Program-made: the position numbers and the translations under genes | Source: Robiginitalea aurantiaca | GTDB taxonomy: Bacteria > Bacteroidota > Bacteroidia > Flavobacteriales > Flavobacteriaceae | Assembly: GCF_030380815.1 (NCBI RefSeq) | Contig: NZ_JAUDUY010000003.1 | Coordinates: forward strand, 124,001 to 188,000 | Length of the DNA: 64,000 nucleotides | Direction: 5' to 3' | Notes under the pieces: generated by a model | Seen by the model: only the letters and a program-made list of their open reading frames with translations | What the model was told of the DNA's origin: nothing | The model's database searches: none | Shown: positions 1 to 64,000 of the stretch, piece by piece | How positions within the stretch are numbered: position 1 is the first letter of the stretch | Layout of the letters: each line of letters opens with the position of its first letter

Positions 1-1
1 T

Positions 2-1693
2 TATAAACCCAAACCGGACAGTGAGTCGACAGCTGCTCTGGCGGATTCGCTCAACGTGGACCCTTTAATCGCGGGCCTCCTTGTTCAGAGGGGTATTCTC
101 GATTATGAACAGGCCCGTCTGTTTTTCAGACCTCAGCTCCAACACCTGCACGACCCATTCCTTATGCGGGATATGGATCTGGCGACCGCGCGAATTGAAA
201 GCGCGATTCGGAATGAAGAGCGCATCCTGGTTTATGGGGACTATGATGTAGACGGGACTACTGCTGTTTCCCTGCTGGTCGATTATCTGGTATCCTATTA
301 CCCGCATGTAGCTTCATATATCCCCGATCGATACCTGGAAGGGTATGGGATCTCGTATCGGGGCATCGATTTTGCAGCTGACAATGAGTTTCAACTCATC
401 ATCGCACTGGATTGTGGTATCAAGGCTGTGGACCAGGTGGCCTATGCCAGTCAAAAAGGAATTCACTTTATCATATGCGACCATCACAGGCCAGGTGACC
501 GATTGCCGGAAGCGGTTGCCGTGCTGGATCCCAAGCGGGATGACTGCACTTATCCGTATAGTGATTTATGTGGTTGTGGGGTTGGATTTAAACTTATTCA
601 GGCCCTGCAGTACAATAAAGGACATTCCGTTGAATCCCTTCGTCCTTATCTGGATTTGGTGGCTGTGGCCATCGCCGCTGACATCGTTCCCATCACGGGG
701 GAGAACCGGATTCTTACCCATTATGGCCTGCAAGTGGTCAATGAGCGTACGCGTCCCGGCCTGAGGGCCCTGATGCAGGAAATTAATAGAGATCACTATC
801 AGGTTTCCGATCTTGTCTTCCAATTGGCCCCCAGACTGAACGCTGCCGGAAGGATGCAGCACGGGGACCAGGCCGTACAACTCCTGACAGCACGTGATTA
901 TAATCTGGCGGCAGAACTGGCAAGGGAGATCGAATTATTGAATCAGGAGCGGAAGGGTACGGATAAGCAAATGACTGAGGAAGCTCTGGCAATGATCTCC
1001 GAAGATGGGGAAGAATCCCGGATGAGTACTGTTGTTTACAGGGATTCCTGGCATAAAGGAGTTATTGGGATTGTAGCTTCAAGGCTGATGGAAACCTACT
1101 ACCGGCCTACACTGGTCTTTACCCGGAGCGGGGATAAACTTGCCGCTTCAGCACGTTCAGTTCGCGGTTTTGACGTATATCAGGCCCTGGAGGCCTGTGC
1201 AGATTATATTGAACAGTTTGGAGGCCACACCTATGCGGCGGGTTTAACGCTTCAGGAGGACATGTATGAGGCGTTTAAGGGGAGATTTGAAGCTGTGGTG
1301 TCGGAGACCCTCCTGCCTGAACACCGCGAACCCCAGATACAGATTGATATGCCGGTGCATTTGAGGGAAATGACCCCAAAGCTGGCCCGAATTCTGAAAG
1401 AATTTGCGCCTTTTGGCCCCGGAAATCCCAGTCCGGTTTTCACGGCTGGACCTTTAAGGGATTCCGGCTATGCCCGGACCGTTGGCGAAAATGGGGATCA
1501 TCTTAAACTGGCCGTTCTGCAGGAGGATGCAGGGCCTTTTGGCGGAATTGGGTTTGGCCTTGGAAAACACCTGGGTTTGGTTAAGGGGGGTGCTCCGTTT
1601 TGGGTGGTATTCTCGCTGGAGGAGAATGCCTGGAAAGGCAAAACAAGTCTACAGCTAAAAATCAGGGATATTACAGGGGAACCACCTCAGTAA
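2..1693 (+). CDS. recJ: Single-stranded-DNA-specific exonuclease RecJ (5' end cut by window)
   Basis: Degrades single-stranded DNA 5' to 3' in recombination and repair, in the cytoplasm. The reading frame is open from base 2 (Tyr-Lys-Pro-Lys-Pro...), so the GTG at 56 is internal; by comparison with the family only a few N-terminal codons are missing. Visible motifs are GDYDVDG (DHH motif I), ALDCG, the DHH motif in ICDHHRP, VAIAADIVP, and in the DHHA1 half APRLNAAGRM and GGHTYAAG, all at the usual spacing. The C-terminal OB-like domain is present. Its stop overlaps the convergent lpxH stop by 7 bp. Identity is secure; only the start lies outside the window. Confidence 0.95.
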   Translation, partial: YKPKPDSESTAALADSLNVDPLIAGLLVQRGILDYEQARLFFRPQLQHLHDPFLMRDMDLATARIESAIRNEERILVYGDYDVDGTTAVSLLVDYLVSYYPHVASYIPDRYLEGYGISYRGIDFAADNEFQLIIALDCGIKAVDQVAYASQKGIHFIICDHHRPGDRLPEAVAVLDPKRDDCTYPYSDLCGCGVGFKLIQALQYNKGHSVESLRPYLDLVAVAIAADIVPITGENRILTHYGLQVVNERTRPGLRALMQEINRDHYQVSDLVFQLAPRLNAAGRMQHGDQAVQLLTARDYNLAAELAREIELLNQERKGTDKQMTEEALAMISEDGEESRMSTVVYRDSWHKGVIGIVASRLMETYYRPTLVFTRSGDKLAASARSVRGFDVYQALEACADYIEQFGGHTYAAGLTLQEDMYEAFKGRFEAVVSETLLPEHREPQIQIDMPVHLREMTPKLARILKEFAPFGPGNPSPVFTAGPLRDSGYARTVGENGDHLKLAVLQEDAGPFGGIGFGLGKHLGLVKGGAPFWVVFSLEENAWKGKTSLQLKIRDITGEPPQ

Positions 1694-2460
1694 TCCTTTT
1701 CGAAATACACCAATTGAAGGTCTTTCCCGTCAAAGACCCCATAACTGAAGTAGCCGATCCAATCCCCCAGGTTTATATACCTGGATTCCTTTGAGAGCTC
1801 GATGTCCAGAGGCAGGTGGCGATGGCCGAAAACAAAATAATCATAATGCCGGGCCTCCAGTTTCTTTTTGGCATATTGGACCAGCCATTCTTTGTCTTCG
1901 CCCAGAAAATGGACATCTTCTTCACCTGAAATCAAGCGGTTTTTGACTGAAAAATACTGCGCAACACGCACCCCAAGGTCTGGATGTAACCATCGAAAGA
2001 ACCATTTGGCAACCGGGTTGGTAAACACTTTTTTCATTCGCTTGAATCCCTTATCCCCTGGGCCAAGTCCATCCCCATGACCGATAAAAAACTCCTTCCC
2101 ACCGATCTCAAAAACCTGTGGCCGGTGAAAGACAGGAATGTTTAACTCTTCTTCAAAGTAGCCATTCATCCACAGATCGTGATTTCCCACGAAATAATAT
2201 ACAGGAATGCCGCTATCGGTTATTTCTGCCAATTTTCCCAAGGTACGCGTAAACCCCTTTGGCACCACTGTGCCGTATTCAAACCAGAAGTCAAACAGAT
2301 CACCTAAAAGAAAAATTGCCGCCGCATCTTTGCGGATGCTTTCGAGCCAGCGCACAAATTTTTTTTCACGTGGCTGGCTGCGTTCAGAAGTGGGTGCCCC
2401 CAGGTGATTATCGCTGGCGAAGTATATCTTTTTTCCTGATGGGACCTCAATGGAATTCAT
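1687..2460 (-). CDS. lpxH: UDP-2,3-diacylglucosamine diphosphatase (LpxH-type)
   Basis: Calcineurin-like metallophosphoesterase, 257 aa, that in lipid A synthesis hydrolyses UDP-2,3-diacylglucosamine to lipid X at the inner membrane. Metal-binding motifs are in family order: SDNHLG near residue 16, LLGDLFDFWFE near 51, VGNHDLW near 91, GHGDGLG near 128 and FGHRHLP near 211. The FDFWFEY stretch and the HGDGLGPGD loop are typical of Bacteroidota LpxH rather than of generic phosphoesterases. ATG start; it converges on recJ with a 7-bp overlap and precedes nothing in operon. A generic phosphoesterase is the only alternative. Confidence 0.88.
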   Translation of the reverse strand: MNSIEVPSGKKIYFASDNHLGAPTSERSQPREKKFVRWLESIRKDAAAIFLLGDLFDFWFEYGTVVPKGFTRTLGKLAEITDSGIPVYYFVGNHDLWMNGYFEEELNIPVFHRPQVFEIGGKEFFIGHGDGLGPGDKGFKRMKKVFTNPVAKWFFRWLHPDLGVRVAQYFSVKNRLISGEEDVHFLGEDKEWLVQYAKKKLEARHYDYFVFGHRHLPLDIELSKESRYINLGDWIGYFSYGVFDGKDLQLVYFEKDY

Positions 2461-2520
2461 CGGCTGTAAAATTACGGATATCCCCGGGATTTCAATTCCT
2501 GGGAATTGTACAAACCCCGG

Positions 2521-2973
2521 TTACGGATTTTCACTGGCAAACCATTCTGCATATGCCGTGCCGGTTTCCCGTAATTTTAGGGAGTGCAGTTCAATTCCCT
2601 CTGGCAGGCGTTTGCGGATCTTACGGGCAAAATCTGAAACCATGTTTTCCGAGGTGGGCTGGTAGTCCGCAAGGATTACTTTGTGACCGTTTTCACTAAG
2701 CGTTTTGGCAAGGGTTACATGTGGCGTTTTTCCATTAAAGACCGTTGCATGATCAAACGGGTCTACAATTTCTTCCTTTACGATGGTCTTCAAATCCCCA
2801 AAATCTATAACCATTCCAAGTTTCTTATGCCCTTCTTCCTGAATGGGCGTCCCGATAACAGTCACAGACAGGTGATAACTGTGCCCGTGGACGTTCCGGC
2901 ACTTGCCGTCATATCCGTACAGCGCATGTCCGGTTTCAAATGTAAATTCCTTGGTAATCCGAATACGTTCCAT
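2521..2973 (-). CDS. queD: 6-carboxy-5,6,7,8-tetrahydropterin synthase (QueD/PTPS family)
   Basis: 150-aa T-fold enzyme that converts dihydroneopterin triphosphate to 6-carboxytetrahydropterin in the queuosine/7-deazaguanine pathway. The zinc ligands are visible as the His in FETGHALYG and the two in VHGHSYHLSV; the catalytic Cys sits just before them (KCRNVHGHS). The conserved PTSENM and LRETGTAYAEW segments close the fold. The usual DHxxLN is DHATVFN here. Same strand as lpxH, 60 bp upstream of its start, so cotranscription is possible. A eukaryote-type pterin synthase is less likely in this phylum. Confidence 0.88.
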   Translation of the reverse strand: MERIRITKEFTFETGHALYGYDGKCRNVHGHSYHLSVTVIGTPIQEEGHKKLGMVIDFGDLKTIVKEEIVDPFDHATVFNGKTPHVTLAKTLSENGHKVILADYQPTSENMVSDFARKIRKRLPEGIELHSLKLRETGTAYAEWFASENP

Positions 2974-3055
2974 TGAAGGGTTCTTTAAAGGCTACAAAAG
3001 TAGGAATAATGTCTGATGGTGCCTTTATTTGGATCAGGGGAGTTCACTAACTTGC

Positions 3056-4897
3056 ATGATTATGGCACGGACCCGACTTAAGTCCATCACAGATCAGGAT
3101 CGAATCTCCCTGAAAGACTCCTTTAAGGGGTGGCGTTCAATACCCCGGTTTTTCCGGGAAATCTACCATGCTGCCCCGGGAATGTTTCTGATCAATACCA
3201 CAGCAAGAGCCCTGAAGGCCTTTAGTCCTGTGGTTTTACTTTGGGTAGGGAAACTCATCATAGATGAAATTGTCCATTTAACCCAGGAAGGTGCAACCAA
3301 TATGGAACAACTCTGGGTCTATGTAGGCATAGAGTTAGGGGTTGCCCTGTTATCCGATTTACTTGGGCGCCTGGTTAATTTAACGGATGGTCTTTTGGGG
3401 GATTTGTATTCAAATACGTCATCAGAGCGTATTATTCGAAAGGCACAGGAACTCACCCTTGAGCAACTCGAGGACCCTGAGTTTTACGATAAACTCGAGC
3501 GGGCGCGAACCCAAACCAACAGCCGTGTTAACCTGATGAGTAATGTCCTGGGGCAGGCCGAAGGGGTGCTCTCGGTGACTTCCCTGATCGCAGGGCTGAT
3601 CTATTTTGAGCCCTGGCTGATCCTCCTGTTGATCCTGAGCGTAATCCCATCTTTTATCAACGAAATAAAGTATTCCTCAGACCGCTATTCCCTGGCCAGG
3701 TCCTGGACCAGTGAACGGCGCGAACTGGACTACCTCAGGTATATTGGGGCAAATAGTCAGACGGCAAAGGAGGTCAAGCTTTTCGGGCTGACCAACTTCA
3801 TTGCCAAACGGTTTAAAAATCTGGCCCACGAATACTACCTCCTGAATCGAAAACTCGCGATCCGGCAGAGTGTTTTAGGGGGGGTGTTTAATCTTTTGGG
3901 GATTCTTTCCTATTACGGGGCCTATGTGCTGATCATCTACCGGACCCTGGGCGGATTCCTGACCCTTGGGGAACTGACCTTCCTTTCCGGGTCCTTCAAT
4001 CGGCTTCAGGGCAGTCTTCAGGCTTTTTTCTCAAGGTTTACAAGGATTTCAGAGAGTGCGCTTTACCTGAAAGATTACTTTGACTTTGTCGACCTGGAAA
4101 TCCCAACCCCTGAGCATGAACCGATACCCCTGCCGGACAGCATTAAGGAGGGGTTTGAGTTTAAGGACGTTCACTTTACATATCCGGGAAGCAATACCCC
4201 AACTTTAAAAGGGATATCCTTTACCCTAAAGGCTGGTGAGAAGATGGCCTTTGTGGGACAGAATGGAGCCGGTAAAACGACACTGATAAAGCTCATCCTG
4301 AGGTTTTATGAGCCGTCCAAGGGCAGCATTTTACTTGATGGGATTGACATTACACGGTTTGATAAGCAGGCGTACAGGGATCGGTTTGGCGTGATATTTC
4401 AGGACTTTTTCAGATATGAATTCACGATACGGGAGAATATCGCTGTAGGCAATATCGACGCCCTGGATGACACAGAACTGATTCGGGACGCTGCAAGGAA
4501 AAGTCTTGCAGACCAGGTGATTAGCGAACTTACAGAGGGACTGGAACAGCAGCTTGGGCGGCGTTTTAAACGGGGTCAGGACCTCAGTGGAGGACAGTGG
4601 CAAAAGGTGGCTTTGGCCCGGGCTTATATGAAGGATGCTGAGGTCATGGTGCTGGACGAACCCACAGCATCCCTCGATGCAAGGGCTGAGTACGAGGTGT
4701 TTAAACGGTTTATCGCGTTGACAAAAGGACGCACGAGTATAATCATCTCACACCGGTTCAGTACGGTGCGCATGGCCGATCGAATTCTGGTGCTTGAGGG
4801 CGGCAGGATTCGCGAATTGGGCACCCATGAGGAGTTGCTCGCCAAGGACGCGCTTTATGCCGAACTCTTTAGGTTACAGGCAGCCGGATACCAATAG
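3056..4897 (+). CDS. ABC transporter, fused permease and ATPase (exporter type)
   Basis: About 613 aa. The N-terminal half has an ABC type-1 membrane domain with about five to six hydrophobic segments (residues about 60-330). The C-terminal half is the ATPase: Walker A GQNGAGKTT, signature LSGGQWQKVALARA, Walker B VMVLDEPTASLD and the switch His in IISHRF. One protein of this kind works as a homodimer or heterodimer in the inner membrane. I chose the ATG at 3056 over an upstream in-frame TTG at 3029; a second ATG at 3062 is equally possible. Substrate cannot be read from the sequence; no partner gene is adjacent. Confidence 0.9.
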   Translation: MIMARTRLKSITDQDRISLKDSFKGWRSIPRFFREIYHAAPGMFLINTTARALKAFSPVVLLWVGKLIIDEIVHLTQEGATNMEQLWVYVGIELGVALLSDLLGRLVNLTDGLLGDLYSNTSSERIIRKAQELTLEQLEDPEFYDKLERARTQTNSRVNLMSNVLGQAEGVLSVTSLIAGLIYFEPWLILLLILSVIPSFINEIKYSSDRYSLARSWTSERRELDYLRYIGANSQTAKEVKLFGLTNFIAKRFKNLAHEYYLLNRKLAIRQSVLGGVFNLLGILSYYGAYVLIIYRTLGGFLTLGELTFLSGSFNRLQGSLQAFFSRFTRISESALYLKDYFDFVDLEIPTPEHEPIPLPDSIKEGFEFKDVHFTYPGSNTPTLKGISFTLKAGEKMAFVGQNGAGKTTLIKLILRFYEPSKGSILLDGIDITRFDKQAYRDRFGVIFQDFFRYEFTIRENIAVGNIDALDDTELIRDAARKSLADQVISELTEGLEQQLGRRFKRGQDLSGGQWQKVALARAYMKDAEVMVLDEPTASLDARAEYEVFKRFIALTKGRTSIIISHRFSTVRMADRILVLEGGRIRELGTHEELLAKDALYAELFRLQAAGYQ

Positions 4898-5019
4898 CCT
4901 GCGTTTAATCCTCGGGAATGGGTTCTGCGATTTTCAAATTGTTTAACTTTACCTTGATACTGCTTATGTTTCCGAAATCAGGAAAGTGATTTAAGGATTC
5001 CAGCAATTGTATTTGATCT

Positions 5020-5709
5020 ATGTTTCAGATTTCACAAAGAATCATATTCACAACCCTTTTCCTTGCAGGGATTGGATGTTTTTCGGGTATGAGTCAGGAC
5101 GCCGGAGCAAATACGGTTTCAAAAGATAGCTCTGTCACCCCATTTCAGAAAGGCAGATGGCTCACCGGGCTCAATGGGAGCTTTAATTCCAGCACACTTG
5201 AACTGAGGTCTTCTGATGACCTTATTGCCACCAATTCCTATGCCCTTGAAATATTTAGCGGGACTTTTTTTAAGGATCGATGGTTCCTGGGGGCCAATAT
5301 AGTCGCCAGGAGTAGCAGCGGGAACGGACTTGTAGACACAGAATCCGAAACCCTGTTGATTGGTCCATCCATTCAGTATTACTTTCTGAATGAATCTTAT
5401 GGCTCCTTATACGTGAGCGTGCTACCCGGCTATATCAGACTGAGGGAATCATCCACTCTGGAAGTGGGAAACCGGTCAGTTACGGAATTAGCGGAGGGCC
5501 CCGGATTTGCTATCAGGACGCGTCTTGGATTTGCCTATGCGCTTTCCAAACGCGTAATTCTGGACGTTGGAGTAGGCTCAACTTTTAACTGGATAGATGT
5601 ACGGTACGACTCGGAGTTACAACAAAATGTATTTAAAGAATCCATATTTGCGAACTCTACATTCTTTTCGTTTGGTTTCAATGTGCTTTTAGACGAATTC
5701 TTTTTCTGA
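5020..5709 (+). CDS. Outer-membrane beta-barrel protein with signal peptide
   Basis: 229 aa. The N-terminus is a Sec signal peptide (hydrophobic residues 8-24, ending near SGMSQDAGA). The rest alternates aromatic and polar residues in strands typical of a small porin-like barrel (WLTGLNGSF, FKDRWFLGANI, SLYVSVLPGYIRL) and ends in FF. The stop codon at 5707-5709 overlaps the first base of the next gene, another outer-membrane barrel, so the two are almost surely translated from one mRNA. No family name can be assigned beyond 'outer membrane beta-barrel'; substrate or partner unknown. Confidence 0.75.
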   Translation: MFQISQRIIFTTLFLAGIGCFSGMSQDAGANTVSKDSSVTPFQKGRWLTGLNGSFNSSTLELRSSDDLIATNSYALEIFSGTFFKDRWFLGANIVARSSSGNGLVDTESETLLIGPSIQYYFLNESYGSLYVSVLPGYIRLRESSTLEVGNRSVTELAEGPGFAIRTRLGFAYALSKRVILDVGVGSTFNWIDVRYDSELQQNVFKESIFANSTFFSFGFNVLLDEFFF

Positions 5710-6815
5710 TGCGCAGACTCCTCTTCTACATATTGATGCTTAGTTGTTCCTTATCGGTATGGGGTCAGTCGAAAGATGGCGCCATCATAAGAAGCGATAC
5801 GCTGAAGTCAGGAAAGAGCCTGAAACTTATCGGGATCCCTGTAATATTCAGCACCCCGGAAACCGGATTTGGATTTGGCGGAGGGGGTCAACTCTTTATC
5901 ACCGGGGAAAGCAATACGTTTGGAGTTCGTAAGTCCAATATACTTTTCACCGGGATTTACACCGCCAATTCACAGATTGTGTTACAAGCTTTGCCCCAGG
6001 TGTATTTTGGCGAAGGCGATTACTATCTGGACGGGTCATATGAATTCCGGATTTATCCGAATAAATTTTGGGGTATTGGAAACAACACCCCGGATACCAA
6101 TGAGGAGAATTACGACATGACCAGCCATAAATTAAGGGTGGACTTTCTTAAGAGGCTACCACCATCCCTAAATTTTGGGATGCGCTTTAATTACGAGTAT
6201 CATGAGCTGACGGAAGTAGAAGAAGGCGGACTTCTGGACTCCGGGGACATACCCGGTAGTGAAGGGGCTATCATAGTGGGGCTGGGCGCAATTTTTAATC
6301 TCGACACCCGTGACCAGGTGGAAGATCCCAAGGGAGGTTATTATGTGAATTTCAACGCCCAGTTTTCCAGTAAGAACTTCGGGGCTACCTATGGTTACAA
6401 TCGATTTATAACAGATCTCCGGGCCTATTATCCGCTTGGTGAAAAGGGGTTATTGGCTGCCCGGATTTACGTGGAAAACAACTATGGGGATGTTCCATTT
6501 CAGTCTAAAGCACAGTTCGGGGGAGGAAATATGGCCAGGGGCTATTTTCAGGGCAGGTTTATCGACGACCAGATGTATGTGCTAACAGCGGAATACCGAT
6601 GGCGATTTCACCCGCGATGGAGCCTGGCAGCCTTTGGGCTTATGGGCGAGGTTTCCGGTATTAATCAGGAATTTTTTAACAATCCCAAGTTCAGTACGGG
6701 TGGGGGAGTCCGCTTTAAAATCCTCAAAAAACAGAATACCCTTGTCCGGTTAGACGTAGGGATCGGGGAGGCCGGAAACAGTGGATTTTACTTCGGGGTT
6801 AATCAGGCTTTTTAA
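5709..6815 (+). CDS. BamA/TamA-type surface-antigen outer-membrane protein
   Basis: 368 aa with a signal peptide (cleavage likely after SLSVWGQ). The body matches the D15/Omp85 C-terminal barrel: PETGFGFGGGGQ near residue 53, NLDTRDQVEDPKGGYY near 198, and a final Phe (FGVNQAF), the usual outer-membrane insertion signal. It has no POTRA domains, so it is the short barrel-only type often found in Bacteroidota. It overlaps the upstream barrel gene by 1 bp. A role in surface lipid or protein export is a guess from the family; the pair may form one unit. Confidence 0.8.
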   Translation: MRRLLFYILMLSCSLSVWGQSKDGAIIRSDTLKSGKSLKLIGIPVIFSTPETGFGFGGGGQLFITGESNTFGVRKSNILFTGIYTANSQIVLQALPQVYFGEGDYYLDGSYEFRIYPNKFWGIGNNTPDTNEENYDMTSHKLRVDFLKRLPPSLNFGMRFNYEYHELTEVEEGGLLDSGDIPGSEGAIIVGLGAIFNLDTRDQVEDPKGGYYVNFNAQFSSKNFGATYGYNRFITDLRAYYPLGEKGLLAARIYVENNYGDVPFQSKAQFGGGNMARGYFQGRFIDDQMYVLTAEYRWRFHPRWSLAAFGLMGEVSGINQEFFNNPKFSTGGGVRFKILKKQNTLVRLDVGIGEAGNSGFYFGVNQAF

Positions 6816-6955
6816 CCCCGGAACCAGTGCAGTTCACCAAAGTTTACTTCTGGCGTTGAGGTACTCCTAATGGTTTCCTTCACCTGCTATAAATAAGGAT
6901 TCGGATCCGCTACTCAATAAAAATTTGGACAAGAAACCCCCGGTGTTCCGGTACT

Positions 6956-7729
6956 TCAGCGTTTTTTCTTAAAGGCTGAAATGGTTTGCTGGGTGGTTTG
7001 GGATAATGCCAGTTTACCTGTCATTGCTGCCCGGGAAGTCAGAAGATCATCCCAATGTTCGGTTCCTTCCCACAAGGCTCTTTTCATGAGCATTAAGGCA
7101 TCCCGGGAGTGGGATGCGAGGTCAGCGGCAAAAAACTCAGTTTCCTTATCCAGATCCGAACGGGATTCGAAGACCTTTGAAAACAGGCCGCGTTCTCTGG
7201 CCCAGTATGCGCTTTTCCACTCGGAGGGAGCAAGAGCCAATTCTGCAAGTCCGGATACCCCTGCTTTTCGTTCTACCGCTGGGGCAATAACCAAAGGAGC
7301 AATTCCAAGACCGATCTCCGAGAGACGCAGCGAGGCTTTGTCAGAAGCCATCACATAGTCGCAGGAGGCTATCAGGCCTACTCCGCCACCTACTGCTTTA
7401 CCATGTACTTTACCAATAATCGGGATGGGGCAGGTTCGCATACTGTTGATCAACCGGGCAAAACCATTGAAAAATGCAGTGCTTTGTTCCGGAGTTGAAA
7501 TCTCCAGGAGTTCATCAAAAGATGCTCCTGCGCAAAAGGCCCGGTCTCCTTCAGATTGAATGAGAATAAGTGCGATTTCCGTATTGGCCCCAAGGCTTTC
7601 AATCTCCTTGCAAAGCCGGCTGAGAAGCTCTGAATTCAAGGAATTACTGGAAGGGTGTCCAAACTCCAGTATGGCCAGGCCCCCGTCTAAACGGGTGTAG
7701 AGACTACCTTCTTTGCGCGTTGTTCCCAT
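6956..7729 (-). CDS. Enoyl-CoA hydratase/isomerase family protein
   Basis: 257-aa crotonase-fold enzyme, probably hydrating a 2-enoyl-CoA in fatty-acid or branched-chain amino-acid breakdown. Visible are the CoA-binding loop CAGASFDELL (residues about 65-75), the oxyanion-hole segment KAVGGGVGLIASCDY, and the LSEIGLGIAPLV stretch carrying the usual acidic residue. Lies 15 bp downstream of the MATE gene on the same strand, so the two are probably cotranscribed. The exact substrate cannot be read; a methylglutaconyl-CoA hydratase role is possible but unproven. Confidence 0.85.
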   Translation of the reverse strand: MGTTRKEGSLYTRLDGGLAILEFGHPSSNSLNSELLSRLCKEIESLGANTEIALILIQSEGDRAFCAGASFDELLEISTPEQSTAFFNGFARLINSMRTCPIPIIGKVHGKAVGGGVGLIASCDYVMASDKASLRLSEIGLGIAPLVIAPAVERKAGVSGLAELALAPSEWKSAYWARERGLFSKVFESRSDLDKETEFFAADLASHSRDALMLMKRALWEGTEHWDDLLTSRAAMTGKLALSQTTQQTISAFKKKR

Positions 7730-7744
7730 TGTTTTAAATCAAAT

Positions 7745-9079
7745 TTAGACGTTTTGTAAGAAGGGGCGAAATTTTCTCCGGAACTTCCAGATCAGCGTTC
7801 CACCCCGGACAAGCATCCAACATGTAAAAGCAGCCCAGATTCCATATAGTCCCAGATTCAGGGCTTTTCCTGCGTATAGCACGGGTAAAAAGACCAGAAA
7901 GGTCGCCAGGAGCAGGACATTCCTCAGGTAGCGCATTTCCCCCAACCCCTTGAAGATGCCATCGAAGATAAAAGCAATCGTATTGATTGGCATCCCCAGG
8001 ATTACAATAATGAAAATACTGTAAAAGGCGCTGAGCACAGCGGGTTCAGAAGAGAAAACACGGCCTATGGGATAATAGAATATGCCTCCAAGTAACATGA
8101 GCATTACGGAGATCCAAAGACCATAACGGGTGATTTTTTTACTGAGAAGCCAGAGGCTGTCGTAGTCCTGTGCCCCTAGAAAACGACCTCCCAGGATTTT
8201 TCCGGCAGCCGAATAGCCATCTATAAAAAAGGCAGCGAACAGCCAGAGATTCACGGCTATGGTATGTGCTCCAATAGCTTGATCTCCCAGTGCGGTTGCT
8301 TCACGAACCCCGAAAAGAAGGGCGATATTTAGAGAGAGGGTTCGGACAAAAAGATTCAGTGCCATACCTATAAGCCGTTTCAATTCCGGGTGCAATGACC
8401 ATTCAGGGAGGAGTCGAATGGAGGTTTGTGTGACCAGCAACCAAAGCGCCATGACCGCCATCACCCCCTGGGCGATCAGGCTTGCCCACGCTGCCCCCTC
8501 CAGACCCATAGGGGGGATCCAGTCTGTGATCCCATACACGAGGATCAGATCCAGGATGATATTTAATCCAGCCCCTGTAATGGCGATAAGCATAGGCCAT
8601 ACAGTATTTTGAAGCCCCTGGAAAATACCCATTATGGCAAAGACAAATAGCGTAAGGGGGAATCCCCAAACGCGTATTTCGTAATAGGCAACACACCGAT
8701 CGAGAATTTGCCCGGAGGCGTTTAGAAGTTCAAAGATCTCGCGGCTTAAAGGCAATGAGACCAACAAAATGATCAGGCTTATTCCAATGTTGATGCTTAT
8801 GGCCTGAGCAGGAAGGGACTGTATTTCGGATAGCCTGCCGGCACCATAATACTGAGCTATAATTGCCGAAATGGCAGAACGGGTTTGCCCCAGAATCCAG
8901 ATCAGCATACTGAGAAAAGATCCGACAATCCCAATGGCGGCCAGGGACTCGAGGCCATTTTCGGGTATATTCCCGACGATGGCAGTATCTGTTATACTGA
9001 GCACGGGTTCCGCGATTCCGGCGATCAGTGCCGGAATCGCCAGCTTGTTGATATTCTTGAAAGTGAGGACCGAATTCAC
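7745..9079 (-). CDS. MATE family efflux transporter (DinF-like)
   Basis: 444 aa with about twelve predicted membrane segments arranged as two six-helix halves. The N-terminal IPALIAGIAEPVLSITDTAIVG is the characteristic MATE helix 1, and the SLLAQ-like motif appears as SAIIAQYYGAG. The absence of the polar loop insertions of NorM and the overall pattern suggest the DinF branch. It exports cationic or drug-like compounds using a Na+ or H+ gradient. The start is a GTG at 9079, since no ATG lies in frame nearby. Upstream of the hydratase gene with a 15-bp gap. Confidence 0.87.
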   Translation of the reverse strand: MNSVLTFKNINKLAIPALIAGIAEPVLSITDTAIVGNIPENGLESLAAIGIVGSFLSMLIWILGQTRSAISAIIAQYYGAGRLSEIQSLPAQAISINIGISLIILLVSLPLSREIFELLNASGQILDRCVAYYEIRVWGFPLTLFVFAIMGIFQGLQNTVWPMLIAITGAGLNIILDLILVYGITDWIPPMGLEGAAWASLIAQGVMAVMALWLLVTQTSIRLLPEWSLHPELKRLIGMALNLFVRTLSLNIALLFGVREATALGDQAIGAHTIAVNLWLFAAFFIDGYSAAGKILGGRFLGAQDYDSLWLLSKKITRYGLWISVMLMLLGGIFYYPIGRVFSSEPAVLSAFYSIFIIVILGMPINTIAFIFDGIFKGLGEMRYLRNVLLLATFLVFLPVLYAGKALNLGLYGIWAAFTCWMLVRGGTLIWKFRRKFRPFLQNV

Positions 9080-9235
9080 CAGGCGAAGATACGCGGAGTC
9101 GGCAATATTAAAAAGGATTCAAGGATCTACCTGGGGGCTTATTCCTTAATTGGCACCGGTATTTCATACTTTTGAGGCACCCTCGTGATTCAGGCTTTTT
9201 ATTGTAAATTTAAGTTGTGTAATTAAATCTTTAGT

Positions 9236-10033
9236 ATGAAAAATTTTCTGGTTCCTGTCGGAAATTCAAAAGACTCTTTTGAGACACTGCAATACGCAGT
9301 TAAGTTCGCTGCTCATTTTGATGCCGTAATCTATGTGATGGAGGTTTTAAATGTGACAAGCAGGGCCGGGGATCTGGCAAATATGACCGAAAAATTTGTA
9401 GCCAGCAGCCGGGAACGCGTGAGGGAACTTATCGGGCGTATCGATCCCGGATCCGTAACCATCAAAGTGGCCACCTATTCCGGAGATCTTATCGACGGTT
9501 TGAAAGAGATAGATGCTGAACTTGGGATTGACCTTATCATTATTGCCCCCAGGTCCGTTGAGGTAGATGAAGAACTCTATCTTGGGAGTACTTCCGGCAG
9601 TATCATCAAAAGAACGGACATACCTACCCTCATTGTTCCGAAAGGGGCAAAATTTGTACCCTATAAGAATATCCTGGCAGCATTCAAGTCAGGAGTTTTA
9701 AAACGGAATCGCATCTTAAATCCGCTGATTGCCATACAAAAGGAGTTTTCATCAAAAATCAGCCTGTTGCTGGTCAAAACCCCCGGATATACAGACGAGG
9801 ACTTAAAAATAAACACCGCGTTGATGGATGTCAGCTCCGAAGTAACCCTTACCGAACACGCCAAGACCTATCTCGGCGTGCTGGAGCAAATCAAAACGCA
9901 TCAACCTGACCTTCTTTGTGTTTTTCGAAGGAAGCGGGGCTTTTTCTCAGCCTTATGGGAGAAGAACCGAATTCTGAAATCCGAGTTTTCAGTTCGGATT
10001 CCGGTTTTGGTCCTTAGCGTTAAAAAGTTTTGA
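9236..10033 (+). CDS. Universal stress protein with two UspA domains
   Basis: 265 aa. The first UspA domain (residues 1-140) starts with KNFLVPVGNSKDS and ends with the ATP-binding-type loop GSTSGSIIKRTDIPTLIVPKG. The second half (145-265) has the same fold order but lacks the GxxGS-type loop, so only the first half may bind nucleotide. Tandem Usp proteins are common in Flavobacteriaceae and are induced by stress and stasis. Monocistronic: divergent from the MATE gene across 156 bp and followed by a long structured intergenic region. Confidence 0.87.
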   Translation: MKNFLVPVGNSKDSFETLQYAVKFAAHFDAVIYVMEVLNVTSRAGDLANMTEKFVASSRERVRELIGRIDPGSVTIKVATYSGDLIDGLKEIDAELGIDLIIIAPRSVEVDEELYLGSTSGSIIKRTDIPTLIVPKGAKFVPYKNILAAFKSGVLKRNRILNPLIAIQKEFSSKISLLLVKTPGYTDEDLKINTALMDVSSEVTLTEHAKTYLGVLEQIKTHQPDLLCVFRRKRGFFSALWEKNRILKSEFSVRIPVLVLSVKKF

Positions 10034-10195
10034 AACAGATTTCTAAGCGCAATATTCAGTAACTGAAAGGACATTGCAGCTTATGGGAATAACTTGTTTA
10101 ACGGGGGTGGGGGTCAGTGCCCCAATTCCACACGAATGACCCCTCTCAGATCGGGGTGAATCCTTGGATCGCATAGTTGTAGCCTCCTCAAAACC

Positions 10196-10232
10196 AAAAA
10201 AATTCCGCTCGGGCAGGCTCGGCGGGTTTTTT
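10196..10232 (+). terminator. Possible terminator after the universal stress protein gene
   Basis: An A-run and TTCCGC are followed, after a GC-rich loop, by GCGGG and six T. The stem has one mismatch and one G-T pair. It lies about 160 nt after the stress-protein stop, further than usual, so its assignment is uncertain. Confidence 0.4.
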
Positions 10233-10280
10233 AATTTCTGGATCACGTCATGAAAATTGCGATTGATCCTGGAAAATACC

Positions 10281-10405
10281 GGAGTAGCTGCGCTGCTCCA
10301 GGTCCGAGCCTCCAAATAGCTCCGGTGGAGCTATTTTAGCGAGGAGACAGGCGGTGTGGTGGCCTTGAGATAAATGAATTGCTCCAGGAGTAGCTGCGCT
10401 GCTCC
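10281..10405. repeat. Two copies of a 19-nt near-palindrome with a hairpin between them
   Basis: GGAGTAGCTGCGCTGCTCC occurs at 10281-10299 and again at 10387-10405, identical in both. Each copy can fold on itself (GGAGTAGC with GCTGCTCC, one G-T pair). Between them AAATAGCTCC-GGT-GGAGCTATTT is a perfect 10-bp stem, extendable by flanking CCTC/GAGG. No gene overlaps it. Confidence 0.7.
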
Positions 10406-10466
10406 GGATAATCTCCAGTCCTGCAATTACAGTTCACTTCGCCTATTGGCTCAGGTGTCTTAAAAC

Positions 10467-10500
10467 AAAAAATCTGCTCAGGTAAACCTGGCAGATTTTT
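10467..10500 (-). terminator. Bidirectional terminator downstream of tRNA-Ala
   Basis: AAAAAATCTGC pairs with GCAGATTTTT around an inner AGGT/ACCT stem. On the minus strand it follows the tRNA by about 50 nt and ends in a T-run, as expected for tRNA transcription termination; it would also work on the plus strand. Confidence 0.75.
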
Positions 10501-10547
10501 ATGATTTTAATCCACAGCCGAACTGTAATCGTGAACCGTGAGTGATC

Positions 10548-10622
<75 letters not shown>

Positions 10623-10748
10623 GAACTAGAACGCAAAAAAAAGACTTTTTAGGGAGGTATCAAAATACAGGCCTTATTTTATCTTTCATAAAGGCCCGAT
10701 TGCTTTTTTCAGACTATTTTTGGGACAATTAGGACAAAACACAGACAG

Positions 10749-11459
10749 ATGGAAGATTTAAAAGGCAAGGTTGCATATATAACGGGAGGTTCCAAAGGCA
10801 TAGGACTCGGTATTGCACGGGAATTAGTCGATAGCGGTATGCGGGTTGCAATTTCCGGACGGGGGGCATCGGACCTGGAGAATGCTGTGGCGTTACTCGG
10901 CCCGGAAAACGCCATGGGAATCATATCAGACGTAACACGGCTTGAAGATGAAACCTCCGCCGTTGAGAAAATCATCGATCGCTGGGGACAGCTTGACGTC
11001 GTTGTAGCCAATGCAGGGGTTGGACATTTTGCACCTATCGATGAATTGGAAGCCAGTGCATGGCACCAAATGATCAACACCAACCTGAATGGGGTCTACC
11101 ATACCCTGATGGCCTCTATGGACCCACTAAAGGCTTCTAAGGGCTATTATATTACTATTGCAAGTCTTGCGGGTACTAATTTCTTTGCCCAGGGAGCGGG
11201 ATACAATGCGACAAAATTTGGCGTAGTAGGATTTACGCAGGCTGTGATGCTGGACTTAAGGCCGCACGGGGTAAAAGTATCCACCATTATGCCGGGGTCT
11301 GTATCTACTTATTTTAATGATCACACCCCATCTTCCAAGGACGCCTGGAAAATTCAGCCGGAGGATATTGGCCGGTTGGTAAAGGATCTTCTTCAAATGC
11401 ATCCGAGGACGTTACCCAGCAAAATAGAAGTACGGCCTACGCGCCCGGATTTAAAGTAA
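10749..11459 (+). CDS. SDR family NAD(P)-dependent oxidoreductase
   Basis: 236-aa classical short-chain dehydrogenase. The cofactor loop is TGGSKGIGLGIA near residue 12, the NAG motif is VVANAGVG near 87, and the catalytic residues are Ser in TIASLAG (about 138), Tyr and Lys in YNATKFG (about 151-155). Substrate unknown; the fold is shared with 3-ketoacyl-ACP reductases but the downstream sequence is not diagnostic. Its stop codon abuts the stop of the convergent AddB-like gene with no gap, so the two transcripts must overlap at their ends. Confidence 0.88.
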   Translation: MEDLKGKVAYITGGSKGIGLGIARELVDSGMRVAISGRGASDLENAVALLGPENAMGIISDVTRLEDETSAVEKIIDRWGQLDVVVANAGVGHFAPIDELEASAWHQMINTNLNGVYHTLMASMDPLKASKGYYITIASLAGTNFFAQGAGYNATKFGVVGFTQAVMLDLRPHGVKVSTIMPGSVSTYFNDHTPSSKDAWKIQPEDIGRLVKDLLQMHPRTLPSKIEVRPTRPDLK

Positions 11460-14210
11460 TCAGATCCGTTCTATCGGCTCTATCGGAATAGTTGCATTAA
11501 AGAGTTCAGCGATAAGTGATTTAAGGGTCTCCTCAAAATGCAAAAGGACCTTTCGGTTAATGACTTCGTCCTGTTTATTGGGAGCAGTTTTTATTCCAAA
11601 CCATTGAAATTCCGAACGGATATTCTTAAAAGAGAATACGCCTGCCCTGAAATTGGAGTCCGGCTCCTCAATTTCTTGCTGCATTAGCCAGGCGTAACAC
11701 ATTACCTGAAAAGCTTTGGATTTCTTCGGGTCTTCGCGCAGGCTTTGCCAATCCGTAATCCTCAGGTTGGTGGGCTCCACCCTTCCCGTTTTATAGTCAA
11801 TAATATGCAAGGCGCCGTCCACGGTTTCAACCCGGTCAACGGTACCTTTAATACGAACCGGAAAATCACAACCTGGAACATTGTTAAGCAAGCGCGTTAA
11901 CTTTTTCTCAATTCCCAGGATGCGTACTTCGTGCAATTTGATGCGCTTTAATTCTATTTCAAGGAATAGTTCAATGTATTTCCCCATAACACTTAAGGCA
12001 ATCAGGTTTTTCCCACCTGCTTTGCTCCCTTTGAGATAGTGTTTCTCAAAAGCACCTGATAACACCTCGGGGACCTGGTTTTTCATCTGCCTGAGATGTT
12101 CGGGCGTCAGAATCTGTCCAAGTAAGGGCAGATAAAGGAGTTCAAGGGTTTCATGAATGACGTTTCCAAAGGTATTTGCCGCAATGGTTTCTTCTAAAAG
12201 CAAAGTATCATGGATTCCCAGAATCGTTTTACGGTAGAATTCAAGAGGATCTTCGATATATCTGCTAAGGGAAGTAGGTGAAAATCCCGTAGAGGCCTTC
12301 CTGCCAAGGTACTCCAGTAAAGACGAACTTTTGTCTATCGCTTTCAGGAGGGTAGGAGCAATACCGGATTCAGGAGCTGCCAGATTATGCTGTATAAACC
12401 CGGACATCCTGGGGTCGTTCCTCAATTGATGTATAAAGCGGCTTGGCTCTCCGCCTTCGAGGACATCGGGTTCCGTATTATAGCAGATGTATATGTTTTT
12501 GGCCCTTTGCAAGAGGCGATAGAAGTGATAGGTATATACGGCATCTTTTTCCTTAAAGGTGGGGAGTCCAAATTCTCTTTTAACTTCGAAAGGAATAAAA
12601 GAGCTGTTCGTTTTACCTGCCGGAAGTACCCCTTCATTTACCGAAGTTATCACCACAGTTTCAAAGTCCAGGCACCTGCTTTCGAGCATCCCCATTATTT
12701 GTAATCCTTCCAGGGGTTTTCCTTCGAAATCCAGGGTGTCCTCTGCCAAAAGTTGCTCAAAAAGCATAAGAAGGGACCTGTTATCCGAAATAAAGGGGTA
12801 GGTGCGATTTAAATCGGATAACTGATTGAATAAAAGGTGAAAATGCCTCAGGAATTCAAGGCTTACCGTATCCTGAGAATTCATATAAACGCGCTTTAAG
12901 TCCTCAAGAAGGTCCGTAAAGCGGGCAATCAACTGCCCTGGCCCCGGAGGCGGATACAAAGAGACCAGGGTTTCAATTTGCTGGGGAAACCCATAATACT
13001 GGAGATCTTTTGAATTCAGATAGATAATGTTATCCCGAATAATGCGTCCTGAAGCCACCGTGCTGTTAAAGCCCATCTCCGTAAACCACTCCTGAAGAAA
13101 GGGATGTGTCAGAAGTTCAAGTAATGTTTTTGCCTGTACTCCTCTTTTTGGGTTACCCTTATACAATTGGAAGAGCACCTTAAAAAGGTGCGCCAGGGAA
13201 CTGTCTTTTAAAGGATAGCCCATGGTTATATTCACCCCGTCCAGGGCTTCGGGAAGGCTGTGTAATACAGGGTTTAAAAGGCTTTCATCTCCCAGGATCA
13301 GGGCTGTGTTTTCCAGCTTTCTGGAATCCTCCTTCAGGAGGTCGCCAATGAGACCCCCGGCGTATTTGGCCTGGGCAACAGATTTGGGCAGGCCTGCAAT
13401 CTGGATGTTTTTTTCAGTACTGAAGTGCATGCCGACCCCCTTGGGAGCCACATTTTTTAAGGATTTCCAGGAATTGAAATGTTTTCTAAGGAAGTAACCT
13501 GCATCGTGGAGGGTATTCTCGAGGTAATATTCATCGGCATCCCAGAAGATATCCGCCCGATCATTTTCGAGTAGTTCCCGAATAATGAATTCCTCAGCCT
13601 TATTCAGGGCATTAAAACCAGCGAAAATATAATGCAAAGAAGGATTCAATTTCTGGTATTCAGCAACCCTGGAGGCGGCCTTTCGATAGACTTGCCCCTG
13701 ATACCCCAAACCCTCTTTCTCGAGACGATTTCGAAATCGCTGGTAAATGGGCAGCAGTGATTTCCAGAAGCGAACTTGTTTATCGATCATTGGGGTAGAA
13801 CTTCCATCTGGTGTCCAATGCCTGATTTCCTGAAGGGAACCCAGATAGTCAAAAAATTGGATCTCGTCTACCAGGTACCGGTCGATTTCATTGAAGTCCT
13901 GAAGAAGCATCCCACCCCAGCGACTGAAGTCGTAGAAAGATTCCTCCTCCAGGCCTTTTTCATCTCTATAGGCTTCGTAAAGATTGAACATCAGCTTGGT
14001 GGACGTGGCGTATTGCAGCTCTGAAATTTCGGCAATGAAGGTCTCAATACTGAGAATTTTTGGAGCCAGTAGCGTCTTATGTGTTTTTGTGGCCATCAGG
14101 TTCTTCAGGAAATAGCCGGCCCTTTTACTTGGGAGGATAAATACATAGTCTTCCGGCTTGCTGTGCCAAGCACCAAAATCTTCTAAAACCGATTCAAGGA
14201 ATGAGATCAT
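11460..14210 (-). CDS. PD-(D/E)XK nuclease family protein, AddB-like
   Basis: 916 aa. The N-terminus has a helicase-like fold without a Walker A motif; VFILPSKRAGYFL near residue 25 occupies its place. The C-terminal third holds a RecB-type nuclease with HIIDYKTGRVEP (near residue 795, catalytic Asp and Lys) and downstream QVMCYAW. This is the organisation of AddB, the nuclease partner of an AddA helicase in double-strand break resection. The probable partner is the UvrD-like protein at 16980-20102 on the same strand, separated by ompA and kbl. ATG start. The usual AddB iron-sulphur cysteines are not obvious. Confidence 0.8.
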   Translation of the reverse strand: MISFLESVLEDFGAWHSKPEDYVFILPSKRAGYFLKNLMATKTHKTLLAPKILSIETFIAEISELQYATSTKLMFNLYEAYRDEKGLEEESFYDFSRWGGMLLQDFNEIDRYLVDEIQFFDYLGSLQEIRHWTPDGSSTPMIDKQVRFWKSLLPIYQRFRNRLEKEGLGYQGQVYRKAASRVAEYQKLNPSLHYIFAGFNALNKAEEFIIRELLENDRADIFWDADEYYLENTLHDAGYFLRKHFNSWKSLKNVAPKGVGMHFSTEKNIQIAGLPKSVAQAKYAGGLIGDLLKEDSRKLENTALILGDESLLNPVLHSLPEALDGVNITMGYPLKDSSLAHLFKVLFQLYKGNPKRGVQAKTLLELLTHPFLQEWFTEMGFNSTVASGRIIRDNIIYLNSKDLQYYGFPQQIETLVSLYPPPGPGQLIARFTDLLEDLKRVYMNSQDTVSLEFLRHFHLLFNQLSDLNRTYPFISDNRSLLMLFEQLLAEDTLDFEGKPLEGLQIMGMLESRCLDFETVVITSVNEGVLPAGKTNSSFIPFEVKREFGLPTFKEKDAVYTYHFYRLLQRAKNIYICYNTEPDVLEGGEPSRFIHQLRNDPRMSGFIQHNLAAPESGIAPTLLKAIDKSSSLLEYLGRKASTGFSPTSLSRYIEDPLEFYRKTILGIHDTLLLEETIAANTFGNVIHETLELLYLPLLGQILTPEHLRQMKNQVPEVLSGAFEKHYLKGSKAGGKNLIALSVMGKYIELFLEIELKRIKLHEVRILGIEKKLTRLLNNVPGCDFPVRIKGTVDRVETVDGALHIIDYKTGRVEPTNLRITDWQSLREDPKKSKAFQVMCYAWLMQQEIEEPDSNFRAGVFSFKNIRSEFQWFGIKTAPNKQDEVINRKVLLHFEETLKSLIAELFNATIPIEPIERI

Positions 14211-14219
14211 GTTTAAAAA

Positions 14220-14254
14220 TAAAAAAAAAGCCCCGGCAGAAATGCCGGGGCTTT
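14220..14254 (-). terminator. Intrinsic terminator of ompA
   Basis: AAAGCCCCGGCA pairs perfectly with TGCCGGGGCTTT around a four-base loop, and on the minus strand the stem is followed by a run of T. It sits 23 bp after the ompA stop and just before the AddB-like start, so it should separate the two. Confidence 0.9.
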
Positions 14255-14276
14255 CATTATGTAAGAATGTTTATTC

Positions 14277-15662
14277 TTAGTTATTCGGAGTTTCACCGTG
14301 AATCTCAACCCTACGGTTGGTTCTTCTACCTTCGCGGGTGTTGTTATCCGCGATTGGGCGCTCTTCACCATATCCTACAGAAGTCATTCTTTCAGAAGGA
14401 ATACCTTTCTCGATAAGGTAATTCATTACAGATTGAGCTCGCTCACCTGACAATCTCTTGTTAAGGGCGTCGCTACCAGTGCTGTCGGTGTGACCTTCAA
14501 TTCTGAATTTAACGTTAGGATAATCGTCAAGAATATCGGCAATGTTATCTAGAACATCTGCTGACTGAGGCTTGATCGTTGATTTACCAGTGTCAAACAG
14601 GATCGTCTTAGCGTAATCCAGAAGCGTCTTACGAACGGCTTCAGTTACTTCAGGACAACCGTTGTTGGCAACTGTTCCTACGAGGTCAGGACAGAGATCA
14701 TCTTTGTCTGGAATTCCGTCACCGTCACGATCTGGCCATGGGCATCCGTTGTTTTCAGCTGGACCTGGCTCATTAGGACATTCATCGTCTTTGTCAGCAA
14801 CTCCATCGCCGTCAGCATCAGGACATCCTGCAAGAGCAACTAATCCTGGAGTGTTTGGACAAGCATCGTCTTTGTCGATTACAGTATCGCCGTCTGAATC
14901 AGGGCAACCGTTGTATTCAACTGGACCTGGAGTGTTCGGACAGGCATCTTTGGAATCTTCGATACCATCGCCGTCTGAATCAGGACAACCGTTGAAAGCT
15001 TCAAGTCCGGGTACTTCAGGACAAGCATCGTCTTTGTCGTAGATGCCATCACCGTCTGTATCTGTACCACCGAAGCGGATAGAAACACCTGCCATATGCT
15101 GGAAGTGCGTTACACCGTAGTCTTCGAAAGTGTGTTTGTAAGTAGATTGAAGGGTAAGTCCGATCCAGTCACTGAACCAGTAATCAAATCCAAGACCACC
15201 GTTTACAGTACCAGCTCCAATTTCGTCTACCCAAGTATAACCCCCACCAATTTCGATGAAAGGAGTAAAGCGACGTCCTTGAAGGAAGGCATATTTAAGA
15301 ACACCATCAACAGCGTAATGAGATACGTCGTCTACTCTGGTGTCGCCTAGTTTGCTAATCCTGTTCAGGGATCCACGAACACCAGCGGAGAAACCATCTC
15401 CTACATAACGCGAAATACCCAGGTAAGAAACGGATGGCAAAATGTTCCAGTGGTCATTCACATTGAAGTACTCATCAAACAAACCTCCTGTTTCATAATT
15501 CGGAAGGAAAGAAGCAGGTGTGGAATTTGTAGGATAAACATCAATAGCGTTTATACCAATTGTGAACTGCCACGGATTATCCTCATCCTGAGCTTGAATG
15601 TTGTTAAACCCTAAAAGGATAAGGGTCACAACTAATAATCTACAAAGCTGTTTCATGTTCAA
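14277..15662 (-). CDS. OmpA family protein with thrombospondin type-3 repeats
   Basis: 461 aa. A signal peptide ends near NNIQAQDED; an eight-strand-type barrel covers about residues 30-195. Five calcium-binding thrombospondin type-3 repeats (DxDGDGxxDxxDxCP) span about 200-340. The C-terminal OmpA domain (about 345-455) contains [20 protein letters not shown] and RTNRRVEI, which bind peptidoglycan. It is a major outer-membrane-to-wall anchor, expected to be abundant. In line with that it has a perfect consensus promoter, a strong terminator, and third-codon positions richer in A/T than its neighbours. Confidence 0.93.
14640..15065 (-). repeat. DNA encoding five thrombospondin type-3 repeats
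   Basis: Five in-frame repeats of roughly 75-80 bp each encode DSDGDG-type calcium loops separated by NGCP or AGCP. The similarity at DNA level (recurrent tcgtctttgtc and gtctgaatcagg) could allow repeat-number change by recombination. Confidence 0.8.
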
Positions 15663-15690
15663 ATTTTTAAGTTTAAGTGTTTATCAGACG

Positions 15691-15721
15691 CAAATGTAAG
15701 TTGTTAAGAATTATTAACAAA
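15691..15721 (-). promoter_or_regulatory. Consensus Bacteroidota promoter of ompA
   Basis: On the minus strand TTTG (15718-15721) is followed after exactly 19 nt by TACATTTG (15691-15698), a full match to TTTG-N19-TAnnTTTG. Transcription would start about 20 nt upstream of the ompA ATG-proximal leader. Confidence 0.85.
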
Positions 15722-15782
15722 ATCAATTTCCCATTTTTTATCGCATTTTAGGCCACCTCAATACCTTAATATGTATATGAGT

Positions 15783-16976
15783 TTATATTACATTTAATCC
15801 CTTACCTACCTCTATGAAAGCCTTTATAGCCCGATCCAGGTGCTCTTTAGTATGCGCAGCAGAGAGTTGAACGCGTATACGAGCCTTGCCCTTGGGCACT
15901 ACAGGATAGAAAAACCCTATAACGTAAATTCCGCGATCTAAAAGCATATTCGCCATATCCTGGGAAAGCTTGGCATCGTATAGCATTACGGGTACAATGG
16001 CAGAATCCCCATCAATGATATCAAATCCGGCTGCTTTCATTCTCGTTTTGAAATAGATTGTATTCTCATCGAGTTGCTGTTTTAGACTGTTGTCCCGCTC
16101 CAGCAATTCAAAAACCTTTAATGAAGCCCCGACGATGGCGGGAGCCAGGGAGTTCGAGAAAAGATACGGGCGGGAACGTTGCCTGAGCATTTCAATAATC
16201 TCTTTTTTTCCGGTCGTGTAGCCCCCCATAGCCCCCCCCATGGCTTTTCCGAGGGTTCCTGTGATGATGTCTATCCGTCCCATGACTCCTTTTTCTTCCA
16301 GGGTTCCGATCCCTGTCTCGCCTATAAATCCCGTAGCATGGCATTCATCGATCATGATCATTGCATCGTAGCGTTCTGCCAGGGTGCATATTTCATCCAG
16401 AGGGGCGACAAGTCCGTCCATAGAAAAAACCCCGTCTGTTACGATGAGTTTAAATCTGGCGCCATCTTCCCGTGCCTGTTTTAACTGGGCTTCCAGATCC
16501 TGCATATCTGCATTGGCATAACGGTATCTTTTGGCTTTGCACAGCCGGACTCCGTCAATAATGGAGGCGTGGTTAAGGGAGTCCGAGATTATAGCGTCTT
16601 CAGGCCCCAGCAAGGGTTCAAAAACCCCTCCGTTGGCGTCAAAGGCCGCAGCGTATAAAATGGTGTCCTCGGTACCGTAAAAATCGGCGATCCGTTTCTC
16701 GAGTTTCTTGTGGATATCCTGCGTCCCGCAAATGAACCGGACCGATGACATCCCAAAGCCGTGACTGTCCAGGGTGTCTTTGGCCGCCTGGATGACTTCA
16801 GGGTGGGCGGAAAGTCCGAGGTAATTGTTTGCACAGAAGTTCAGCACTTCAGCTCCGGTGGAAATCCGTATCACAGGTCCCTGAGGAGAAGTTATGATCC
16901 GCTCTTCCTTGAATAAACCTGAGTTCCGTATTTCTTCGAGTTCATTTTCAAGATGTTCTTTTATCGATCCGTACAT
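15783..16976 (-). CDS. kbl: Glycine C-acetyltransferase (2-amino-3-ketobutyrate CoA ligase)
   Basis: 397-aa pyridoxal-phosphate enzyme of the alpha-oxoamine synthase family; it converts 2-amino-3-ketobutyrate and CoA to glycine and acetyl-CoA, the second step of threonine breakdown. The PLP lysine is in [13 protein letters not shown] near residue 243; the cofactor motif [12 protein letters not shown] and the substrate residues in [10 protein letters not shown] are present. The length and the [15 protein letters not shown] segment favour Kbl over 5-aminolevulinate or KAPA synthases. It starts 3 bp after the AddA-like stop, so it probably shares that transcript. Confidence 0.92.
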
Positions 16977-16979
16977 AAG

Positions 16980-19900
16980 CTATATAAATTCTGGGTTTAC
17001 TTTGTTTTCGTTGATGTAAATAACGATTGCAGCCTCTACGGGATACCCCATATCTATTATGGCATCCCTGTATTCCCGGACCTGGGCAAGGTGTTTGTTA
17101 TCGGGTTTCCCGGTTTTGTAATCCAGGATCACCGCCTTTTCCCCGAGGAAAACAAGCCGATCGGGGCGTAAAATTAGCCCATTTTTCGTTAGAATTTCCC
17201 GTTCGTTTAAAACACGGGCTCCGGGTCCGAAATAGGAGGCAAGTTGGGGGTGTCCCGTTACGGACTCCAGACGTTGCTGCAGGGATTCTCCATCCACCTG
17301 CTGTATCAACCCCTCCCGTATGATCTGAGATACAGCTTTATCCACATCAGAGGCATAAACGACCAAACTCAGCGCATAGTGCAGGATGTTTCCATACTGC
17401 ATGGCCCTGATCTGTTCGGTGTCTCTGTACCTCTCCTGATTGCTCACAAGCCTGAGGGCAATCCTGTCCCTTCCTGTGTACTGGTAAGGCAGCGGAATCT
17501 TGGCATTCTTGATCTCAGGAGTGTGATCAGGATCTAAAGCCCCAAAGGAATAAACTGTTCTGTCATCTTCCCAAAGTCCTTTTTCAGAAAGGTACCTGAA
17601 ATAAACATCTGAATAGGTCCGCGGGGTTGCAGAAGTGTCCTTTTTTGCAGGGGTTTTACTAATGATGTACAAAGCTTTAACAGCGCGCGTATGGGCCACG
17701 TACAGGAGGTTGTAGGCATCCAGTTCGAGTTTTTCCTGGGCTTCTTCATAGCGTTGAGGCGCTGGGTCACTGTAGTGCATCAGGTTTTTGTTTTTCCCGA
17801 CGAGAACGGAGGTAAAACCGGCATATCGATCCGGGTTTACGGGCAGCCAGATTTTCGGGTTTTTTTCGTAATAGATTTCCGAATGCGCATATGGAAAGAG
17901 AACGACCGGGAATTCGAGTCCTTTGGATTTGTGCACAGTCATCAGCGTAACGGCATTGAATCCGCCCGGAGCACTTATGCTTAGGGAATTTTCCTTTGCT
18001 TTCCAGTGCTCCAGAAAGGTTTGTATTGAGGGATCCCGCCGCTGACCGATTTCCTGTACGATATCCATGTAGAAAATGAGGTAGGCATCCTTCTGCCCTC
18101 CGAGGTTGAACTGCCGGATGGCGAATTCCATTACTTCATAAACCGGTTTCAATCGCGCGCGTTCAGGATGGAAGTTATAGGTAATCAGAAGTTCGTCGAT
18201 ACCGTTCAAATGCCTGGTTATCCAGGCATGTCGATCCTCCATGTCCCGGCTGAGGTAGAATAACAGGTCCAAAGCGTGATTCTGATCTTCCGGCACTACC
18301 AAATACTTCAAAAGGGCCGTCAGAAACTGTATCCCGGGATGGTTCTTCAACAACAATGTCTCTGAAGAACTGACGGGTATTCCCGAATCCATGAGATACT
18401 GCGATAACATCACGCCGTCCCTGCCCTTGCGGGTCAGGATACAAATGTCTCCATAAGCATAACCCCTTCCGGCGAGTTCCCGAAGAATGGTTAGTGTCCT
18501 TTCCGCATAAGCGTCATCCTGGTTTTGGGAATCAGCGGGGATAAACTCCAGATGAACCAGACCCTGATTGTCAAAATGAAACTCCTGCTGATTGCCTTTA
18601 AGAAAGAGGTCCGCATAGCTTTTCCTACTCATATACGCGCTAATATGACTGAAAAAGGTATTGTTAAATTCCACAAGTGGCCTGTGGCTGCGAAAATTCT
18701 TTGGAAGTGGTTGATTCACGGGTTCTACGGGGAAGGGGTTCTTATTCCCTTCGATCAAATCCAGGAATTGCTCGGCCTTCCCTCCCCTCCAGCGATAGAT
18801 GGCTTGTTTGGCATCTCCCACCAAAACCACCGATCCTCTGGCACCCTGTTCAAATTCACCTTCGAGGGCATTGCTGATCAGTGGGACGAGGTTTGCCCAC
18901 TGCAGCTCTGAAGTATCCTGAAATTCATCGATAAAGTAGTGCTGATACCTTTCACCCAGGCGCTCGTAGATATATGGGGCAGGCTGGTCGGCAATATTAT
19001 TGGAAATAATGGTGTTAAAAGCTGAAATCGGCAGGAGTCCTTCCTCGTCACGGAGTTTTTTAAGTTCCTGTTGGAGCAATCCGAGAACGGCAAAAGGGGC
19101 AATGTTTTTATAGGCATTTACCAAAAAATCCCAATAGTGCAATCCCCTGAGGATCTCATCAAAGCCCTTTTTAAATACCGGCAGGAGATTATCCATTTGG
19201 TGTTTTACAGTTTCTTCAACCCTTCCCGGATATAGGGGTTTTTCCCCAAATTCCCGAATCCATTGGCTTTCCAAGTTCAGGTTGAACTGCCCGGCTGAGA
19301 TTTTTTGCAATAGATTTGGGAATGACTTCCGATTAAAATCTGAAAATTCCAGATCATTCGAAGCGACAACGGCAAGGAGTGCTTCGGCATTTCCGATCAG
19401 CGCTTTTTCAATTTCCCTCCGATAGGTGTTCAGTGTTTTTTGGAGCAGCAGAAAATCCTCAATATATTTCTCTGAGAATGCGTCCAAATCCCTGAAATGG
19501 GTTTCATCGAAGAGGAGCTTGCCCATTTGAAGCAGGTCATGGCTAATATCCCAGCTGCGGTCATCTTCAGCTTTTTCGAGTGCAAACTCAACCAGAATTG
19601 CAGTCAGTTTCTGATCTGTTCCCGCTTTTGCGACCAGATTATTCACGGCTTCTTCCAGTAGGGCGTCGGTATCCAGAACTACTTCAAAATTCGAACGCAG
19701 CCCGAGGTCCGGGGCAAATGTCCGCAGAATCCGGTGATTGAATTTGTCGATGGTCGAAACATCAAAAAAGGCGTAATTGTGGAGTATTTGCTGAAGCACG
19801 CCCCGACTTCTATGGATCAGGGTAGTCCGGTCTGTTTGCAGTGCCTCAAGGACTGCCTGAAATAAGGGTGGCGATTGTGAACCCTCTATTCTAAGGGTAG

Positions 19901-20102
19901 CGAAACCCATTAAATTTTCAAGGATACGGGTCTTTAATTCTGAAACCGCTTTGTTGGTAAAGGTGAGTGCGAGAATTCTTCGAAAAGAACGCGCTGAACC
20001 CGGCTGTAAAATTAAAGTGAGATATTCCCGGGCCAGAGTAAAGGTCTTTCCTGAACCCGCTGAGGCATCAAAAATCCGAAAGGCTTGCAGTCGCTCATCC
20101 AT
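16980..20102 (-). CDS. UvrD-type helicase/nuclease, AddA-like
   Basis: About 1040 aa. Superfamily 1A helicase motifs are in order: Walker A DASAGSGKTFTLA near residue 15, ALTFTNKA, FIDEFQDTSELQW near 395 (Walker B), QAIYRWRGGKAEQFL near 440, LMTVHKSKGLEFPVVLFP near 715 and LLYVAHTRA near 795. A RecB-type nuclease at the C-terminus carries ILDYKTGKPD near 1010. It unwinds and resects broken DNA ends, presumably with the AddB-like protein encoded downstream. I chose the ATG at 20102 over the TTG at 20111. No ompA-type consensus promoter was recognised. Confidence 0.88.
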   Translation of the reverse strand: MDERLQAFRIFDASAGSGKTFTLAREYLTLILQPGSARSFRRILALTFTNKAVSELKTRILENLMGFATLRIEGSQSPPLFQAVLEALQTDRTTLIHRSRGVLQQILHNYAFFDVSTIDKFNHRILRTFAPDLGLRSNFEVVLDTDALLEEAVNNLVAKAGTDQKLTAILVEFALEKAEDDRSWDISHDLLQMGKLLFDETHFRDLDAFSEKYIEDFLLLQKTLNTYRREIEKALIGNAEALLAVVASNDLEFSDFNRKSFPNLLQKISAGQFNLNLESQWIREFGEKPLYPGRVEETVKHQMDNLLPVFKKGFDEILRGLHYWDFLVNAYKNIAPFAVLGLLQQELKKLRDEEGLLPISAFNTIISNNIADQPAPYIYERLGERYQHYFIDEFQDTSELQWANLVPLISNALEGEFEQGARGSVVLVGDAKQAIYRWRGGKAEQFLDLIEGNKNPFPVEPVNQPLPKNFRSHRPLVEFNNTFFSHISAYMSRKSYADLFLKGNQQEFHFDNQGLVHLEFIPADSQNQDDAYAERTLTILRELAGRGYAYGDICILTRKGRDGVMLSQYLMDSGIPVSSSETLLLKNHPGIQFLTALLKYLVVPEDQNHALDLLFYLSRDMEDRHAWITRHLNGIDELLITYNFHPERARLKPVYEVMEFAIRQFNLGGQKDAYLIFYMDIVQEIGQRRDPSIQTFLEHWKAKENSLSISAPGGFNAVTLMTVHKSKGLEFPVVLFPYAHSEIYYEKNPKIWLPVNPDRYAGFTSVLVGKNKNLMHYSDPAPQRYEEAQEKLELDAYNLLYVAHTRAVKALYIISKTPAKKDTSATPRTYSDVYFRYLSEKGLWEDDRTVYSFGALDPDHTPEIKNAKIPLPYQYTGRDRIALRLVSNQERYRDTEQIRAMQYGNILHYALSLVVYASDVDKAVSQIIREGLIQQVDGESLQQRLESVTGHPQLASYFGPGARVLNEREILTKNGLILRPDRLVFLGEKAVILDYKTGKPDNKHLAQVREYRDAIIDMGYPVEAAIVIYINENKVNPEFI

Positions 20103-20211
20103 CAGTTGCAAATTAAGGATTCTCCTTAGCTTCTTAACAATTAATTAGCGCAAAGTGTTTGTTAAAAACTGTATTTTTGGTAAACATTTTTGATAACAAA
20201 AACCACGATTT

Positions 20212-20820
20212 ATGTCATTTCAACTACCTAATTTACCTTATGCATACGATGCTCTGGAGCCTTACATTGATGCCCGGACCATGGAAATACATCATACCAA
20301 ACACCACAACGGGTATACCACTAAACTCAACGCTGCCATTGAAGGCACGGATCTGGAGGGAAAGACCATAGAAACAGTCCTGGGCGACTTAGATATGTCG
20401 AATACCGCTGTTCGCAATAATGGTGGCGGTTATTATAACCACTGTCTGTTTTGGGAGGTTATGTCCCCCAATGGCGGAGGAAGCCCTGAAGGCGGACTGG
20501 GGTCTGCAATATCGGATGCTTTTGGCTCTTATGAGGGATTTAAGGACGCTTTTAGCAAAGCTGCTGCCACAAGATTTGGTTCAGGCTGGGCCTGGTTGTG
20601 TGTGCACAAGGGGGGAAAGGTTGAGATATGTTCTACGGCCAATCAGGATAACCCGCTTATGCCTGGTATAGGATGCGGAGGTCACCCCATTCTGGGACTG
20701 GATGTTTGGGAGCATGCTTACTATCTGCACTATCAAAACCGCCGGCCCGATTATATAGAAGCTTTTTTCAATGTGATCAACTGGGACAGGGTAGCAAAAG
20801 AATACGCGGCTGGCAGCTAA
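20212..20820 (+). CDS. Superoxide dismutase, Mn-type or cambialistic
   Basis: 202 aa; dismutes superoxide in the cytoplasm. Metal ligands are His in MEIHHTKHH (about 27), His in YYNHCLFW (about 76), Asp and His in LDVWEHAYY (about 162-166). The active-site glutamine lies in STANQDNP on the C-terminal side, and the corresponding N-terminal site has Gly (GGGYYNH), the pattern of manganese enzymes rather than iron enzymes. A TATTTTTG -7-like box lies at 20172-20179. Monocistronic, with a strong terminator. Confidence 0.93.
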
Positions 20821-20843
20821 AGGCCATATCAAAGTCAATTGTC

Positions 20844-20873
20844 AAAATCCCGGATCTTCCGGGATTTTTTTTT
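20844..20873 (+). terminator. Intrinsic terminator of the superoxide dismutase gene
   Basis: AAAATCCCGGA pairs perfectly with TCCGGGATTTT around TCT and is followed by a T-run, 24 bp after the stop codon. Confidence 0.92.
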
Positions 20874-20884
20874 GCCTCTGTAAA

Positions 20885-20958
20885 TCAGAAAAGGGCAGAG
20901 AAACCTCTACCCTTTTCATCCCAAATCTTACCATAAACTTAACCTACTTATGCTATGG
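20885..20958 (-). ncRNA. Candidate small RNA, tandem copy 1
   Basis: On the minus strand a conserved sequence of about 40 nt (20958 to 20918, beginning CCATAGCATAAG) is followed by a terminator hairpin with arms at 20889-20900 and 20904-20916 (AAAAGGG with CCCTTTT, plus AGAG/CTCT). The 40-mer differs from copies 2 and 3 only by single-base changes. CCAT can pair with ATGG inside it. The T-tract after the stem is the weakest of the three. The promoter upstream matches consensus closely. Possibly a member of a known flavobacterial RNA family such as Flavo-1; I could not compare it with the model. Confidence 0.7.
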
Positions 20959-20963
20959 CAATA

Positions 20964-20994
20964 CTAAAATACTGGTATTAAGAGAAATAACAAA
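20964..20994 (-). promoter_or_regulatory. Promoter of small-RNA copy 1
   Basis: On the minus strand TTTG (20991-20994), 19 nt, then TATTTTAG (20964-20971), one base off TAnnTTTG. The box ends 5 nt before CCATAGC, so transcription should start at or very near the conserved sequence. Confidence 0.7.
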
Positions 20995-21090
20995 GAAAAT
21001 TCTTTAGAAAAAAAGACAGAAGTCCGAAAAGGACTACGTTTTGAGATGGAAATTCAAACAGGAATGTCTGGCAAATTTATGTGGATTGCC

Positions 21091-21164
21091 AAAATAAAAA
21101 GGCAAGGTTTTACCCTTGCCTTTTCCCCAAATCTTACCATGAACTTAACCTACTTATGCTATGG
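21091..21164 (-). ncRNA. Candidate small RNA, tandem copy 2
   Basis: Minus strand: conserved 40 nt from 21164 to 21125, then a hairpin (21096-21124) with arms AAAAGGCAAGG and CCTTGCCTTTT, then TTTTTATTTT. The stem sequence differs from copies 1 and 3 while pairing is kept. No open reading frame is shared among the copies in either direction. Confidence 0.75.
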
Positions 21165-21169
21165 TTCTT

Positions 21170-21177
21170 CGAAAGTA
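21170..21177 (-). promoter_or_regulatory. -7 box of small-RNA copy 2
   Basis: TACTTTCG on the minus strand, one base off TAnnTTTG and 5 nt before the conserved sequence, with a T-rich tetramer (TTTT) 20 nt upstream in place of TTTG. Confidence 0.55.
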
Positions 21178-21326
21178 AGGCAAGCATTCAGGTGTGGAAA
21201 AGCTCTTGGATGAACACCCGTTAAAACCGTTGAAATACGGGCATTGCAAATGCGTGTGGGAGAAGTAGTACGCTGTGTGAAAGGAGCAACTTCAGGGCTT
21301 GTGATAAAATAGGGAGTGATGGGTTA

Positions 21327-21402
21327 AAATAAAAAAGGCGGAGAAGACTCCGCCTTTTTTTCCCCAAATCTTACCATGAACTTAAACCTACTTATGCTAT
21401 GG
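21327..21402 (-). ncRNA. Candidate small RNA, tandem copy 3
   Basis: Minus strand: conserved sequence from 21402 to 21362, with one extra T relative to copy 2, then a strong hairpin (21331-21361) with arms AAAAAGGCGGAG and CTCCGCCTTTTT, then TTTTTTATTTT. It is the first unit met by transcription coming out of purF, which ends 103 bp upstream, and could also serve as the purF terminator. Confidence 0.75.
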
Positions 21403-21407
21403 CTATC

Positions 21408-21415
21408 CGAAAGTA
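21408..21415 (-). promoter_or_regulatory. -7 box of small-RNA copy 3
   Basis: TACTTTCG on the minus strand, 5 nt before the conserved sequence, as in copy 2. The nearest TTG lies 23 nt upstream, at the long end of the spacing seen in this phylum. Confidence 0.5.
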
Positions 21416-21504
21416 AGCCGTCAAGCCGCTCAGCATAGCAATTCAGCGATGAATTGCTTAAAACATCGATGAAATACCACTAAAGGTGTATTTCGTCGAT
21501 AATC

Positions 21505-23403
21505 TTAATAGGCACGCTGGTTTTTGCCTTCATAAAAATTGATAAAAGCGCGGTTTACGACCCGATTGCCACCGGGAGTTGGATATTCACCCGTGAAGTA
21601 CCAGTCTCCCAAATTTTTAGGGCAGGCTTTATGAAGATTCTCAATGGTCTGATAGATAATTGTTACTTCCGCCTTGATATCGGCAGGGCTGAGGATCTCA
21701 GCTATTTTGGCTGAAATCTCCTGTGCCGTAAAAGGCTCGTAAAACCTTTTCACATAGTTTATGTCTTCTGAGTCTTCCCGGACTACTGAGGCTTTACATT
21801 CTTCGTAAATATCTTTGATGGTATCTTCCGTTCCGCGATCCTTGTGAAGTTCAAGAGCAGCCCTGAAGGCGATAAAGTCTTCCAACTTGGCCATATCAAT
21901 ACCATAGCAGTCGGGGTACCGTATCTGGGGTGCGGAGGAAATCACAATGATTTTTTCGGGATTCAGTCTGTCCAGAATCCGAAGGATGCTTTTCTTCAGT
22001 GTCGTTCCCCGAACAATACTGTCGTCTATTATCGCCAGGTAATCCCCCTTTTCCACGGCCCCATAGGTAATGTCATAAACGTGGGCCACCAGATCGTCCC
22101 GACTGCTATCCTGGGTGATAAAAGTTCGGAGTTTGGCGTCCTTGATCGCAACCTTTTCAATCCGTGGACGTACATTGAGGATTTCGTTAAGGCTTTCCGG
22201 ATTGAGGTCGGAACCCAATGCGAGTATTTGAGATTCCTTCTTTTTGTTGAGGTAGGTCTGCGCCGCTCCAACCATGCCCAGAAACGATGTTTCTGCGGTA
22301 TTGGGAATATAGGAGAAAACGGTCCTGCGGATGTCCCCGTTTATCGTTTTCAACAATTGCGGAAACAATAGCCGCCCCAATTCTTTGCGCTCCTCGTAGA
22401 TCTCCCGGTCATTCCCCCTGGAGAAATAAATGCGTTCAAAAGAGCATGCCTTTCGCTCTTTGGGCTCCAGGATTTCATCGATCGAGACCTGGCCATTTTT
22501 CTTAATGATAATGGCATGGCCCGGGGGCAACTCCTCTACGCTGTCGTAGGTAACATTAAAAACGGTTTGGATGGCAGGGCGTTCCGAGGCGATAACCACT
22601 ACTTCCTCATCCTTGTAGTAATAAGCCGGCCGGATTCCTGAGGGGTCTCTGAGGACAAAGGCATCACCGTGCCCGAGCATTCCCGCCATGGTGTATCCCC
22701 CATCCCAGTTCTTCGAAGATTTCCGGAGGATTTTCGCGACTTTCAACCGCTCGGCAATATGAGGGGAAGCTTCCATTTTTGAAAACCCTTCTTTCTTGAT
22801 ATTCTTGTACAGTTTGGCTACCGCATCGTCGAGAAAATGCCCGATCTTCTCCATTACCGTAATGGTATCAGCCATCTCTTTAGGGTGCTGTCCCAGCTGA
22901 ACCAGATTGTCAAACAATTCCTTGACGTTGGTCATATTGAAGTTCCCGGCGACAATAAGGTTGCGGTGCATCCAGTTGTTTTGCCTCAAAAACGGGTGAA
23001 CACTCTCAATACTGTTCTTTCCAAAGGTCCCGTAACGGACGTGTCCGAGGATCAATTCCCCGATATAGGGAATATTGCTTTTAAGCCATTGGATATCCTC
23101 TGCCTTTTCGGGAGACTCTTCGAGAGCTGTATTGATTCTGAGATTTATGCGGTCAAAGATGTCCTGAATAGGTTGTGACTGTATGGATCGTATGCGACTC
23201 ATATAACGCTCTCCTGCGTCCATATCGAGTTTAATACTGGCGTAACCAGCCCCATCCTGACCCCGATTGTGCTGTTTTTCCATCATCAGGTACATCTTGT
23301 TGACCCCGTAGAACGCCGTCCCGTATTTCTCCTGATAATATTCAAGGGGCTTCAACAGGCGGATCATGGAAATACCACATTCGTGTTTGATCGCGTCACT
23401 CAT
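21505..23403 (-). CDS. purF: Amidophosphoribosyltransferase, long Bacteroidota form
   Basis: 632 aa; transfers the amide nitrogen of glutamine to PRPP, the first committed step of purine synthesis. The class II glutaminase has its nucleophile at Cys9 in HECGIS, implying removal of a short propeptide, with RGQDGAGYASI and VRYGTFG downstream. The phosphoribosyltransferase half has the PRPP loop YLAIIDDSIVRGTTLKKS near residue 455. It is longer than enteric PurF (about 505 aa), which is usual for this phylum. Last gene of purN-rnhA-pfkB-purF, all on the minus strand. Confidence 0.9.
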   Translation of the reverse strand: MSDAIKHECGISMIRLLKPLEYYQEKYGTAFYGVNKMYLMMEKQHNRGQDGAGYASIKLDMDAGERYMSRIRSIQSQPIQDIFDRINLRINTALEESPEKAEDIQWLKSNIPYIGELILGHVRYGTFGKNSIESVHPFLRQNNWMHRNLIVAGNFNMTNVKELFDNLVQLGQHPKEMADTITVMEKIGHFLDDAVAKLYKNIKKEGFSKMEASPHIAERLKVAKILRKSSKNWDGGYTMAGMLGHGDAFVLRDPSGIRPAYYYKDEEVVVIASERPAIQTVFNVTYDSVEELPPGHAIIIKKNGQVSIDEILEPKERKACSFERIYFSRGNDREIYEERKELGRLLFPQLLKTINGDIRRTVFSYIPNTAETSFLGMVGAAQTYLNKKKESQILALGSDLNPESLNEILNVRPRIEKVAIKDAKLRTFITQDSSRDDLVAHVYDITYGAVEKGDYLAIIDDSIVRGTTLKKSILRILDRLNPEKIIVISSAPQIRYPDCYGIDMAKLEDFIAFRAALELHKDRGTEDTIKDIYEECKASVVREDSEDINYVKRFYEPFTAQEISAKIAEILSPADIKAEVTIIYQTIENLHKACPKNLGDWYFTGEYPTPGGNRVVNRAFINFYEGKNQRAY

Positions 23404-23439
23404 GGAAATAGAATTAAAAAACCAATATGATATGGTCGG

Positions 23440-24366
23440 TTATTGGATCTCAAAATCAAACTGCGTCAGATCTTTAAATTCTTGTAACCGGGTCTCGATT
23501 TCGTCAGGAGTTACATCCTGAATGCGTTCCGTACCAAAGCGCTCGACGCTGAATGAGGCCAGATTAGACCCGTGTATCACAGCGTTTTTAAGGTTTTCAA
23601 AAGAAATATTTTTTGTCTCTGCCAGATATCCGGTAAAACCTCCTGCAAATGTATCCCCCGCACCTGTCGGATCGAAGACTTCTTCTAAGGGAAGCGCAGG
23701 TGCAAAAAAGATCCGTTTTTCGTGAAAGAGTAGGGCTCCGTTTTCGCCTTTTTTAATCAGGACGAATGCCGGCCCCATGGCACTAATTTTACGAGCGGCT
23801 TTGACCAGGGAATATTCTCCGCTGAGCTGTCGGGCTTCTTCATCGTTAATGGTAATGACATCTACCTTGCCAATCACGTCGATCAGGGCATCCCAGGTGT
23901 GTTCCATCCAATAATTCATGGTATCGAGAACAATCAGTTTGGGTCGGCTCTTTAATTGCCTGAGTACACTAGACTGAATTTCGGGGTGCAGGTTGCCGAG
24001 CATTACGACATCGGCATTTTGGAACCCCATGGGAACTACGGGATTAAAATCTGCAAGCACATTGAGTTCCGTCGCCAGTGTGTCCCTCGTATTCAGGTCG
24101 TGATCATACTTTCCGCTCCAGAAAAATGTCTTTCCTTCTTTGACGACTTCAAGGCCTTCGATATCCACGGACTTACTTTTCAGCAGATCGAGATATTCCT
24201 GAGGGAAATCACCCCCGACTACGGAGACGATACCAGGCTGTACATTGTAATTGGAGGCTGCGAGTCCTATAAAAGTTGCTGCTCCGCCGAGGATTTTATC
24301 GGTTTGGCCGAATGGAGTCTCAATGGCGTCGAATGCCACCGTTCCGACAACGAGTAATTTACCCAT
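23440..24366 (-). CDS. PfkB-family carbohydrate/nucleoside kinase
   Basis: About 308 aa from the ATG at 24366 (MGKLLVVGTVAFDAIETPFG); an upstream in-frame start adds seven residues that do not fit the family. Signature 1 is GGAATFIGLAAS near residue 35, and signature 2 with the catalytic Asp is DPTGAGDTFAGGF near 250. The substrate is not shown by sequence. Placement between rnhA and purF on one strand suggests a nucleoside or ribose-type substrate, but this is inference; ribokinase, adenosine kinase and sugar kinase all share the fold. Confidence 0.85.
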   Translation of the reverse strand: MGKLLVVGTVAFDAIETPFGQTDKILGGAATFIGLAASNYNVQPGIVSVVGGDFPQEYLDLLKSKSVDIEGLEVVKEGKTFFWSGKYDHDLNTRDTLATELNVLADFNPVVPMGFQNADVVMLGNLHPEIQSSVLRQLKSRPKLIVLDTMNYWMEHTWDALIDVIGKVDVITINDEEARQLSGEYSLVKAARKISAMGPAFVLIKKGENGALLFHEKRIFFAPALPLEEVFDPTGAGDTFAGGFTGYLAETKNISFENLKNAVIHGSNLASFSVERFGTERIQDVTPDEIETRLQEFKDLTQFDFEIQ

Positions 24367-24439
24367 TGATTTAAAAGATTTTTGCAAATATACGGTTTTG
24401 ATTTGCGATACCTCATGGCATCAGGAGTGAAGTTTTGAA

Positions 24440-25075
24440 CTACTTCCTGCCAAAATCTGCCGGGATTTCACCCCATGCCCGGGTTTCCCATTTTACCACG
24501 GGGGTGTTATAGGAATTGGAGTGCAACCATTCCTCTGCCCTGTGGATCATCTCAAAAAGTGCAGCATTTTTTTCTGAGGGTTTCAACTGTGTATTGCATT
24601 TTTTCTTCCTGACCCATGCCATCGCAGTTCTGGAATCTGAATAAAGCACACGGTTACTGCCGTGTTTTTTGAGATAAGCAAGTCCATGTACTATGGCGAG
24701 AAATTCTCCAATATTGTTCGTGCCCTCTTCAAAGGGTCCCTGCCGAAATAGTTTTTTCCCAGTTTTTGTATCTACTCCCTGATACTCCATAATCCCCGGG
24801 TTTCCGCTTGAAGCTGCGTCTACGGAAATCGACAGGTAATTGGGCGGCCCGATATCCTTCATCAATTCCTTTGAGCCCTTTTTTTTCTTGGCAATCAGCT
24901 TTAAACTGTCTTCGTAAGAAGTATTAAAGGCTTTTTCTGCCTCATCCCGGGTAATAAATCCCATGTATTTTGCCCCTTCAAAACCTTCAACTTCTTTTTT
25001 GCAGGCCTGCCAGCCTTTGTAAACCCCGGGGTTTTTCCCTTTCCAAACCGTGTAATATGCTTTTTTCTGAGCCAT
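24440..25075 (-). CDS. Ribonuclease H with N-terminal viroplasmin (hybrid-binding) domain
   Basis: 211 aa. Residues 5-50 form the hybrid-binding domain seen in eukaryotic RNase H1 (YYTVWKGKNPGVYKGWQAC, then FITRDEAEKAF). Residues about 75-205 are RNase H: SVDAASSGNPG (first Asp), NNIGEFLAI (Glu), VLYSDSRTAMAW (Asp) and a final Asp in IPADFGRK. It removes the RNA strand of RNA-DNA hybrids. It starts 4 bp after purN stops, and the pair is probably translated together. Confidence 0.9.
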   Translation of the reverse strand: MAQKKAYYTVWKGKNPGVYKGWQACKKEVEGFEGAKYMGFITRDEAEKAFNTSYEDSLKLIAKKKKGSKELMKDIGPPNYLSISVDAASSGNPGIMEYQGVDTKTGKKLFRQGPFEEGTNNIGEFLAIVHGLAYLKKHGSNRVLYSDSRTAMAWVRKKKCNTQLKPSEKNAALFEMIHRAEEWLHSNSYNTPVVKWETRAWGEIPADFGRK

Positions 25076-25078
25076 GGT

Positions 25079-25654
25079 TCAGGGAAATAGGAGGGTAGCG
25101 ATGGTCGAGGGGTAATATTTGTATTCCAGGGAGTGAACTTTTTCGGCCAGGGTTTCAGGGGTATCATCCGGGTTGACAGGGATGCGTTCCTGAACCAGGA
25201 TACTGCCTTCGTCATAGGCCGCATTAACGCGATGGATAGTGATACCCGATTCTTTTGCCCCGGAAGAAATTACTGCTCTATGTACGTGCATGCCGTACAT
25301 TCCCTTCCCTCCGTATTCGGGAAGCAGGGCCGGATGTATATTTATAATGCGATCCGGGTAGGCGTTTACCATGGCCTCCGGAATTTTCCACAGGAATCCG
25401 GCCAAAACGATGATGCTGGGATTCAAACTTTTTAATAGCCCCATAAGGCCATCAGCTTCCTGGTAGGCCGGACGGTTGAAGCAATAGAGCGGTAAACCCA
25501 GTCTTTTGCAGCGATCAACAACTCCGGCTCCCGGGTTATTGCACAAAACACCTTTGATGGTTACCCGCTCATCCCCCTTAAAGAAATTAGCAATATTCTC
25601 GACATTGGAGCCTGAGCCCGAAGCGAATAGTACAATACGTTTATCGTTTTTCAC
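25079..25654 (-). CDS. purN: Phosphoribosylglycinamide formyltransferase
   Basis: 191 aa; formylates GAR with 10-formyltetrahydrofolate, third step of purine synthesis. Substrate loop FASGSGSNVENI near residue 10; catalytic Asn and His in INIHPALLPEYGGKG near 103, followed by GMHVHRAVI, and the Asp in AAYDEGSIL near 144. First gene of the purine operon; a -7 box TACATTTG lies 29 bp upstream. Divergent from acpP. Confidence 0.93.
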   Translation of the reverse strand: MKNDKRIVLFASGSGSNVENIANFFKGDERVTIKGVLCNNPGAGVVDRCKRLGLPLYCFNRPAYQEADGLMGLLKSLNPSIIVLAGFLWKIPEAMVNAYPDRIINIHPALLPEYGGKGMYGMHVHRAVISSGAKESGITIHRVNAAYDEGSILVQERIPVNPDDTPETLAEKVHSLEYKYYPSTIATLLFP

Positions 25655-25682
25655 GGAAGGAATTTAGGGTCGGATTTAAGGG

Positions 25683-25690
25683 CAAATGTA
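25683..25690 (-). promoter_or_regulatory. -7 promoter box of the purN operon
   Basis: TACATTTG on the minus strand is a full match to TAnnTTTG, 29 bp before the purN start. No clear -33 TTTG at the usual distance. Confidence 0.55.
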
Positions 25691-25763
25691 CTATTGTCAG
25701 CTCTAAATTGTGTATATTAGGATACATTTTGATGGTAAATGGAGGTTTTATTCCAAAGTTTTA

Positions 25764-25771
25764 TATTTTTG
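25764..25771 (+). promoter_or_regulatory. -7 promoter box of acpP
   Basis: TATTTTTG, a full match to TAnnTTTG, 28 bp before the acpP start. The -33 region is not clear. Confidence 0.5.
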
Positions 25772-25799
25772 CCATCATCTTAATTTTAAATCTTACAAT

Positions 25800-26036
25800 A
25801 TGTCAGATATTGCATCAAGAGTAAAGGCTATTATTGTTGATAAGCTGGGTGTTGACGAAAATGAAGTGGTTACTGAGGCCAGCTTTACCAACGACCTGGG
25901 GGCAGATTCACTCGATACAGTGGAGCTTATTATGGAATTCGAAAAGGAATTCGATATACAAATCCCTGATGATCAAGCTGAAAATATCGCAACAGTAGGC
26001 CAGGCCATCAGTTATATTGAGGAGGCCAAGAATTAA
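25800..26036 (+). CDS. acpP: Acyl carrier protein
   Basis: 78-aa acidic helical protein carrying fatty acyl chains on a phosphopantetheine arm. The attachment Ser is in [12 protein letters not shown] near residue 38. The frame is open further upstream, but the ATG at 25800 ([16 protein letters not shown]) gives the family length and lies 28 bp after a -7 promoter box. Followed by a terminator-like hairpin and fabF, the usual order. Confidence 0.95.
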
Positions 26037-26060
26037 TGATATCCTATTCATTAGTATTTA

Positions 26061-26104
26061 AATTATCCATGTGGTAAACGCGCTGCATGGATAATTTTTT
26101 TTTA
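26061..26104 (+). terminator. Terminator or attenuator between acpP and fabF
   Basis: AATTATCCATG pairs with CATGGATAATT and is followed by a long T-run, 25 bp after the acpP stop. It would end most acpP mRNA and let part of it run into fabF. Confidence 0.8.
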
Positions 26105-26144
26105 ATTTACGCTTGGGTTGAAAGTACATTTATAGATTCGTTCC

Positions 26145-27395
26145 ATGGATAAAAAGCGAGTAGTAGTTACCGGGATGGGGGCCCTTACGCCCATTGGGAA
26201 CACTTTGGATGCGTACTGGGAAGGACTTATAAGCGGCAAAAGCGGGAGTGATTTTATCACGTATTTTGACGCTGAAAAATTCAAAACAAAATTTGCCTGC
26301 GAACTTAAGGGGTTTGATCCCATGGATCATTTCGACCGGAAAGAAGCCCGAAAGCTCGATAGATTTACACAATACGCTTTAGTTTCCTCAGATGAAGCCA
26401 TTGCAGATTCAGGTCTGGACCTGGAAGCCATAGACAAATTCCGGGTCGGGGTGATCTGGGGCGCAGGGATAGGAGGCCTGGAAACCTTTCAGACCGAAGT
26501 TCTGAACTTTGCCCAGGGAGACGGGACTCCCAGGTTTAATCCATTTTTCATCCCCAAGATGATTGCGGATATAGCTCCGGGTAATATCTCAATCAAACAC
26601 GGCTTTATGGGGCCGAACTATACGACAGTTTCTGCCTGTGCCTCTTCGGCCAATGCGATGATCGACTCCCTGAATTATATCCGTATGGGATATTGCGATG
26701 TGGTCGTAACCGGAGGAAGTGAAGCAGCTGTAACCATTGCAGGAATGGGTGGTTTCAACGCCATGCACGCACTTTCTACCAGAAATGATAGTCCAAAAAC
26801 GGCTTCCCGTCCTTTTGATGCCACAAGGGATGGTTTTGTGCTCGGTGAAGGCGCTGGAGCGCTTATTCTCGAAAGCTACGAGCACGCTAAAGCAAGGGGC
26901 GCAAAAATTTATGCCGAAATACTGGGAGGCGGATTATCCAGCGATGCCTATCACATGACTGCACCCCACCCTGAGGGGATAGGGGTGATCAGGGTTATGG
27001 AAAATTGCCTGGAGGATTCAGGCGTTTCCCCTGAGGACGTAGATGCCATCAATACGCACGGAACGGCAACCCCCCTGGGGGATGTTGCCGAACTCAAGGC
27101 TATTTCCCACGTATTTGGGGACCACGCCCCGAATATCAATATCAATTCGACAAAATCGATGACGGGCCACCTTTTGGGAGCTGCCGGGGCCATTGAGGCA
27201 ATTGCCTCTATCCTGGCCATGAAGCACAGTATCGTGCCACCGACCATCAACCATACCACGGTAGACGATCAGATCGACCCGAGGTTGAACCTTACCCTGA
27301 ATAAAGCGCAGAAGCGGGAAGTAAAGGTAGCCATGAGCAATACCTTTGGATTCGGAGGGCATAATGCATGTGTCTTATTCAGAAAATTTAGTTAG
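26145..27395 (+). CDS. fabF: Beta-ketoacyl-ACP synthase II
   Basis: 416 aa; condenses malonyl-ACP with acyl-ACP in fatty-acid elongation. The Cys-His-His triad is in VSACASSANAM (about 164), INTHGTATPLGD (about 305) and KSMTGHLLGAAGA (about 342). The start MDKKRVVVTGMGALTPIG is typical. Between acpP and rnc; the rnc ATG follows 7 bp after the stop. Confidence 0.95.
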   Translation: MDKKRVVVTGMGALTPIGNTLDAYWEGLISGKSGSDFITYFDAEKFKTKFACELKGFDPMDHFDRKEARKLDRFTQYALVSSDEAIADSGLDLEAIDKFRVGVIWGAGIGGLETFQTEVLNFAQGDGTPRFNPFFIPKMIADIAPGNISIKHGFMGPNYTTVSACASSANAMIDSLNYIRMGYCDVVVTGGSEAAVTIAGMGGFNAMHALSTRNDSPKTASRPFDATRDGFVLGEGAGALILESYEHAKARGAKIYAEILGGGLSSDAYHMTAPHPEGIGVIRVMENCLEDSGVSPEDVDAINTHGTATPLGDVAELKAISHVFGDHAPNININSTKSMTGHLLGAAGAIEAIASILAMKHSIVPPTINHTTVDDQIDPRLNLTLNKAQKREVKVAMSNTFGFGGHNACVLFRKFS

Positions 27396-27402
27396 AAGGC
27401 CG

Positions 27403-28134
27403 ATGACATTTCCCGGAAATATCTTCAATTCCCATCCCAAAGAGGATGGGGATTTTTTTTTGGGAATCACTCAAATCCTCGGCTTTAAACCCCGGAAACT
27501 GGACCTCTACAAGAATGCATTCCTGCATCGATCCCTAAACCTGAAGGATAAAAAGGGCAACCCCCTGAATTACGAGCGTATGGAATTTTTGGGGGATTCA
27601 ATGCTGGGGACCATCATTTCCCATTACCTCTATAAAGAAGTTCCGGCCGGTGATGAGGGCTATTTGACCAAAATGAGATCAAAAATCGTCAGTAGAAAGC
27701 ACCTGAATGAGTTGGGGAAAGATCTGGGGCTTCTCAATTTTGTGGAAAGCCGAATTCCTAAAGAACACTTTGGTGAAAACATCTACGGTAATGTTTTTGA
27801 GGCGCTGGTAGGTGCGATTTATTTGGACAGGGGGTATAAGTACTGCGAGAAATTCATACAGTCAAGGGTGATTGACCCCTATGTGGATATCGAACAGCTG
27901 GAAGGTAAGGTAATCAGTTATAAAAGCCTGGTCATCGAAGGATGTCAGAAACAAAAGAAGGACTTTCAGTACGAGGTGTACGAGGATACCGGAAATGACC
28001 CGATAAAACACTTTGGGGTGAAGCTATGGATCGATGGACGTATTATGGCCAAGGCACGGGCAACATCAAAGAAGAAAGCTGAAGAGAAAGCTTCAAAAAG
28101 GGCGTTCTATGCCCTTCAGGGAAAAAAGAAATAG
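27403..28134 (+). CDS. rnc: Ribonuclease III
   Basis: About 243 aa; cuts double-stranded RNA in rRNA and mRNA maturation. The nuclease signature YERMEFLGDSMLGTIISHYLY is near residue 50 and the second acidic cluster is in GNVFEALVGAIYLDRGY near 130. A double-stranded-RNA-binding domain (about 170-240) ends in ATSKKKAEEKASKRAF. An upstream start would overlap fabF in another frame; the ATG at 27403, 7 bp after the fabF stop, is preferred. Confidence 0.93.
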   Translation: MTFPGNIFNSHPKEDGDFFLGITQILGFKPRKLDLYKNAFLHRSLNLKDKKGNPLNYERMEFLGDSMLGTIISHYLYKEVPAGDEGYLTKMRSKIVSRKHLNELGKDLGLLNFVESRIPKEHFGENIYGNVFEALVGAIYLDRGYKYCEKFIQSRVIDPYVDIEQLEGKVISYKSLVIEGCQKQKKDFQYEVYEDTGNDPIKHFGVKLWIDGRIMAKARATSKKKAEEKASKRAFYALQGKKK

Positions 28135-28224
28135 CCGTATTGTCAGAGCTACAACGTTTTCGCAATTTATGGGAAGTCCTTAGGGCCGGCCGTTCTAGGT
28201 GAATTCCTGCAGAACACGTATCTT

Positions 28225-28232
28225 TACTTTTG
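28225..28232 (+). promoter_or_regulatory. -7 promoter box before the IPExxxVDY gene
   Basis: TACTTTTG, a full match to TAnnTTTG, 10 bp before the ATG, implying a very short leader. Confidence 0.4.
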
Positions 28233-28242
28233 GTACTTTGTC

Positions 28243-28704
28243 ATGGGAGAAATGGAGGATTTGTGGGAGGACCTTCTGGATGAAACAGTATTCAGCCTCT
28301 TCGCCATCCATAGCAATTTGGAGGATTATGCCATGGCTTACGCGATAAATGCGGCCTTCGGGCTTCACCTTAAGCGTACCCGGGAAGACCTTGAGCTCAA
28401 TGCCCATGGTTTGTTTGTGGTCTTTGAATGGAAGGATGAGACGGCATATAGGGAGTGGACCTTGTTTAAAAATTCGGGATCGGAATACGGAGCCGGGTCA
28501 TCCACGGGACTATTCAAGGATGAACCTGAAGTAAAGCGCCGGTCTCTAATCCCCGAAAAGCGAGAAGTGGATTTTTTTCTGAAACTGGAAGGAGATGAGC
28601 AAAACCTTGGAATTCTACCTTCTCTTTTATCCATCCCCAGGGTGAGTACGGCATACAGGCTTGAAACTGCAAAACTAAAATCCAGATACAATCTAATTTA
28701 CTAG
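28243..28704 (+). CDS. IPExxxVDY family protein
   Basis: 153 aa, no signal peptide or membrane segment. The family name motif appears as IPEKREVDFFLKL near residue 107 (last position Phe instead of Tyr). The N-terminal half is a compact alpha/beta domain with DLWEDLLDETVFSLFAI. Function unknown; restricted to Bacteroidota and commonly found just before pyruvate kinase, as here with 4 bp between stop and the next ATG. That linkage suggests coexpression with pyk but no biochemical role is known to me. Confidence 0.85.
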   Translation: MGEMEDLWEDLLDETVFSLFAIHSNLEDYAMAYAINAAFGLHLKRTREDLELNAHGLFVVFEWKDETAYREWTLFKNSGSEYGAGSSTGLFKDEPEVKRRSLIPEKREVDFFLKLEGDEQNLGILPSLLSIPRVSTAYRLETAKLKSRYNLIY

Positions 28705-28708
28705 AGGA

Positions 28709-30151
28709 ATGCCCAATAAAAAGAAAACTAAAATAGTTGCCACCCTTGGCCCTGCGACCAGCAAGAGAGAAGTACTCAAAGGGATGATGGAGGCAGGTGT
28801 AGACGTGTTTCGAATCAATTTTTCCCATGCGGATTACGAAGATGTAAAAAAGCGGGTAAAAATGATTCGGGAATTGAGCGAGGAACTTCAGGTTTATACC
28901 GCTATTCTGGCCGACCTTCAGGGTCCCAAACTTCGTGTAGGAGTGATGTCTGGAGAAGTGATAGTAGCCCCGGGGGATGAAATTGTTTTTCGGACCGGTA
29001 AACCTTTTGAGGGCACTGCCGAAGAGGTTTATATGAACTACAATGATTTCCCGAGGGATGTCAATCCGGGGGAACGCATACTACTCGATGATGGGAAGCT
29101 CATGTTTGAGGTTGTCGAGACAAACCGCAAGAATGCCGTCCGGGCAAAAGTAATTCAGGGAGGTCCACTCAAATCTAAAAAGGGGGTGAACCTTCCAAAT
29201 ACGAATATTTCCCTGCCGGCCCTTACAGAGAAGGATATCAAAGACGCCATTTTTGCTATTTCCCAGGAAGTGGACTGGATAGCCCTATCCTTTGTGCGAC
29301 ACAGCCAGGACCTTATCGACCTGCAACAGATTATTGAGAAGCATTCGAAGTACAAAATCCCCATCATCGCCAAAATTGAAAAACCAGAGGCGGTAAAAAA
29401 CATCGATAAGATTGTGGCGTATTGTGACGGTCTTATGGTTGCCCGGGGGGATCTGGGAGTTGAAGTTCCTGCCCAGGAAGTTCCGCTTATTCAGAAGAAA
29501 TTGGTTTTACGCGCCAAAAAGGCACGGATTCCGGTAATTATCGCCACTCAGATGATGGAAACGATGATCACCAGTATGGTGCCTACCCGGGCGGAAGTCA
29601 ATGACGTCGCGAATTCTGTTATGGACGGCGCGGACGCGGTGATGCTCTCGGGTGAAACTTCTGTTGGAAACTATCCGATCCAGGTGATCGAGCGCATGAC
29701 CAGCATCCTTAAAAGTGTTGAGAGCTCCGACCTGATCAATGTGCCCCAGGAACCACCACATGTACGTACTAAACGATATATTACCAAAGCGGTATGCTAT
29801 CATGCAGCATCGATGGCCAATGAGATCAAAGCAAAAGCCATTTCAACGCTGACCAATAGCGGGTATACGGCATTCCAGATTTCCGCATGGAGACCCAGCG
29901 CCCATATCCTGGTATTTACGTCAAACCTGAGAATCCTTTCGCAACTCAATCTTCTTTGGGGCGTAAAGGCCTTTTATTACGATCGCTTCGTGTCAACAGA
30001 TGAGACCATTGAGGATGTAAACCGGATCGCTTGTCAAAAAGGCTTTTTGGATGTTGGGGATATGCTAATCAGTCTCGCGGCCATGCCCATAAAGGACAAA
30101 GGGATGGTGAATACCCTGAGGGTTACAGAGATCGAAACGTGTAACTTATAA
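28709..30151 (+). CDS. pyk: Pyruvate kinase
   Basis: 480 aa; converts phosphoenolpyruvate and ADP to pyruvate and ATP. Motifs in order: TKIVATLGPATS near residue 8, FRINFSHADY near 35, the catalytic-lysine region PIIAKIEKPEAVKNI near 220, MVARGDLGVEVP near 245 and ATQMMETMI near 280. The regulatory C-terminal domain is present (about 350-480). Follows the IPExxxVDY gene by 4 bp. Confidence 0.95.
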   Translation: MPNKKKTKIVATLGPATSKREVLKGMMEAGVDVFRINFSHADYEDVKKRVKMIRELSEELQVYTAILADLQGPKLRVGVMSGEVIVAPGDEIVFRTGKPFEGTAEEVYMNYNDFPRDVNPGERILLDDGKLMFEVVETNRKNAVRAKVIQGGPLKSKKGVNLPNTNISLPALTEKDIKDAIFAISQEVDWIALSFVRHSQDLIDLQQIIEKHSKYKIPIIAKIEKPEAVKNIDKIVAYCDGLMVARGDLGVEVPAQEVPLIQKKLVLRAKKARIPVIIATQMMETMITSMVPTRAEVNDVANSVMDGADAVMLSGETSVGNYPIQVIERMTSILKSVESSDLINVPQEPPHVRTKRYITKAVCYHAASMANEIKAKAISTLTNSGYTAFQISAWRPSAHILVFTSNLRILSQLNLLWGVKAFYYDRFVSTDETIEDVNRIACQKGFLDVGDMLISLAAMPIKDKGMVNTLRVTEIETCNL

Positions 30152-30207
30152 ACCGGCAGCCAGGCATTTTTCAATTCTGATATCCTCAGGAGCAAAACCA
30201 ATTTACG

Positions 30208-31044
30208 ATGAATCCACTACAAAAGGTGCGTTTAGGCATTGCAGGGTTTTTCCTGCTGGCCTTTTGGGCTTGTAAGGATGCCCCGACTTCAAACCCGAAT
30301 ACCCCTGAAGAGATCGGGGATACAGCTCCTGCCCAGGTCCAAAGCCGCTATCCTGAGGCCTTTGCCAGGGCTTTAGAGGCTCATGGCGGTCTTGAAAACT
30401 ATGAAAAGTTCCGGTCTTTAGAATTTAAATTGGAAAACTGGCCCTTTGGTAAGAAGGCTCCCTTGACGGACCTTCACAGGGTAGACCTGCAAAACCGGAA
30501 GGTGCTGATTGAAGGAGATAAGTATCGCCTGGGATTTGACGGAGATGAAGTTTGGGTAGAAAATCCAAAGGCGCTTGGTACTCCTGCGGACTTTTACTAC
30601 GCCACCCCGTATTACTTCAGTCTGGTTCCATTTGTTTTTACAGATCCGGGTACAATTCTTGAGGATCAGGGCCCCGTCACTTTTCAGAATACGCTATACC
30701 AGGCTGTGAAAGTGACCTACGAATCCGGTATAGGGGATACCCCTGAGGACTATTATGTGTTGTATCTGGACCCGGAGTCCTATGAGGTCAAAATGATGTC
30801 TTATATCGTTTCGTTTCCGGCATTCCGAAATGGGAAACAGGTTCAGGAACTCGAACCCCACGTAATTGTTTACAAGGATTATCAGGAGGTGGAGGGCCTT
30901 AAAATGCCTCATTCCTTTGCGTTTTACAATTGGAATGAAGGCATGATTGATCTCGGGGAAAAACCCAGGGGAGAGGCACAATTCTCACAACTCAAACTCA
31001 CAACCGAAGTTTTCCCGGATATGATCTTTAACAAGACCAATTGA
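30208..31044 (+). CDS. DUF6503-type lipoprotein
   Basis: 278 aa. The N-terminus is a lipoprotein signal with the lipobox FWAC at about residue 22, so it is membrane anchored and exported. The rest resembles outer-membrane lipoprotein carrier-like domains that measure 'AHGG' repeats (ARALEAHGGLENYEKFRSL), with predicted beta strands and the long EDYYVLYLDPES and LKMPHSFAFYNW segments. I assign DUF6503 by recall of this pattern. Function unknown. Convergent with dinB (gap 7 bp). Confidence 0.75.
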   Translation: MNPLQKVRLGIAGFFLLAFWACKDAPTSNPNTPEEIGDTAPAQVQSRYPEAFARALEAHGGLENYEKFRSLEFKLENWPFGKKAPLTDLHRVDLQNRKVLIEGDKYRLGFDGDEVWVENPKALGTPADFYYATPYYFSLVPFVFTDPGTILEDQGPVTFQNTLYQAVKVTYESGIGDTPEDYYVLYLDPESYEVKMMSYIVSFPAFRNGKQVQELEPHVIVYKDYQEVEGLKMPHSFAFYNWNEGMIDLGEKPRGEAQFSQLKLTTEVFPDMIFNKTN

Positions 31045-31051
31045 TCCGGGT

Positions 31052-32152
31052 TTAAAAATCAAATTTCAACTGAACCTGTACCGCATTCTCAGCGGGTTCA
31101 TTTGTTGTTTTTTCCGTGTTGAGGTTCGAAAGGGATATCCCCAGCAGCCGAACGGAATTCTGCAGCGGTTCCTGATATAACAATTCTTTGGCAATTTCCA
31201 GGACCATGGAAGCCGTGGAAATATAATAAGGCAGGGTTTTACTCCGGGTGTGCAGTCGGAAATCACTGTATTTAATCTTCAGGGTAATCGTTTTACCGGC
31301 TCGCTTTTTAGGTTTTAGACGTGATTCCAGCTCCGCCGCAATGGCTGATAACCGGTCCAACATGAAGACTTCACTGCTCAAGTTTTCTGAGAATGTGCGT
31401 TCCGCTCCAACAGACTTGGGAGATCGTCTGGGTTGTACGGGACTAAGGTGAATTCCCCGTACTACCTGATAATAGTGCCTGCCGCTTTTACCGAAATGCG
31501 TCTCCAGGAATTCCGGGGTTTTCCGCAGTAAATCTGAACCTGTAAAGATCCCCAAATTGTGCATTTTCTCTGCGGTAACCCTGCCCACACCATAGAATTT
31601 GCGAATTTCAAGGGCCTGAAGGAATTGGGGGACAGCCTCAGGTGGAATGGTCTTTTGCCCATTCGGTTTATTGAGGTCACTGGCAATCTTGGCGATAAAC
31701 TTATTGATGGAAATCCCGGCAGATGCCGTTAGCCCGGTTTTAGTGTAGATTTGATCCCTGATTTCCCTGGCGATGAGGGTAGCTGACGGGATTCCTGTTT
31801 TGTTTTCGGTTACATCAAGGTAGGCCTCATCCAGGGAAAGGGGTTCCACCAAATCGGTATACTCCCGGAAAATCTCCCGGATTTGCAGCGAAATTTCCTT
31901 GTAGCGTTCAAACCTGGGTTTAACAAAAATGAGATCCGGGCACTTTTGTTTTGCGAGATACCCACTCATGGCCGAGCGGACGCCATAGGTCCTCGCTTCA
32001 TAGCTCGCCGCGGCTACAACACCTCTTTTAGAACCGCCGCCCACGGCAAGGGGTTTTCCTTTGAGGGATGGGTCGTCTTTCTGTTCAACCGAAGCATAGA
32101 AGGCATCCATGTCCACATGGATAATTTTACGCAGGGGTACCTCTGTCTCCAT
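31052..32152 (-). CDS. dinB: DNA polymerase IV (Y-family)
   Basis: 366 aa from the ATG at 32152; error-prone translesion polymerase. Catalytic residues are in IIHVDMDAFYASVEQ (near residue 10) and LSLDEAYLDVTE (near 105); the helix-hairpin-helix segment GVGRVTAEKMHNLGI (near 185) and the little-finger domain (about 235-345) are present. The in-frame TTG at 32158 coincides with a -7-like box TAAATTTG and is not the start. A C-terminal beta-clamp motif is not obvious. Confidence 0.93.
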   Translation of the reverse strand: METEVPLRKIIHVDMDAFYASVEQKDDPSLKGKPLAVGGGSKRGVVAAASYEARTYGVRSAMSGYLAKQKCPDLIFVKPRFERYKEISLQIREIFREYTDLVEPLSLDEAYLDVTENKTGIPSATLIAREIRDQIYTKTGLTASAGISINKFIAKIASDLNKPNGQKTIPPEAVPQFLQALEIRKFYGVGRVTAEKMHNLGIFTGSDLLRKTPEFLETHFGKSGRHYYQVVRGIHLSPVQPRRSPKSVGAERTFSENLSSEVFMLDRLSAIAAELESRLKPKKRAGKTITLKIKYSDFRLHTRSKTLPYYISTASMVLEIAKELLYQEPLQNSVRLLGISLSNLNTEKTTNEPAENAVQVQLKFDF

Positions 32153-32178
32153 AATCAAATTTACTATATATTTAGGCG

Positions 32179-32856
32179 ATGGAAAGGCAGGGAAAGAAGG
32201 CCATAGTATTGGGTGCCACCGGCCTGGTTGGGCGTTTGTTGACCCGGAAACTGCTCAAAAACGCTCAGTACTCAGAAGTCCTCATTATGGGCAGGACTCC
32301 TTTTGGTGAAAGGGATCCAAAACTTACTGAAATCCGGGCAGATTTACACGCACTGGAAGACTTCGAACACCTATTTTCAGGAGATGTTGTTTTTTGTTGT
32401 ATCGGTACAACAAAGGCTAAAACCCCGGATAAAAAGAAGTATAAGGCGATAGATTACGGGATTCCTGTTACTGCTGCGGGATTATGCAAAGCCAATGGCA
32501 TCCCTGCTTTCCTCGTCATATCGGCCTTAGGAGCAAATCCACAAAGTTCCCTTTTTTACAACCGTATAAAAGGTGAGATGGAAGCTGCCGTACTCAGGTA
32601 TGACCTGCCCCATACGTATTTGTTGCAACCTTCTCTTATAGGTGGAAACCGTTCAGAGACCCGAAAGGGAGAAAAACTTGCCATAAAAATTATGGGACTG
32701 TTACAACCGATTTTTCGCGGTCCCCTGGCAAAATACCGGATCATTGAACCCGATACCATCGCCGAGGCGATGATTTATTTGGCAGAGAAACCACAGGCAA
32801 CACCGCGAATACCTTCTGATCAAATTCAGAAACTCGGACAGGAGGCGAAATCTTAA
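32179..32856 (+). CDS. NAD(P)-binding oxidoreductase, HTATIP2-like
   Basis: 225 aa with a Rossmann fold: the nucleotide loop is VLGATGLVGRLLTRKLL near residue 11, VVFCCIGTTKAK near 75 and VISALGANPQSS near 113. The conserved Tyr-x-x-x-Lys pair is in FYNRIKGEME near 125. Proteins of this group act as atypical SDR/NAD(P)-binding reductases of unknown substrate. It diverges from dinB and is followed 22 bp later by the CYTH gene. Confidence 0.8.
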   Translation: MERQGKKAIVLGATGLVGRLLTRKLLKNAQYSEVLIMGRTPFGERDPKLTEIRADLHALEDFEHLFSGDVVFCCIGTTKAKTPDKKKYKAIDYGIPVTAAGLCKANGIPAFLVISALGANPQSSLFYNRIKGEMEAAVLRYDLPHTYLLQPSLIGGNRSETRKGEKLAIKIMGLLQPIFRGPLAKYRIIEPDTIAEAMIYLAEKPQATPRIPSDQIQKLGQEAKS

Positions 32857-32878
32857 CACTGAGGAAAGGAATACCCAC

Positions 32879-33352
32879 ATGGTAGAAATTGAACGAAAAT
32901 ACTTGGTGAATGGGCTTGGTTACCGAAAGGAGGCCAGAGCTCATATCCGAATAGTTCAGGCATTTCTGTCGACCGATCCGGATCGCACCATACGCGTGAG
33001 ATGTACGGGACCCCATGGATTTTTGACCATTAAAGGGCGCACCTGTGACAAAGGGACTACCCGACGGGAATGGGAGTATGAAATCCCGCTTAAAGATGCA
33101 GAAGAAATGCTTGCCCTGTGCGTAACACCTCCGATTGAAAAAATTAGATATCAAGTCGAATTTGGCCTTCATACATTTGAAGTTGACGAATTTACAGGCC
33201 TTAATCAGGGCCTGACCCTGGCAGAAGTGGAGCTTGAATCAGCAGATGAGGTTATCGAAAAACCTTCATGGCTGGGACAGGAGGTGACAGGGGATATTCG
33301 ATATTACAATTCGCAGCTGAGTCTCAAACCCTATACCACATGGAACGATTAG
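32879..33352 (+). CDS. CYTH domain protein
   Basis: 157 aa. The ExExK signature of triphosphate-tunnel enzymes is at the start (MVEIERKYLV). Paired basic and acidic residues lie along the tunnel (RTIRVRC, TIKGRT, RREWEYEI, YQVEFG, FEVDEF, LAEVELES). Bacterial members hydrolyse inorganic triphosphate or related anions; the exact substrate is not known here. It overlaps the next gene by 13 bp. Confidence 0.88.
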   Translation: MVEIERKYLVNGLGYRKEARAHIRIVQAFLSTDPDRTIRVRCTGPHGFLTIKGRTCDKGTTRREWEYEIPLKDAEEMLALCVTPPIEKIRYQVEFGLHTFEVDEFTGLNQGLTLAEVELESADEVIEKPSWLGQEVTGDIRYYNSQLSLKPYTTWND

Positions 33353-33843
33353 TATACATTGCTTTCATCATTATGTGCACAGCCCTCGCAGGAGGTTGCA
33401 AAATAGATAACAAAACTCCTCAGGAGCCGGTGAGCGCGGAGCGCCCACAACCACCTTCAGTGAGTAACCTCAAGAAGAAACTTGTGGATGAGGGCTATGA
33501 AATCTTTGATTACGTGGATGAGAAAACCGGAGATACGGTATTGATGCAGCAATACTTTATCGCCTTCTTAAAGAGCGGACCAAACCGTACACAATCCAAA
33601 GCAGCGGCCGACAGCCTTCAGGAACTTCATATGGCACATTTAACGCGTATGTACGAAGAAGGGTATGCAGATATTTCCGGGCCGTTCGGGGATGATGGCG
33701 AAATACGCGGGATTACCATTTACAATACCCCTACCCTGAAAATGGCAGATAGCCTTGCGAATCTGGACCCCATGGTCAAATCCGGACGTCTGCGCATCGA
33801 AGTTCATCCCTGGTGGGCTGCCAAAGGCTTTCCGTTGCGGTGA
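33340..33843 (+). CDS. Lipoprotein with YciI-type domain
   Basis: 167 aa from the ATG at 33340. The N-terminus is a lipoprotein signal with lipobox LAGGC at about residue 20, so the domain is exported and lipid anchored. The rest matches the YCII-related fold: QQYFIAFLKSGPNRTQ, LQELHMAHLTRMYEEG, ISGPFGDDGEIRGI, VKSGRLRIEVHPWW. YciI proteins are usually cytoplasmic; this location is unusual. The catalytic-like His (HMAHL) and Asp (DDGE) are kept. Convergent with pheS. Confidence 0.8.
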   Translation: MERLVYIAFIIMCTALAGGCKIDNKTPQEPVSAERPQPPSVSNLKKKLVDEGYEIFDYVDEKTGDTVLMQQYFIAFLKSGPNRTQSKAAADSLQELHMAHLTRMYEEGYADISGPFGDDGEIRGITIYNTPTLKMADSLANLDPMVKSGRLRIEVHPWWAAKGFPLR

Positions 33844-33845
33844 TC

Positions 33846-34865
33846 TTATAAAACGCTCTTGAATTGCTTTAGAAAGCGGAGGTCATTCTCGCTTAGTAAC
33901 CGAATATCGGAGATCTGATATAGCAAAAGTGCAATACGGTCAATACCCATACCAAAAGCAAAACCTGAATATTCCGAGGAATCAATACCGCAATTGTCGA
34001 GAACATTCGGGTCTACCATACCGCATCCCATGATTTCAAGCCAACCGGTGCCCTTGGTCATTCGATAGTCTGTTTCGGTTTCCAGGCCCCAGTAAACATC
34101 GACCTCGGCGCTTGGTTCTGTAAAGGGAAAGTACGAAGGACGCAGCCTGATTTTTGATTTCCCGAATAAGGCCGTTGTAAAATACTGCAGGGTTTGTTTC
34201 AGGTCGGCAAAGGAGACGTTTTTGTCAATATAGAGTCCCTCGACCTGATGAAAAAAGCAGTGTGACCTGGCCGAAATAGCCTCATTCCGATAGACCCTTC
34301 CGGGAGAAATAGTGCGAATAGGCGGCTTATGCTCCTCCATATATCGTACCTGCACGGAGGAGGTATGTGTCCTTAACAGAATATCCGGATCGGTTTGTAC
34401 AAAAAAGGTGTCCTGCATATCCCGGGCAGGATGGTATTCCGGTAAGTTCAGCGCGGTGAAATTATGCCAGTCATCTTCGATTTCCGGTCCTTCAGAAACG
34501 GTGAAACCGATTCTTGAGAAAATGTCAATGATCCGGTTGCGAACAATTGAGATTGGATGCCGGGCACCGAGCTCCAATGGCTCACCGGGGCGCGTAAGAT
34601 CACCAAATAGGTTCTCCCGGTGCCTTGACTCCTGCAGCCCTTCACGCAGCGTTTGGACCTTGTCAGAAGCGGCAATTTTCAACTCATTTACCTGTTGGCC
34701 AAACGCTCGTTTCTCCTCCTTTGGAACATCTTTCAACGCTTTGAAAAAATCGTTGAGGAGTCCTTTTTTTCCAAGGTATTTTATGCGAAAAGCTTCAATA
34801 ACTTCAGGGTCTTCTGAGCTAAAGTCCTTTACGTCTGCGATGTGTTTTTTCAGTTGGTCGATCAT
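33846..34865 (-). CDS. pheS: Phenylalanine-tRNA ligase alpha subunit
   Basis: 339 aa; with PheT it charges tRNA-Phe. The class II core is visible: the motif-1 region LGARHPISIVRNRI near residue 97, SPGRVYRNEAISARSHCFFHQVEGLYID (motif 2) near 190, and SGFAFGMGIDRIALL (motif 3) near 301. The N-terminal coiled coil that binds tRNA is residues 1-85. pheT is not adjacent. Confidence 0.95.
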   Translation of the reverse strand: MIDQLKKHIADVKDFSSEDPEVIEAFRIKYLGKKGLLNDFFKALKDVPKEEKRAFGQQVNELKIAASDKVQTLREGLQESRHRENLFGDLTRPGEPLELGARHPISIVRNRIIDIFSRIGFTVSEGPEIEDDWHNFTALNLPEYHPARDMQDTFFVQTDPDILLRTHTSSVQVRYMEEHKPPIRTISPGRVYRNEAISARSHCFFHQVEGLYIDKNVSFADLKQTLQYFTTALFGKSKIRLRPSYFPFTEPSAEVDVYWGLETETDYRMTKGTGWLEIMGCGMVDPNVLDNCGIDSSEYSGFAFGMGIDRIALLLYQISDIRLLSENDLRFLKQFKSVL

Positions 34866-34925
34866 GCAGATAGCGGTTTTCCGGTGCGAACCCCGGGTTA
34901 AAGGGGATAACAGGAAACAAATGTA

Positions 34926-36800
34926 CTATTTTTCATCATTTGGAACGGGGATGTTTTTACGTATCCAGCGGATACATGCACCGAAAGAATCAAATATTTG
35001 TGCTTCCGGCACCAATTCGGGAATAATATCAATGCCTTCCATGAGATATCTGGGTTGTTCCAGCAGATTCACAAAAAGAATGGTGACGCCCTTTTGAGCC
35101 AATCCCCGGAGTACTTCCTCCATAGCATACAGGCCGGACTGGTCCATATACTGCATCCTTCCCAGACGTAGAATTACGGTATTGGCTTTGGGAGGTATTT
35201 GGGCAGACAGCTGATGAAAACCGCTTGTGTTACCAAAGAATAAAGGCCCCTTGAGGTGTTTAATAAAGACGGTATCCTCCAGGCTTTCCGGGAAATTTTT
35301 TTCATCCGGCCAGGCCTTTTCCGGCTGCAGCGGACGCACCTCTGAACGCTTAGCTGTCAGGTCGCCAATGGCTTTCATAAAAATCAGGGAGGCGATAATT
35401 AGCCCGATGCCAACGGCGTAGACCAGATTCCAGAAGGTGGCCAGGACCATAACTATGACCATTATCACTACGTCCGCACTAATTCGAAAGGGTCCTAATC
35501 GCATGTTTTTAGGAAGACTGGGGATGGCTTTTAAGCCCCGATAATCCATAACGCTAATGCCGACCGTAATGAGAATTCCCGCCAGCACAGCAGCAGGTAT
35601 ATTCGAGGCAACCGGTCCGAGGGCCAGCAGGATAAAAAGGAGGAGGATCCCGGAGATCATCCCGGATAGTTTTGTCGTCCCTCCGGCATTAATATTTACA
35701 ACAGTCCGAATCGTAGCTCCTGCTCCTGGCAAGCCACCAAACAAAGCTGAAATACTGTTGCCAATTCCCTGACCGACCAGTTCCCGGTTAGGTTGGTGAC
35801 GTGTTTTTGTGATATTATCGGCGACCACAGAGGTCAACAGGGAGTCTATGGCCCCAAGGAGTGCCAGGGTAAAGGCAGTAAAGAGGTAGGGCGTAATCGT
35901 TTCCAGGTCAAACTCGGTAAAAACCCGCATTTCAGGAAGGGGTAAGCCCTGTGGAATGACTTCAATAGGCCGGTAGTCGATTTTAAAAAAAAATGCGATG
36001 CCCGAAACGAGCAGTAAAGCTACAAGGGTACTGGGAATGACACGGGTGATTCTCTTGAACCCATAAATAATCAGGATGGTGATCAATGTCAGAATGAGTT
36101 CAATCCAATTTAATTTAGAAAAAGCCCGGGGGAATACGCGGATGGCTCCGATGACCCCGGAAGCCTCTGACGAGGCCAGGGATTCAGCTTCTTTATGGAT
36201 CGCTTCCGATGTGATTTCCCCCGAACGCTCGATGGTTTCTTTAAAGTCTTCAAGGACCAGGATGCCCTCCCCAGCCTCATCTTCCAGAATATTTTCAAGC
36301 AGCAATTCTTCTGCCTGAGGTTTAAAGGTATTTATAAACACTTCATCTTCTTTGGGATAGTACCCAAGGGCAGGGAGTAGTTGTGTAATGATGATGATCA
36401 GCCCAATAGCGGTCATAAACCCGGAAATAACCGGGTAGGGGATATACCGGACGTATATCCCAAGTTTGAGTAACCCAAGGGTGACCTGCATCAGGCCGGC
36501 TAAAAGGAAAACCATCAATATTGCAGGCAATGCCTCCTCCACAATACCGTCATAGGTTGCAATAATACCGGCGATCACTACCATGCTGACGGCTGTCATC
36601 GGGGCGGTTGGCCCTGAAATTTGGGTGGGAGTTCCTCCGAACAATGCTGCAAAAAAGCTGAGAAAAATGGCCCCGTATAACCCTGCACTCGGACCCAGGC
36701 CCGAACTGACCCCAAAGGCAAGTGCAAGGGGTAAGGCGACGATTCCTGCCGTTATGCCGCCAAACAGGTTTCCTCTTAGATTTGAGAACAGGTGTTTCAC
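34926..36800 (-). CDS. SulP family anion transporter with STAS domain and acidic insertion
   Basis: 624 aa with about ten to eleven membrane helices (first GGITAGIVALPLALAFGVSSG) and a cytoplasmic STAS domain (about 500-615, RMQYMDQSGLYAMEEVLRGL). Between helices, at about residues 150-215, lies an acidic stretch rich in Glu that is missing from the neighbouring SulP protein. Family members import bicarbonate or sulfate. The gene follows the carbonic anhydrase gene by 85 bp on the same strand, which favours bicarbonate. GTG start at 36800. Confidence 0.87.
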   Translation of the reverse strand: MKHLFSNLRGNLFGGITAGIVALPLALAFGVSSGLGPSAGLYGAIFLSFFAALFGGTPTQISGPTAPMTAVSMVVIAGIIATYDGIVEEALPAILMVFLLAGLMQVTLGLLKLGIYVRYIPYPVISGFMTAIGLIIIITQLLPALGYYPKEDEVFINTFKPQAEELLLENILEDEAGEGILVLEDFKETIERSGEITSEAIHKEAESLASSEASGVIGAIRVFPRAFSKLNWIELILTLITILIIYGFKRITRVIPSTLVALLLVSGIAFFFKIDYRPIEVIPQGLPLPEMRVFTEFDLETITPYLFTAFTLALLGAIDSLLTSVVADNITKTRHQPNRELVGQGIGNSISALFGGLPGAGATIRTVVNINAGGTTKLSGMISGILLLFILLALGPVASNIPAAVLAGILITVGISVMDYRGLKAIPSLPKNMRLGPFRISADVVIMVIVMVLATFWNLVYAVGIGLIIASLIFMKAIGDLTAKRSEVRPLQPEKAWPDEKNFPESLEDTVFIKHLKGPLFFGNTSGFHQLSAQIPPKANTVILRLGRMQYMDQSGLYAMEEVLRGLAQKGVTILFVNLLEQPRYLMEGIDIIPELVPEAQIFDSFGACIRWIRKNIPVPNDEK

Positions 36801-36885
36801 GTGTTTTCAGGATTGGATATCAAGATACTGAATTACAAATTGAAGCGTTGTAATCAGCTGTCACTGCCAGATTCTATCAGCAGTC

Positions 36886-37518
36886 TTAAAGATCCAGAAA
36901 TCGGACCTTTCCGGAAGCAATATCGTACATAGCACCTGAAATGATAATCTCCCCGTCTTCTTCCATCATGCGGAGTACGGGGCTTTGTTTGCGGATGTTA
37001 TCCATGGTCAGGCGAACATTGGTCTCGGCAACCTGATCCACAAAGCTGAGATTTTGAGAGGTACGCTCCAAAGGATCTTCTGGTTTAGATACGGCCTGAA
37101 CGGCAGGTTTAATCTTGGATAAAAGCCCTGTCAGATTACCCATACGGGCATCATCGCAGGCACCTTTAACCGCTCCGCATGAGGTATGCCCAAGCACGAG
37201 AATTACTTTTGTGCCTGCTAATTTGCAGGCGAATTCCATGCTTCCAAGCAAGTCGTCGTTTACAATATTACCGGCCACCCTAACGCTGAAAATATCTCCA
37301 ACGCCCTGATCAAAAACAAGTTCTGCGGATACCCTGGAGTCGATACAACTTAGAATGGTTGCATAGGGATACTGGCCCGTGGAAGTATCACGTACCTGTT
37401 CAAGCAGGTTTCTATCGGCCTGAAGGTTCTTTACAAAACGGTCATTTCCATTTTTGAGAAGTGCGAGTGCTGCGGAAGGGCTAATATTCGCCTGGTCTTC
37501 TTTGGTAAGTGCTCTCAT
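36886..37518 (-). CDS. Beta-class carbonic anhydrase
   Basis: 210 aa; interconverts CO2 and bicarbonate using zinc. Ligands are Cys in LSCIDSRVSAELVFDQ (about 57; with the Asp-Arg pair) and His and Cys in LGHTSCGAVKGA (about 111-114). No signal peptide, so cytoplasmic. Its ATG overlaps the stop of the upstream SulP gene by 4 bp (ATGA), a translational coupling. Lies between two SulP transporters. Confidence 0.93.
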   Translation of the reverse strand: MRALTKEDQANISPSAALALLKNGNDRFVKNLQADRNLLEQVRDTSTGQYPYATILSCIDSRVSAELVFDQGVGDIFSVRVAGNIVNDDLLGSMEFACKLAGTKVILVLGHTSCGAVKGACDDARMGNLTGLLSKIKPAVQAVSKPEDPLERTSQNLSFVDQVAETNVRLTMDNIRKQSPVLRMMEEDGEIIISGAMYDIASGKVRFLDL

Positions 37519-39110
37519 AGGTCGGTCGGATTCACAGGGGCTGCCTGAAGGTTTATAAATTCGGAATAATCAACGGGATTTCTTTCTTCTCCCTGCTGGG
37601 AGATCAACAAGATATCTATGTTTCTGTCCCTTGCCTTAAAAGAAAAATCACTTAGGATTTCAATAATATCGTTGTCGAGGTAGCGCGTCTTGCGCACGTC
37701 GAGCTCCAGGAAAGTTTCCGGGGGCAGTCCATCGAGTTCCTTGAGGATAGCCCCTTTATTGAAAAAGGTAACTTCTTCGGCAAGAGTCATTCGAATCCTG
37801 TGCCGGCCATTGCTCTTATCTACGATGTGCAGAAAATGACTGTTCTGGTAGCTTTTAAAGAGAATTACGACAATACCGACACCAAGCCCGAGCCCGATAC
37901 CCACCAGGAGATCGGTGAAAATAATACCCAGTACTGTGACGATAAAAGGGGTGAACTGCTTCCAGCCCAGCGAATACATATGTTTGAACAAGGTGGGTTT
38001 GGCGAGTTTATATCCTACCAAAAACAGGACAGCTGCCAGGACGGAGAGCGGTATTTTATTGAGCAGGCCCGGGATAAGGATTACCGAAATCAGCAGGAAA
38101 AAACCGTGAATCACCGCCGAAAGCTTTGTGCGGCCCCCGGATTGGATATTAGCAGAACTCCTTACGATTACCTGGGTCACGGGCAGTCCTCCAATAAGTC
38201 CTGACAACATATTGCCAACACCCTGGGACAAGAGTTCTCTGTTTGTAGGCGTTACCCTCTTCATAGGATCGAGCTTATCCGTAGCCTCTACACAGAGCAG
38301 GGTTTCCAGACTGGCCACCAGTGCTATTGTAAAGGCGGTAATCCAGATTTCGGGTTGTCCGATGACTGCAAAATTTGGAAAACTGAACTGGGCGAGGAAG
38401 GAGGCCGTATCCTCTGGCACCGGTACGCTGACCAGATGTTCTGACGAAATCCCCCAAAAGGTGTTACCCTGCGTACTTATAAAAAAGAGAATACCAATGA
38501 CTACCGCGACCAGGGGTCCCTGTACCAACTGAAAAAATCTGTGTCTACGGGTTAGCACCCGATCCCAGAGCACCAGAATCCCGAGACCGACAAAGGCGAT
38601 AAGCGTTGAGCCGGGTGAAATATTCTGAAAGGTCCTGAAGATTTCAGTAAAGGTGGTTTCCCCGTCCACCTGCATAAATGCAAAATCGCCCTCCGGATCC
38701 GCATCGTATCCAAAGAAATGGGGTATCTGTTTCAGGATAATAATAATTCCAATCCCTGTAAGCATGCCTTTAATGACTGAGGACGGGAAATAATATCCGA
38801 TAACCCCGGCCTTTAAAAGACCAAAAACCAATTGGATGGCGCCCCCGAGTACTACGGCCAGCAGAAAATTCTGATAACCGCCCAGGGTTCCTATGGCTGT
38901 AAGCACTATCGCGGCAAGCCCGGCAGCCGGGCCGCTTACCCCAACCTCAGAACCGCTGAGAGACCCTACGACAATTCCCCCTACGATCCCTGCAATGAGC
39001 CCGGAAAATAAAGGTGCGCCACTGGCCAGTGCGATTCCCAGACATAAAGGAAGTGCGACAAAGAAAACAACGATACTGGCCGGAAGGTCCTGCTTGAGGG
39101 TTTTAAACAT
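37515..39110 (-). CDS. SulP family bicarbonate/anion transporter
   Basis: 531 aa: about eleven helices beginning DLPASIVVFFVALPLCLGIAL, with the SulP signature region SGPAAGLAAIVL near residue 60 and SNIQSGGRTKLSAV near 330, then a short STAS domain (about 440-520, LDVRKTRYLDNDI). First gene of the operon and coupled to the carbonic anhydrase by a 4-bp overlap; this arrangement is known for SulP bicarbonate importers. Its leader contains a hairpin at 39140-39175. Confidence 0.87.
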   Translation of the reverse strand: MFKTLKQDLPASIVVFFVALPLCLGIALASGAPLFSGLIAGIVGGIVVGSLSGSEVGVSGPAAGLAAIVLTAIGTLGGYQNFLLAVVLGGAIQLVFGLLKAGVIGYYFPSSVIKGMLTGIGIIIILKQIPHFFGYDADPEGDFAFMQVDGETTFTEIFRTFQNISPGSTLIAFVGLGILVLWDRVLTRRHRFFQLVQGPLVAVVIGILFFISTQGNTFWGISSEHLVSVPVPEDTASFLAQFSFPNFAVIGQPEIWITAFTIALVASLETLLCVEATDKLDPMKRVTPTNRELLSQGVGNMLSGLIGGLPVTQVIVRSSANIQSGGRTKLSAVIHGFFLLISVILIPGLLNKIPLSVLAAVLFLVGYKLAKPTLFKHMYSLGWKQFTPFIVTVLGIIFTDLLVGIGLGLGVGIVVILFKSYQNSHFLHIVDKSNGRHRIRMTLAEEVTFFNKGAILKELDGLPPETFLELDVRKTRYLDNDIIEILSDFSFKARDRNIDILLISQQGEERNPVDYSEFINLQAAPVNPTDL

Positions 39111-39139
39111 AGAGAGTCATTAAATATTACGCGTCTTCC

Positions 39140-39175
39140 GTGAAATGCCTGAAGTTATTTCAGGAGGCACTTCAC
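39140..39175 (-). other. Hairpin in the leader of the SulP-carbonic anhydrase operon
   Basis: GTGAAATGCCTGAA pairs with TTCAGGAGGCACTTCAC with one mismatch and a two-base bulge. No T-run follows on either strand, so it is not a standard terminator; it lies 30 bp before the SulP start and could regulate it or be chance. The rest of 39111-39370 shows nothing. Confidence 0.4.
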
Positions 39176-39370
39176 CTGAAGAACCTGTTTGTTTTTACAA
39201 ATGCCCAACCACGTATTCATACGGGATATTTTCATGGGGTCATTCCTTTTTGGGCGCGGGAACTATTCACGTTTAATACCCAAAGCCAGAATCCGTACGA
39301 AATTTGGAAGGGTTATTCCCGGCTGAATAACAAAGATAGAAGAGTAGCGGACTCAAACTGTTAAAGAATG

Positions 39371-40150
39371 TTAAAAATCCTTTAGAAGGCGGAGCGCATC
39401 ACCTTCGGCCCATCCCGTTTGTCCGTCGGCCAATTCAATTTTCAGCCATACGTCCAGGGAATCCTTTACCTGAACCTTGGTGCCCTCATGAAGAAGAAAA
39501 ACAGGACTGCTATCCCTGTTCGGTTCAGAACGGACCGTGATTTCCCGATTGAAAATAATGGCAGGCTGGGACTCCTGGTAGGCGCGGTATCTCAGGTAAG
39601 AAAACGCGGTACAGAAAAGTGCAAGCATCAGGGCGATACCACTGCTGATCAAACCGATTCGCTTTCGATTTGGCCGATCACTGCCCAGAAAGAACAAATA
39701 CATCCCGACGAACAGGAACATTAAGAAGATCCCCAAAAATGCCCATGTATTCATGGAGAATGAATTGAGAATCCCTTTGTAAAGCCGCTCCAGATCCGGT
39801 TCCGGGAGTGGGCTGATATCATCCAGGGTCATGTTTCTGGCATAGGCGAGATTATTCAGAATTTCCGTATCTCCAGGTTTTAGCAGGAGTGCCTTCTCGT
39901 AATAATAGATGCTGGGGGCGACTTCATTCTGTTTATAATGCGCATTCCCCATATTGAAATAAAGGGCAGCCGAATGCTCCCCATTACTTAGTATTTGCTC
40001 GTAAAAGCCAATGGCCTCCTCGTAATTCCCCTGATTGTAGGAGGCTGTAGCCTTATCAAAAAGGTCTTCACTTTGCGCCATACCCAGATTCCCTAACATT
40101 AGGAGGGCGAAAACAGGATTGATTAAACTGTGGGTCAGCTTCATAATCAT
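39371..40150 (-). CDS. batE: BatE: TPR and SH3-type protein
   Basis: 259 aa. Signal peptide (residues 1-25), three TPR-like helices pairs (about 30-110: YNQGNYEEAIGFYEQIL, ALYFNMGNAHYKQ), two membrane helices (about 135-190), and a C-terminal SH3 domain (VRSEPNRDSSPVF, LADGQTGWAE). This is the usual last Bat protein. Its ATG overlaps batD by 4 bp. Confidence 0.85.
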   Translation of the reverse strand: MIMKLTHSLINPVFALLMLGNLGMAQSEDLFDKATASYNQGNYEEAIGFYEQILSNGEHSAALYFNMGNAHYKQNEVAPSIYYYEKALLLKPGDTEILNNLAYARNMTLDDISPLPEPDLERLYKGILNSFSMNTWAFLGIFLMFLFVGMYLFFLGSDRPNRKRIGLISSGIALMLALFCTAFSYLRYRAYQESQPAIIFNREITVRSEPNRDSSPVFLLHEGTKVQVKDSLDVWLKIELADGQTGWAEGDALRLLKDF

Positions 40151-41925
40151 AGGGCTTTGTCAAGGGCAGTGATCACTTCACTGGCTTTTTGATAATCCTG
40201 CTCCATCTGTACCTGAGAAAAGGGGCTGTAGCGCGCCCTTTCACAATTTTCCAGAAGGGAAATAAAACCATCACTGGCGGAATCATCTACCTTTTTTTCC
40301 GATAGTAAGGTGCGTATTTTGTCCTTGGAGAATTCAGAGGTTTCTATTTTGAGTTTGGCCTTCAGATAATTATGCAATGCCTTTTCCATGGCGACATAAA
40401 AGGATTCCTTGTCTCCAAGCGCTTTTTTCGCTGTGGAAAGATACTTTCTGGCGAGTCGGTTGGCTCTTCGGACGCGCGTTCCTTCAACATCCATTTCTCG
40501 TGCTTCCTTCTTCCTGCGAAACAGTATAAAGAGCGGTATGGTCAACAGGGGTCCCAAGAGGAGTGCCAGGTGCATCCGGGTACCGACGAACGTATTCCAT
40601 TTTTTAGGAATGAGTTCTGGGGTGAGTTTGATAAAATAAAACTGATCTCCTCCCTGGACGGTAGTTTTGGGAGCCGTGACAATGTCCGGGGTATCCAGGG
40701 TAGCCTTGGGGCCTTCCAGGACATTGATGGTAATTTCACGGGACGTGATCCGCTCATATTTTTCCTTTTCTGGATTAAAGAATGAAAACGAAATTGACGG
40801 AATAGGATATTTGCCCTGATAGCTGGGGACGACGGTATACTGCTCAGCAACACTACCCTTCATCCCGGAGAGATTTGTCTTGACATCCTCATTGAATTCA
40901 GGTTCATAGACTTCCAGGGCACTGGGAAGGGTGAGTTTTGGTAATTGGAATAATTTAAGGTTTCCGGTTCCGGAAACTACAACCTTGGCCTGCAGGGATT
41001 CACTTGCATTAAGTGCGTCTTTGGTTGTGGTCACTTCAAAATCGAAATCCCCGACTGCCCCACTGAAATCTGCGGGTTTACCCGAGGTTGGAAGGGGTTT
41101 GACCTGTATGGTCCTGTTACCCGCCGAGACCACTTTGTTGGTTTTCGTATAGACGCGTCCCCCAAAAAAGTCCCGTTTCTCCGTTGGTACTTCAAGAGAA
41201 ACGTCCAGCGCTAGGGGTTCAATTTCGAGATCACCGCTTTTCTGTGGATAAAGCACTACTCTTTTCAGGATTACATAGCGATAGGGCTTGCCCTGGTATA
41301 TGCCTTCTTCGATATTATAGCGGGAAAGGGGAATGTCCTGACTCCAGAAATTATTGTATTTGGGGTTGTCCAGCGGACGAAAGTTTGACACCACGATGGA
41401 TGGGCTTACAAAGAGCTTATAAACCACGCTTATGGGTTCATTCAAATAGGGATCCGTTTTGGAAACCTCCGCGATTAAATGCAAATTCTCGTCTGCGATA
41501 TCATCGGCTGAAGGTGCACCGTTTGGTCGCGCGACGGCATCGGTTACAGTGATCTTTTTCGGAATGGTCTTATAGGTTTTCCCTTTTATAATAATGCTGG
41601 CCTGGCCAATGGAATAGGTGCCCTTCGAAAGTGGCGCCAGGGTGTATGAGTAGGTTTTGGAATAGGAACGAACACCGTTAATCCATGATGAGCTGATCGC
41701 CTGAGAGGGACCCATAAGGATTCTGAATCCCTCAAAATCAGGAGGTACAAAATTGTCTCCATCCCGGTTCATGATAAAATCTGCCCTGAGGCGCTCATTG
41801 ACCCCAAGCCGTTCTTTGCTTACCTGAAGTTCAAAGGTTACATCTTCCGACTCTTGACCCCAGGTTGTGAACCCGGCGGTGAGCAGGAGAAAAGCAAACG
41901 CGATATGTCGCCTGAGCAGGTACAT
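40147..41925 (-). CDS. batD: BatD: oxygen-tolerance envelope protein
   Basis: 592 aa. Signal peptide, tandem Ig-like beta domains (about 25-420) with SKERLGVNERLRADFI and DPYLNEPISVVYKLF, one membrane helix near 440 (LALLLGPLLTIPLFILF) and a cytoplasmic helical tail. The beta domains place most of the protein in the periplasm. Starts 1 bp after batC stops. Confidence 0.87.
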   Translation of the reverse strand: MYLLRRHIAFAFLLLTAGFTTWGQESEDVTFELQVSKERLGVNERLRADFIMNRDGDNFVPPDFEGFRILMGPSQAISSSWINGVRSYSKTYSYTLAPLSKGTYSIGQASIIIKGKTYKTIPKKITVTDAVARPNGAPSADDIADENLHLIAEVSKTDPYLNEPISVVYKLFVSPSIVVSNFRPLDNPKYNNFWSQDIPLSRYNIEEGIYQGKPYRYVILKRVVLYPQKSGDLEIEPLALDVSLEVPTEKRDFFGGRVYTKTNKVVSAGNRTIQVKPLPTSGKPADFSGAVGDFDFEVTTTKDALNASESLQAKVVVSGTGNLKLFQLPKLTLPSALEVYEPEFNEDVKTNLSGMKGSVAEQYTVVPSYQGKYPIPSISFSFFNPEKEKYERITSREITINVLEGPKATLDTPDIVTAPKTTVQGGDQFYFIKLTPELIPKKWNTFVGTRMHLALLLGPLLTIPLFILFRRKKEAREMDVEGTRVRRANRLARKYLSTAKKALGDKESFYVAMEKALHNYLKAKLKIETSEFSKDKIRTLLSEKKVDDSASDGFISLLENCERARYSPFSQVQMEQDYQKASEVITALDKAL

Positions 41926-42771
41926 CTACCAGTCTTTTTCTTTTTTTACTTTAGGTCCCTTTACTTTCTGGGCGTCTATTTTTTCCTTGACTTTCTTTTC
42001 CTCGTTTTCCATAGCTTCCAGCAGGTTTTCTATTTGCTGGGGAGAGAGCTGATTTGGCCTTGGAGGACTTTGTTTTTCATCCTGTTGGGAGGGATCCGGT
42101 TTTTGTTCCTGCTCTTCTTTTTCAGGGCCATCCCCTTCTTTGTTTTCCTCCTTTTCGGAATCCCCATCCTGTTGATTCGGATCCTGATTGTCTTCCTGTT
42201 CTTCTTCTCCTCCCTGATCCTGATCCTGATTCTGATCCTGATTCTGCTCCTTTTCTTCGTCCTGGTCCTGTTGCTCGTTCTGATCGTCCTCATTCTGATC
42301 CTGGTTCTGCTGGTCTTTCTTCAGCATTTCCTTGGCAAGGGCCAGATTGTATCGGGTTTCTTCATCCCCGGGGTTATTCCTTAGCGCTTCCTTATACGCC
42401 TCTACGGCGTTTTCATACTCCTTTCGCTTCATATAGACATTGCCCATGTTGTGGTAGGCCCTGTGCCTGTCGGGTTTTTCATCCGCGCGCTCACCGGCTT
42501 CTTTATAGCTACCGAATGCTTCTCCAAAACTCTCGTTTTCGTAATAGGCATTCCCGAGGTTGTAAGGCGCTGCCGGATTTTCAGTGCTTTTTGATATGGC
42601 CTTGCGATAAGTTGCTTCAGCCGTGATAAAATCGTCAGATGCGAGTTCCTGATCTGCCGCGGATGTGAGCTTCTTAGACTCCTCAAGGGCCTCATAATCT
42701 ATTTGCTGCTCCTGTTGTCCAAAACTGATCAGGGCACAAAACAAACTAAATACCAATATCAGGTTTTTCAT
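41926..42771 (-). CDS. batC: BatC: TPR protein with acidic Gln/Glu-rich tail
   Basis: 281 aa. Signal peptide (1-20), about four TPR units (residues 35-150; APYNLGNAYYENESFGEAF, AYHNMGNVYMKRKEYENAV), then a low-complexity D/Q/N/E tract (about 153-240). The tail ends in NQLSPQQIENLLEAMENEE, a helix. Overlaps batB by 4 bp. Confidence 0.85.
   Translation of the reverse strand: MKNLILVFSLFCALISFGQQEQQIDYEALEESKKLTSAADQELASDDFITAEATYRKAISKSTENPAAPYNLGNAYYENESFGEAFGSYKEAGERADEKPDRHRAYHNMGNVYMKRKEYENAVEAYKEALRNNPGDEETRYNLALAKEMLKKDQQNQDQNEDDQNEQQDQDEEKEQNQDQNQDQDQGGEEEQEDNQDPNQQDGDSEKEENKEGDGPEKEEQEQKPDPSQQDEKQSPPRPNQLSPQQIENLLEAMENEEKKVKEKIDAQKVKGPKVKKEKDW
42051..42312 (-). repeat. Low-complexity tract encoding the BatC acidic tail
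   Basis: Short direct repeats of gatcctgattct type occur on the plus strand, so the coding strand repeats CAGGATCAGAAT. The encoded D/Q/N/E run is about 88 residues. Slippage could change its length. Confidence 0.7.
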
Positions 42772-43817
42772 TCAGGAAGCTTTTTTTCATTAAACAAATC
42801 CAGTTTGCGAAGCCAGGCCGTTTTGCGCTCCAGCACAAAAATGTCCAACATGAGAATAAGGAGTGCGCCAGCTAAAAACCACTGGAACTGGTCCTTAAAT
42901 TCCGCAAATTGTTTGGCCTCGAATTCCTTCTTATCCATCTGGGCCAGGATTTCCTGTATGGCCTCAACCGCGGCAGCTGTATTTTCACCGTTAATGTAGG
43001 CACCATTGCCTTCACTGGCAATTTCAATGAGAATTTCTTCATTGAGCCTGGTGATAACTACCTCTCCCTCGGAATCTTTTTTAAGAGACGATACAACCCC
43101 ATTGCGCTTAATGGGAATTGGTGCGCCCTTAGGCTGCCCCACTCCAATGGTATAGACCTGGATCCCCTGCTCGGTGGCGAGATCAACCGCATCTATAACG
43201 GCTCCTTCTGAATGGTCTTCCCCATCAGAGATAATAAAAAGAACCCGATTGGTCTGTTCTTCGTCGTCAAAATACGTTGCAGCGAGTTTAATGGCCTCAT
43301 TTATGGCCGTGCCCTGTGATGAAAGCATGTCCGTATTCATGCTTTGAAGGAACATTTTAGCCGCTCCGTAATCTGTGGTTATCGGTAATTGGGGGTATGC
43401 CTGTCCGGCATAGGCAATAATGCCAACCCTGTCACTGGCCAGTTCGTTTATGATTTCAGAAACCAGGCGCTTTGCTTTTTCCAGGCGATTCGGGGCGATA
43501 TCCTCTGCGAGCATACTCTTGGAGACATCCACAGCAAACACAATATCCACACCCTCCCGTTTCACGGTCTCCAGTTTAGTACCCATTTTGGGGTTTACAA
43601 GGCCCAAAGTGAGAAAGGTCAGGGCCATGAGTAACAGGATCATCTTGATTTGAGGTTTGAATATGGACCGATCAGGCGCCAGTCCCCCGAGAAGCTTAGG
43701 GTCTGCGAATTTGCGCTGAACACGTCGTTTCCAGATCTGGTGGATAAAAAACAAAAAGACCACCAGGGGTAAAACCCCCAGCAGATACAAGTATATTTTT
43801 TCGTCGAGTTGAATCAT
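42768..43817 (-). CDS. batB: BatB: von Willebrand A domain membrane protein
   Basis: 349 aa. Membrane helices near 8-25, 55-75 and 310-330. The VWA domain (about 90-290) has a complete MIDAS: FAVDVSKSMLAEDI, then FIISDGEDHSEGA. Pairs with BatA; starts 6 bp after the batA stop. Confidence 0.9.
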   Translation of the reverse strand: MIQLDEKIYLYLLGVLPLVVFLFFIHQIWKRRVQRKFADPKLLGGLAPDRSIFKPQIKMILLLMALTFLTLGLVNPKMGTKLETVKREGVDIVFAVDVSKSMLAEDIAPNRLEKAKRLVSEIINELASDRVGIIAYAGQAYPQLPITTDYGAAKMFLQSMNTDMLSSQGTAINEAIKLAATYFDDEEQTNRVLFIISDGEDHSEGAVIDAVDLATEQGIQVYTIGVGQPKGAPIPIKRNGVVSSLKKDSEGEVVITRLNEEILIEIASEGNGAYINGENTAAAVEAIQEILAQMDKKEFEAKQFAEFKDQFQWFLAGALLILMLDIFVLERKTAWLRKLDLFNEKKLPE

Positions 43818-43823
43818 ATCCGC

Positions 43824-44825
43824 TTATATAAAACTTCTGAATACGGTGATTCGCAAAATCCATTCCAGCAAGAGCAATGCTCCCGCCAGTAAAACCCAGG
43901 GCCTGAATTTTTCTTCGTATCGATAGTATTTGAATTCCTCTATTTCAGTTTTCTCCAGTTTATTGATCTCATCGTAGATGGCTTCCAGTTTTTCATTGTC
44001 CGTTGCCCTGAAGTACTGACCTCCGGTGGCATCGGCTATTTCCTGCAGCAGGACCTCATCAATTTCAACCTGTCTCATGCCGTAGCGAAAAGAACCATCT
44101 GCGTTATAACCCACTGGAGAGAGCGCATTTCCATTGGTTCCCAGGCCTATTGTATAGGTTTTAATGTTGTATTCCAGGGCGAGGTCAGCGGCTGTCTGCG
44201 GTTCGATAAACCCGGCATTGTTGACTCCGTCAGTTAACAAAATGATCACTTTGCTGATTGCCTTACTCTCCTTTAGGCGGTTAACTGAAGTAGCCAGTCC
44301 CATTCCTATGGCAGTACCATCGTTGAGTTGCCCATAGGTAATGTCTTCAAGTGCGTTCAGGACAATGCTTTTATCACTTGTTATGGGAGTCTTGGTGTAG
44401 CTTTCCCCGGCATAAACCACAAGGCCAATGCGGTCACTGGGTCGTTTTCGGATGAAGTCCGAGGCGACTTCTTTCAGTGCGGAAAGGCGATTTGGCTTTA
44501 AATCCCTGGCCAGCATACTCGAGGATACATCGATCGCCATCACGATATCTATACCCTTGGTGGTTTTGGTTCTCGTGGAAATATCCTCAGTCTGAGGGCG
44601 GGCCATGGCGACAATGACGGCTGTAATGGCAAGTAGCCGAAGCACGAAGATAAAGGGCCTGAGTTTGCTGAGCACTGAAGCAGTGGTGAACCCTTTCAGG
44701 CTCGAAATACGGAGGGTAGGGGATTGCTTCTTCCTTTTGAGATAATACCAAAACAATGCCACTGGTAGTACGAGCAGTAACCAGAAAAACTCCGGATTGG
44801 CAAATTGGATATCTCCCCCTATCAT
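43824..44825 (-). CDS. batA: BatA: von Willebrand A domain membrane protein
   Basis: 333 aa. Aerotolerance N-terminal region with a helix near 10-27 and another near 55-75 (LRLLAITAVIVAMARPQ), a VWA domain with MIDAS (MAIDVSSSMLARDL, ILLTDGVNNAG) and a C-terminal helix. It overlaps the upstream gene by 4 bp. Confidence 0.9.
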   Translation of the reverse strand: MIGGDIQFANPEFFWLLLVLPVALFWYYLKRKKQSPTLRISSLKGFTTASVLSKLRPFIFVLRLLAITAVIVAMARPQTEDISTRTKTTKGIDIVMAIDVSSSMLARDLKPNRLSALKEVASDFIRKRPSDRIGLVVYAGESYTKTPITSDKSIVLNALEDITYGQLNDGTAIGMGLATSVNRLKESKAISKVIILLTDGVNNAGFIEPQTAADLALEYNIKTYTIGLGTNGNALSPVGYNADGSFRYGMRQVEIDEVLLQEIADATGGQYFRATDNEKLEAIYDEINKLEKTEIEEFKYYRYEEKFRPWVLLAGALLLLEWILRITVFRSFI

Positions 44826-46486
44826 ATGACTGTTTTCACTTCAATTGTATTGAGAATCCGGTCGACGATTTCCTCTGCATACAGATCATCTTCTTCCCAG
44901 GAAATCACAACCTGTTGCATAAAACCGTTTCCTCCAAAAAGCAGAATCGCGTACTTCCCTTTCAAAAATTCATCGGAATCCGGGATTTTGAAATTTCCCC
45001 TTCCAAATACTTTTGTGCCGGGAATACCGGAAACTGTTGTGAATTCTTCCTGTTTGGTAATGATGTTTCGGGCGCCATTCCTTTCAAACCCGGCCAGAAT
45101 CTGGTCCACCGCCCCTTCGTAATCCGGCGCTTCATCTGTTTTGGTAAATACGGTAGAAACAGCGGCAATGGAAAGGTTGGCGCGGTGATCATCATAGGCA
45201 AAGGCATCCAGGTCCTGTATTGTACCCATGGCTTCAGGAGGCAACTCGATTTCCTTGCGGTAGAGGACTTCGGGCGTCTCCAAGATCACAGGTGGATATC
45301 CATATGAACTGGAGACCCATTCGCCTTCGAGCAAATTTTTGCTTGGGTTGCCAATAAGATAATCTTTGACAGTCTGGAAACCGAAATAACCAATAGCCGA
45401 AACCAGGGCAACGACGAGCAGGCCGGCAGCCGCGCCCAGTGCAAAACGAATCTTTCGTTTGCGTTGCTGCTCGGCTACTGCCATCCGGTATTCTTCCTGT
45501 TGGAGAAGCTCCTCCTCCGTAGGTTCGGGAATGGCTTCCTTTGTTTTCTGAACAATTTCCTCAACCTTGTTCCGGTCTTCCTCAGCTTTCCGCAATTCGG
45601 GCTTGCTTTTCGCAAATTTGACCAGGTCAGCGGTTTCCAAAATATTTTGGAACTGCCTTAAGGTGTTATCTTCAAGGTCCAGTTTTCCGGCATCCCTGAG
45701 TAATTCAATTTTTTCAAGGAGCTGTCCGGTGGTACTTTCCAAAGCACTAATATGTACTTCTTCCTCCAGATACCCGCGAACGATACTGGTGAGTTCGGTA
45801 TAGTATTGTTTGAACTCGTCCTGAATTAAATACCGGGATTGTTCCAGGCGCTTCAATTCCTTCATCGCCCTTTCATAAGGAGGGAGCAGAGCTTCCGCCT
45901 CCTCTTCTGAAAGTGGTTTTTTTCGCAGGAAAAACCAGTAGTAGGCGCCGCCGGCCAGGAGTACTGCCAGAAGTCCGAGGGCAACCCATTTCAACCAGCC
46001 CCAACGGCTTGCCTGCACTTCCATCATCGGTTTTATATCGTACATTTTCTGATTCACGGTATCCACCGGAACGGTGGCCACCATAACCAGGATGGAATCC
46101 GTAAAAAACCCTTTTCCGTCGATTTCGATGCGCTGAGTGGGCAGGATGTAACCTCCCGAGTCGAATTGCGTGAGGGCATATGTTTTCTGTAACAGCAGGC
46201 GGTCGTTTTTCCGGGTGGTATCCGTCATAAAGGCCTCTACAGTCTCAAGGGGAGAAAAGGTCTGTCCTTCAGGAAAGATGACCTGGGCTGCAGAATCTAC
46301 TTCTACGGCAACGGTCCATCGGATCTGCTCGCCTATCCGTATCGAGGCGGTGTCAGCCGAGGAGACAATTTTGGGCGCCTGTTGGGAAAAAGCAGGGGCA
46401 GACATAACCACGAGCCAGAATAGAAGGATTCTGATTTTCCCTTCCATTTCAGGTACTAAGACGGCTATTTTGTCCCTTCGCATCAA
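44822..46486 (-). CDS. Bat-operon BatD-like protein with a PsbP-like C-terminal region
   Basis: 554 aa (541 if the ATG at 46447 is used, which gives a normal signal peptide MEGKIRILLFWLVVMSAPAFS). An Ig-like N domain (about 35-150), a helix near 165-185, a cytoplasmic helical part (LLPPYERAMKELKRLEQ, 195-345), a second helix near 345-370 and a C-terminal domain (380-550) ending in YAEEIVDRILNTIEVK, similar in pattern to Mog1/PsbP-like folds. Found between DUF58 and batA in related species; I have no name for it. Confidence 0.75.
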   Translation of the reverse strand: MMRRDKIAVLVPEMEGKIRILLFWLVVMSAPAFSQQAPKIVSSADTASIRIGEQIRWTVAVEVDSAAQVIFPEGQTFSPLETVEAFMTDTTRKNDRLLLQKTYALTQFDSGGYILPTQRIEIDGKGFFTDSILVMVATVPVDTVNQKMYDIKPMMEVQASRWGWLKWVALGLLAVLLAGGAYYWFFLRKKPLSEEEAEALLPPYERAMKELKRLEQSRYLIQDEFKQYYTELTSIVRGYLEEEVHISALESTTGQLLEKIELLRDAGKLDLEDNTLRQFQNILETADLVKFAKSKPELRKAEEDRNKVEEIVQKTKEAIPEPTEEELLQQEEYRMAVAEQQRKRKIRFALGAAAGLLVVALVSAIGYFGFQTVKDYLIGNPSKNLLEGEWVSSSYGYPPVILETPEVLYRKEIELPPEAMGTIQDLDAFAYDDHRANLSIAAVSTVFTKTDEAPDYEGAVDQILAGFERNGARNIITKQEEFTTVSGIPGTKVFGRGNFKIPDSDEFLKGKYAILLFGGNGFMQQVVISWEEDDLYAEEIVDRILNTIEVKTVI

Positions 46487-47349
46487 CTTCTTCGTTTAAA
46501 ATATCCCAATAATTTTTTCACATAACTCTCATCTACCTGGCAATCCAAAACGCCGCAACCCGCACGTTTAAAGGTATCCTGGAAGTAGTATAATTGTTCC
46601 CTGTAATGGCTTGTATAGGCGTTTCGAACCTGGCGGGAACTTGTATTTACCCATCGGATCTGGCCCGTTTCGGCATCCTCCATGGAAACGACACCAAGGT
46701 TGGGTAACTCCCGTTCCATCGGATCGTAGACCCTGATCCCGGTCAGGTCGTGTTTTTTCCCCGTAATTTTCAGGTTGTGTTCATAGTCATCGGCCATGAA
46801 GTCAGAGAGGACAAATACAATCGACTTCTTCTTGAGCACATTAGAGAGAAATTTCAGGGCACCTGAGATATCCGTTCCGTGACTTTTGGGCTCGAATTCC
46901 AGTAATTCCCTGATGATCCGAAGCACATGACTTTTTCCTTTTTTGGGCGGGATAAAAAGTTCTACTTCTTCAGAGAACAGAATCAGCCCGACTTTATCAT
47001 TATTCTGCAAGGCTGAGAAAGCAAGGGTAGCGGAAATTTCGGTCAGCACCACACGCTTGAATTGATTAACGGTCCCGAAGAATTCAGACCCGCTGACATC
47101 TACCATCAGCATCATAGTGAGTTCCCGCTCCTCCTCAAATACTTTTATATAAGGCTCATTATACCGGGCTGTTACGTTCCAGTCAATACTTCGGACATCA
47201 TCGCCATATTGATACTGCCTGACCTCGCTGAAGGTCATACCCCTCCCTTTGAAGGTAGAATGATATTCTCCACCAAAAATATGATCGGAAAGACGCCTGG
47301 TCTTAATCTCGATCTTACGGACTTTTTTTAAGAGCTCTTTAGTATCCAT
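46483..47349 (-). CDS. DUF58 domain protein of the Bat operon
   Basis: 288 aa, soluble. The DUF58 signature is YQYGDDVRSIDWNVTARYNEPYIK near residue 47, followed by a degenerate VWA fold (MMLMVDVSGSEFFG, FVLSDFMADDYE). DUF58 proteins accompany MoxR ATPases and are thought to be their chaperone-like targets. It overlaps the following gene by 4 bp and lies 63 bp after moxR. Confidence 0.88.
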   Translation of the reverse strand: MDTKELLKKVRKIEIKTRRLSDHIFGGEYHSTFKGRGMTFSEVRQYQYGDDVRSIDWNVTARYNEPYIKVFEEERELTMMLMVDVSGSEFFGTVNQFKRVVLTEISATLAFSALQNNDKVGLILFSEEVELFIPPKKGKSHVLRIIRELLEFEPKSHGTDISGALKFLSNVLKKKSIVFVLSDFMADDYEHNLKITGKKHDLTGIRVYDPMERELPNLGVVSMEDAETGQIRWVNTSSRQVRNAYTSHYREQLYYFQDTFKRAGCGVLDCQVDESYVKKLLGYFKRRS

Positions 47350-47412
47350 TGGCGTTCACGGGGGTTCATCTATTCGGATACAGGCTGTTGATCAGGTAAC
47401 CCTGAGGAACCA

Positions 47413-48414
47413 TTATGGTACTTCAATCTCGTTTACGATACGGTTGATAATCTCCTCCGGGGCTACATTTTCTGCTTCAGCCTCATAGGTGATGCCGATT
47501 CTATGGCGGAGCACATCGTGCACCACTGCTCTGACATCCTCTGGAATCACATATCCCCTTCGTTTGATAAAGGCGTAACACTTCGCGGCAGTCGCCATAT
47601 TGATACTACCCCTTGGTGAGGCGCCGAAGCTGATCAGAGGCTGCAATTCTTTCAAATTGTATTTTTCGGGGAAACGGGTAGCAAAGACGATGTCGAGGAT
47701 GTACTTTTCAATTTTTTCATCCATGTAGACTTCCCGGGCTACTTTCTGACCGGACATAATCTGTTTCAGGCTTACCACAGGGCGTATCTCAGGAGCCTTT
47801 CCAAGCATGTTCTGTCGCATGATCAGCTGCTCCTCGTTCATCTTCGGGTAGTCGATGATCGCCTTGATCATAAAACGGTCAACCTGGGCCTCCGGCAGCG
47901 GATAGGTTCCTTCCTGTTCAACAGGGTTTTGAGTTGCCATAACTAAAAAGGGCTCATCCAGCACAAAGGTTTCGTCCCCTATGGTAACCTGGCGTTCCTG
48001 CATGGCCTCCAGCAATGCGGATTGTACTTTGGCAGGCGCCCGGTTGATCTCATCGGCCAAAACAAAATTGGCAAAGATGGGACCCTTTTTTATAGAGAAG
48101 TCGTTCTCCTTGATGTTATAGATCATGGTACCTACAACATCGGCGGGTAAGAGGTCCGGCGTAAACTGGATTCTCGAAAAACTTCCTTTAACCGTTTTGG
48201 CGAGTGTGTTAATGGCGAGCGTTTTTGCAAGTCCGGGCACCCCTTCAAGCAGGATATGACCCCTGCCCAGCAATCCGATCAATAGCCGTTCGATCATATG
48301 ACGCTGGCCTACGATTGCTTTATCCATCTCCTGGATCAGCAAGTCGATAAAAGCACTTTCCTGAGCAATTTTCTCATTTACAGCACTTATATCCACAGTT
48401 TTGGTTTCTTCCAT
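47413..48414 (-). CDS. MoxR family AAA+ ATPase
   Basis: 333 aa. Walker A HILLEGVPGLAKTLAINTLA near residue 54, Walker B FVLADEINRAPAKVQSALLEAM near 117, sensor 1 VMATQNPVEQEGTYPLPEAQ near 158 with the arginine of DRFMIK following. First gene of the Bat operon, with 158 bp of upstream spacing to the divergent aldo/keto reductase; no full promoter match seen (TCAATTTG is one base off). Confidence 0.93.
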   Translation of the reverse strand: MEETKTVDISAVNEKIAQESAFIDLLIQEMDKAIVGQRHMIERLLIGLLGRGHILLEGVPGLAKTLAINTLAKTVKGSFSRIQFTPDLLPADVVGTMIYNIKENDFSIKKGPIFANFVLADEINRAPAKVQSALLEAMQERQVTIGDETFVLDEPFLVMATQNPVEQEGTYPLPEAQVDRFMIKAIIDYPKMNEEQLIMRQNMLGKAPEIRPVVSLKQIMSGQKVAREVYMDEKIEKYILDIVFATRFPEKYNLKELQPLISFGASPRGSINMATAAKCYAFIKRRGYVIPEDVRAVVHDVLRHRIGITYEAEAENVAPEEIINRIVNEIEVP

Positions 48415-48572
48415 AAAAAGGATTTAGATTTCGATTGTCAACACACTGAAATATTGCAACTCGCAAATTGAAAATTTATTTAGTGATTGCCTGTTAACGA
48501 TTGGTTAAAAATAGCGGAAAACCCCCAGTTTTATGACCCTTTTAAGGGATTTTCTCATTACTTTCACGGGGT

Positions 48573-49448
48573 ATGAAAAACACGGTAACTTACTCGGGAA
48601 TTATAGCCGGGACAATGACCTGGGGTAGCTGGGGTCGCCAGTATTCTCAGGGCGAAATGGCCTCGTTGATAAATCGCTGTCTGGAGATGGGTATTACCAC
48701 CTTTGATCATGCCGATATTTACGGGGGTTACACCACGGAAGCGGACTTCGGGAAAGCCTTTTCAGAAAGTGGCGTAGACCGGCAAAACGTGCAGTTTATC
48801 AGTAAGTGTGGGATACAAATGCCTTCCGAGGCGCGTCCCCTTGGGGTGAAGCACTATGAGTATGGGACAGATTACATCATTCACTCTGCGGTAACCTCCC
48901 TGCAGCACTTGAAGACGGAGTATCTGGACCTGCTGTTACTCCATCGCCCCAGCCCACTGATGCATCCTGAAGAAGTGGCTGCGGCCTTTTCGGCCCTTCG
49001 GGATTCCGGTAAGGTGCGCGCATTCGGAGTGTCTAATTTCACTCCTTCTCAAATTTCACTGATCGGGTCGGCAGTCCCGGTTGAAGCCCATCAGTTTGAA
49101 TGTTCTCTTACAGCAGAAACTCCTTTGTGGGACGGAACGCTCGACGATTGTATAGTCCACGGGCGTACTGCAATGGCATGGAGCCCATTGGGAACCTACT
49201 TCCGGGAAGCAAATGAACAAAATACACGGATCGCAGATTGTCTGAAGCCTTTATGTGAGAAGTATCAGGCTACCGAAACACAGCTATTGCTGGCATGGTT
49301 ACTTCGGCATCCCGCCGCAATCCATCCGGTGGTGGGGACAACCAAACCAGAGCGCCTTCAGGAATCAATGGATTCAATGAACCTCGACCTGGAGCTACAG
49401 GATTGGTTTTTGATGTTGGAAGCCAGTCAGGGAAGTGAAGTACCATAA
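48573..49448 (+). CDS. Aldo/keto reductase
   Basis: 291 aa TIM barrel. Catalytic Asp, Tyr and Lys occur as TFDHADIYGGY near residue 45 and ISKCGIQ near 77; His is in LLLLHRPSP near 127. The NADPH-binding end GVSNFTPSQ and VVGTTKPERL is kept. The protein resembles the YdhF/oxidoreductase group. Followed by an SDR gene after 15 bp; substrate unknown. Confidence 0.88.
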   Translation: MKNTVTYSGIIAGTMTWGSWGRQYSQGEMASLINRCLEMGITTFDHADIYGGYTTEADFGKAFSESGVDRQNVQFISKCGIQMPSEARPLGVKHYEYGTDYIIHSAVTSLQHLKTEYLDLLLLHRPSPLMHPEEVAAAFSALRDSGKVRAFGVSNFTPSQISLIGSAVPVEAHQFECSLTAETPLWDGTLDDCIVHGRTAMAWSPLGTYFREANEQNTRIADCLKPLCEKYQATETQLLLAWLLRHPAAIHPVVGTTKPERLQESMDSMNLDLELQDWFLMLEASQGSEVP

Positions 49449-49463
49449 AAAGTAATTAAACAT

Positions 49464-50213
49464 ATGGATCGAACAGTTTTTATTACGGGCGCGAGCAGTG
49501 GCATCGGAAGGGCGACTGCGGAGTTGCTTGCGGAAAAAGGGTTCCGCATTATCGCTTGTGGCCGAAGGGAAGAACGTCTGCAGGCACTGAAAGAGAAATG
49601 GGGCGAGAAAATACATGTACTGTGTTTTGACGTTCGCGACAAGGACGGTGTTTTCAAAGCTGTAGCCCAGCTACCGCCGGAATTCAGGGCAATTGACATC
49701 TTAATCAACAATGCGGGGAACGCCCATGGGATGGATCCGATAGACCAGGGAAGCCTGGACGATTGGGATGCGATGATCGACATCAATGTAAAGGGCCTGC
49801 TGTATGTAACCAAGGCACTCTTACCCTCTTTACTCGATGGAAGTAATAGTCACATTATCAATATCGGTTCTACCGCTGGGAAGGAGGTATACCCAAAAGG
49901 GAATGTGTATTGTGCGAGCAAATTTGCTGTGGATGCGATCAATCAGGCTCTGCGCATCGACCTGAACGAGCACGGTATACGGGTAGGAGCCGTGAACCCC
50001 GGACTTGTTGAAACCGAATTCAGTGAAGTGCGTTTTAAGGGTGATTCTCCCAGGGCAGCAGGTGTTTATAAGGGATTTCAGCCCCTTACTCCCGAGGATA
50101 TTGCAGAGGTAATCCACTTTGTAATCAGCCGCCCGCCCCATGTGAACATCGCCGATTTAGTTGTCATGCCTACCGACCAGGCAAGCAGTACGATTGTTCG
50201 TAAAGACTTATGA
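49464..50213 (+). CDS. SDR family oxidoreductase (YdfG-like)
   Basis: 249 aa. Cofactor loop ITGASSGIGRATAELLA near residue 8; ILINNAGNAHG near 85; catalytic Ser in NIGSTAGKEV (about 138), Tyr and Lys in YCASKFAVDAI (about 151-155). The GLVETEF segment is typical of 3-hydroxy acid dehydrogenases such as YdfG. It overlaps the next gene by 4 bp (ATGA). Confidence 0.9.
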   Translation: MDRTVFITGASSGIGRATAELLAEKGFRIIACGRREERLQALKEKWGEKIHVLCFDVRDKDGVFKAVAQLPPEFRAIDILINNAGNAHGMDPIDQGSLDDWDAMIDINVKGLLYVTKALLPSLLDGSNSHIINIGSTAGKEVYPKGNVYCASKFAVDAINQALRIDLNEHGIRVGAVNPGLVETEFSEVRFKGDSPRAAGVYKGFQPLTPEDIAEVIHFVISRPPHVNIADLVVMPTDQASSTIVRKDL

Positions 50214-51346
50214 TTAATAAACGCCTGCTGATTAAAAACCTGCTCGCCCATAATGACGAGAACAGTTTTTATGACAAAAAACGGGTAATTGACATCAGTC
50301 AGAAGGAAGGCAAGGCAAAATTCCTTAAACACGTTTGCGCCCTTGCGAACAGCAATCCAAAAAACAGATCCTATATTGTTATTGGTGTTGAGGATGAGGA
50401 CAACGAGATCGTCGGGGTCGATTTTTTTGACGATAGCAAGATTCAGAATCTGGTCAACGCTTATCTGGACAACCCTCCATTGATTTCATATGAAAACGTC
50501 CTTTTTCCGCACCTTCCGGAAGGACGGGTTGTCGGCCTGGTTACCATAACTTCGTCCGGTAAGATCTGTGCCCTTAGACGCAATATCTGGAAGTATTACG
50601 GAGGTGCCGTCTTCATCAGGGAAGGCAGTATCAGCATGCCGAAAAATTTTGACATCTCAATCTCCGACCGCAACGCTACAACCGTAGCCCAAATAGAGCG
50701 ACATGCCAGGAACAATATCGAGCTGACCCTTGATGGGGTAATCGATTTCCTGAATCACAGGCATAGGGATCTGAGCAGCCACTACAGGGTTTTCAAAGAG
50801 CAGTTTGTGGTTTGTTGGGCAGGAAATAAAAAAGAAGTCAAGCAGGAGGTCTATTATTCCAGGGTGGATATTGAACTGATCAACGAACAGGTGAAGTTGT
50901 TTTATTCATCCCTGGATGAAGTTTCCATTTCCTCAGATTCAGATTCCTTTTACATTACCGAATACATTTATCTCGGTCTGGACGACCAGAAGCGCTATTA
51001 CCCCCTGGAAAAAGTGACCATTAAATTTTCGGATAACGGGACGTATCAGATATTTGGCGAACTTATTTTTGACCCGCCCCAATACGAACGCAAAACCCTT
51101 CATCATATATTGAACACCAATAAATCCCTGCTTCGAAAACTCGTTAAGGGAATATCGCTTAAGCCTACTGAGATTAAGGACCTGCAGCGGTTCCCTGCCA
51201 CAACGCTGATCTGTTACCTCAATGGATTTGAAGAGGCGGAAGAACTCATGCTTTCATCCCGAAAATTGCTTAAAGAGCGAGATGCCGAAATCTACAGCTC
51301 CCTCAAGGAAGCGCTGCGAATTTTGCGAAAAGTGCGCTACAATTAG
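50210..51346 (+). CDS. AlbA_2/Schlafen-domain ATP-binding-like protein
   Basis: 378 aa. The N-terminus is an AlbA_2 (Schlafen core) domain: FYDKKRVIDISQKEGKAKFLKHVCALANS near residue 20 and YIVIGVEDEDNEIVGVDFFDD near 55. The rest is beta-rich with no recognised domain. Schlafen-type proteins bind nucleic acid or tRNA in various contexts. Coupled to the SDR by a 4-bp overlap. No antiphage partners are adjacent. Function unknown. Confidence 0.75.
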   Translation: MINKRLLIKNLLAHNDENSFYDKKRVIDISQKEGKAKFLKHVCALANSNPKNRSYIVIGVEDEDNEIVGVDFFDDSKIQNLVNAYLDNPPLISYENVLFPHLPEGRVVGLVTITSSGKICALRRNIWKYYGGAVFIREGSISMPKNFDISISDRNATTVAQIERHARNNIELTLDGVIDFLNHRHRDLSSHYRVFKEQFVVCWAGNKKEVKQEVYYSRVDIELINEQVKLFYSSLDEVSISSDSDSFYITEYIYLGLDDQKRYYPLEKVTIKFSDNGTYQIFGELIFDPPQYERKTLHHILNTNKSLLRKLVKGISLKPTEIKDLQRFPATTLICYLNGFEEAEELMLSSRKLLKERDAEIYSSLKEALRILRKVRYN

Positions 51347-51347
51347 G

Positions 51348-53288
51348 TCAATACTTTGTAAGCCACAACAGATCTGCAGGGGGAAGTTCGAGCAATCCAC
51401 TCTGAACCTGCCTGGTTGTGCCATCGATCAGGTTGTGATATTTTCCATTTTTGATAAATCCCAAAGCGCTTAAGAGGGAAGTATTTACGACCTGCGGGCT
51501 ATCGTCGAAATTGGCCAGTACCAGGATGCCTTTTGAAGATCCCGCCCCTCTTTCAAAAACGAGAAGGTGTTCATTGCCGGCATCGTGAAATTGAATGTTG
51601 TAATGATCTGCAAAACAGCCCTTTTGTTTTCTCAATGCAATCAGGTGTTGCAACCCGTAAAAAACCTTTGAGGAATGCGATTTTTTGGAAGGTAGCCCAG
51701 ATACCGTTTCCCAGTCGTGTATGGGACGGTTGATCCAGCGGCTGTCCATGACTTTATCGGGTTCCGCCATATAGGAATAGTCATTGAGCATTGCAATTTC
51801 GTCACCCGCATAGATCAGGGGGATCCCCGGAGTGGCCAGGATAATTCCATAAAGCATCAGGATTCTGCCAACGGCTAAATCGATTTTTGAATCGTCTCCT
51901 TCTTCCAGGGCCTTTTCGAGTCCCAAAAGGGAAGCAGTACTTCCTGTTATCCGGCCGTCGCCTGTAAGGGGGTTATACATAAAAACGGCTCCTTTGGCCG
52001 GGCTCCATTCCATCCGTTGGCAAAAATAGTCCAGCAGGAAACGTCGGTGAGCCTGAGGATCCCATCCCATGGCGGCAATGTGGGAATCGTCAAATCCCAA
52101 CCCGATATCATCGTGACATCGGATATAATTGATCCAGGTACACGAGTCGGGTATTGTAGGAATGTTTTTGATGCTGTGGCGTAGTAATCCGGTTTTTTTA
52201 GTGGCCACGGAATTCCATAAACAGGCCATAAAGGTTGCGTTGTAAGCGATTTCGCATTCATTCCCTTTAAGAATACCCTTTCCGAAATACTTTATGATTT
52301 CATGCGGGGCCACAATCGCTTCTGCCAGAATAATTACCCCCGGGGCAACCACTTGCAGGCACAGTCTGAAGAGCGCGATCAACTGATGCGCCTCTGGCAG
52401 ATTTTGGGAGGTTGTGCCGATTTTTTTCCATAGGAAGGCCAGGGCATCAAAGCGGATCACGTCAACCCCTTTGTTGGAGAGATCAACCAGGTTCGTCAGC
52501 ATAGCCAGGAATACCTCTGGATTGGTGTAATTCAGATCCCACTGATAGGAGTTGAACACGGTCATGACCCATCGCCGCATTTCGGGAGAGTAGGTGAAAT
52601 TTCCGGGTGAAGTTTCTGGAAACACTTCCGGCAGGCTTAGTTCATAAAGATCCGGGAGATTCCTATCTGGAAAAGTGTAATAAAACTCCTGAAATTCCGG
52701 GTTACCTCGCTTTGCTTTTAGCGCCCACGGAAACTCATCAGAGGTGTGGTTGACCACGAAATCGAGCATGAGGCAAATACCTTTATCCCGAAATGCTGCG
52801 GTGAGGCGATCAAAATCCCGGGCAGTTCCGAAGACAGGGTCGATTTCCGTATAGCTGTTCACGGAATAACCCCCGTCATTGGGCCCTGAAGGTCTTTTGG
52901 TAATCGGCATCAAATGCAGGAAATTGATGCCCAGCGATTCGAAATAGGGGATTTTCTCTTCCAGGGCTTTAAGGTTTCCACAAAACCGGTCCACATAGAG
53001 TTGCATTCCGACCCAGTCCCCGGATTGATACCAATTTCCCTCCATTTGACGGGTCAGATCCTGTATTTTCAATTCCCTGGATCGCCTGCTGAAGAGTTCA
53101 GGCAGCAGATCCTGAAGTTTTGTAAAATGCTGCTTATGGGCGCTGTCCGGATAAAGAGAGAAGAACAAATCCTGAATCAGGGTATAATTGGCGGCAAGCC
53201 TTGTCTCGAATAACCCCTTGAGTTTCGCGTTTGTGGGTGCCTTTCCAATATGACCCGTAAGGGTTTTGTGTATGGCGGCCTGGTTCAT
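51348..53288 (-). CDS. Amylosucrase-like GH13 enzyme
   Basis: 646 aa from the ATG at 53288, which overlaps the upstream kinase stop as ATGA; the open frame extends further up but into that gene. GH13 regions: MLDFVVNHTSDEFPWA, nucleophile in VIRFDALAFLWKKIG, acid in IILAEAIVAPHE, and RCHDDIGLGFDD. The N-terminal helical domain and GPNDGGYSVNSY match GH13_4 amylosucrase, which makes alpha-glucan and fructose from sucrose. No signal peptide: cytoplasmic. Sucrose hydrolase of the same family is the main alternative. Confidence 0.85.
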   Translation of the reverse strand: MNQAAIHKTLTGHIGKAPTNAKLKGLFETRLAANYTLIQDLFFSLYPDSAHKQHFTKLQDLLPELFSRRSRELKIQDLTRQMEGNWYQSGDWVGMQLYVDRFCGNLKALEEKIPYFESLGINFLHLMPITKRPSGPNDGGYSVNSYTEIDPVFGTARDFDRLTAAFRDKGICLMLDFVVNHTSDEFPWALKAKRGNPEFQEFYYTFPDRNLPDLYELSLPEVFPETSPGNFTYSPEMRRWVMTVFNSYQWDLNYTNPEVFLAMLTNLVDLSNKGVDVIRFDALAFLWKKIGTTSQNLPEAHQLIALFRLCLQVVAPGVIILAEAIVAPHEIIKYFGKGILKGNECEIAYNATFMACLWNSVATKKTGLLRHSIKNIPTIPDSCTWINYIRCHDDIGLGFDDSHIAAMGWDPQAHRRFLLDYFCQRMEWSPAKGAVFMYNPLTGDGRITGSTASLLGLEKALEEGDDSKIDLAVGRILMLYGIILATPGIPLIYAGDEIAMLNDYSYMAEPDKVMDSRWINRPIHDWETVSGLPSKKSHSSKVFYGLQHLIALRKQKGCFADHYNIQFHDAGNEHLLVFERGAGSSKGILVLANFDDSPQVVNTSLLSALGFIKNGKYHNLIDGTTRQVQSGLLELPPADLLWLTKY

Positions 53289-54238
53289 CTTAGGGCTTGC
53301 TTGAGTTCTTCCTGGCTGGGGAGGGAGGGGATGGCTCCAAATTGTGTTGTGGTAAGTGCTCCCGCCACATTCGCTTTCCGGACCATTTCCATTAGAAATT
53401 CGAAGTTTCCGGTTACTTCGGACGGATCGTCCAGGCCAGACAACAAATAGAGCAAACAACCGATAAATGAATCTCCTGCACCCGTCGTATCCACAGGCTG
53501 AACGGCTATGCTGGGAATAACCCCATGACGGGTTCCCGTGCTGAGAAAGGTCCCCTCGCTACCGAGGGTTATTACGATAGCTTCCGCACCCACATCGTGC
53601 AGAACGGCGCAGGCTTCTGTAAGATCCTCCTTGCCGCTTAAGAGCTGGGCTTCTTCAAGCGAAAATTTGCACAGATGCGATTTCTCGACAAATGGGATGC
53701 ATTTTTTTATAAAGGCGGATTCCCGTCGTTTCCATAAATCCTGCCGAAAATTCGGATCAAAACTGATAAAAGCCCGCTCCGTCAGGCCATCGAAAAAGTA
53801 ATGTCCGTAGGCGGCTTCCAACGGTCCCCCAAGGAGGGCAGTGGCAGCCCCGAGGTGCAGCATATTTCCCTTGAACTCAGATTTGATTTTGGGGAGGTAT
53901 TTGAGTTCCCGGTCGGCACCCCGGCTAAACACAAAATCCCGCTCTCCGTTTTCAGCAATGGAAACAAAAGCAAGGGTGGTAAACGTATCTGATTTCTGCA
54001 GATGAAGGGTGTCGACTTTGTTTTCGATCAGGATATGCTCCAGGTAATTCCCAAACGGATCTTCTCCGATACAGCCAATAAAGGCGCTGTTCCCTCCTAA
54101 TTTGGAAATAGCACAGGCTACGTTAGCCGGTGCGCCTCCAGCCTTCTTTGTAAAAACAGAGGCCTTCCTGAGATCACTCCCCTGGTTTTCAGCCACAAAA
54201 TCGATGAGTAATTCACCGATGCAAAAGACTTTTTTCAT
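53285..54238 (-). CDS. PfkB-family fructokinase
   Basis: 317 aa. PfkB signatures: KKAGGAPANVACAISKLGG near residue 31 and DTTGAGDSFIGCLL near 250. Begins with CIGELLIDFVAENQG as in fructokinases. The 4-bp overlap with the amylosucrase gene downstream suggests it phosphorylates the fructose released there. Ribokinase-like substrates are not excluded. Confidence 0.87.
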   Translation of the reverse strand: MKKVFCIGELLIDFVAENQGSDLRKASVFTKKAGGAPANVACAISKLGGNSAFIGCIGEDPFGNYLEHILIENKVDTLHLQKSDTFTTLAFVSIAENGERDFVFSRGADRELKYLPKIKSEFKGNMLHLGAATALLGGPLEAAYGHYFFDGLTERAFISFDPNFRQDLWKRRESAFIKKCIPFVEKSHLCKFSLEEAQLLSGKEDLTEACAVLHDVGAEAIVITLGSEGTFLSTGTRHGVIPSIAVQPVDTTGAGDSFIGCLLYLLSGLDDPSEVTGNFEFLMEMVRKANVAGALTTTQFGAIPSLPSQEELKQALR

Positions 54239-54301
54239 TTCTTTTTTCTTTAAGTAAAGCCCTATTCTTACAGACTTACAGCAACCATGCTGGTCCGGAT
54301 A

Positions 54302-54802
54302 CTAAAAACGCTTGCCGATCGAAATACCGGCACGCGGATAGACATCGTTAAGCAGATCATTATTCACGAAGTTCCGGCCAACCCCCAGGAACAATTCTGC
54401 AATCCACTGGTTTTTTGTCATAAACTTACCCCCAATAGCAAGCCCCAATCCCGCCCCAAGAGCTGTATTTGACCTGCTGGTCCGCTCTGAAAAAAATGCC
54501 CCATTCCCTTCTGCAAAGAATCCGGCCGCCTTCTTTTTGCCAAAGTACAGGCGATAATAAGGGATGGCATTAAAGCGATAATCAATGGAATTGTCAAGGG
54601 CAAATCCAAGAGAAAGACCAAGGGCAGAGTCTTCACCAAGAATACGTTCATAAGAGATTTCCGCAAAACCCGCCAGCAAATAGGCGGCATTTAGCTTTAA
54701 CTCATTAACGCCCAAGTCATTTGTGGTGTCATTTTGCGCGCGGAGACTCAGCGTCTGGCCCATGATCAGGAAGATAAAAAACACGAGGATCTTTCTTTGC
54801 AT
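54302..54802 (-). CDS. Small outer-membrane beta-barrel protein (DUF3575-like)
   Basis: 166 aa. Signal peptide ends near LSLRAQ; then eight short amphipathic strands (LNAAYLLAGFAEISYERIL, YRFNAIPYYRLYFGKKKAAG, AGLGLAIGGKF) ending in ISIGKRF with terminal Phe. Resembles DUF3575 outer-membrane proteins. Alone on its strand; function unknown. Confidence 0.7.
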   Translation of the reverse strand: MQRKILVFFIFLIMGQTLSLRAQNDTTNDLGVNELKLNAAYLLAGFAEISYERILGEDSALGLSLGFALDNSIDYRFNAIPYYRLYFGKKKAAGFFAEGNGAFFSERTSRSNTALGAGLGLAIGGKFMTKNQWIAELFLGVGRNFVNNDLLNDVYPRAGISIGKRF

Positions 54803-55059
54803 CGGATGGCCGGGTTAGGGATATAAAGGTATTACCTTTTACGCTTGATTTTAGGTCTAAGCTACAAGTCCGAAGTGATGAAATCAGACCGTTCTAAAGG
54901 AGTTGAAAAGTAGGTAGAAAAGAGATTTAAGCCAAAAAATGTGGCATAAATATCGTTGTTGCGTTTCAAAAATCATTGTCCGGTCGTACCTTTCACAACC
55001 GGGATCGGCAAGGGGTGTTGCTGTCGCGATTTCCCACTGATATTTACAGTAGTATTTTT

Positions 55060-55785
55060 ATGAGAACCTATGTAATTGGTGATATTCACGGGGGACTGAA
55101 GGCATTGATGGAAGTGCTGTATCAAGCCCGGCCGGACCCGGACGACACGCTTATCTTCCTGGGGGATTATGTCGATGGTTGGAGCGATGCTGCGAATACC
55201 CTGGACTTTCTAATGGAGCTTCGACAAGGGTTTAAGTGTCTTTTTATCCGGGGAAATCACGATGAACTTTGTCTTCGATGGCTCAAAGAAGGAAAGGAGA
55301 ATCCCCTTTGGCTTCAGGCTGGGGGGGAGGCAACGCAAAAATCATATACAGGTATTGGGTCTGCAACCCGAAAAGCGCATATAGACTTTTTGGAATCCCT
55401 ACAGGATTATTATCTCGATGAGGGGAATCGCCTTTATGTTCACGCCGGATTTACAAACCCCAAAGGTGTGGCCCACGAGTATTTTTCAAAAAATTTTTAC
55501 TGGGATCGAACACTTTGGGAAATGGCTTTAGCCCTGAATCCTGACTTACTAAGTAATGACGTGGTCTACCCTTCTCGCCTCAAGTGCTATCATGAGATTT
55601 TTATAGGACATACTGCCCTGACCAAAATCGGGATTACAGTCCCTTACAGACGCGGTAATGTATGGAATGTAGATACCGGTGCTGCACACAAGGGCCCACT
55701 TTCGATCCTGGAAGTTGCTTCTAAAAAGGTCTGGCAGAGCACCCCGGTACATTTGCTTTACCCGGAAGAAGCGGGGCGCAATTAA
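55060..55785 (+). CDS. Calcineurin-like phosphoesterase (PPP type)
   Basis: 241 aa from the ATG at 55060 (MRTYVIGDIHGG); the upstream frame has no domain. Metal motifs: GDIHGG at 7, FLGDYVDGW near 44, IRGNHDE near 75, VHAGF near 135 and IFIGHTAL near 183. This is the serine/threonine phosphatase order used also by diadenosine tetraphosphate and bacterial PrpA/PrpB phosphatases; substrate not known. Confidence 0.88.
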   Translation: MRTYVIGDIHGGLKALMEVLYQARPDPDDTLIFLGDYVDGWSDAANTLDFLMELRQGFKCLFIRGNHDELCLRWLKEGKENPLWLQAGGEATQKSYTGIGSATRKAHIDFLESLQDYYLDEGNRLYVHAGFTNPKGVAHEYFSKNFYWDRTLWEMALALNPDLLSNDVVYPSRLKCYHEIFIGHTALTKIGITVPYRRGNVWNVDTGAAHKGPLSILEVASKKVWQSTPVHLLYPEEAGRN

Positions 55786-56144
55786 CGACCTCAAAGTGTA
55801 GTACTCGGACCATTTTAACGCAAAATTCTTTCAGGGTCAGCGGCAAATTCTGTCAATCATACAGTGATGTATGCCGCTCATACAAATCCGCTATGGGATT
55901 TTGAAAAGATTTGAGAATTTACCGAAAAGCCGCTTAGGAGGTCCTCACTTTTCTTTTGATCGGAAAAGTTTCCTACTCCTTCTACAGGACCTTCATCCAA
56001 GTGGATTTTATTTTGGATTAGTTTGGTTAGTTTGAAAATCCGTTTTGACCCGGTTAGGGAGCAAAGCGGATTTTTACCTTCAGCCAAAATGCTGTGGTCG
56101 AACCACCCGAAAAGAATCTCAAATTGAGTCCCTGAAAATCCCTC
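55786..56144. other. Gene-free region after the phosphoesterase
   Basis: 359 bp with no plausible coding sequence. It holds a terminator-like hairpin at 56035-56075 and otherwise no repeats I could recognise. Confidence 0.5.
56035..56075 (+). terminator. Terminator-like hairpin between two convergent genes
   Basis: AAAATCCG-TTTTG pairs with CAAAG-CGGATTTTT with one mismatch; a T-run follows on the plus strand, and the mirror direction serves the convergent aldehyde dehydrogenase gene. About 250 bp after the phosphoesterase stop. Confidence 0.5.
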
Positions 56145-57698
56145 TTAAAGATCGAATTTGATTCCCTGAGCCAACGGAAGACCTGTACTGTAATTTATGG
56201 TATTGGTCTGTCTGCGCATATAGATTTTCCAGGCATCAGAACCCGATTCTCTGCCGCCGCCGGTCTCTTTTTCTCCTCCGAATGCGCCTCCGATTTCGGC
56301 CCCCGAAGTGCCGATATTCACATTGGCAATACCACAATCGCTTCCTCCTGCTGAAAGAAACGTTTCCGCTTCTCTTAAATTATTGGTCATAATTGCTGAA
56401 GACAATCCCTGACGGACACCGTTTTGGATGGCGATTGCATTTTCAACATCCCCCTTGTATTTAAGCAAGTACAGGATGGGTGCAAAGGTTTCGTCCTGAA
56501 CGATTTCAAAATGATTTTCAGCTTCTGCAATCGCGGGCTTTACGTAGCATCCACTCTCGAAGCCCTCACCCTCCAGCACACCGCCGGGAACAAGAAGTTT
56601 TCCGCCTTCTGCCACTACTTTCTCCAGGGCATTTTTGTACATGGCTACGGCGTCTGTGTCAATCAGCGGACCCACGTGATTGTTTTCATCCAGTGGGTTG
56701 CCGATTTTCAATTGATTGTAGGCCGCGACAAGGGCGTCTTTTACCTGATCGTAGATCGATTCGTGTATAATGAGTCTTCTCGTGGAAGTACATCGCTGTC
56801 CACACGTTCCTACTGCCCCGAAAACAGCCCCGATAATGGTCATCTTAATATCGGCATCCGGTGTGACGATAATGGCATTGTTTCCGCCGAGTTCCAGTAG
56901 TGTTTTGCCAAGACGCGCTCCAACGGCCTGAGCGACGATTTTACCCATTCGGATAGAGCCAGTGGCCGAAATTAAGGGGATACGGGTATCGTGGGTCAGG
57001 TATTCCCCTACCCGATAGTCGCCATTGATAAGGCATGAAATTCCTTCAGGCATCCCATTGGCCTGGAAAACCTCAGCGGCAATTTTTTGGCAGGCCACCC
57101 CACACAGAGGAGCTTTTTCAGAGGGTTTCCATACGCAGACGTCCCCGCATACCCAGGCCAGGGCCGTATTCCAACTCCATACCGCTACGGGAAAATTAAA
57201 GGCCGAGATAATACCGACCACTCCCAGAGGATGATATTGTTCGTACATCCTGTGCTCAGGTCGTTCCGAATGCATTGTCAATCCATGAAGTTGCCGGGAC
57301 AACCCTACTGCAAAATCGCAGATATCGATCATCTCCTGTACCTCCCCCAGGCCTTCCTGATAGGATTTCCCCATTTCATAGGAAACCAATTTACCCAAAG
57401 GTTCTTTTAGCTCCCGCAGACGCTGACCGAATTGCCGGACTATTTCCCCGCGTTTTGGGGCGGAGACCTTACGCCATATTTTAAAAGCTTCCGTAGCAGT
57501 AGAAAGGACTTTGTCGTAATCGGCTTTAGTCGTTGTTTGTACTTTGCCGATCAGCGAATTGTCGACAGGGGAAAAGCTTTGGAGTATCTCCCCGTTTGCA
57601 AACCATGAATTCCCGGTGGATGAGCCTGGGTTCAATTCTTCGATTCCAAGCATTTTCAGAGCCTGTTCCATTCCAAAATCAAGTGCCACTTCTGCCAT
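56145..57698 (-). CDS. Aldehyde dehydrogenase, ALDH7 type
   Basis: 517 aa. NAD-binding and catalytic residues: GIISAFNFPVAVWSW, GDVCVWKPSEKAPL, LLELGGNNAIIV (general base Glu, about 265) and GTCGQRCTSTRR (nucleophile Cys, about 300). The length and the ESGSDAWKIYMRRQTNTIN ending match the antiquitin/piperideine-6-carboxylate group. It lies 126 bp downstream of a 3-hydroxyanthranilate dioxygenase gene on the same strand, which suggests use in lysine or tryptophan breakdown. A TAATTTTG -7 box is at 57734-57741 upstream. Confidence 0.88.
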   Translation of the reverse strand: MAEVALDFGMEQALKMLGIEELNPGSSTGNSWFANGEILQSFSPVDNSLIGKVQTTTKADYDKVLSTATEAFKIWRKVSAPKRGEIVRQFGQRLRELKEPLGKLVSYEMGKSYQEGLGEVQEMIDICDFAVGLSRQLHGLTMHSERPEHRMYEQYHPLGVVGIISAFNFPVAVWSWNTALAWVCGDVCVWKPSEKAPLCGVACQKIAAEVFQANGMPEGISCLINGDYRVGEYLTHDTRIPLISATGSIRMGKIVAQAVGARLGKTLLELGGNNAIIVTPDADIKMTIIGAVFGAVGTCGQRCTSTRRLIIHESIYDQVKDALVAAYNQLKIGNPLDENNHVGPLIDTDAVAMYKNALEKVVAEGGKLLVPGGVLEGEGFESGCYVKPAIAEAENHFEIVQDETFAPILYLLKYKGDVENAIAIQNGVRQGLSSAIMTNNLREAETFLSAGGSDCGIANVNIGTSGAEIGGAFGGEKETGGGRESGSDAWKIYMRRQTNTINYSTGLPLAQGIKFDL

Positions 57699-57824
57699 TG
57701 TACTGTGCTTTAAATTTGTTTTATTAAATCAGCACAAAATTACAAAATCTATCGGGGGTACAGACCGATGACCCATAAATCTTTTTAGACTACAAAAGGC
57801 GTTAAAACCGCTTTTTAGCGTTGG

Positions 57825-58364
57825 TTAATCCTTTGAGGTAAATCGCGCATCGGCTTCCATAACCGTGCCGCATCGGTCACAAGTGCGCAACTCCACAGAG
57901 GAATAAAAAGCTTCAAAATGCGGCAGGAAATCCGCTTCAATGTCTTTTAGCGTAAAATAGACTTCGTGCAATTTATGGTTGCAGGAATCGCAATACCACA
58001 ACAACCCGTCTCTCAGGTTGAGGTGTTCTCTCCGACGTTCGATAACCAGGCCGATTGAACCCGCATGCCTGACCGGGGAGTGAGGCACTCCTGCGGGATG
58101 AAGATACATATCGCCAGGGCCCAGTTTCAGGATTTCCTTTTTACCATTTACCTGCGCGTGGACCTCTATAGTCCCCTCGAGCTGATAAAAGAGTTCTTCA
58201 GTTTCATTGTAGTGATAATCTTTGCGGGCATTGGGGCCTCCGACTACCATGACGATATAATCGGAAGCTTCTTTGTAGAGATTTTTATTTCCTACCGGAG
58301 GCTTTAATTCCTCCCGGTGTTCCTCTATCCATTTGTCAAGGTTAAAAGGAGCGCGAATTTCCAT
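57825..58364 (-). CDS. 3-hydroxyanthranilate 3,4-dioxygenase
   Basis: 179-aa cupin that opens the ring of 3-hydroxyanthranilate in the kynurenine pathway to NAD or tryptophan degradation. Iron ligands His and Glu lie in KDYHYNETEELFYQLEG (about 49-56) and HPAGVPHSP (about 95). The C-terminal rubredoxin-like zinc site WYCDSCNHKL and LRTCDRCGTVM is that of the bacterial enzyme. ATG start. Confidence 0.93.
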   Translation of the reverse strand: MEIRAPFNLDKWIEEHREELKPPVGNKNLYKEASDYIVMVVGGPNARKDYHYNETEELFYQLEGTIEVHAQVNGKKEILKLGPGDMYLHPAGVPHSPVRHAGSIGLVIERRREHLNLRDGLLWYCDSCNHKLHEVYFTLKDIEADFLPHFEAFYSSVELRTCDRCGTVMEADARFTSKD

Positions 58365-58451
58365 AGAACAGGGTCTGAATTGTGTCTCTAAATATAATTA
58401 AAAAGACAGACCCAACAGGGAGGATGCGGGGTTTAAGGATGTAGGTGGAAA

Positions 58452-58928
58452 TTACTGGAGATAAAACAATTGGGTGTAATAAAGATTGCCCTGCGCATCT
58501 TTTTTAATGCTGATAGCGGTATGGGTGAAGTTTCCTTCCATTGTTTTTTTATGGGAATCGCTTGCTAACCAGCCTTCAAGAGCCTGAGCTGCCGTATTGT
58601 GATTTCTGGCCACATTTTCAGAAACAGCCTTGGCGGCGACTTTGGAGGAAATTCCCGAGGCACGTGCGGTGAAGTTGTCGTGGTTCAGGGATCCGGAAGC
58701 AATCATATAGTCGGTATGCGCATTGGCATAATCATAGGCAATACTGCTGAAAATTAGTGCAGATTCCCCAACTGATTCGCGATGGGCATTGACTAAATCC
58801 AGTAATTCACCTTCCATTGCGGTTACGTTCTCCGCCACAGAAAAAATAGGTTCTTCGGCTTCCTTGGAACAGGACATGACAAAGACCAGGCAAAATGCCA
58901 ATAAAGCGTGCTGCAATTTCATTTTCAT
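58452..58928 (-). CDS. CAP-domain lipoprotein
   Basis: 158 aa. Lipoprotein signal with lipobox FVMSC at about 20. The CAP/SCP domain follows: LVNAHRESVGES, DYANAHTDYMIAS, LNHDNFTARAS and a C-terminal KTMEGNFTHTAISIKKD. The His and Glu pair of CAP proteins is present. Exported to the envelope; function unknown. ATG start. Confidence 0.85.
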   Translation of the reverse strand: MKMKLQHALLAFCLVFVMSCSKEAEEPIFSVAENVTAMEGELLDLVNAHRESVGESALIFSSIAYDYANAHTDYMIASGSLNHDNFTARASGISSKVAAKAVSENVARNHNTAAQALEGWLASDSHKKTMEGNFTHTAISIKKDAQGNLYYTQLFYLQ

Positions 58929-59157
58929 ATAGTGTTCTGCTTGCAGGCTAACTACTCAGATAAGAAAGGGTTGTTCTCGTTCCCGCCTTTCGGATGGGAA
59001 GTTTAATATTACTTAAAACATCAGAAAGTAAGGAGATTAGCACTCGATTTTTCGATTAAAGGCCTGATCCTAACGGAGAGCGGATGAAATGCAATAAATT
59101 CAGGTCAGAATATCACACCTAAAGCACGAAAAGAAAGCTTGTAAAGTCAGAATAAGT

Positions 59158-59670
59158 TTACAGAAATGATTTCTTATCGTGTAGGAATTCGGGTTCAAGT
59201 ATCCCGGAGAAGATCAGCGATCCTGAATCTTTGATCGGTTTGTAAAGAATGGATTGTTCAAAGGCATCAGGAGCTAAGAGGTCAAGGGGTTGGTTCGCCC
59301 GTTCCAGAAAACTCATCAGGACTCCAAGGATAATAGCGACCTTAACGATCCCGAAAATACCCCCAGCAATACGGTTCAGGAAACCGAGCATCGCAAAATC
59401 CGCCGCTTTTGAGAGCAATTTTCCAAGTAAATTCACCCCGATCAGAATTGCGAGGAAGGTAATTACAAAGGCTGAGATTTTGATAAAGGTTTCATTCCAG
59501 TCCAGCTGTTCACTGAGATACCCCGCAGTGATATAGGAAAAATGGATGGTTCCGTAAAAAGCAGCGATAAGGGCCACTACGGAAGCTATTTCGACGAACA
59601 CACCGTTTCTCCAGCCTTTGTAGAGGCCGAAAAGCAAAAGCCCTCCGAGAATGATATCCACTATACTCAT
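59158..59670 (-). CDS. CvpA family membrane protein
   Basis: 170 aa with four membrane helices (first SIVDIILGGLLLFGLYKGWRNG). The G-x-x-x-G pattern and the segment LSKAADFAMLGFLNRIAGGIFGIVK match CvpA. In other bacteria CvpA is linked to colicin V production and purine-biosynthesis loci; here neither is adjacent. Divergent from the next gene with TATATTTG at 59684-59691. Confidence 0.85.
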   Translation of the reverse strand: MSIVDIILGGLLLFGLYKGWRNGVFVEIASVVALIAAFYGTIHFSYITAGYLSEQLDWNETFIKISAFVITFLAILIGVNLLGKLLSKAADFAMLGFLNRIAGGIFGIVKVAIILGVLMSFLERANQPLDLLAPDAFEQSILYKPIKDSGSLIFSGILEPEFLHDKKSFL

Positions 59671-59683
59671 AATCTGCTTTCAA

Positions 59684-59711
59684 CAAATATAGACATTGAT
59701 TTGTACCTTTG
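59684..59711. promoter_or_regulatory. Divergent -7 promoter boxes between cvpA and its neighbour
   Basis: TATATTTG on the minus strand (59684-59691) faces cvpA and TACCTTTG on the plus strand (59704-59711) faces the next gene. Both match TAnnTTTG fully; the -33 regions are not clear. Confidence 0.5.
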
Positions 59712-59745
59712 GCCGTCATCCAAGAGTGTATTTTAACAAGGGCAT

Positions 59746-60102
59746 ATGTCACGAGATCCGTTACTTAAAGAAAGGTGGGATTTACTCTCCCGTAAACTAT
59801 CTGATCAATTTGCAGATGGGGACCCCTTGGACCTTGATGCCATTATTTATTTAATCGGGGTTCAGGAACTGGGGCAGCTGCACCGGAAATTTAAGAAAGA
59901 CGAAAAAATAAACCTGATGCACATTGCGATTTGCAGGTTGCTGGAACCTTATGGTTACTATGCATTCGATCATTTTGATCAGGAAGGCTGGCCTCATTAT
60001 ACCCTTTTGGAAGCGCTTCCGACCTTGAAGGCAGGGGAGCAATCCGTCCTGATGAAAGAGGCTATTGTCTCGTATTTTACAGAGAAAAGCTATTTGGAAT
60101 GA
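59746..60102 (+). CDS. Conserved hypothetical protein
   Basis: 118 aa, soluble, acidic, mostly helical (LLKERWDLLSRKLSDQF, DAIIYLIGVQELGQLHRKF). No known domain recognised. The stop overlaps the next start by 4 bp (ATGA), so it is translated with an ABM-domain protein. Function unknown. Confidence 0.75.
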   Translation: MSRDPLLKERWDLLSRKLSDQFADGDPLDLDAIIYLIGVQELGQLHRKFKKDEKINLMHIAICRLLEPYGYYAFDHFDQEGWPHYTLLEALPTLKAGEQSVLMKEAIVSYFTEKSYLE

Positions 60103-60434
60103 CGGCGGGATACTACGCGGTGATCTTTACTTCCAAACGCACATCCGGGGATGAAAGCGCTTATGCTGAAATGGCCCAGCGCATGCATGATTTGGCAGCT
60201 TCGCAACCCGGTTTTCTGGGAGTGGAATACGCCAGGGACACATTGGGAATCACTGTGAGTTACTGGGATTCCCTCAAAAGTATTGCGGACTGGAAAACCA
60301 ACGCTGAGCACCTCATCGCACAGGAACGCGGAAGAAAGTATTGGTATGAGTCCTACCGGATTCGAATTTGTAAAGTGGAACGGGAGTACGATTTTCAAAA
60401 ACAACCCGCCCCTGGGCCGGATTCGAAGAAATAG
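60099..60434 (+). CDS. ABM-domain monooxygenase-like protein
   Basis: 111 aa. The dimeric alpha-beta barrel pattern of antibiotic biosynthesis monooxygenases is clear: YYAVIFTSKRTSGDESAYAEMA, ASQPGFLGVEYARD, ITVSYWDSLKSIADWKTNAEH. No partner oxidase is adjacent. It may oxidise a small molecule or only bind one. Overlaps the upstream hypothetical gene by 4 bp. Confidence 0.83.
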   Translation: MTAGYYAVIFTSKRTSGDESAYAEMAQRMHDLAASQPGFLGVEYARDTLGITVSYWDSLKSIADWKTNAEHLIAQERGRKYWYESYRIRICKVEREYDFQKQPAPGPDSKK

Positions 60435-60456
60435 CGATTCCTTAACCCTGCCCGGG

Positions 60457-60487
60457 TTGGAAGCGCCTCGCGAAAGCCCTATTTTTG
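60457..60487 (+). promoter_or_regulatory. Promoter of glpD
   Basis: TTG (60457-60459), 20 nt, then TATTTTTG (60480-60487), a full match to TTG-N19/20-TAnnTTTG. It lies 19 bp before the preferred glpD ATG, and covers the alternative TTG start at 60485. Confidence 0.75.
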
Positions 60488-60505
60488 ACTAAATCCCGAT
60501 CCTTT

Positions 60506-62161
60506 ATGCTAAATCCGGTATCATTCTCCGCCCTGAATCGTTCTGAAGATATTGCGAATCTGAAAGAGGTGGATCTCGTCGTAATCGGTGGAGGGATCAC
60601 CGGGGCTGGGATTGCCCTTGATGCAGCTTCGAGAGGACTAAGTGTTGTACTGCTTGAGAAGGGGGATTTCGCTTCGGGCACCAGTAGTAAATCCACAAAA
60701 TTGATTCACGGGGGGCTCCGCTATCTGAAACAATTTGATTTCTGGCTTGTCAAGGAGGTGGGATCTGAACGCGCCATTGTCCACAAACTGGCGCCTCATC
60801 TGGTCCTCCCTGAAAAAATGCTGCTTCCCTTGATTGAAGGCGGGTCATATGGCAAATGGTTAACGTCAATCGGACTCAAGGTTTACGATATCCTGGCACA
60901 GGTAAGCGGGGACGATAAACGCAGGATGCTCGAGAAAAAGGAAGCCCTCCAATTGGAGCCACTTTTACCAAAAAAAGGTTTAAAAGGGGCCGGGTACTAT
61001 GCGGAATACAGGACAGATGATTCGCGACTGACCATCGAAAACATAAAGACAGCACTTCACTTTGGAGCAAAGGCGCTCAACTATGCTGAGGTTACCGATT
61101 TCCTATACGGAACCGACGGGCAGTTAAGCGGGGTTGTCGTTTCGGATGGTATAGGGGGAGGTAGTTTTGAGATCACCTCCAGATATGTCATAAATGCTGC
61201 CGGGCCCTGGGTGGATGAACTCCGGAGCGTGAACCAGAGCAAAAAGGGAAAAAGGCTACACCTGACCAAAGGGGTGCATCTGGTTTTTCCGCATGAGAAA
61301 CTGCCTGTAAAGCAGTCTGTTTATTTTGACGTCCCCGATGGGCGAATGATCTTTGCTATTCCCAGAGGAAAAATCACATATGTCGGAACAACCGATACGA
61401 CCTACAATGCAGACAAAGATGAGGTTCATACAGATTTGGCGGATGCCATTTACCTTATCGCTGCCGTCAATAATATGTTCCCGTCCATAGAACTTGAAAT
61501 GTCGGATATCATTTCTTCATGGGCAGGTCTCAGGCCTCTGATTCACGAGGAGGGGAAGTCGGCTTCTGAGCTATCGCGGAAAGATGAGATTTTTACTTCA
61601 GATTCCGGTCTCATCAGTATTGCAGGCGGAAAACTGACCGGGTACCGAAAGATGGCGGAACGGGTCGTAAACCGCATTGCGGAGGACTTTGAGGAGTTCG
61701 AGGGCAGAGAACTCAAGGCGTGCACAACGGATCAGATCCCCCTCAATGGAAGTGATTTTACCAAATTCAAACAGGTTTCAAAATACATAGCTCAGGTTCA
61801 GGCCAGGCTTGAACCCGAAGGGTTAACCGCTTATGACGCATGGTTTTTGGTGACGAATTACGGGAAACAGACAGATCGGATATTGCGTATTTTCAGCGAC
61901 CTCAAAGACCCGGATCCTTATTGGCGTCTTATGAAAGCGGAGCTTCATTTCGCTCTGGATCACGAGATGATACACAACCCTATGGATTTTTTAATTCGCA
62001 GGACAGGAAGGCTTTATTTTGATATTGAAAGCATTGGGAAATACCTGGAAAAGGTCGCAGAAGAATGCGCGCTCAGGTTAAACGCGAGCGCGGGGGTAAT
62101 GTCGGGATGGGTTGCGGAAATGAAACTGCAAATAAAACAACACAGCTCCTTTGAGCTTTGA
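60506..62161 (+). CDS. glpD: Glycerol-3-phosphate dehydrogenase/oxidase
   Basis: 551 aa; FAD enzyme that oxidises glycerol-3-phosphate to dihydroxyacetone phosphate at the membrane and feeds electrons to quinone. The FAD loop is VVIGGGITGAGIALDAASRG near residue 25; then LIHGGLRYLKQFDFWLVKE near 70, INAAGPWVDEL and KITYVGTTDTTYN. The C-terminal domain is about 380-530. I chose the ATG at 60506 because the TTG at 60485 lies inside the -7 box. It converges on gpsA, which encodes the opposite reaction, with a 9-bp gap. Confidence 0.93.
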   Translation: MLNPVSFSALNRSEDIANLKEVDLVVIGGGITGAGIALDAASRGLSVVLLEKGDFASGTSSKSTKLIHGGLRYLKQFDFWLVKEVGSERAIVHKLAPHLVLPEKMLLPLIEGGSYGKWLTSIGLKVYDILAQVSGDDKRRMLEKKEALQLEPLLPKKGLKGAGYYAEYRTDDSRLTIENIKTALHFGAKALNYAEVTDFLYGTDGQLSGVVVSDGIGGGSFEITSRYVINAAGPWVDELRSVNQSKKGKRLHLTKGVHLVFPHEKLPVKQSVYFDVPDGRMIFAIPRGKITYVGTTDTTYNADKDEVHTDLADAIYLIAAVNNMFPSIELEMSDIISSWAGLRPLIHEEGKSASELSRKDEIFTSDSGLISIAGGKLTGYRKMAERVVNRIAEDFEEFEGRELKACTTDQIPLNGSDFTKFKQVSKYIAQVQARLEPEGLTAYDAWFLVTNYGKQTDRILRIFSDLKDPDPYWRLMKAELHFALDHEMIHNPMDFLIRRTGRLYFDIESIGKYLEKVAEECALRLNASAGVMSGWVAEMKLQIKQHSSFEL

Positions 62162-62170
62162 TTGCGGGTA

Positions 62171-63169
62171 TCAGCTTATTCGATCGGCAAGTCGGGCAAA
62201 TACTTTTTTCGGGTTTTTGTTCTGATAGAGCACCTCATACACCGCATCTATAATCGGGGTCTTTACTTTTTTCTCGAAATCCTCCTTGATTTTATAGGCG
62301 CTGCTGACGGCATAATACCCCTCAGCTACCATATTCATCTCCATCATGGCGCTTTTCACGGTATAGCCTTTACCAATCATATTGCCGAACATCCTGTTTC
62401 TGCTGAAAATGGAGTACCCGGTTACCAGCAGATCTCCGAGATACGCCGAGTGATTGATATTCCTGTCGATATTATAGAGGCGTTTTGTATATCTCTTCAT
62501 TTCCCGGATGGCATTGCTCATCAGGACGGATTGAAAATTATCCCCGTAGCCGAGTCCATGTGCAATCCCTGCGGCGATCGCATAGATATTCTTCAGCATG
62601 GCTGCGTACTCGGTGCCTATGATGTCCTTACTGACCTTGGTTTTGATGTAGGAACTCCGGAGTGCACTGGCGACCTGTTCTGCTTTCTTTGGGTCGGCAC
62701 AGGCAATGGTCAGGTAGGATAATCGTTCCAGCGCTACCTCTTCAGCATGGCATGGGCCTGTAATCACCCCAATATCCTTAAATGGGATATCGTAATTGTC
62801 GTGGAAGTGTTCGCCTACAATCTTCCCGCTCTCCGGGACGATCCCTTTGATGGCTGAAAAAATAGTCTTCCCTTTGAGCTTAACGTGAATCTTTGATAAT
62901 TCGGCCTCGAGAAAGGCGGAAGGAATGGCAAAGATCAAAACGTCAGCATAGGAAATCGCCTGGTCTATTTCGTCGGTAAGGCTGAGTTTTGCGGTGTCAA
63001 AAGAAACCGAAGTCAGATAATTCGGATTATGTCCGTGTTCATGGATATAGTCAATGGCATCCGAATTGCGCATATACCAGCAAACTTCATCCAGATTTTC
63101 GCAAAGCATTTTCACGATGGCAGTGGCCCAGCTTCCTCCGCCCAGGACGGCAAATTTTTGAAACTCCAT
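62171..63169 (-). CDS. gpsA: Glycerol-3-phosphate dehydrogenase [NAD(P)+]
   Basis: About 332 aa from the ATG at 63169 (MEFQKFAVLGGGSWATAI); the upstream TTG at 63193 adds eight residues unlike the family. It reduces dihydroxyacetone phosphate to glycerol-3-phosphate for phospholipid synthesis. NAD loop VLGGGSWATAI, substrate residues in KGIVPESGK and ITGPCHAEEVA, catalytic Lys in AAMLKNIYAIAAGI (about 195). Confidence 0.94.
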   Translation of the reverse strand: MEFQKFAVLGGGSWATAIVKMLCENLDEVCWYMRNSDAIDYIHEHGHNPNYLTSVSFDTAKLSLTDEIDQAISYADVLIFAIPSAFLEAELSKIHVKLKGKTIFSAIKGIVPESGKIVGEHFHDNYDIPFKDIGVITGPCHAEEVALERLSYLTIACADPKKAEQVASALRSSYIKTKVSKDIIGTEYAAMLKNIYAIAAGIAHGLGYGDNFQSVLMSNAIREMKRYTKRLYNIDRNINHSAYLGDLLVTGYSIFSRNRMFGNMIGKGYTVKSAMMEMNMVAEGYYAVSSAYKIKEDFEKKVKTPIIDAVYEVLYQNKNPKKVFARLADRIS

Positions 63170-63339
63170 TACGCTGATCAGGTTTGCGTCCAAAAGTACT
63201 CAAAAATTTAAGCAGTCCTGAGTGGGGGCATTCAGAAGCTGCATGTAACAGATCTGTCTCCGGGCGCTGAAGTCCAGCTGTTTTGGGGCCTAAACCTGAG
63301 ATTTCCGGGCCATTTTAGGGCACCCCCGTTTAATAATGC

Positions 63340-63347
63340 TATTTTTG
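63340..63347 (+). promoter_or_regulatory. -7 promoter box of the right-edge SulP gene
   Basis: TATTTTTG, a full match to TAnnTTTG, 18 bp before the start codon; no clear -33 TTTG. Confidence 0.5.
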
Positions 63348-63365
63348 CGGCCTTAAAATAGCGTT

Positions 63366-64000
63366 TTGAAGAAATACCTCAACCTGTTTGATTTTTCGCA
63401 GAAAGTAGATTACCGGACGGAAGTCCTCTCGGGATTTACCGTGGCTCTTGCTTTGGTGCCCGAGGCTATTGCATTTGCACTTATTGCCGGCCTTTCACCC
63501 CTGACCGGACTCTATGCGGCATTTGTCATGGGACTCATCACCTCAATTTTTGGAGGACGACCCGGGATGATTTCAGGGGCGACGGGGGCCGTTGCAGTAG
63601 TCATCGTTTCGCTTGCTGCTTCCCACGGGGTGGAATATGTTTTTGCCACGGTTATTCTGGCTGGGCTACTACAGGTTACCGCCGGGGTACTCAGGCTCGG
63701 GAAGTTTATGCGCCTTGTTCCGCAACCCGTGATTTTCGGTTTTGTAAACGGGCTGGCAATCATCATATTTATGTCCCAACTGGATCAGTTTAAAACCGCA
63801 GATGGGCAGTGGATGGAAGGAATGTTGTTGTGGACTTTCCTCGGATTGGTATTTCTGACCATGGGAATTATATGGCTCCTTCCCAGACTGAGCCGTGTGG
63901 TACCCGCTTCCCTGGTTGCGATCCTGGTCGTATTTGGCATTGTCCTGGTATTTGATATCCCCACCAGAAACATCGGCGACATCGCCTCCATAAAGGGGAG
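63366..64000 (+). CDS. SulP family anion transporter (3' end beyond window)
   Basis: The frame is open from a TTG at 63366 to the right edge (211 codons). It encodes the first part of a SulP transporter: [57 protein letters not shown] and [17 protein letters not shown]. The sequence [14 protein letters not shown] matches sulfate/anion SulP proteins distinct from the two SulP genes near 35-39 kb. The STAS domain, if present, is outside the window. Confidence 0.87.

Follow-up and report, generated by a model that had tools for sequence, protein, structure and literature searches.

Tandem, near-identical units between purF and sodA as a candidate small RNA family of the Flavobacteriaceae

The gap between purF and sodA in Robiginitalea aurantiaca holds, on the minus strand, three near-identical units in tandem, each made up of a -7 box, a 5' domain of about 40 nt and a hairpin, which we consider with high confidence to be small RNA (sRNA) genes of one family. 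The family is most likely a new one within a known kind of sRNA; new here means that no Rfam family is matched at the gathering score in the sRNA region and that a literature search of partial coverage found no paper naming the RNA family. Few sRNAs of the Flavobacteriaceae, a large aquatic and soil family, turned up in the literature examined; a candidate sRNA with a nearly constant core of about 30 nt, found in about four-fifths of the sampled genera and mostly at one locus, makes a strong candidate central regulator.

Three tandem units

The window, that is, the whole 64,000-nt stretch of DNA analysed, contains the units at 20881..20958 (unit C, nearest sodA), 21091..21164 (unit B, of the middle class) and 21325..21402 (unit A, nearest purF), with predicted starts at 20958, 21164 and 21402; the covariance model R1 scores them at 102.7 bits, 78.2 bits (over 21089-21164) and 95.9 bits (over 21324-21402), respectively. 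Their 5' domains, at 20958-20919 (copy 1, 40 nt), 21164-21125 (copy 2, 40 nt) and 21402-21362 (copy 3, 41 nt), share the consensus CCATAGCATAAGTAGGTTAAGTT[C/T]ATGGTAAGATTTGGG[G/A], with an extra T in one. A first-pass annotation of this DNA had described three copies of a 40-mer with one or two base changes, each followed by a hairpin, and both statements hold: copies 1 and 2 differ at 2 of 40 positions, copy 3 carries one inserted T, and hairpins are predicted at 20888..20917 (unit C), 21096..21124 (unit B) and 21331..21360 (unit A), the fold z-scores of the units being -3.36, -3.22 and -3.64 (the middle unit folded minus its first two bases). None of 100 shuffles of the window matches the 40-mer.

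The same annotation held that the spacers between the units share nothing else, which has to be given up, since copies 2 and 3 are both preceded by TTACTTTCG, a box of the -7 type, and relatives show class-specific upstream elements. The box reads TACTTTCG before unit A (21408..21415, ending 5 nt before the predicted start) and unit B (21170..21177), where the family profile is TAnnTT, and TATTTTAG before unit C (20964..20971), where it is seen in the family and class-C profiles. A generic scan of the window for sigma-70 promoters and terminators flagged none of the three units; in our reading, the promoter type lies outside the coverage of the scan and the T-run is absorbed into the stem.

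The array is flanked by two conserved genes. The upstream neighbour at 21505..23403 on the minus strand, in which Pfam at 1e-5 recognizes only a glutamine amidotransferase domain, is presumed to be purF, as in the earlier annotation; the convergent downstream neighbour at 20212..20820 on the plus strand is sodA, an Fe/Mn superoxide dismutase with the Pfam domains Sod_Fe_N and Sod_Fe_C. A separate terminator-like hairpin lies 3' of sodA at 20844-20868 on the plus strand. The sole Rfam match of the window at the gathering score is a tRNA gene at 10549-10622 on the minus strand.

Distribution and conservation

The unit is present in all ten genomes of the genus, R. aurantiaca included. The search across Flavobacteriaceae proposed in the first-pass annotation was made on an even draw of 397 family genomes and found the unit, at E<=0.01 and counting the own genome, in 312 of them, in 279 of the 330 of good quality and in 193 of 237 genera, about one-fifth of the sampled genomes giving no match; copy numbers from this survey are lower bounds, because mostly two candidates per genome were scored. 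The number of tandem copies per locus ranges from one to seven, and the loci lie mostly between purF and sodA. Model R1 was run on 40 genomes hand-picked for divergence: among the 23 from the family, 17 (the own genome and 16 others) match at >=58.8 bits, and the other six (one weak BLAST positive and five BLAST negatives) give nothing above 33 bits, while the 17 genomes from other families all stay at or below 34.7 bits, and the 40-mer is missing from those of their matches that were inspected.

The exact 19-base core string AGTAGGTTAAGTTNATGGTA occurs, among 395 genomes of the class, in 9 of 14 from the family and in 0 of the 381 others; with one or two mismatches it occurs in 20 of these 381, compared with about 76 of 381 for the reversed control. 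A further pattern, TTCATGGTAN{0,3}AGATTTG, is found in 7 of 296 genomes of the phylum, two of them outside the family (G627, G589). No exact match was found in viral contigs. A scan of named genomes returned at least 118 loci, all with at least one unit and with 230 units among the matches listed; these are counts of loci and not of species, because loci recur between collections (for example L033/L139, L048/L174 and L049/L190). Their source names are those of Flavobacteriaceae genera or of unclassified Flavobacteriaceae, Flavobacteriia or Bacteroidota, with a single exception, a Lentimicrobium metagenome-assembled genome (L234). This locus carries a Flavobacterium-type unit together with a PurF that shares 87-90% identity with the closest other PurFs compared, several of Flavobacterium among them, so that it is probably a misplaced or mis-binned contig. 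Contigs of genomes G003 (L015/L017) and G294 (L050) stop inside or beside the array, and draft assemblies may therefore under-count copies.

Across the family there is little variation in the roughly 30-nt core, TAAGTAGGTTAAGTTNATGGTA(A)GATTTGGGG, and the 5' domain is far better conserved than the terminator stem. At one locus (L046) the 40-mer is unchanged though PurF is only 64% identical, and many copies in other genomes show 100% identity over 44-47 nt. Of the 188 model matches, the best 150 all have CCA, AGTAGGT and GATTTGGG without change; weaker matches depart from the core, as in L116 (AGTAAGG), L119 (AAATTTGG) and L120 (AGTGGG, TTTGGAAC). The form of the core found in Flavobacterium is CCATAACATTAGTAGGTTAAGTTTATGGTAGATTTGGGGC, two loci (L111, L117) have insertions between CCAT and TAAG, and the T inserted in copy 3 recurs in one congener (L009).

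Terminator, fold and coding potential

Relatives in which the 40-mer stands without a terminator or structure would speak against an sRNA, as the first-pass annotation had pointed out; what is found is the opposite. When the best 150 of 188 matches to the model are aligned (139 distinct rows), standard pairs fill 99.7% of the cells of the terminator helix, compared with 53.7-67.5% paired in slid helix controls. Two-sided changes occur at 12 of the 13 pairs, and the cells that show them number 343 versus 83 in shuffles (0 of 500 shuffles as high), in rows that were chosen and fitted by a model that includes the terminator and thereby favours the structure. A model-free test for a perfect stem with a T tail is passed by 105 of 142 units from 80 listed loci. 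The helices of all three window hairpins covary in this way family-wide.

Such covariation is a signature of RNA and bears on the idea that the 40-mer acts as a DNA element, such as a protein-binding or recombination site or a mobile repeat. Strong sequence conservation in tandem would suit an element of this sort; against it, the order of promoter box, 40-mer and hairpin recurs in the units read, viral contigs are without an exact match, and a similarity search of the own 3.46-Mb genome with a 64-nt query finds just these three copies, all within a single array (at E<=10, four further matches span just 14-24 nt of the query). We regard a DNA element as highly improbable.

Averaged over the best 150 of 188 rows, the predicted fold of the RNA pairs CCAU with AUGG, leaves GUAGG in an exposed loop (unpaired probability 0.84-0.98) and keeps UAAGAUUU largely single-stranded (0.72-0.93), with GGGG partly unpaired. 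The 5' hairpin is a folding prediction that covariation does not support: among the same best 150 of 188 matches, two-sided change is seen at 0 of its 10 pairs, 97% of cells are paired, shuffles do equally well, and one pair is broken in 30 of the 139 distinct rows. Each transcript would begin with a short hairpin that exposes the GUAGG loop, run on through a mostly unpaired linker UAAGAUUUGGGG and finish in a Rho-independent terminator.

The core contains an ATG, and a tiny peptide might begin there. Its frame, which opens with MVRFG, is open in all three window copies, and among the best 150 of 188 rows the frame is present in every one, as MVRFG in 73 and MVDLG in 77. These two groups differ in frame owing to a single-base change within the core, the first 12 residues form 101 different strings in the 150 rows, and a stop precedes the unit end in just 37 of them, so that the frame mostly crosses the terminator. 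The split and the variety of strings argue that this is not a peptide gene, a possibility to which we give almost no credence. The earlier statement that no peptide frame is conserved thus stands insofar as the frames of relatives vary; the argument offered for it, the insertion in copy 3, fails, because the insertion precedes the ATG and by itself does not exclude a peptide.

Genomic context and promoters

Among the matches listed from the at least 118 loci, purF is present in 102 and lies upstream of the array, on the same strand and within 2 kb, in 102 of 102; sodA is present in 95, convergent and within 1.5 kb downstream in 94 and farther off in one (L227). In an overlapping set of 95 loci, the corresponding counts are 80 of 80 for purF and 78 of 78 for sodA. 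The gene order purN-rnhA-pfkB-purF-[sRNA]-sodA-UvrD/RecB-like helicase, which spans 16980-25654 in the window, is common to many loci.

This constant position downstream of purF, on its strand, is what would be expected if the units were a series of purF terminators or 3'-UTR elements without a role as RNAs. Three observations make that very unlikely: the superior conservation of the 5' domain over the stem noted above, the promoter box at fixed spacing before most units, and the existence of units elsewhere. At five inspected loci (L108, L119, L136, L187 and L197) neither purF nor sodA is found in the fetched DNA, which for L108 and L119 covers 1.5 kb on each side, so that purF could be farther off; here the unit occupies a different intergenic space and again has both a promoter-like box and a hairpin. 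The closest upstream frame of 100 aa or more is divergent from the unit at L136, L187 and L197, and three further loci (L145, L218 and L243) are likewise without purF or sodA in the fetched DNA. With units at other loci, three of them behind divergent genes, the units look autonomous.

In a profile built from the units of 80 listed loci, the sequence upstream of the core reads T87 A90 n n T99 T92 T50 G71. In Bacteroidota, the -7 box is TAnnTTTG. Since the profile fits this box and ends 5 nt before CCAT, the transcript start is placed, by prediction, at the first C. Among the matches listed, 228 units have 70 nt of upstream sequence; 197 of them carry TAnnTT at the expected spacing, 85 the full TAnnTTTG, and in 31 the box at the expected place is not TAnnTT. 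The general traits of a terminator-ended sRNA, an own promoter and a Rho-independent terminator, are thus both found, as far as sequence evidence goes. The proposal of the first-pass annotation that these are independent sRNA genes of about 75 nt gains support from the family-wide conservation, the box spacing, the terminator covariation and the copies away from the purF locus; the units would be transcribed separately, yielding RNAs of about 70-78 nt that start at CCAU.

Possible function and targets

The exposed, invariant segments of such RNAs may base-pair with several mRNAs and alter their translation or stability. Pairing in trans is the mechanism that we favour, but only moderately, at somewhat better than even chances, because the tests made in the search for a conserved target (SusC leaders, leaders of neighbouring genes, PdhB and start sites) yielded none. 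For SusC leaders at 27 loci from the ten genomes of the genus (of 30, two were dropped because the frame was not open and one because it was without an ATG), the own 40-mer reaches -14.6 kcal/mol versus -14.2 for shuffles, 61 of 200 being as good, in a test of duplex energy only with rule-picked starts. The leaders of purF, sodA, rnhA and purN give no signal (34, 16, 32 and 30 of 60 shuffles as good, respectively), and those of the helicase were too few for the test (n=3). Start-codon-like sites occur near control level, 15 non-self versus 12 reversed in the own genome and 69 versus 55 in the ten genomes. In the window, the best duplex after the three self sites has -33.8 kcal/mol, and the bests of five shuffled queries range from -30.6 to -36.2.

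Individual candidates came out of these searches as well. A site in PdhB in the own genome, which offers 15 paired bases including two wobbles, is not preserved in the congeners read (9 of 10 leaders located) and was rejected. A recurrent near-match, AAATCGTACCAGGAA in three genomes and AAATCCTACCAGGAA in two, was set aside as no pairing target, because in the own genome it lies antisense to a frame that we take to be RodA-like. A candidate pairing site is found in the own genome at the start of a gene that is presumably Fmt. The block CTTAACCTACTTATG occurs less often than the reversed control does (about 22 non-self versus 116), a deficit left without a reading because the pattern contains stop-like words and its reverse does not.

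A near-invariant stretch of about 30 contiguous nucleotides is longer than a usual seed, and together with the several near-identical copies and the outcome of the pairing tests it suits RNAs that bind or titrate a protein, the ribosome or RNA polymerase in the manner of CsrB/RsmZ or 6S RNA, the copies raising the dose. Each unit has a single core, in contrast to CsrB, which carries a repeated short motif. Furthermore, no 6S or Csr/Rsm model scores above its cut-off (PrrB_RsmZ reaches 18.8 bits and CsrC 9.2, both on the opposite strand), and a search of the own genome for RRM_1 (PF00076) at E<=0.001, with Bacteroides ihuae as a positive control, returned no match. We regard titration as possible, though rather unlikely, and retain trans base-pairing as the working mechanism.

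Comparison with known RNA families

The first-pass annotation had suggested that the units correspond to Flavo-1, a guess that found no backing, RF01705 being absent from the 42 Rfam matches listed at E<=10. Flavo-1 is likewise a Bacteroidetes RNA motif, widespread in Flavobacteriaceae (Guerin et al., PMC9723704; Weinberg et al.), and in Flavobacterium psychrophilum its matches are reported to be sense or antisense to transcribed regions, many lying outside them (Guerin et al., PMC9723704). Rfp18 of F. psychrophilum, also an sRNA of the Flavobacteriaceae (PMC9723704), could be compared by description only; it is described as widely conserved in its genus and as pairing through its third stem-loop (PMC9723704), and by that description differs from the present units. 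The STnc40 model (RF02057) stays below its gathering score of 45, with 38.3 bits for unit A, where the fit is best at the terminator, and 34.4 on the opposite strand.

PrrF1/F2, LhrC1-7, OmrA/B and Qrr are near-identical tandem or sibling sRNAs. Likened by description only, the units resemble them as near-identical paralogues; here, by contrast, the core hardly varies across a bacterial family.

The comparison with FopS/GibS of Bacteroides deserves closer attention. FopS has a single-stranded 5' seed, R1', followed by a terminator, is bound by RbpB, an RRM_1 protein, and represses SusC-type mRNAs at the start codon (PMC11697453). The units could be a flavobacterial branch of this family with the same action: the layout and the presence of several paralogues are alike (PMC11697453), and both share, as a weak seed-like match, the string TTCATGGTA(TT)AGATTT (in RNA, UUCAUGGUA(UU)AGAUUU), for which 33 of 5000 shuffles are as good. 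In addition, the Bacteroides FopS consensus pairs with the SusC leaders of the genus (L302-L331) better than shuffles do, 1 of 200 being as good, despite which no FopS gene above cut-off is found in the own genome. The differences are numerous. The Flavobacterium-type unit does not match the string (2883 of 5000 shuffles as good), and RF04319 scores unit A at 18.8 bits and unit B at 15.0, with unit C not listed and 19.5 on the opposite strand, so that membership by the Rfam threshold of 56 is rejected on score. The 5' part is a predicted hairpin here and a single-stranded seed in the published account of FopS (PMC11697453). In the duplex-energy test SusC leaders are not favoured by the own 40-mer, the genome has no RRM_1 match, and the units are tandem and mostly at one syntenic locus, as opposed to the 14 FopS paralogues that the same account gives for B. 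thetaiotaomicron (PMC11697453). A FopS branch is accordingly judged unlikely. Of 296 genomes of the phylum, 2 have a match to RF04319 above the cut-off, and these belong to a single family. Five loci with weak matches (L055, L056, L057, L072 and L075) were considered as FopS relatives and dropped as evidence; in L055, L057 and L075, though not in L056 and L072, the sub-threshold matches run antisense to the points where long open frames begin (ATGAAAAAC..), which calls for caution in FopS searches outside Bacteroidaceae.

Paralogue classes

The units of 121 loci were sorted into classes A, B and C by the bases that follow the core. Class C is the last unit in 39 of the 39 arrays that contain it, and class A is a mixed group that shares little more than the -7 box and takes in many single-unit loci by default. 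Upstream of class B, the profile of 78 units shows an element that resembles gTTCAtCCaAgagCTTTT and that in the window reads GTTCATCCAAGAGCTTTT (21198..21215, minus strand), about 34-51 nt before the predicted start. The link between class and promoter is not strict: one unit (L049) combines class-B downstream bases with a class-C promoter.

Since classes B and C each retain a distinctive upstream element, a single RNA domain may respond to several signals. Paralogues that differ upstream, as is evident for B and C though not for A, would then feed different signals into one RNA pool, and the locus could serve as a natural test case for the question of why several near-identical sRNAs are maintained in bacteria. 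More speculatively, and as an idea that we doubt, the array might form an RNA hub, in which a near-invariant domain in up to seven tandem copies, with at least two distinct conserved promoter types, acts through a dedicated RNA-binding partner that is not an RRM_1 protein and governs a central process in the Flavobacteriaceae.

The upstream stretch of class C is long and conserved (..TTTATTTc.CaCAATACCAGTAaTTTAGT..), with a mean of 1.45 bits per column over the final 30 nt before the unit in the profile of 39 units. In the window it corresponds to the element ..TTATTTCTCTTAATACCAGTATTTTAGT.. (TTATTTCnCnCAATACCAGTAnTTTAGT) of about 40 nt at 20962..21000 on the minus strand, a possible site for a regulator or an alternative sigma factor.
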